Source: a virus
IMG/VR virus record: IMGVR_UViG_3300008996_000043
Coordinates: 1-23,896 of that record
Reading direction: 5' to 3' (one strand)
DNA length: 23,896 nucleotides
Part shown: positions 1 through 23,896 of the stretch, piece by piece
How positions within the stretch are numbered: position 1 is the stretch's first letter
Layout: the number at the start of each line of letters is the position of its first letter
Program-made: the position numbers and the translations under genes
The notes under the pieces: generated by a model
Database searches by the model: none
What the model was told of the DNA's origin: nothing
Seen by the model: only the letters and a program-made list of their open reading frames with translations

Positions 1-2
1 AA

Positions 3-413
3 AGAAAATATTATATCCAGAGTTATGAATTCACGATGTTGGGATTTTTAATTGACGAGAATGAATTTGAGGTATCACCGGCGATAAGTAGAGTATTAAC
101 GATGTATGAAATAGATAAAGAACCTAAAAAACGTTCAAAAAGAAAAGACGATCTTATCAATGAATCTAATGAAATAACTTTTGAATATGACTTGGGTGAT
201 TTTGTTAAACAACAAGTGATTTATTATACCGCCAATTTAACGGTGGTGGAATCTATTAATGTTGATAACTATGATGTTTATATAAACGATGATTATTATG
301 GAAATGATATCAATACGATTCAAGTTAATACAAATGATGTATTAAGAATTGATGTTGAAAAATTGGATGATAATATTGTGTCCACAATTAAACTACAGGT
401 TAAGTTAGTTTAA
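3..413 (+). CDS. Probable tail completion / sheath-stabiliser protein (gp15-like), 3' part only
   Basis: The reading frame is open from the window edge (first full codon at 3) to TAA at 411-413, so the 5' end is missing. The ATG at 36 is probably an internal methionine: nothing before it looks like a leader and the frame reads through as YIQSYEFTMLGFLIDENEFE. The first visible block alternates hydrophobic residues, then has an ISR motif. This layout resembles the C-terminal core of T4 gp15, which caps the tail at the sheath end. The second half (from about residue 55 after that Met) is acidic and predicted beta-rich, with no recognised motif. Position directly before the sheath gene agrees with the T4 order 15-(16-17)-18. 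The family call rests on a short, weakly similar segment; another neck or baseplate protein is possible. Its end overlaps the convergent small gene by 4 bp. Confidence 0.4.
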   Translation, partial: RKYYIQSYEFTMLGFLIDENEFEVSPAISRVLTMYEIDKEPKKRSKRKDDLINESNEITFEYDLGDFVKQQVIYYTANLTVVESINVDNYDVYINDDYYGNDINTIQVNTNDVLRIDVEKLDDNIVSTIKLQVKLV

Positions 414-574
414 TCTTCACCATAGATATCTTTATTTTCCGAACATTTTTCAAGGATAAGTTTTTCTAAAAACCAGTAGATTTTAATCCCCCTTTTTTCA
501 CAATACTTTTTTAGTACTTCGTGTGTATCTTTAGAAATTTTCAAGTTTTTGATTTCTTTATCTTTATTTTCCAT
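410..574 (-). CDS. Small ribbon-helix-helix-like protein, 54 aa (putative DNA-binding regulator)
   Basis: On the minus strand ATG (574-572) opens a 54-codon frame ending with TAA at 412-410. After a charged start the protein reads NLKISKDTHEVLKKYCEKRG and then a second hydrophobic helix (IYWFLEKLILEKC). A short beta strand (KNLKIS) followed by two amphipathic helices is the ribbon-helix-helix plan (Arc/CopG type), whose dimers bind DNA through the strand. Small phage proteins of this kind with a conserved K-I-S-x-x-T-H start are common; their targets are mostly unknown. It is the only minus-strand gene here, runs against the upstream gene (4-bp overlap of 3' ends) and diverges from the sheath gene. 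A TATTTAT element lies 24 nt before its start. A regulatory role is inference. Confidence 0.7.
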   Translation of the reverse strand: MENKDKEIKNLKISKDTHEVLKKYCEKRGIKIYWFLEKLILEKCSENKDIYGED

Positions 575-598
575 ACTATATTTTTTTCTTCTTTTTTT

Positions 599-605
599 AT
601 AAATA
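599..605 (-). promoter_or_regulatory. TATTTAT promoter-like element for the minus-strand RHH gene
   Basis: The minus strand reads AACTATTTATA here, ending 24 nt before the ATG at 574. It is the same ACTATTTAT core seen on the plus strand before other transcription units. On the plus strand these bases read TATAAATA (598-605), identical to the T4 late promoter consensus, so direction is ambiguous. Here the orientation shared with the other sites points toward the small minus-strand gene. Confidence 0.4.
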
Positions 606-642
606 GTTGATAATTAAAAAAGCACTTTGGGATTTTCGTTGA

Positions 643-649
643 TATTTAT
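643..649 (+). promoter_or_regulatory. TATTTAT promoter-like element of the sheath gene
   Basis: GATATTTATATAAAAAATAA (641-660) closely matches the element before the gene at 20101 (GGATATTTATATATAAAAAA). It lies 37 nt before the sheath ATG, and the leader between is almost pure A/T with no Shine-Dalgarno. A strong late promoter is expected for a sheath protein needed in hundreds of copies; that assignment is inferred from the recurrence of the motif. Confidence 0.45.
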
Positions 650-686
650 ATAAAAAATAAATAAAAATTAAAAACCTAAAAAGATA

Positions 687-3600
687 ATGGCAACATCAAC
701 AAACAGTAAAGTATTTGTATCGCCAGGTGTTTATACTTCAGAGGTTGATTTAAGTTATGTAGCTCAGAGCGTTGGTGTAACGACGTTGGGGATGGTAGGT
801 GAAACCTTAAAGGGACCTGCTTTTGAACCAATATTTATTCGCAACTACGATGAATTCAGAACTTATTTTGGAGGAACATCACCTGAAAAATTTGTAAATA
901 CACAAATTCCTAAATATGAAGCGGCGTATATCGCGAAATCATATTTACAACAATCAAACCAATTATTCGTAACCAGAGTATTAGGACTATCTGGATATGA
1001 TGCTGGTCCATCTTGGACTATTACAACTAAAGCAAATGTTGATCCTTCAACAATTGATTTTAATTGTGTTAGTGCTACAACTATTGATTGTGTTGAACAA
1101 TGTGTTGAAATTGAAACAATTGACTTCTTAATTCCATTTACTGGTTGTAATAATGATATTAATTCAATTATTTTAGACCAAACAGCAATTCCTGCTGAAA
1201 TATTAATGAAATTAAATAGTCAATATGAACAATTTGATGGTTCAACATCTAGTTTATCTTTTGACTTAAAAAGTCAAATTTTTGATGTTATTAATACACC
1301 AAGTAGTGAAGGGGATTCAATTAGTTATTTTGGTGCTATACCTGGAACTATATATTCGGCGATGACTAATTTAGGGTTTACTGCTTCAACAAATGTATAT
1401 GGTGCGGAGTCAGTTGATGCTTCAGTTATTGATTTTTCATCACCTAAAAATGACCCATGGTATTATTCATTATTTGATAATAATGGGAATGCTAGTTATT
1501 CTGGATATTCGTTTTTCTCGGTGGTTGATGGATTAACATTAATTCCGGTAACTACAACAACAACTATCCATACAACAACCACAACCACAACAACTAACCC
1601 TTGTGCTCCAACAGGAACTACGACTACTACAACAACGACTACATTAAAACCAACAGATTGTTATACAGGGAATTTAATGGGTACTATATTCGTTTATTCT
1701 GGTATGGCTTATACTAATTATGATGATTTAGTTATCGCAACATTAAGATCTAGAGGTAATAACGTTGATGGTTCGGGTGCGATTTATGAAGTATCTGGAT
1801 TAACAGATGTATCAATGGTATGTACTGGACAATATTCAGGTGTGTATAAAAACCCATTTGCTAAATTCGCTTTGAATGTTAAAAATATTGATGGAACTAA
1901 TTTCACTTTTGAATCATCATTCATGAATTCAGACACTCAATATATTTCAAAAGTATTTGGAACAACAAATTTCGGTAAAGATAAAAAATCTGTTCCATTA
2001 TTTGTTGAAGAAAATTATCCTGCTTTATTAAATTATGCTTATAAAAAAGGATATATCCGTGGATTAAATTGTGAATTAACAGCTTTACCTGAAGCAAGGG
2101 ATTTAGATTCATCTTCAATTGGTTGGTATCTTGAACAATATCAAACACCATCATCACCATGGGTGGTATCTGAACTACGTGGTAGTAAAGTTTTTGAATT
2201 ATTTAGATTCACAACTATTTCAGATGGTGAAGGAGCTAACACTGAAGTTAAGGTTTCAATCACAAACATTTCATTTGGTAATGGTTCATTTGATGTATTG
2301 GTACGTGATTTCTTTGATACAGATGAAAATCCAGTTGTTTTAGAGAAATTCACAAATTGTAATATGAATCCAAGTGATAATGGTTATATTGCTAAAAAAA
2401 TCGGTACTACTGATGGTGAATATCAATTAAACTCTAAACTTATCATGATTGAGGTTAATGAAAACGCACCAATTGATGCTTTACCTTGTGGTTTTGAAGG
2501 ATATGAAAATAGACAATATGCTGAAGCTAAACCTTCATTCCCAATTTATAAGACTAAATATGATTTCCCTGGTGAAGAAATATTTAACCCTCCTTTTGGG
2601 TTTACAACTGGTGGTGATAACAAAACTATTAGTAATGGTGATAATGTTAAACGTACTTATTTAGGTATTTCTGACAAAATAGGTGTGGATATTAGTATGT
2701 TTACTTATAAAGGAAAACAATCACCATTATCACCTTGTGATACAACTGGTGATGCTTGGTTATATAAAACAAAAGGATTCCATATGGATATCAACGCAGC
2801 ATCAATAACAATTCCTAATGGTTATACAACTAGTGGTGAAAGTGCTTATTACGTTGGTAATGCTGAGTTTACTTCTGATCCAACAGATGAATCAAACCCT
2901 TATTATAGATTATTTGCTCGTAAATTTACTTTACTTGTAGCTGGTGGTTTTGATGGTTGGGATATCTACAGAGAACGTAGAACTAACGAAGATAAATATA
3001 AAATTGGTAGATCTGGTTTCTTAAAAGGATTTAACCCAACTTGTTCGGTTAAATACCCTAACGCGACTGGATGGGGTGCGTTCAAACAAATCACTGTTGG
3101 TGATAATACTCAAGATTGGGGTAATTCAGATTATTACGCATACTTGTTAGGTTATAAAACTTTTGCTAATCCTGAAGCAGTAAACATCAACGTATTTGTA
3201 TCACCAGGTATTGATTATAAATACAATTCTGATTTGGTTGAAGAAGTGGTAGATATGATTGAAAATGATCGTGCGGATTCAATTTATATTACAACAACAC
3301 CAGATTATAATATGTTAACACCTAATGCTGGAACATCTGAATTAATTTACCCTCAAGAAGCGGTTGATGAACTAGAAAATATTGGTCTTGATTCAAATTA
3401 TACTTCAACTTATTATCCGTGGGTATTGACAAAAGATACTGATAACAATACACAACTTTATTTACCACCAACAGCTGAAGTTGTTAGAAATATTGCTTTA
3501 ACTGATAATATTTCATTCCCTTGGTTTGCTGCGGCAGGTTATACTAGAGGTATTGTTAATTCAATTAAAGCTCGTAAAAAGTTAACTCAAGAAGATCGTG

Positions 3601-4013
3601 ATGTATTGTACAATGGTAGAATAAACCCAATTGCTACATTCTCAGATGTTGGTACTGTGATTTGGGGTAATAAAACACTTCAAGTTAAAGATTCTGCACT
3701 AAACAGAATGAACGTTAGAAGATTGTTATTACAAGCTCGTAAATTGATTTCTGCGGTGTCTGTAAGGCTTTTATTCGAACAAAACGATGACAAGGTTAGA
3801 CAAGACTTTTTGAATGCGGTAAATCCAATTTTAGACTCAATTAGACGTGATCGTGGATTATACGATTTCAGAGTTGAGGTATCGTCTGATTCTGCTGATT
3901 TGGATCGTAATCAAATGACTGGGAAGGTGTATATCAAGCCGTCCTCATCGCTTGAATTTATCGATATAACATTCTATATTACTCCATCTGGAGCGTCTTT
4001 TGACAACATCTAA
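687..4013 (+). CDS. Contractile tail sheath protein (gp18-like), enlarged, 1108 aa
   Basis: This is the sheath subunit that polymerises around the tail tube and contracts to drive injection. The N-terminus has the sheath signature VFVSPGVYTSEVDLS followed by a YDEFRTYFGG-type segment (about residues 8-75). The C-terminal 200 residues carry the conserved domain that links neighbouring subunits: PWFAAAGYTRG, then NPIATFSDVGTVIWGNKTL, then NVRRLLLQARKLI, ending in a beta-rich tail. T4 gp18 has about 660 residues; here some 450 extra residues sit mostly between about 120 and 700, presumably surface-exposed. Within them residues 289-325 hold two runs of threonine (up to 9) separated by NPCAPTG and closed by PTDC. 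ATG at 687 puts the SPGVY motif at the usual position. The gene is followed by a strong terminator. Confidence 0.93.
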   Translation: MATSTNSKVFVSPGVYTSEVDLSYVAQSVGVTTLGMVGETLKGPAFEPIFIRNYDEFRTYFGGTSPEKFVNTQIPKYEAAYIAKSYLQQSNQLFVTRVLGLSGYDAGPSWTITTKANVDPSTIDFNCVSATTIDCVEQCVEIETIDFLIPFTGCNNDINSIILDQTAIPAEILMKLNSQYEQFDGSTSSLSFDLKSQIFDVINTPSSEGDSISYFGAIPGTIYSAMTNLGFTASTNVYGAESVDASVIDFSSPKNDPWYYSLFDNNGNASYSGYSFFSVVDGLTLIPVTTTTTIHTTTTTTTTNPCAPTGTTTTTTTTTLKPTDCYTGNLMGTIFVYSGMAYTNYDDLVIATLRSRGNNVDGSGAIYEVSGLTDVSMVCTGQYSGVYKNPFAKFALNVKNIDGTNFTFESSFMNSDTQYISKVFGTTNFGKDKKSVPLFVEENYPALLNYAYKKGYIRGLNCELTALPEARDLDSSSIGWYLEQYQTPSSPWVVSELRGSKVFELFRFTTISDGEGANTEVKVSITNISFGNGSFDVLVRDFFDTDENPVVLEKFTNCNMNPSDNGYIAKKIGTTDGEYQLNSKLIMIEVNENAPIDALPCGFEGYENRQYAEAKPSFPIYKTKYDFPGEEIFNPPFGFTTGGDNKTISNGDNVKRTYLGISDKIGVDISMFTYKGKQSPLSPCDTTGDAWLYKTKGFHMDINAASITIPNGYTTSGESAYYVGNAEFTSDPTDESNPYYRLFARKFTLLVAGGFDGWDIYRERRTNEDKYKIGRSGFLKGFNPTCSVKYPNATGWGAFKQITVGDNTQDWGNSDYYAYLLGYKTFANPEAVNINVFVSPGIDYKYNSDLVEEVVDMIENDRADSIYITTTPDYNMLTPNAGTSELIYPQEAVDELENIGLDSNYTSTYYPWVLTKDTDNNTQLYLPPTAEVVRNIALTDNISFPWFAAAGYTRGIVNSIKARKKLTQEDRDVLYNGRINPIATFSDVGTVIWGNKTLQVKDSALNRMNVRRLLLQARKLISAVSVRLLFEQNDDKVRQDFLNAVNPILDSIRRDRGLYDFRVEVSSDSADLDRNQMTGKVYIKPSSSLEFIDITFYITPSGASFDNI
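1551..1661 (+). repeat. Poly-threonine low-complexity segment inside the sheath gene
   Basis: Codons 289-325 encode Thr blocks of 5, 8 and 9 residues, broken by IH and by NPCAPTG and followed by LKPTDC. The DNA is a mix of ACA, ACT, ACC and ACG codons rather than one repeated triplet, so it is not a simple recent slippage product. It looks like an extended linker between a conserved domain and an inserted surface domain. Flanking cysteines are visible. Confidence 0.85.
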
Positions 4014-4030
4014 AAATAAAAAACATAAAA

Positions 4031-4060
4031 AAATGGGGGGTGAATTAACCCCCATTTTTT
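4031..4060 (+). terminator. Intrinsic terminator after the sheath gene
   Basis: AAATGGGGG (4031-4039) pairs perfectly with CCCCCATTT (4049-4057) around a 9-nt loop, followed by a T tract to 4060. It begins 17 bp after the sheath stop codon and leads straight into the TATTTAT element of the next gene. Confidence 0.9.
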
Positions 4061-4071
4061 ATTTAATAAAC

Positions 4072-4078
4072 TATTTAT
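4072..4078 (+). promoter_or_regulatory. TATTTAT element at the start of the HAD gene
   Basis: AAACTATTTATGAATATGG: the motif overlaps the first ATG (4077) and ends 4 nt before the second in-frame ATG (4083). The arrangement terminator, A/T spacer, ACTATTTAT, ATG is the same as before the uvsX-like gene. If the motif is a -10 element the mRNA would have almost no leader. Confidence 0.35.
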
Positions 4079-5042
4079 GAATATGGAGAAGAAAAAAATT
4101 ATTAAAGTGTTAAGAGAATATAGTGAAAATCATAATTTACAATTATATTCATTAGATTGGGATGATAATATTTTAGGTATGCCCACAACTATTAAAATGG
4201 ATAAAAAAGTTGTTGGTAGTAAAGGTAAAGAAAAATGGCAACCTATTGATGTGTCAACTGAAGAATTTGCTATAATTAGATCCAATCCTAACTATAGACC
4301 TAGAAATAATGATTTTCAAGAGGCATTTATTGATTTTACATTACCAGATACATTTTTAAACGATACTAAAAAAGCGATTGAAAAAAATCAATTTTCTCCT
4401 AGTTTTAACGACTTAAAGAAAACATTAATAAACGCAAACCCCTTTGCCATTATAACAGCTAGAGGTCATAGTCCGAAAATCATTAAACAAGGTGTTAAAA
4501 TATTTATAGATATTGTTTTAACCGATGAAGAAAAGGTTGAAATGGTTAAAAATATTAAAAAAGTTTTTGAACGTGAAGGTGATTTAGAAAAAATATATAA
4601 AACAAAACAACTTAATAGTTTTGAACAATTTATTGATGTTTATTTACGAGTTAAAGGGAGGTATTATCCTGTATCGTCAAAAGAATTTGGTGTTAAAGCT
4701 ATGTTAGATTCAAGTAAAGGAGCGTCATCCCCAGAGTATAATAAACAATTAGCTTTAAGGGATTTCGTCTATTACATTTATAATCAAGTTAAGAAATATA
4801 TCGTAGATGGTACGTATAAATCCATCCAAGTTGGTTTTTCCGATGATGATAAGAAAAATGTTGAGGGTATGATTGAATATATTCAAAATGAATTAACCAA
4901 TGAATTTCCTGAAATTGAATTTACAGTTATTGATACTTCTAGTGGTGGTAAAAATAAAATAAAAATAAGTGGTGAAAAACAAGATGAATCAGAATCATTA
5001 CTAGAGAATTTTATTTTTAACAGAATTAAAAAACTACTATAA
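4077..5042 (+). CDS. HAD-superfamily phosphatase-like protein, 321 aa
   Basis: The HAD active-site motifs are visible in order. Motif I is LYSLDWDDNILGMPT, with D27 the expected nucleophile and D29 the acid/base. Motif II is AIITARG, with T127. A late acidic motif, VGFSDDDKKNVEGM, has D256/D257 as Mg2+ ligands. About 90 residues lie between motifs I and II and about 125 between II and the acidic motif, so a cap or helical insertion is likely. The protein should hydrolyse a phosphate ester; the substrate cannot be read from sequence. It stands alone between the sheath terminator and a long non-coding A/T-rich region. The start could be ATG 4077 or 4083 (M-N-M-E-K); the D-W-D motif is included either way. 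A nucleotide or polynucleotide-end phosphatase used in DNA metabolism or host takeover is as likely as a structural role. Confidence 0.75.
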   Translation: MNMEKKKIIKVLREYSENHNLQLYSLDWDDNILGMPTTIKMDKKVVGSKGKEKWQPIDVSTEEFAIIRSNPNYRPRNNDFQEAFIDFTLPDTFLNDTKKAIEKNQFSPSFNDLKKTLINANPFAIITARGHSPKIIKQGVKIFIDIVLTDEEKVEMVKNIKKVFEREGDLEKIYKTKQLNSFEQFIDVYLRVKGRYYPVSSKEFGVKAMLDSSKGASSPEYNKQLALRDFVYYIYNQVKKYIVDGTYKSIQVGFSDDDKKNVEGMIEYIQNELTNEFPEIEFTVIDTSSGGKNKIKISGEKQDESESLLENFIFNRIKKLL

Positions 5043-5144
5043 ACCTTATTTTAACTACCAAACGTTAATTTTAAGACCATATTAGAGTTTAATCCATATG
5101 AATTTATAGCTTTGGATTTATAATCTATTAGAATTGATATTTGT

Positions 5145-5432
5145 AAAAGTCAAATATTTATCATACTAATCCGATAGGAATTCCCCTATTATAATAATAT
5201 ATTAATAATTAATTATAAAATAAATAATATTATAATATATTATTAAATTGGTTATAGAATGGGTTATATTAATATATACTAGTATATATTAATATAATTA
5301 TATATATATATAATATAATTATATATTTATTAAGTAGGTAATTAATTTTGATAAGTCAATAGTTTTAACAATTTTTTCATATAATATTTTATTCAACGAA
5401 ATTAATAAAAATTCATTGATTATTTGACTTTT
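5145..5432. repeat. 12-bp inverted repeat bracketing the A/T-rich region
   Basis: AAAAGTCAAATA at 5145-5156 is the exact reverse complement of TATTTGACTTTT at 5421-5432. The arms enclose 264 bp including the 34-bp palindrome. A partial direct copy (AAGTCAA) lies at 5353-5359. They could be binding sites for one protein in two orientations; chance is not excluded in such A/T-rich DNA, although each arm contains the less A/T-rich GTC. Confidence 0.6.
5264..5297. repeat. Perfect 34-bp palindrome
   Basis: Two 17-base half-sites meet at 5280/5281 without a spacer; the central bases are ATATACTAGTATAT. Every base pairs with its mirror partner. An 18-bp A/T palindrome (5297-5314) and a 12-bp one (5313-5324) follow at once. 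The complete symmetry with a central CTAG makes it more than a simple TA run. It could extrude as a cruciform or bind a dimeric protein. Confidence 0.85.
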
Positions 5433-5462
5433 TTAATTATGTTTTTTGTAAAAAATTAATAT

Positions 5463-6221
5463 ATGGATAATCAGCTATTACAGGCAGCTACGGAGAATTT
5501 TACATTACCCCACGACGTTGTACCTTTACCGTCTGGAGGTAAATTCTATAAATCAAAAAAGAAATCGGTTAAAATTGGGTTTTTAACTGCTACTGACGAA
5601 AATTTATTATTGAATTCAACGAGGAATAATTCTGACAATATCGTTTTAACATTGGTTAGAAATAAGTTGTATGAACATGACTTAAGACCTGAAGAAATGA
5701 TTGAGGGTGATATTCAAACGATACTATTGTATTTACGAAATACATCATTTGGTCCAGAATATAATTTAGTTCTTAGAGACCCTCAAACTGGTAAATCATT
5801 TGATCATACAGAAATTTTAGATGCTATTGACTTCAAAAAAACGGAAGTTCAACCAGATGAAGATGGTTATTTCACAACTATTTTACCTAAATCTGGTTCA
5901 ACGGTGAAATTAAGATTATTGAGTTATGGTGAAGTTGTTGAGTTAGATAAGTTAGCGGAATCATATCCTCAAGGGAGAATTGTTCCAACGATAACTTGGA
6001 AATTAAACAAACAGATTGTATCTATTGATGGTAATGATGATAAAATGGTCATTTCTAAATTCGTTGAATCAATGCCGATTATGGATTCCAAATATATTCG
6101 TGAATTCTTAAATAAAAACCAACCTTCGTTAGATTTAACGAGAAGTGTAATAGCCCCATCAGGAGAAAGAGTAGTGTTTAACATTACTTTTGGGGTTGAG
6201 TTTTTTCGCCCTTTCTTCTAA
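5463..6221 (+). CDS. Baseplate hub/assembly protein, gp26-like, 252 aa
   Basis: The protein reads FTLPHDVVPLPSGGKFY, then VKIGFLTATDENLLL, then an ILLYLRNTSFGPEY segment. This matches the plan of T4 baseplate protein gp26 (family T4_baseplate): an LPSxGxxY start, a beta strand with a T-A-x-E/D-E motif, and a helical region about residues 65-95. T4 gp26 has 208 residues and works in assembly of the baseplate hub. The C-terminal half (about 120-250) is beta-rich. The 0-frame ends at TAA 6219-6221, but the +1 frame continues past it (see the next entry), and a tape-measure-like gene follows, so this may be the first part of a frameshift pair. The start at 5463 follows the 420-bp non-coding region; the leader is A/T-rich without Shine-Dalgarno. 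Confidence 0.7.
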   Translation: MDNQLLQAATENFTLPHDVVPLPSGGKFYKSKKKSVKIGFLTATDENLLLNSTRNNSDNIVLTLVRNKLYEHDLRPEEMIEGDIQTILLYLRNTSFGPEYNLVLRDPQTGKSFDHTEILDAIDFKKTEVQPDEDGYFTTILPKSGSTVKLRLLSYGEVVELDKLAESYPQGRIVPTITWKLNKQIVSIDGNDDKMVISKFVESMPIMDSKYIREFLNKNQPSLDLTRSVIAPSGERVVFNITFGVEFFRPFF

Positions 6222-6363
6222 TTATGCTACGTATCTGTTGGATGAATTTTATTTAATGGCGAAGTTTTTAAGGACTTCATACAATGAATTTTTAACATTA
6301 CCAACATATATTCGGAAATACTTAATCAATAAAATCATTGACAATAATACGCCGAAGGAATAA
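6208..6363 (+). CDS. +1-frame continuation of the gp26-like gene (candidate programmed frameshift; 51 codons)
   Basis: Just before the 0-frame stop the message reads GAG TTT TTT CGC CCT TTC TTC TAA. If the ribosome slips +1 at TTT-C (tRNA-Phe re-pairing on TTC), or -2 on the T run, it continues through ALSSNYATYLLDEFYLMAKF and ends at TAA 6361-6363. This adds 51 residues and gives a product of about 299 aa. The extension looks like real protein (TSYNEFLTLPTYIRKYLINK, a helical segment of a type found in small proteins encoded beside gp26-like genes) and has no good start codon of its own before ATG 6256, which would give only 35 residues. Frameshifted chaperone pairs next to the tape measure are widespread in tailed phages. 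Separate translation from 6256 is the alternative. Confidence 0.55.
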   Translation, partial: ALSSNYATYLLDEFYLMAKFLRTSYNEFLTLPTYIRKYLINKIIDNNTPKE

Positions 6364-6386
6364 TAACCCTTCGGCATATTTATTTT
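6351..6386 (+). terminator. Intrinsic terminator after the gp26-like pair
   Basis: GCCGAAGG (6351-6358) pairs perfectly with CCTTCGGC (6368-6375) around a 9-nt loop that contains the stop codon of the +1 frame, followed by ATATTTATTTTA. The tail is T-rich but interrupted by A, and it includes the TATTTAT element of the next gene. Confidence 0.75.
6377..6383 (+). promoter_or_regulatory. TATTTAT promoter-like element of the tape-measure gene
   Basis: TATTTAT lies directly behind the terminator stem and 19 nt before the ATG at 6403. The leader (AAGAAAATTATT) has no Shine-Dalgarno. The T tail of the terminator and the element share bases, so one of the two readings could be incidental. Confidence 0.4.
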
Positions 6387-6402
6387 ATATAAGAAAATTA
6401 TT

Positions 6403-8256
6403 ATGGCTGACGAGGGAAATATATTTCAAAATAGTATTAATAACGCTAAAGATCAATTAAAAAACATTTTTGATGATTTTGCTAAAAACATAGAAACTAA
6501 TATTAATATTGATAAAATTATTGGGCAAATAGGTGCTGTTGATGACGCGGCAACTGAAGTTATTAATAAGTTCGGTACTGGTCGTGATAATGTTTTGGCG
6601 ATTAAACAAGGGTTAACCGATGCGGTTAAAGAAGTTCAAGCATTAGGTGGTGGTTTTGATGATGTTAAAAACATTCAAATAGATATTTCGGATGTATTAC
6701 ACCGAAATTTAATTCTAATGTCGGATTCTTATCAACAATTATATGCTGCGAGTAAAGTCACAGGAATGGACGCATCCACTATTGTTGAAAATTTTAAGGA
6801 TGCTGGTTTTTCAGTATATCAATCTGGTGATCAACTACAAAAGGTTGTTGACGTGGCTAGAAGTATGGGGGTTAATGTTAAGGAGGTTAGCAGTCAAGTT
6901 ATTACTAATATTGGGTTGTTAGATAAATATGGTTTTGAAAATGGTGTTCAAGGTTTAGCTAAAATGGCGGCTAACGCGGCGATGATGCGAGTTAATGTAT
7001 CGTCAATTGAGACTATGTTAGATAGAGCGTTTGAACCTGAAAGTGCGATAACCTTGGCAGCAACATTACAACGATTGGGAGCTCAACAAGCGGATTTATT
7101 GAATCCATTAAGATTGATGGACTTGAGTCAAAACAATCCCGAAGAAATGTTAAAGGTCTTGGCTGATGACGTTCAACGATATGTTCAACAAGCTGCGGAT
7201 GGTCAATTTAAGATTAGTGATTATGGTCGTCGTGTGATTCGTGAATACGCAACAGCTACTGGTGTTAATTATGAAAATTTGGTTAAAATGGCCAAGTCTA
7301 CCGCTGAAATTCAAGATAAGATGGGTAAAATAACATTCCCCACCAAATTTAATTTATCCGATGAACAACAAAAGATGTTGGCGAATATGGCCGAATTGAA
7401 GGGTGGTGAATATAAAATTTCAATGACCGATGAAAAGGGTGAAAAAGTTGAAAAATCAATAACCCAATTAAGTCAAGATGATATTGACCGTTTATCAAAA
7501 CCTCAAGCACCAAAATCAATGGAAGAATTGGCTGAAGAACAATTAGATACTTTAACAAAAATTAAAATTGCGTCGGAAGCAACTGCTAATAGGACTGGTT
7601 ATGCGATTGGTGGTATGGGTGATGTTAATAAAGTTATAACAGAATTAAGGGGGGTTGGTACTAGATTAACAAAAGTATTCAACGTTAAAGAATTATCTGT
7701 TAAAAATATAAGGGAGGAATTAACAACGGATTTCGGTTTATTGGGTGAAGGTATTAAAAAATTATATAGAGGTGATACTAGTGGTTCATTGGAACAATTC
7801 AGTCAAGGTGTTAATAGACTAACTGAATATATGAATAAAGCGATGATTTCAGTTGCTAATGAATCTGAAAAACAATTTAAGGGTACACCAACTGGGAATG
7901 TACTTGAAAAAGTTGAATCAACAATTCCAATTAGTCCTAAATTATCAAATATTCAGGTTGAAAATAATGGAACAAATGTTAGTCTAAATGCTGAAGATTT
8001 TCTCATTAAAACATTACCTGAAGATGAATTAGTTATGGCTGGTGGGACTAGATTAACTGAAAATAGAAATACAACAATTAACGAAAATAAAAACACATCG
8101 GATATTAACTTAAACGTTAATATTACAGCTCCTCAAGGAACAGATAATGAAAAAATTCTAGCGGTTGTTAAAGAAACTTTACGTAATACTGGGGTGGTTC
8201 AAGAATTAAGTAAAACAATGGGTCAAGTTAAAACAAATTATAACTTAACCGCTTGA
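6403..8256 (+). CDS. Tape-measure-like tail protein (gp29-like), 617 aa
   Basis: The protein is long and mostly helical, rich in Ala, Asn and Lys, with no signal peptide or clear membrane segment. A central Ala/Met-rich stretch (about residues 180-260) reads VQGLAKMAANAAMMRVNVS and RAFEPESAITLAATLQRLGA, typical of phage minor-tail/tape-measure domains. The length is close to T4 gp29 (590 residues), which would give a tail of similar length, since tape-measure length sets tail length. The C-terminus (about 540-617) is Asn/Thr-rich and ends with a predicted amphipathic helix. Position right after the gp26-like frameshift pair and before the large baseplate genes supports the call. The family match is by composition and context more than by strict motif. 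Confidence 0.7.
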   Translation: MADEGNIFQNSINNAKDQLKNIFDDFAKNIETNINIDKIIGQIGAVDDAATEVINKFGTGRDNVLAIKQGLTDAVKEVQALGGGFDDVKNIQIDISDVLHRNLILMSDSYQQLYAASKVTGMDASTIVENFKDAGFSVYQSGDQLQKVVDVARSMGVNVKEVSSQVITNIGLLDKYGFENGVQGLAKMAANAAMMRVNVSSIETMLDRAFEPESAITLAATLQRLGAQQADLLNPLRLMDLSQNNPEEMLKVLADDVQRYVQQAADGQFKISDYGRRVIREYATATGVNYENLVKMAKSTAEIQDKMGKITFPTKFNLSDEQQKMLANMAELKGGEYKISMTDEKGEKVEKSITQLSQDDIDRLSKPQAPKSMEELAEEQLDTLTKIKIASEATANRTGYAIGGMGDVNKVITELRGVGTRLTKVFNVKELSVKNIREELTTDFGLLGEGIKKLYRGDTSGSLEQFSQGVNRLTEYMNKAMISVANESEKQFKGTPTGNVLEKVESTIPISPKLSNIQVENNGTNVSLNAEDFLIKTLPEDELVMAGGTRLTENRNTTINENKNTSDINLNVNITAPQGTDNEKILAVVKETLRNTGVVQELSKTMGQVKTNYNLTA

Positions 8257-8271
8257 AAAACATAAATAAGC

Positions 8272-8278
8272 TATTTAT
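8272..8278 (+). promoter_or_regulatory. TATTTAT promoter-like element of the 1728-aa baseplate gene
   Basis: GCTATTTATTAAATAAAG; the TATTTAT core ends 16 nt before the ATG at 8295, the same spacing as at 20078 and 21268. It is mirrored by ATAAATA at 8262-8268 with only AGC between, forming a perfect 7-bp inverted repeat. No terminator separates this gene from the tape measure, so it may be read both from here and by read-through. Confidence 0.4.
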
Positions 8279-8294
8279 TAAATAAAGTAATAGA

Positions 8295-11200
8295 ATGCCA
8301 AATAGTACCTTATCCTTTACATCGTCAAGTGATTTTAGAAATAAGTTAATGGGTAAGAATTTGCCTAAATACGTTGTACCAGGGTCGTATACACCACCCA
8401 ATGGTCCAACAGTGTATGAAGTACCTATTAATAATTATAGTGTTAAAGATTCACCAGATAAAATATCATTTATCCCATCACAAGAATATAGGGATAAGTT
8501 AATAGTTAAAAACTTGGCACCATATAATGTACCTGGTGCGTTTTCACCCCCAGGTGGTCCGACTAATTATCCAACAATATTAAGTAATTATAGTGTTAAG
8601 GATTCAATATCTTTTGATGATGTTGTATATCATAAATACTTAAATTCATTATATCCACTAAATGGGTTTGGACCTAATGGTGGTTATACTTTCGGTATTA
8701 CATTTAATGGAGTCCCATATACTTTAACACCAAATCAAGGTGAATATGATGCGACTGATGCTAAATTACCTCAACTAAGTTCAAAGTACTTAAATCAATT
8801 TAATATTATAAATAGTTTTAATCCCTATGGGGGTTATACCTATTTGTATAGTGTTGATGTTAAGTTAATGAATCCATTGTATCATATACCTTATCACGAC
8901 CATTTTGTACCCGCTACATATTCACCTTATCAAATATTTTTCACACCAACACCTACGGGTGTTAGTACTGATTCCTATTTGGCGAAATTGGGTGCTCAAA
9001 CATTACATCAAACATTTAAGGATCGTATTGATATTGAAATACAAAAAAACACTATTGGTAAATTATCGTTAGCTTCATTACAAGACCCTTTTGATATTAG
9101 TTTAATCTTATCTGGTAAACAACCTATTATCGCTAGAAATTGGCGAATAACTGTTCCAGAAAATCCTATCGCTGCGGCGGGGGACTTTGCCACACGTATT
9201 GCTGGGGCTTATTGGCCGGTATCTTTTATTCCTGGTGATTATTTTGATGAAAATACAAATAATGGGGTTCAGACTTCACAAACATCTAAAGCGTTGGATG
9301 TTGTTAATAATTTAACTGGTGGGTTTTTGGGTCCAATCTTAAATAAGACTAGGAATCCTTCTCAATTATTTTTGGCGAACACTGGTAATGGTCAACAATC
9401 TGCGTTGTTTAACAATATTAATTATAACAGATATCAACCATCCTACAATAAGGGATTAATTCAATCGGTAACAGAATCAATTGGTAATGCTATTAACCCA
9501 AATAATGGAACGATAAATGGTGGTTATTATGTTGGTAATAAAAATAGTGAACCTTCTACAATAACTTCCCCATCGAATGAAATACCAACCAATTCATATG
9601 GTCAACAAGTGCCGATGAATGTATATGGTCCATCCGTTATGGGTAAATTATTTGAGGGTAATGAAGATAAGATTAAGTTTGGCTTTGGTGCTAACCCAAT
9701 GGGACAAGGTGGTGGTATTGATGGTGAATTTAGTTGGACTTCAACGAAGGGTAAAGATGGTTCTGGGTATAAGGGTAAACCTGGTGGTAATAAGGGTACC
9801 TTGGATGGTGATTTTAATCAAATTCAGAGTGTTATTAATCAAAACCAATCAACAAATATTGAGTTTAAACAAAATTCAATATTGGATAATACACAACGTA
9901 TTGTTGAGTCGGCTGATAATGTTGCGGGAGAAAAGAAATTAAGACACGTAGGTACGGCGATTAATCAAGTTAGTAAAGTTTTTAATGATGGTTATCGTGA
10001 ACTAACAAAAGGTTCAAGGGTTGTATCATATCAAGATAATACAAATGGTACTGAAGCTGGGATTGAATATTGTCGTGTATTTACAAAAGATACACCATAT
10101 TATACATATAATGATTTACAAAAGGGTGATGGTATAACAACATCTGGGAGAAGATTTACTAATTCGGTGTTAGATAATACATATAACTTAAACATCGCAC
10201 CACTTAAAAATCCTGGTTCAACAAATATTGTACAAAATGCTAATGGTGATTTTTATGCTAAAAAGTATATGTTTTCCATTGAGAATTTGGCATGGAGGAC
10301 TTCATCAAGACCGGGTTATACATATGATGAACTACCTGTTTGTGAAAAAGGTCCTAATGGTGGTAGAGTGATGTGGTTTCCCCCATATAATCTTAAATTT
10401 TCGGATTCAAGTAATGCGGAATTTCCGGGTACTTCGTTTATTGGTAGACCTGAACCGATATATACATATAAGAATACATCAAGAAGTGGTTCATTGAGTT
10501 GGACTATTATTGTTGATTCACCATCGGTTATGAATAGAATTGTGGATGAACAATTGAAGGGTATTGATGAGAAGAAGAAGGATTCAATTTTGAATTCATT
10601 TTTCGCGGGGTGTACAAAATTTGATATATATGAATTGGCGAAGAAATATACTAATTTTTCGGTTAATGAATTATATGATATACAAGAAATATTAAATAAT
10701 CCTAGATTAACTAGTCAGGAACGAGTTGGTGTTATTAAGAATATACCTAAAGACAATACTGGTCAATCATCATCGGATGATGGTACTAATAAACAGAGTG
10801 GTACACCGGTTGCTCCGGTTGATTTTAGTATGTTTGATAACCAATATTTTTATTTTGAGAATGATTATCCAGATCCAAAAACATTATCAACAACTTCATC
10901 AACGTCATTTGAAAATTTGATTAGTTCGTATATATCTGACGCTAATCAAACAAAATATGTAAATAAAGCCAATAGTGTTAAATTTGTTGATGAATCTAAT
11001 AAAAATGTTAAATCATTTTTTGATAATTATATTATTCCATCTTATGATAGATTAATTAAGGGTGAAGTTAATTTAATTTCACAATTATTTAAGGCTATGG
11101 AACAAAATAATACGGTGACCATTACCTTGACTGGTTCAGCATCAGCAGTTGCTGAAAAAGACTATAATATTAATTTATCAACTAGAAGAATTGATTCGGT

Positions 11201-13481
11201 TAAAAAATTCTTAAATAATTATCAAGTTGGTGGGAAGACACTTAAGGAATTTATTGATAATAAAAAAATAACTATTATTGAAACACCTGAAGGTGAAGGT
11301 GCTACGGTTCTTGCTAATGATAATACTGGTGATAATAATACCGTTATCTGTACTAAAGATATTCAAATTTATTACAATGGTAAAATATATGACAGAACTA
11401 CTATACCAAACAACGCGGTACGTTCATTAGTTAATATTGCGGATGTTTATTCTGTTGATGCGATGGCGTGTAGAAGGGTTAGATTAGAAGTTAAAGCTGT
11501 TGCTCCAGCAACACCTCAAGTACCTGAACCAGAACCAATTGAACAGTTAACTACAACTATTAATCCAAAACCTGAACCAACAATTGATGTTCAGAAAAAG
11601 ATTAAGGATGGGATAAGTAAAAAGATTATTCGTAAAATGTTATCGGAGTGCGATTATTTTGAAATGATTAAAAGTAGTGATCCGATGATATATAATTCAT
11701 TATCACAAAAAATAAAATATTTCAATCCAGCATTTCACTCAATGACACCTGAAGGGTTAAATGCTAGGGTGACCTTTTTGAATCAATGTTTAAGACCTGG
11801 TGAAACAATTCCAACGGTGGATGAAAAAGGTAATATTATTAAAAAAGATGCGATAAACACTTCATTCGGAGCACCCCCAATTTTGGTGTTAAGGATAGGT
11901 GATTATTTCCATACTAAAATAGTACCTGACACACTATCATTTACTTATGAACCATTGAATTATGATTTAAATCCTGAAGGTATTGGTGTTCAACCTATGC
12001 TTGTAAACGTTCAGTTAGGATTCAAAATTATTGGGGGTATGGGATTACAAGGTCCGATTGATGAACTACAAAATGCGTTATCGTTTAATTATTATGCTAA
12101 TACTGAAATATATGACGAACGAGCAACACCTACTGAAGATACTAGTAAATTAGATAAGATGTTGGTTGATAATTTATTGGCTCAATCAAACAATGGTAAA
12201 CCTATTAATACATCACAAGTTGTGAATAATGGGGGTAATACCATTGGTGAAATTAAAACTACAATTCCAGTCACAGGGGGTGAACAAGGTCAAATTAGTT
12301 ATCAAACCATAATGGATAAACAATTAGATAATGTTAAGTTATATATAACAACGATATCGGATCAATTGGAGAAAATGAACAAAATCTATAATTATGGGTT
12401 TTTACAATTGGTATCATATAAAACTCGTGATTATGTTAATGGTAGTGTTGGGGATGTTCAATCTGTTATATATGGTAAACCAAATCAATTAACTAGTGGT
12501 TTAATTGATAAGTTGTTTGAATACGTAATAAATGACACTAATATTGTTGAGGGGAATTCGGTGAATCCGATAAATTCGTATTTTATTAAAAAAGGGTTTA
12601 AACCTAAGACTGATAATGTTATTGAAATGATTCAACAGAATTTGGTGTCATATATAAAAAATATGAAATCTACTTTTTCAAATGAATATACTAATATTAT
12701 ACAAACTATTATATTAGAAGAACAAAACTTAATACAAAATATTAACAAGTTGAATTTTGTGAAAAATGGTTATGATGGTAAAATTATTGATGGGTTAACA
12801 CCTAAAGCGTATTTTACGTCTGGAACAACACAAGTTAGTACCTTGAGTAATATTCCACCGATTCCATTAAATACTAAAGACGAATTGTTATTAGACTTGA
12901 ATAAAATGGGTACTACATTAAAAGATTTCAATACTGAATTGAAAACAAGTAAACTTTTAAGTAATGAAGAAGACTTTAATGAAAATTCAGTTGTGTTTAG
13001 ACCGATAACAAAAAATATTGGGGATTATGATGGTGCTACAGGTATTGAAGAAGAAAAAATTGAACATGCTAAAATACGTTTTTATATGTTATTTTCATCT
13101 ATATTCCTTGATAGTTCAAAGTTGGATTCTTTTAAGAATGAAATAATTAAAGGACCTTTGACAACAGTTAAAAATAAGGATAAGGTTAAAAAAACAATGG
13201 ATGATATTTGTAATGACTTGGTAAAAAATTATAAAAAAGAATATGATGCCGAACAAAACATTTTTACAACATATAAACAATCTAAAACGTATAAAGATTA
13301 TACGGATGGTATTGAATCCAAAATGTATCCAAAAGGTAAAACACGTATATTTGATTTTACCACAGTATCAACAGATGATGTAGTTAGGTCTTTAGTTGAA
13401 ATCGGATTACGTATGTTATATTCAACAACGCCGATTAGTGAACCGAAAAGTATATTCAACGATAAAACAAAATTAAATTAA
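8295..13481 (+). CDS. Very large baseplate structural protein with OmpA-like domain, 1728 aa
   Basis: The N-terminus carries two 51-residue tandem repeats (about 7-57 and 58-105, each with RxKL, PPxGPT and NYSVKDS), then two degenerate copies to about 190 (GPNGGYTF, NPYGGYTY). A Gly/Lys-rich stretch lies at about 461-505. Residues about 925-1070 look like an OmpA C-terminal domain: VTITLTGSASAV, NINLSTRRIDSVKKFL and a closing CRRVRLEV strand. R965 aligns with the peptidoglycan-binding Arg, but the partner Asp is replaced by S950. At about 1190-1265, APPILVLRIGDYFHTKIVPD and LNPEGIGVQPMLVNVQLGF resemble tube/baseplate proteins of contractile injection systems. The remainder is helical and Lys/Asn-rich. 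Between the tape measure and the gp53-like gene it should be a major baseplate component; no single T4 counterpart is clear. Confidence 0.7.
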   Translation: MPNSTLSFTSSSDFRNKLMGKNLPKYVVPGSYTPPNGPTVYEVPINNYSVKDSPDKISFIPSQEYRDKLIVKNLAPYNVPGAFSPPGGPTNYPTILSNYSVKDSISFDDVVYHKYLNSLYPLNGFGPNGGYTFGITFNGVPYTLTPNQGEYDATDAKLPQLSSKYLNQFNIINSFNPYGGYTYLYSVDVKLMNPLYHIPYHDHFVPATYSPYQIFFTPTPTGVSTDSYLAKLGAQTLHQTFKDRIDIEIQKNTIGKLSLASLQDPFDISLILSGKQPIIARNWRITVPENPIAAAGDFATRIAGAYWPVSFIPGDYFDENTNNGVQTSQTSKALDVVNNLTGGFLGPILNKTRNPSQLFLANTGNGQQSALFNNINYNRYQPSYNKGLIQSVTESIGNAINPNNGTINGGYYVGNKNSEPSTITSPSNEIPTNSYGQQVPMNVYGPSVMGKLFEGNEDKIKFGFGANPMGQGGGIDGEFSWTSTKGKDGSGYKGKPGGNKGTLDGDFNQIQSVINQNQSTNIEFKQNSILDNTQRIVESADNVAGEKKLRHVGTAINQVSKVFNDGYRELTKGSRVVSYQDNTNGTEAGIEYCRVFTKDTPYYTYNDLQKGDGITTSGRRFTNSVLDNTYNLNIAPLKNPGSTNIVQNANGDFYAKKYMFSIENLAWRTSSRPGYTYDELPVCEKGPNGGRVMWFPPYNLKFSDSSNAEFPGTSFIGRPEPIYTYKNTSRSGSLSWTIIVDSPSVMNRIVDEQLKGIDEKKKDSILNSFFAGCTKFDIYELAKKYTNFSVNELYDIQEILNNPRLTSQERVGVIKNIPKDNTGQSSSDDGTNKQSGTPVAPVDFSMFDNQYFYFENDYPDPKTLSTTSSTSFENLISSYISDANQTKYVNKANSVKFVDESNKNVKSFFDNYIIPSYDRLIKGEVNLISQLFKAMEQNNTVTITLTGSASAVAEKDYNINLSTRRIDSVKKFLNNYQVGGKTLKEFIDNKKITIIETPEGEGATVLANDNTGDNNTVICTKDIQIYYNGKIYDRTTIPNNAVRSLVNIADVYSVDAMACRRVRLEVKAVAPATPQVPEPEPIEQLTTTINPKPEPTIDVQKKIKDGISKKIIRKMLSECDYFEMIKSSDPMIYNSLSQKIKYFNPAFHSMTPEGLNARVTFLNQCLRPGETIPTVDEKGNIIKKDAINTSFGAPPILVLRIGDYFHTKIVPDTLSFTYEPLNYDLNPEGIGVQPMLVNVQLGFKIIGGMGLQGPIDELQNALSFNYYANTEIYDERATPTEDTSKLDKMLVDNLLAQSNNGKPINTSQVVNNGGNTIGEIKTTIPVTGGEQGQISYQTIMDKQLDNVKLYITTISDQLEKMNKIYNYGFLQLVSYKTRDYVNGSVGDVQSVIYGKPNQLTSGLIDKLFEYVINDTNIVEGNSVNPINSYFIKKGFKPKTDNVIEMIQQNLVSYIKNMKSTFSNEYTNIIQTIILEEQNLIQNINKLNFVKNGYDGKIIDGLTPKAYFTSGTTQVSTLSNIPPIPLNTKDELLLDLNKMGTTLKDFNTELKTSKLLSNEEDFNENSVVFRPITKNIGDYDGATGIEEEKIEHAKIRFYMLFSSIFLDSSKLDSFKNEIIKGPLTTVKNKDKVKKTMDDICNDLVKNYKKEYDAEQNIFTTYKQSKTYKDYTDGIESKMYPKGKTRIFDFTTVSTDDVVRSLVEIGLRMLYSTTPISEPKSIFNDKTKLN
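8316..8609 (+). repeat. Tandem 51-codon repeat at the 5' end of the 1728-aa gene
   Basis: Two in-frame copies of 51 codons. At DNA level a 22-base segment beginning TAATTATAGTGTTAA recurs at 8432-8453 and 8585-8606, 153 bp apart, with one mismatch. At protein level NYSVKDS is identical and R15-K17-L18 corresponds to R66-K68-L69. The high DNA identity suggests a fairly recent or gene-converted duplication. Confidence 0.8.
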
Positions 13482-13486
13482 AAAAT

Positions 13487-13810
13487 ATGGGAAAACAATA
13501 TTATAATAGATATAGTGATTTTAATATTAACGGTAATCAAACCGTTGTTCCATATATTACATTACCATCAAAAACGAGTGATAAGAATTATATATATAAA
13601 GTTGGAAGATCAAGATTAGATAAGGTATCACAACAATATTATGGTACACCTTATTTTGGGTGGTTAATACTATTGGCAAATCCAATTGCTGGGGGACAAG
13701 AATGGAATATTTCTGACGGAACAGTCTTGACAATTCCATTTCCTTTAGTAGCTTCTTTACAGGACTATAAAAATACTTTAAACACCCACTTCTTCTATTA
13801 TGGTAGATAA
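13487..13810 (+). CDS. Baseplate wedge protein gp53-like (LysM-type), 107 aa
   Basis: The core IYKVGRSRLDKVSQQYYG, then PYFGWLILLANPI, then LTIPFPL is a LysM-like fold as in T4 gp53: a strand, the helix ending in YYG, a second helix around W-x-x-L-x-x-A-N, and the closing strand. In T4, gp53 joins baseplate wedges to one another. T4 gp53 has 196 residues; this one is little more than the LysM core (about residues 35-90). It begins 5 bp after the 1728-aa gene and overlaps the hub gene by 11 bp, so the three are probably translationally linked. Confidence 0.8.
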   Translation: MGKQYYNRYSDFNINGNQTVVPYITLPSKTSDKNYIYKVGRSRLDKVSQQYYGTPYFGWLILLANPIAGGQEWNISDGTVLTIPFPLVASLQDYKNTLNTHFFYYGR

Positions 13811-16800
13811 TTCAGAAAATATTTACGTTGATTTTGATTGTGATAACATTACATTGATTGATCCGAATAAAGTGGTGGATAGTCAAGGTAAAGTTAAGGA
13901 ACGATATGTAAAACAAGAAAACTTGGTTATGTATGCTAACCTTGAGTGTCAAGTTATACCTAGGACTAAATTAGTTGTTGGTGCTACCGGACAGAATCAA
14001 GGGGAAGTTATTACTGTTGCTAGCTTAAATTTCCTTAAACCAGGGAATAAAGAAAAGATGGATAACGCGTATACCGATCAAATCACTGGTAAAGGGTCAA
14101 TTAAAGGTAGAGCGACAAATCAAGAAAAGGTTAATCAAGGTGAAAAATACGTTAGTTCGGAAGGGGTTAAAGGGAAGATAGTTGATAATGGTTTATTAGG
14201 TATTACAAGTATTGAATTTTCCGAAGGATTAGACTTTATGCCGGTAATATCAATGGAACTTGTTGATATTCAAGGTAGAAGTATGTTTGAATTGGGAAAT
14301 TCATCACCATACGCCGCGTTTTTTAATTTACCATATCCTCTATTTCATTTGACAATTAAAGGGTACTATGGTAAAGCAATAAAAATACCATTATTATTAC
14401 AAAACTTTTCATCAAGATACGACACTGGTGATGGGAATTTCAAAATTTCATTGAAGTTTTACACTTATAAATATACGATGTTGAGTGAGGTGAACATCGG
14501 TCATATGATGGCTGTTCCCCATATGTATAAATCTAGACTTAAAATTACTACAAAAAAAGGTGGACCTAGTCAATTTTCAAATGTTGATGAAGGGTATGTT
14601 GAATTGGGGTATGAAAAGGTTAAGGAGTTATATAATGAATATAAATCAAAAGGGTTAATTGAAGAAGATTTTCCCGAATTAACGATAATTCAGTTAAAAG
14701 ATAAGATTGATAATTTTGTTAAAGTTATTATGGATACATATACCAAACAAAATGCCAATCCATTAAATGATAAAGAATTATTTAGAAATGATTTAACAAA
14801 TTTTCGTAAATTAATTTATACTGGATTTCCTTCATGGTTTAGGGATAATTTGGATGTTGATAATTTTTTGGTGTTAAAAGATTCTAAAACAAAAGTTTAT
14901 ATCTATAAAAAAGAAATATTGGATTCCGAACAAAAAAAATCTAACGCCAAAAAAGATTTGGATGGGATTATTAAGGAATATAATGAAAAACTACTTAAGA
15001 ATAATACGTTCGGTAAAGATGGAAAATATAGTATTAGTGGGAAGTCAAAATCGTCATCAATACCTAATTCAATAACCAATCAAATTTTTACAAGAACAAT
15101 TAGTGATAATGAAATTGATTATGTTTTAACATATCAACAAGTTAAAAAAACTGGAAAAATCCCTTCAGATGAAGAACTAGGGTTATTTAAGAATGAATTA
15201 AAAAATCGTAAATTATTAAACTTTACGGATATTACATTAGGTGATGGGCAAAAAATAAATAAAGTTGATTATTTTGTATTTGAGGGGGATAGAACATTCA
15301 CTAAATATTTGGATGAAATGGTTAAACTTTATAATGATTATTCAACAAAAATTGATAATGATTTAACGGATTCTTTATTAAGTTTAATTCAATCAAAAAA
15401 CAATGGTTTTGGTTTTGTACCGACCATTCGTAATATTTTAGCGGTTATTTTCGCCAATGGTGAAGCGTTTTTACGATTGATGGACGATGTACATACTAAA
15501 GCGTGGGATGTTCGTGATAATGTTAGTAGAAAAAATGCGATATTAACATCCGAATCAGCAACATCTGGTCAAGACAATATTTCTAGTGGTAATGGAACAA
15601 TCCCAGTTTATCCTTGGCCTGAATACATTATTCAAACGGATGGTGAAGAAGGTCGTGAAAAGTACCAGATTGAATATCCTGGTGATCCGAAATATATCAA
15701 CTCAACAAAGGCGTATGATTATAGTGCTTGGCCAGAAGTGGAGTTCCTTGAAGAATTTATTAAGGGGTTCACACAACGTACCGAACCGCCACAAAGTCCA
15801 ACTGAAGGTCAAAACCAATTAACTGGAATAAATAGAATATCTGTTGACGCAATTGAATTTCCGATAAGTAATAGTGTTTATTCTAACAAGGAGGAAGTTA
15901 AGTTTTTTTATGAAATTTATGAACGTTTGTTTTTACATTCAAACTACCCTTTATTATCCAGAGTTGGTGAAATCGTTAATCAAACAGATAAGATTGTGGA
16001 TTTGTTGGCGGATATGGAAAGTAATAACCTACTTAATAGTTTATCTAATGAAAATCCATTTTTAATCAAGAAGTTAAAACAATATGGTATTAACGCCACA
16101 AATTTCACACCTTTATTAAGACATATATCAAATGGTGGTATTGGTGAAAGTTGGCAGAATTTTATTCGTGGTATATATAATACATCTTATATTAAGAATA
16201 TTACATCAAATGCGGAATTTACATTTGTTGATGAAAATATAATTGATTCGTCTTCGGCAAAACCATTGATAACATTAAAAAATGAAGGTGATTTAACAAA
16301 TTATTTAACAACAAATACAAATGATTTTTCATTGGTTGACTTATACCCATTTACAGATATAAAGTGGGTTAGTGGTAATACCTCCAATGGTAATAAAACA
16401 ACTGTTAATACACAAACATTCAACACAACAAAAACATTGGTGTTTAACACAACAAATAAAGTTATTTCCAATTTTTTACCCACCGATGATAAATCATCAA
16501 AAAAATTATTTACCAATTTTTCAACATTAAACACACAACAACCAAACATTGTTGATAAGATTTCATTGAAAAATTATTATAATAATACAACAAATAGAAC
16601 ACAATTAATAACGGAAGGGAATTTAAGATATGTTAATTATTCTGGTGATGTATTAACAAACCAAACGGTATCAATGTTAAACACCCCATATTTTATTAAC
16701 GCCATTCAAGATGGTGTTAAGAAATTTAGGGAATATAATGACCATCCATATACCTCCGCGGCATACTTGTTCTTAAATTCATTACCATTATCAACATTAA

Positions 16801-19800
16801 AAGAAAAATATATTTCATATAATCCAACAGAAAATACTGAACTAGATTATATATTTGCGTCATTCAAAAAATTCGGTGGAGTACATAAAGTACCATACGC
16901 CTGGATATTAAAATATGGTTCAATATGGTATAGATATAAAAAATATGTTAATGATAATGTTGATATTTTAGATGATATCTGGGATAACTTTGATTATATC
17001 AAAAATTATGACCCAATAACAAATTCAAAAACAAAAAATTATAACTTAACCATAAATGGGGGGGATGTTGATATTATACTTGAAAAAAATACAACAATAG
17101 GTACTGACACTTCAACATTGATTAATACAGGATTCTATCCAAAATTAATTAATGACTTTAATGTGTTTTACCAAGGATATGAACTATTCCAAGGTTATAC
17201 TTCAACGGAAATAAATAAGGGGTTCACTTCAGGTTTAACAATGAACTATATATCCGAAGCAATAGTTAATAAAGGAAAAGGAGTGGATCCAAATGATGTT
17301 AATAGGGATATAAGAATTATTCCATGGACAATAAGTGTTAATTCTCAAGATGACTTAAATACTTATATATTCCCATCCGAAGGTTCATTTATTAATCAAA
17401 CGGAATATGAATGTTTTGATTCGGCAAATAAATTAAAAACCGAAGTATTAAATAATGATTCAATATATAATGGATCGGTTAGGTTATTCTGGACGGCACC
17501 AAATTATGGTTATTTTGATAACACAAGAATAACAAGACCAACACCATTACAATATATAAAAACAATAAATCCAACATCATCCAATCAAGAAAATTTTTCC
17601 TTAAATGGGTCAAATAGTTATTCGGATATTTCGGAAATATTAACCGTGTTCAATAAAGAAATTTTGGATATGTTTGAGAATGAATTCTTAAATTTCTCAA
17701 AATCAATTTATGATTATGATACGGGGATGGTTTTTACACCAAAAGAAAATGAAAAAAGTTTTGTCAACTTCCAAATGTTAATGTTGGATATATTAAAAAT
17801 TCAAAAGACAACCGGAACAACATCAAATCAATTAATAACATTGATTCAACAAAGACAACTTCAAACATTAAATGGTGTGTTAAATGATTTTATAAATAAA
17901 GATGTTTATTTCAAATATGGAAATCCATCCAATTTTAATAAGAAATTGTTTTATACTTTTTCACAACATGAAATAATTGATGGATACCAATGGAGTCCAT
18001 ATACCGTAGCATCACCAAATGCCCTACCATATAATGGGGGGCCAATACCATTATCAACATCACAAACAAACTATCCATTGGAATGGTCAACCCTTAAAAC
18101 ATATGTTGGGTTTTCAGAAATTGATGGATTGAAATATACAAATAATGGTTCATATATTACCGATTTCTTTATTGATAATAACGTTGAATTTAATGTATCA
18201 AACATTAAAACATTCGCACCATTAATAAAAATATACGCGACACAAAAATTAAAAGATAATACATTAAATAATCTTAAATTCATTCAATTGATGGAAGATT
18301 ATTTAACCAAGAATGATTTATTTCAAGATAAAATTATCAATAGTTTAATGATAAAACTTCAAAAGGAACTACCGGATGTTAACGATACACCGATAACAAT
18401 ATCAAGTGAACTAGCATCGGGGGGGTTTATAAAAAGGGATTTATGGGCATCTTTTAAGGCGACCAATGATAAATGGATTGCGGGGTCAGATCTTAAAACA
18501 AGGACGTTATTTGAAGATGTTATGTTTATTGATAGAGCAAGTAGGGATATTGGAAATAAAGTGATTGTTGATATATACAAACTTAAAGAAGCGATGTTAA
18601 TCACAAATGAAGTTAATACCAAACGATCAATGATTGACCTTGTTCATGGAATAATAACATCAAATCATTTTAAGGTGATGTATGTTCCGGCATATGTTAA
18701 TTTCTATAACGTTCAAACCGTAAGTAAAAACGCAATACCAAGACCTGAAGCAAGTGCCGACTTCGCAAACAATATGTTTGGAACATTCTTAAATGTGGAT
18801 ACACGAGAATCATCAACAAAAATGGTGTGTATGTACGCAGGAAAAGGTAGTGAACAACTTGCCATGGATACCGATTTAACACAACGAAATGATGATTCAT
18901 TTGAACTTAAATGTGGGAATGTATTATCCGAAGATCAAACAAATAAAAAAGATCACGACAAGTCAAACAAAGTCGCTGGATTTAATATTGATATTGGTCC
19001 ACAAAATCAATCCATGTTCACAAGTTTTATGGTTAGTCAAGATAATCATGCGTCAACAGCGGAATCACTTCAATTATTAACCGAACTAGCAAATAACTAC
19101 CACAACGTAAAAGGAGTATCCCAAAGTGTGTCGTTATATAACCTATATAAGGTTAGAAGTTATACATGTACCGTATCCATGATGGGGAACGCGATGATTC
19201 AACCTGCCATGTATTTTAACTTAAGACACGTTCCAATGTATAATGGTCCATATATGATAACAAAGGTATCACACTCAATTAAACCAGGAACGTTTGAAAC
19301 AATATTCGAGGGGATTAGACAACCTGCTGCACAACTACCAACACAAGATGATTTCCTTGCGGTAATAAAAACAAATCTATTACAACATATTATTGATCAA
19401 AATAAACAAGATAAAATTGAAGACGAAAAACAAACAAAAGACGAAAAAGGAAATATAATTTCACAAAAGGATAAAACAACAGATAAAATAAATGGTCAAA
19501 AAACAATATCAACAACTTGTAAACCAAATAAGTCATATGAAAAATATCCGGTAAATACGGATCCGTCAGAATACTATTCAACTTATAAACAAGCGAAAAC
19601 ATCCATATTAACTAACCTACCAATTGATGATGGGAAATTGAAATACGTGATATTCGCCGCGATGTTCGTTGAATCAAATGATGGTACAAGACTTAAAGCA
19701 TATGAAAATAATTTCGCAGGAATTGACCTAAACGGATATTGGGGTGTGTCAATACAAACATTGATATTTGAACAATACTTCTGTTTATCTTCAAACAAAT

Positions 19801-20042
19801 TAACACTACCATACGCCGAGTTTAAAGACCTGGATAGTCATGTTCGTTTTTTAATTAATAGATGGAAAAGTAGAATGGGGAATATAACAGTTGATGAAAA
19901 ATCAATAACACAATTTATCATTCAAAATATTTCATCACAACAACAAAACCCAAATGTTTATTCATCCCTAGACAAAACATCCCTGGAAAATATGGAGAAA
20001 AAAGTTAAAGAATCAATAACAATATTCAATTCATCAAATTAA
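13800..20042 (+). CDS. Giant baseplate hub protein with C-terminal lysozyme-like domain, 2080 aa
   Basis: Residues about 130-240 (GITSIEFSEGLDFMPVISME, later PYPLFHLTIKGYYGKAIKIP and ISLKFYTYKYTMLSEV) look like the beta-rich ring domain of hub proteins such as gp27. About 1780-1845 (SYTCTVSMMGNAMIQPAMYF, then YNGPYMITKVSHSIKPGTFE, then FEGIR) match the second hub half, as in gp27/VgrG/gpD proteins. Between them lies an insertion of over 1000 residues rich in Asn, Thr and Ser. A Lys/Glu/Asp linker (about 1867-1919) leads to a terminal domain (about 1925-2075) with AAMFVESNDG and YENNFAGIDLNGYWG. This resembles lysozyme/glucosaminidase domains, with E1958 the likely catalytic acid and NNFAGI the substrate-cleft motif. 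T4 likewise carries a lysozyme at the hub (gp5), used to pierce peptidoglycan. Hub call firm, enzyme type tentative. Confidence 0.78.
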   Translation: MVDNSENIYVDFDCDNITLIDPNKVVDSQGKVKERYVKQENLVMYANLECQVIPRTKLVVGATGQNQGEVITVASLNFLKPGNKEKMDNAYTDQITGKGSIKGRATNQEKVNQGEKYVSSEGVKGKIVDNGLLGITSIEFSEGLDFMPVISMELVDIQGRSMFELGNSSPYAAFFNLPYPLFHLTIKGYYGKAIKIPLLLQNFSSRYDTGDGNFKISLKFYTYKYTMLSEVNIGHMMAVPHMYKSRLKITTKKGGPSQFSNVDEGYVELGYEKVKELYNEYKSKGLIEEDFPELTIIQLKDKIDNFVKVIMDTYTKQNANPLNDKELFRNDLTNFRKLIYTGFPSWFRDNLDVDNFLVLKDSKTKVYIYKKEILDSEQKKSNAKKDLDGIIKEYNEKLLKNNTFGKDGKYSISGKSKSSSIPNSITNQIFTRTISDNEIDYVLTYQQVKKTGKIPSDEELGLFKNELKNRKLLNFTDITLGDGQKINKVDYFVFEGDRTFTKYLDEMVKLYNDYSTKIDNDLTDSLLSLIQSKNNGFGFVPTIRNILAVIFANGEAFLRLMDDVHTKAWDVRDNVSRKNAILTSESATSGQDNISSGNGTIPVYPWPEYIIQTDGEEGREKYQIEYPGDPKYINSTKAYDYSAWPEVEFLEEFIKGFTQRTEPPQSPTEGQNQLTGINRISVDAIEFPISNSVYSNKEEVKFFYEIYERLFLHSNYPLLSRVGEIVNQTDKIVDLLADMESNNLLNSLSNENPFLIKKLKQYGINATNFTPLLRHISNGGIGESWQNFIRGIYNTSYIKNITSNAEFTFVDENIIDSSSAKPLITLKNEGDLTNYLTTNTNDFSLVDLYPFTDIKWVSGNTSNGNKTTVNTQTFNTTKTLVFNTTNKVISNFLPTDDKSSKKLFTNFSTLNTQQPNIVDKISLKNYYNNTTNRTQLITEGNLRYVNYSGDVLTNQTVSMLNTPYFINAIQDGVKKFREYNDHPYTSAAYLFLNSLPLSTLKEKYISYNPTENTELDYIFASFKKFGGVHKVPYAWILKYGSIWYRYKKYVNDNVDILDDIWDNFDYIKNYDPITNSKTKNYNLTINGGDVDIILEKNTTIGTDTSTLINTGFYPKLINDFNVFYQGYELFQGYTSTEINKGFTSGLTMNYISEAIVNKGKGVDPNDVNRDIRIIPWTISVNSQDDLNTYIFPSEGSFINQTEYECFDSANKLKTEVLNNDSIYNGSVRLFWTAPNYGYFDNTRITRPTPLQYIKTINPTSSNQENFSLNGSNSYSDISEILTVFNKEILDMFENEFLNFSKSIYDYDTGMVFTPKENEKSFVNFQMLMLDILKIQKTTGTTSNQLITLIQQRQLQTLNGVLNDFINKDVYFKYGNPSNFNKKLFYTFSQHEIIDGYQWSPYTVASPNALPYNGGPIPLSTSQTNYPLEWSTLKTYVGFSEIDGLKYTNNGSYITDFFIDNNVEFNVSNIKTFAPLIKIYATQKLKDNTLNNLKFIQLMEDYLTKNDLFQDKIINSLMIKLQKELPDVNDTPITISSELASGGFIKRDLWASFKATNDKWIAGSDLKTRTLFEDVMFIDRASRDIGNKVIVDIYKLKEAMLITNEVNTKRSMIDLVHGIITSNHFKVMYVPAYVNFYNVQTVSKNAIPRPEASADFANNMFGTFLNVDTRESSTKMVCMYAGKGSEQLAMDTDLTQRNDDSFELKCGNVLSEDQTNKKDHDKSNKVAGFNIDIGPQNQSMFTSFMVSQDNHASTAESLQLLTELANNYHNVKGVSQSVSLYNLYKVRSYTCTVSMMGNAMIQPAMYFNLRHVPMYNGPYMITKVSHSIKPGTFETIFEGIRQPAAQLPTQDDFLAVIKTNLLQHIIDQNKQDKIEDEKQTKDEKGNIISQKDKTTDKINGQKTISTTCKPNKSYEKYPVNTDPSEYYSTYKQAKTSILTNLPIDDGKLKYVIFAAMFVESNDGTRLKAYENNFAGIDLNGYWGVSIQTLIFEQYFCLSSNKLTLPYAEFKDLDSHVRFLINRWKSRMGNITVDEKSITQFIIQNISSQQQNPNVYSSLDKTSLENMEKKVKESITIFNSSN

Positions 20043-20067
20043 TCCACCTAAAAGGTGGATTTTTTTT
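20041..20067 (+). terminator. Intrinsic terminator after the hub gene
   Basis: AATCCACCT (20041-20049) pairs perfectly with AGGTGGATT (20053-20061) around an AAA loop, then a run of T to 20067. The stem begins within the hub stop codon (20040-20042). It ends the baseplate operon. Confidence 0.93.
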
Positions 20068-20077
20068 ATTTGTTGGA

Positions 20078-20084
20078 TATTTAT
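20078..20084 (+). promoter_or_regulatory. TATTTAT promoter-like element of the 278-aa gene
   Basis: GGATATTTATATATAAAAAA follows the hub terminator; the TATTTAT core ends 16 nt before the ATG at 20101. It is nearly the same string as at 641-660 (sheath) and 21266-21281 (74-aa gene), the best conserved trio of the set. Confidence 0.5.
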
Positions 20085-20100
20085 ATATAAAAAATAAATT

Positions 20101-20937
20101 ATGACTTATTTTAATGAATTTGGCCAAGCAAGACTTGGTTGGAATATTGGAACTCCAAGTAGTGGGGGTGGGTCAACGGTTGACACTGACGCTCAAGCGT
20201 TTATAACCGCTGCTTCAATCACCGACTCAACACAACAGTCCGCAATCAATACCTTGGTAACACAATTAAAGACGTATGGTATTTGGACTAAATTAAAAGC
20301 GGTTTATCCATTCGTTGGTGGTACAGCTTCACAACACAAATTCAACTTGAAGGATCCACGTGATTTAGATGCGGCGTATAGATTAGTGTTTAATGGAGGT
20401 TGGACACATAGCTCAACTGGTGCTCAACCAAATGGAACAACTGGATATGCTGATACTAAATTGATACCATCAGTTAATTACCCAACAGTATCAGGTATAT
20501 CTATTGGATTTTATTCAAGAACAAATATTGCACAAACATCAAATGATATTGGTATATATACTAGTGACATAAAAGCTTTAGCAATTCAAACAAGATGGAC
20601 AGATAATAAGATATATTCTCAATGTTATAGAGACCCAAATCCTTACTCGATTATAACTTCAAATACTGATTCTAGTGGACTTTTCACCTTGAGTAGAACT
20701 TCAACAACATCTCTAAAACAATTTAGAAATTCATCAGTTATAGGCACATCTACAACTTCTATGGGTGGTTCTATTCCTACAAGTGCTATATGTTTATCAA
20801 ATAATGGTACCAATGGTTCTTATTCATCAAGAGAACAAGCATTTGCATTTATAGGTAATGGTTTATCAGACGCAGAAACAGCAAACTTCTACACAGCAGT
20901 ACAAACATTCCAAACAACACTTGGAAGACAAGTATAA
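20101..20937 (+). CDS. Putative tail-tip/adhesion or decoration protein, 278 aa
   Basis: After a short Gly/Ser linker (about residues 20-27), a helical segment (DTDAQAFITAASITDSTQQS, then LVTQLKTYGIWTKLKAVYPF) leads into VGGTASQHKFNLKDPRDLDA, then a Ser/Thr/Gly-rich beta-strand region (about 95-250) like a jelly-roll or concanavalin-type fold. The end is FIGNGLSDAETANFYTAVQT FQTTLGRQV-like (helical). Proteins with this layout occur in phages of Bacteroidota, often near the tail genes, which fits a surface or host-contact role; no catalytic motif is visible. It follows the hub terminator and starts its own unit with the 72-aa gene. Function is inferred from composition and place only. Confidence 0.55.
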   Translation: MTYFNEFGQARLGWNIGTPSSGGGSTVDTDAQAFITAASITDSTQQSAINTLVTQLKTYGIWTKLKAVYPFVGGTASQHKFNLKDPRDLDAAYRLVFNGGWTHSSTGAQPNGTTGYADTKLIPSVNYPTVSGISIGFYSRTNIAQTSNDIGIYTSDIKALAIQTRWTDNKIYSQCYRDPNPYSIITSNTDSSGLFTLSRTSTTSLKQFRNSSVIGTSTTSMGGSIPTSAICLSNNGTNGSYSSREQAFAFIGNGLSDAETANFYTAVQTFQTTLGRQV

Positions 20938-20966
20938 TAATAAACTAAATTAAAAATATAAAAAAA

Positions 20967-21185
20967 ATGATTGTAAGATTATTAACAGAAGAACAAAAAG
21001 ACTTATTAGTAGGTCAAACTTATGACGGAGTTCAATACTTCAATCCAACTCAAGATGCTGAAGGAAATTGGTTTATCTCACAAGAAGAAGTAAATGGATG
21101 TACTCACGAAAACGGAGCGTTTGAGTGGATACATGAATTACCATTAATTGCTTATAATCCGGTCATCACAGAATTTCCGATTTAA
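20967..21185 (+). CDS. Small hypothetical protein, 72 aa, partner of the 278-aa gene
   Basis: Begins 29 bp after the stop of the 278-aa gene, with an A-rich leader (AAAAATATAAAAAAA) and no promoter element of its own, so the two are co-transcribed. The sequence (MIVRLLTEEQKDLLVGQTYD, then NPTQDAEGNWFISQEEVNGC, then WIHELPLIAYNP) is compact, acidic and soluble-looking, with no signal peptide. Small proteins like this often sit beside phage host-contact proteins and may be chaperones or accessory virion proteins. No family function is known to me. Confidence 0.65.
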   Translation: MIVRLLTEEQKDLLVGQTYDGVQYFNPTQDAEGNWFISQEEVNGCTHENGAFEWIHELPLIAYNPVITEFPI

Positions 21186-21206
21186 TAATTAAAAACAAAA
21201 ATAGTT

Positions 21207-21237
21207 AACCCTCCATAATAAAAATGGGGGGTTTTTT
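21207..21237 (+). terminator. Intrinsic terminator after the 72-aa gene
   Basis: AACCCTCCAT (21207-21216) pairs with ATGGGGGGTT (21224-21233) around a 7-nt loop: ten pairs with one T-G wobble, followed by TTTTTT. Confidence 0.9.
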
Positions 21238-21267
21238 ATTTATATTGATTTTTTTCATAATATCATA

Positions 21268-21274
21268 TATTTAT
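21268..21274 (+). promoter_or_regulatory. TATTTAT promoter-like element of the 74-aa/217-aa unit
   Basis: CATATATTTATATATAAAGG; the TATTTAT core ends 16 nt before the ATG at 21291 and comes 30 nt behind the previous terminator. The extended string TATTTATATATAAA is identical to that at 20078. Confidence 0.5.
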
Positions 21275-21290
21275 ATATAAAGGGATTATT

Positions 21291-21515
21291 ATGGATACAA
21301 AAACTATATTGGAGAATTATCTTGGAAAACCAACAAGATACTCAGAAAAAGACGCAGGAAATGGATTCAAGGAAGTTTGTGATCTAGATACAGGAAGTTG
21401 TTATACAATTAGAATGCGTGATGGATTAATTGAACGAGTTGATAATACAATCAACACAAATAAACGAATTCAGGTTGAAACAAATACTGGAGTTAAACAA
21501 TTATTAAACGGATAA
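21291..21515 (+). CDS. Small hypothetical protein, 74 aa
   Basis: MDTKTILENYLGKPTRYSEK opens a small protein with a central CDLDTGSCYTIRMRDGLIER segment. Two cysteines six residues apart are followed by a predicted strand-turn-strand with R-D-G-L-I-E-R. I do not recognise the family. The gene starts its own unit 54 bp after a terminator, and its stop is separated from the next ATG by a single base, so the two products are probably made together. No signal peptide or membrane segment. Confidence 0.7.
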   Translation: MDTKTILENYLGKPTRYSEKDAGNGFKEVCDLDTGSCYTIRMRDGLIERVDNTINTNKRIQVETNTGVKQLLNG

Positions 21516-21516
21516 T

Positions 21517-22170
21517 ATGGGAATCGATAGAAAAATATTAGAAGAAGTGGCAAGATTCAATTCCATAAATAAGTATGTTATGGAACAAGATGCTCAATTA
21601 CCCCCACCACCAGCGGAAGATCCAATGGCTGACCCAATGGCGGAACTACCACCAGTTGAACCAACAGCACCAGAGGTAGCACCGACAACACCACCAGCAC
21701 CACAACCAGTTGATGTTGCTCAAGACCCGGAAGTTGAAAAAGTGGGAGAAGAAGAATCAAAAAAAGAAGAGTTGGAAATAACAGACTTAGTGAAATCACA
21801 AAAGAATGTTGAAGAAAAACAAGAAGAATATTTCCAACAATTATTTAGTCATTTAACAGATCTTGAAAATAGATTAGGTGATATGGATAATATCGTTAAT
21901 AAATTAAATGATTTAGAAGCAAAAATTGAAAAATATAGAGAAAAAACACCAGAAGAAAAACTTCAATTAAGATCATTAGATTCAGGACCTTATAACCAAA
22001 AATTATCAGATTTCTTCAACGACAATCAAGATAAGTTTGAACAACAAGGAAAAGATGAATATATCTTAACAAAAGATGAAGTTGAAGATTTTTCACCACA
22101 TGAAATAAAAAAATCATTCAGAAACTACGAAGAGGAAGATGATGATAATCAAGGGTTTATGAAAATTTAA
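21517..22170 (+). CDS. Proline-rich / coiled-coil protein, 217 aa, possible virion component
   Basis: Three parts are visible. A short N-terminal segment ends in FNSINKYVMEQDAQ (to about residue 26). A Pro/Ala/Glu/Thr-rich linker follows (about 27-70: LPPPPAEDPMADPMAELPPV and similar). Then comes a strongly charged helical region (about 75-155) with heptad-like spacing (YFQQLFSHLTDLENRLGDMD, then IVNKLNDLEAKIEKYREK), a likely coiled coil. The acidic C-terminus (EEEDDD near the end) is disordered-looking. Such proteins in T4-like phages can be scaffold/core or accessory virion proteins; that is a guess. It begins 1 bp after the 74-aa gene and ends before a terminator. Confidence 0.7.
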   Translation: MGIDRKILEEVARFNSINKYVMEQDAQLPPPPAEDPMADPMAELPPVEPTAPEVAPTTPPAPQPVDVAQDPEVEKVGEEESKKEELEITDLVKSQKNVEEKQEEYFQQLFSHLTDLENRLGDMDNIVNKLNDLEAKIEKYREKTPEEKLQLRSLDSGPYNQKLSDFFNDNQDKFEQQGKDEYILTKDEVEDFSPHEIKKSFRNYEEEDDDNQGFMKI

Positions 22171-22173
22171 TAA

Positions 22174-22203
22174 AAGGTGGGATAAATAAAATCCCATTTT
22201 TTA
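22174..22203 (+). terminator. Intrinsic terminator after the 217-aa gene
   Basis: TGGGAT (22178-22183) pairs with ATCCCA (22191-22196) around AAATAAA. G-T and A-T pairs extend the stem outward to 22174/22200, and the 3' side runs into TTTTTTATTT. Confidence 0.75.
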
Positions 22204-22204
22204 T

Positions 22205-22233
22205 TTGACAAAATAATATTTAGACACTATACT
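22205..22233 (+). promoter_or_regulatory. Sigma70-type promoter of the SSB gene
   Basis: TTGACA (22205-22210), a 17-bp spacer, then TATACT (22228-22233). Both boxes and the spacing match the housekeeping sigma70 consensus, with a start expected near 22240 and a leader of about 24 nt. The upstream TTTG (22204-22207) would also fit the -33 box of Bacteroidota promoters. No TATTTAT element precedes this gene, consistent with early or middle expression by host polymerase. Confidence 0.65.
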
Positions 22234-22263
22234 TAACTTATAACAATTTAATTTATACACAAA

Positions 22264-23130
22264 ATGGCGACGAACAATGTATTAGATGCTGTATTAAACC
22301 AATACGAGCAAGCACAACAAAAAAATTCATCAACTCCTAAATTAAGTCAGGAGGATAGACTAAAGCGTTATTTCGCGGCAGTATTACCAAAAGGTGAAAA
22401 ACAAGGACAACGAAGATTAAGAATCCTACCAACAGAAGATGGATCTTCACCCTTCAAGGAAGCGTGGTTCCACGAAATCTATATTGATGGAAAAACAACA
22501 AAATTCTACGATCCAGACAAAAACGACGGAGAAAGATCACCATTAACAGAAGTATATGATGACTTAAGGGCAACTGGAAAAGAATCTGATAAGAAATTAG
22601 CTGATCAATATAGGACAAGAAAATTTTATGTAGTTAAAGTTATTGATAGAGATAACGAACAAGATGGTCCAAAATTCTGGAGATTCAAACATAACTACAA
22701 AAATGAAGGTGTATTAGATAAAATCATTCCTTTATTCAGATCAAAAGGTGATATCACAAACCCAGAAAATGGTAGAGATATTATCCTTGAACTAGCAATG
22801 GCGAAATCACCAAAAGGAAGTGAATATACTGTTATCCAAACAGTTATGTACGAAGACCCGGCTCCTCTACATGAAGATAAGGAACAAGCAACAACTTGGG
22901 CAACTGATACAACAACATGGAGAGATGTATACTCCAAAAAACCAGTTGAATACCTTGAAGCAATCGCAAGAGGTGAAACTCCAAGATGGGATTCAGCTTT
23001 AGGTAAAATGGTATACGGTGATTCTACAGAAGGTGAAGTAGTAATGGGTGGAACAAAAACTCAAACAACAACTACATCATACGAAGATCCTCAAGCAAAC
23101 GCTGACGTTGATGAAGATTTACCATTCTAA
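22264..23130 (+). CDS. Single-stranded DNA-binding protein, gp32-type, 288 aa
   Basis: Coats single-stranded DNA during replication and recombination. The N-terminus has a short helical lead, then a basic/aromatic OB-fold core: LKRYFAAVLPKGEKQGQRRL, RILPTEDG, AWFHEIYIDGKTTKFYDPDK, RTRKFYVVKVIDRDNEQDGP, KFWRFKHNYK. This follows the order of T4 gp32 (301 residues). The protein has no cysteine at all, so the zinc ligands of T4 gp32 (His-Cys-Cys-Cys) are absent, and a loop rich in D, E and K stands in that place. The Thr/Glu-rich C-terminal tail ends in DVDEDLPF, like the acidic tip of bacterial SSB that recruits partner proteins. The gene stands alone between two terminators with its own sigma70-like promoter, and uvsX follows, as expected for a recombination pair. 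Confidence 0.85.
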   Translation: MATNNVLDAVLNQYEQAQQKNSSTPKLSQEDRLKRYFAAVLPKGEKQGQRRLRILPTEDGSSPFKEAWFHEIYIDGKTTKFYDPDKNDGERSPLTEVYDDLRATGKESDKKLADQYRTRKFYVVKVIDRDNEQDGPKFWRFKHNYKNEGVLDKIIPLFRSKGDITNPENGRDIILELAMAKSPKGSEYTVIQTVMYEDPAPLHEDKEQATTWATDTTTWRDVYSKKPVEYLEAIARGETPRWDSALGKMVYGDSTEGEVVMGGTKTQTTTTSYEDPQANADVDEDLPF

Positions 23131-23155
23131 TCATTAAAAAAAAGACCCTGACAAC

Positions 23156-23188
23156 GGGTAGTGGTTGACTTAATCACTACCCTTTTTT
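23156..23188 (+). terminator. Intrinsic terminator after the SSB gene
   Basis: GGGTAGTG (23156-23163) pairs perfectly with CACTACCC (23175-23182). Inner G-T, T-A and T-A pairs lengthen the stem to 11, leaving a 5-nt loop, and TTTTTT follows to 23188. Confidence 0.93.
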
Positions 23189-23203
23189 ATTATTATATAA
23201 AAC

Positions 23204-23210
23204 TATTTAT
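23204..23210 (+). promoter_or_regulatory. TATTTAT element directly before the uvsX-like gene
   Basis: ATAAAACTATTTATTATGG: the motif ends one base before the ATG at 23212 and follows the SSB terminator by 15 bp. The context ACTATTTAT matches that before the HAD gene. Confidence 0.35.
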
Positions 23211-23211
23211 T

Positions 23212-23896
23212 ATGGCATTAAAGAAAAAAGAAATATCATTGGATGCGATAAAATCCAAATATTCTACAAAAACAAAATATAAAGCGGAAGACTATTATTA
23301 CTGCGGTGAAGCATTCCATGAAGCGTGTGGAATACCCGGTCCTGTAATGGGGGGGATTAACCTCAATTTAGGGTTCAGTAACGCAGGAAAATCGACCGCA
23401 ATGATTTTGGCGGCAGCTGACGCACAAAGAAAAGGGCATTTACCAGTGTTTATAATCAGTGAAAAGAAATGGTCGTGGAAGCATGCCGTTGAGTTGGGGT
23501 TACAAGCACACCAGAATGAAGATGGGGAATGGGATGGTCATTTTATCTTTAACGACTCGTTTGATTATATTGAGCAAGCAACAGATTTTATGAACGATAT
23601 CCTTGATGCTCAAGAAAAGGGGGATATTCCTTATAACCTACTATTCCTATGGGACTCAATAGGGTCCATCCCCTGCCAGATGACTTTTGAAGGTAAAGGT
23701 GGAGGAATGCACAATGCTAAGGTTTTAGCGGATAAAATAGGGATGGGAATCCATTCACGTATTACAAGGTCTAAAAAAGAAGATTTCCCCTATTATAATA
23801 CATTTGTTGTGATAGCTCAACCGTGGGTCCAACTTCCCGATTCTCCTATGGGTCAACCAGAGATTAAAAGTAAGGGGGGTGAAGCAATATGGTTAG
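23212..23896 (+). CDS. uvsX: UvsX/RecA-type recombinase, 5' part (228 codons)
   Basis: The visible part is a RecA-fold ATPase. The Walker A loop is GFSNAGKST (G54-T62). E84 in FIISEKK lies where UvsX/RecA keep the catalytic Glu after strand 2. Walker B is LLFLWDSIG (D148), followed by KVLADKIGMGIHSRITRSKK and a FVVIAQPW strand, as in T4 UvsX (FVVIxxN/Q), then KSKGGEAIWL resembling the L2 region before its MGGG-type motif. It should catalyse strand exchange on DNA coated by the neighbouring gp32-type protein and so prime recombination-dependent replication. The gene runs off the window; T4 UvsX has 391 residues. ATG 23212 is chosen because no other in-frame ATG precedes the core. A related RecA-like ATPase cannot be excluded. 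Confidence 0.85.
   Translation, partial: MALKKKEISLDAIKSKYSTKTKYKAEDYYYCGEAFHEACGIPGPVMGGINLNLGFSNAGKSTAMILAAADAQRKGHLPVFIISEKKWSWKHAVELGLQAHQNEDGEWDGHFIFNDSFDYIEQATDFMNDILDAQEKGDIPYNLLFLWDSIGSIPCQMTFEGKGGGMHNAKVLADKIGMGIHSRITRSKKEDFPYYNTFVVIAQPWVQLPDSPMGQPEIKSKGGEAIWL

Follow-up and report, generated by a model that had tools for sequence, protein, structure and literature searches.

The window, a stretch of 23,896 bases, comes from a T4-like myovirus that is uncultured, and covers part of its genome, with every large gene on the + strand. The genes are arranged in the order sheath, HAD-like gene, an island, hub gene, further baseplate genes and a gp32-like protein. The gene upstream of the island contains the motifs DWDDN, TARGH and FSDDD, by which we take it to be HAD-like; a Pfam search with this gene returned zero families above the cut-off. 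No Rfam family exceeded its gathering score in the window, and no tRNA was found. The genes and island features are listed below, with reference to the two closest relatives, the contigs L004 and L005.

687 to 4013, + strand: tail sheath gene, which opens the syntenic block
4077 to 5042, + strand: HAD-like gene upstream of the island (321 aa), 28% identical to the allele of L004 and L005
5043 to 5163: window-specific left part of the island, unconserved in L004 and L005
5091 to 5096 and 5113 to 5118: arms of a small hairpin in the left part, from the alignment
5164 to 5462: conserved core of the island, which in L004 and L005 directly follows the HAD stop codon
5246 to 5269: two tandem 12-bp copies, AATTGGTTATAG and AATGGGTTATAT, from the alignment
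5264 to 5297: perfect 34-bp palindrome with the centre ACTAGT, within a run of 39 invariant columns
5292 to 5324: second A/T hairpin with arms at 5292 to 5303 and 5313 to 5324, from checked arm sequences and folding
5324 to 5330, + strand: alternative TATTTAT core with no upstream box, not intact in L004
5353 to 5362, + strand: AAGTCAATAG box, the upstream half of the putative tube-type late-promoter element described below, invariant in all three genomes
5385 to 5392, + strand: TATTTTAT, candidate -10-like half, degenerate in the window, from sequence comparison
5463 to 6221, + strand: T4 gp26-like baseplate hub gene downstream of the island (PF12322, 5.8e-07; phrog_150, 4.3e-11)
22264 to 23130, + strand: gp32-like protein, at the end of the run of baseplate genes

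As described in the initial annotation, the 420 bp from 5043 to 5462 are free of genes: no open reading frame of at least 60 amino acids is present. The GC content of the island is 15% compared to 31% for the window. The exact 34-bp palindrome was confirmed, TTATATTAATATATACTAGTATATATTAATATAA being its own reverse complement. It occurs a single time in the window, where the next-longest palindromes measure 18 bp (5297–5314) and 14 bp (two copies), and it is the longest perfect palindrome across approximately 1.6 Mb of fetched loci. When the island as a whole was shuffled under Markov models of first to third order, 34 bp were attained in 0 to 1 of 1000 cases, and when its most A/T-rich core alone was shuffled, in 2 to 6 of 1000. 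Formation by chance is unlikely, although not astronomically so, given the composition. A perfect palindrome of 32 bp, AAATAAACTCATCTAATTAGATGAGTTTATTT, was observed between convergent genes of another relative (L087:2948–2979) and is probably a two-way terminator.

Relatives were gathered by an IMG/VR search with the hub protein, which yielded 80 loci. The hub proteins of L004 (81.8-kb contig) and L005 (13.4-kb contig) are 88–89% identical to that of the window, and among the 80 loci the palindrome is present only in these two. Scanning all of IMG/VR for its central 24 bp returned the same two contigs, and neither the palindrome nor the box pattern located the island in IMG/VR beyond L004 and L005. 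One weak low-complexity match to the island was obtained from the phage collection, and no relative of the hub was found in bacterial genome contigs. According to blastn, homology to L004 and L005 restarts at 5164 and continues into the hub gene. The core is 82–89% identical, compared to 71–74% at third codon positions and 59–73% at fourfold sites of the hub gene. Over the palindrome, 39 alignment columns are invariant, which was reproduced by 7 of 100,000 column shuffles (P about 7e-5). Runs of this length are also found in the adjoining coding genes, and the run is unusual for this spacer, not for the genome. Judged by this alignment, the palindrome, which measures 34 bp in L005 and 30 bp in L004, is constrained.

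The symmetry that was expected to persist in relatives is thus found in the palindrome and not in the 12-bp inverted repeat said to bracket it. The arms of this repeat, AAAAGTCAAATA and TATTTGACTTTT, exist and were located at 5145–5156 and 5421–5432. However, at least one inverted pair of 12 bp is present in 47% of shuffled islands, the real island holding nine in all. The conserved core does not include the left arm, and in both L004 and L005 the right arm carries mutations. The repeat was rejected as a functional frame because such pairs are common, occurring in about half of the shuffles, and because it is unconserved. The two small hairpins annotated at the left edge fared unequally: the one at 5091–5118 lies outside the core, whereas the one at 5174–5189 persists in L005 but has largely disappeared from L004. 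The tandem 12-bp copies are plainer in L004 (AATGGGTTATTG and AATGGGTTATAT).

The stem of the second hairpin is retained in all three genomes and contains, in L004, one A-T pair compensated to T-A, a single event and as such weak evidence. Together with the local folding of the palindrome and the second hairpin in all three genomes, this pair would suit an element that acts in the transcript, whether an untranslated leader or an A-U hairpin that lies between HAD and hub and serves to stabilise mRNAs or to separate them. We regard this explanation as unlikely. The folding energies are ordinary compared to shuffles (z between +1.1 and -1.9), the palindrome never varies in a compensated way and is therefore beyond the reach of covariation, and the island, unlike the other gaps of this phage, has neither a U-run nor a G-C terminator stem. 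A search for an intrinsic terminator consisting of a G+C-rich stem and a T run found none in the island. A global RNA structure was rejected, as folding of the whole island was no better than that of shuffles.

The initial annotation had further proposed a replication origin with an unwinding element and iterons. Here the A/T-rich core would unwind, the palindrome and the tandem copies would bind an initiator, and a promoter would provide a primer through an R-loop, in the manner of T4 origins, where a promoter-like signal adjoins A/T-rich DNA. The island likewise pairs a promoter-like signal with A/T-rich DNA, its A/T content is extreme, the palindrome is conserved, and a single copy is present in the 81.8-kb contig. 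In contrast to an origin, however, this contig displays no GC-skew switch at the island, the skew tracking the gene strand, and no iterons exist beyond the two 12-bp copies. Moreover, none of the other retrieved relatives has the palindrome, which is confined to one small clade. We therefore consider an origin very unlikely, and this part of the annotation was not upheld.

Comparison of gene order pointed to a different peculiarity of the locus. Approximately 170 related loci (a redundant count) carry the tail-tube gene gp19 between the HAD-like gene and the hub gene. It encodes 162 aa and is present in practically every relative whose sequence covers HAD to hub; among such loci it is absent only in the three island genomes. 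In the window, L004 and L005, the only island genomes known, the island takes the place of the tube gene, and the HAD allele next to it is one of two. The cultured Flavobacterium phage vB_FspM_immuto has the block of sheath, tube and hub in the same order around the site, but with the tube gene present and ordinary short spacers, unlike the island genomes, which lack tube at this position. In L006, the next closest relative (hub 72%), an unrelated gene precedes the hub and there is no palindrome; the contig starts there. Neither tblastn nor HMM searches detected a tube gene in the window or in the L004 (81.8 kb), L005 (13.4 kb) and L006 contigs, and a relocated tube was rejected for these sequences. 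The same arrangement on three separate contigs makes it unlikely that one assembly error is to blame.

Several side observations were made in the relatives. The tube-hub spacer is a hot spot of insertions (L105:2354–3386, L112:4404–6075, L161, L163, L186 and L194), and the inserts of L105 and L112 read like homing-endonuclease genes; L125 and L148 carry an insert between HAD and tube. In the tube-hub spacers of L164, L166, L171, L201, L203 and L213 a small open reading frame with a zinc-finger-like pattern (TCxxCGK...HxxxH) directly follows the tube terminator. On the L004 contig (G001, reversed, 14160–16017) two adjoining open reading frames consist of TTLPDNLTVGG-type repeats.

A recombination scar or small mobile insert could also account for the missing gene, the tube region having been lost by exchange or homing-endonuclease traffic that left A/T-rich filler behind. 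The HAD allele of the window is unlike that of L004 and L005, yet the core is common to all three, which places a putative recombination junction near 5164; the insertions seen in the tube-hub or HAD-tube spacers of other relatives, some resembling homing-endonuclease genes, point in the same direction. Filler would hardly exceed synonymous sites in conservation or contain 39 invariant columns in a row, however, and neither terminal repeats nor other copies were found, which renders this scenario improbable.

The HAD-tube spacers of the relatives contain a bipartite element, which was defined in this analysis: the box AAGT(A/C)AA(T/G)AG is followed by TATTTAT 26–31 nt from the box start and, 36–50 nt further on, by the ATG. 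Examples among L010–L231 are L098:3808–3986 and L150:3820–3980. In 85 dereplicated tube spacers the box was present 60 times compared to 0.26 expected in shuffles, and most of the 85 contain both box and TATTTAT. CTAG is enriched sevenfold (98 versus 13.7) and often lies 27–41 nt upstream of the box, in about half of the spacers. Sixteen whole contigs (68–323 kb) carry the full pattern either once (10/16) or not at all (6/16), and those matches that could be placed fell into the tube spacer. Among the family loci, counted redundantly, 172 of 175 strict matches precede tube; the other three represent one locus, the L005 island, before hub. The AAGTCAATAG(T/C)TTT form of the islands, with a spacing of 30–37, also precedes tube in L221 and L223, sheath in L252 and, as a variant, a neck-like gene in L263. 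Like the islands, L221 and L223 have AAGTCAATAGTTTT, here before the tube gene, and a short way upstream of their box lie two A/T palindromes of 24 bp each; L252 has AAGTCAATAGTTTT before sheath. The pattern AAGTCAATAGNTTT...TATTTAT matched 66 viral contigs, most of them unrelated.

Two observations lead us to regard the tube-spacer element as a candidate late promoter: its placement with respect to the start codon, and the TATTTATA cores that stand before many further genes of this phage and of immuto. In the window such cores were observed at 643, 20078 and 21268, approximately 25–45 nt before several gene starts. No description of the element was found in the open-licence literature. It resembles the gp55-dependent T4-type late promoter (TATAAATA) in that late structural genes of the relatives are preceded, at a distance of about 40 nt, by a short A/T core, and phage immuto has similar TATTTATA cores before tube and hub. 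It differs in its core, which is TATTTATA when read along the gene strand, and in the -35-like box, AAGTAAATAG, that the tube form adds. To our knowledge, T4 late promoters have no such box. T4 middle promoters do carry a box, the MotA box, upstream of a -10-like core. The tube-type element shares this arrangement but differs in box sequence and spacing, and it precedes late structural genes.

The island shares part of this element. All three island genomes contain a match to AAGT(A/C)AA(T/G)AG in the form of the AAGTCAATAG box, which arises by chance in 0.1–0.2% of shuffled islands; its presence in three related islands is one observation plus conservation. The -10-like half is TATTTATT in L005 and TATTTCTT in L004, so that the TATTTAT core is intact only in L005, compared to TATTTTAT in the window and TATTTCT in L004. 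The core starts at +32 (window), +33 (L004) and +34 (L005) instead of 26–31 nt, the distance to the hub ATG is 78 nt instead of 36–50 nt, and ACTAGT lies 68–74 nt upstream of the box instead of 27–41 nt. In a position-weight model trained on 29 main-group spacers, all three islands scored no better than shuffles. On these grounds a strict tube promoter was rejected, the box alone being significant and the core not. Sigma-70 promoters were likewise rejected, since promoter-like sites in the island are fewer than in shuffles. Immediately before the hub start, a six-codon open reading frame, MFFVK(N/Y) (window 5439–5456), is shared in frame by the window, L004 and L005; it could be due to chance or be part of a signal.

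Among the three readings offered at the outset, an origin, a recombination or packaging site, and a leader or control of transcription, the last is best supported, in that the island carries AAGTCAATAG, albeit without a strict promoter match. Its sequence suggests that the island works like a tube spacer or descends from one, outside the strict definition. Our preferred explanation, to which we assign a probability of about 0.5, is that the island is a remodelled tube-type late-control region that now stands before the hub gene. The relatives run from sheath and HAD-like gene through a spacer that bears the putative tube-type late promoter to tube, terminator and hub. From the altered synteny, the conserved palindrome and the box we infer that the tube gene, along with its terminator, was lost from the site in the island clade, and that the ancestral spacer, lengthened by A/T-rich palindromic DNA, came to adjoin the hub gene directly. 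Transcription of hub would then start at a late promoter composed of AAGTCAATAG at 5353 and, at 5385, a weak core resembling TATTTAT, with a predicted leader of approximately 60–70 nt. The palindrome would be DNA upstream of this promoter, plausibly serving as a symmetric protein-binding site or as an extruded hairpin or cruciform, which might keep the region open or separate it from HAD transcription. Such rewiring is supported by the higher conservation of the island compared to synonymous sites and by the enrichment of CTAG in tube spacers together with the ACTAGT centre of the palindrome.

In type, the island would be a variant of intergenic late-control regions, which are of a known kind; its phage group is represented chiefly by metagenomes. 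A further proposition is that a tube-specific element occurring about once per genome in a large uncultured T4-like group was split from its gene in one clade and joined to a long, conserved A/T palindrome. It is rather doubtful; if true, the element or the palindrome would do more in cis than serve tube expression, such as acting as a coupling site for replication or late transcription, and an essential tail gene would have been relocated or replaced. With remodelling of a late-control region as the preferred explanation, what was a vague A/T-rich island can be put to the test as an instance of promoter rewiring within a large uncultured phage group. Furthermore, a candidate for a tail-tube-specific bipartite promoter has been described for this group, and a clade is flagged in which the tail-tube gene is missing at its conserved place.
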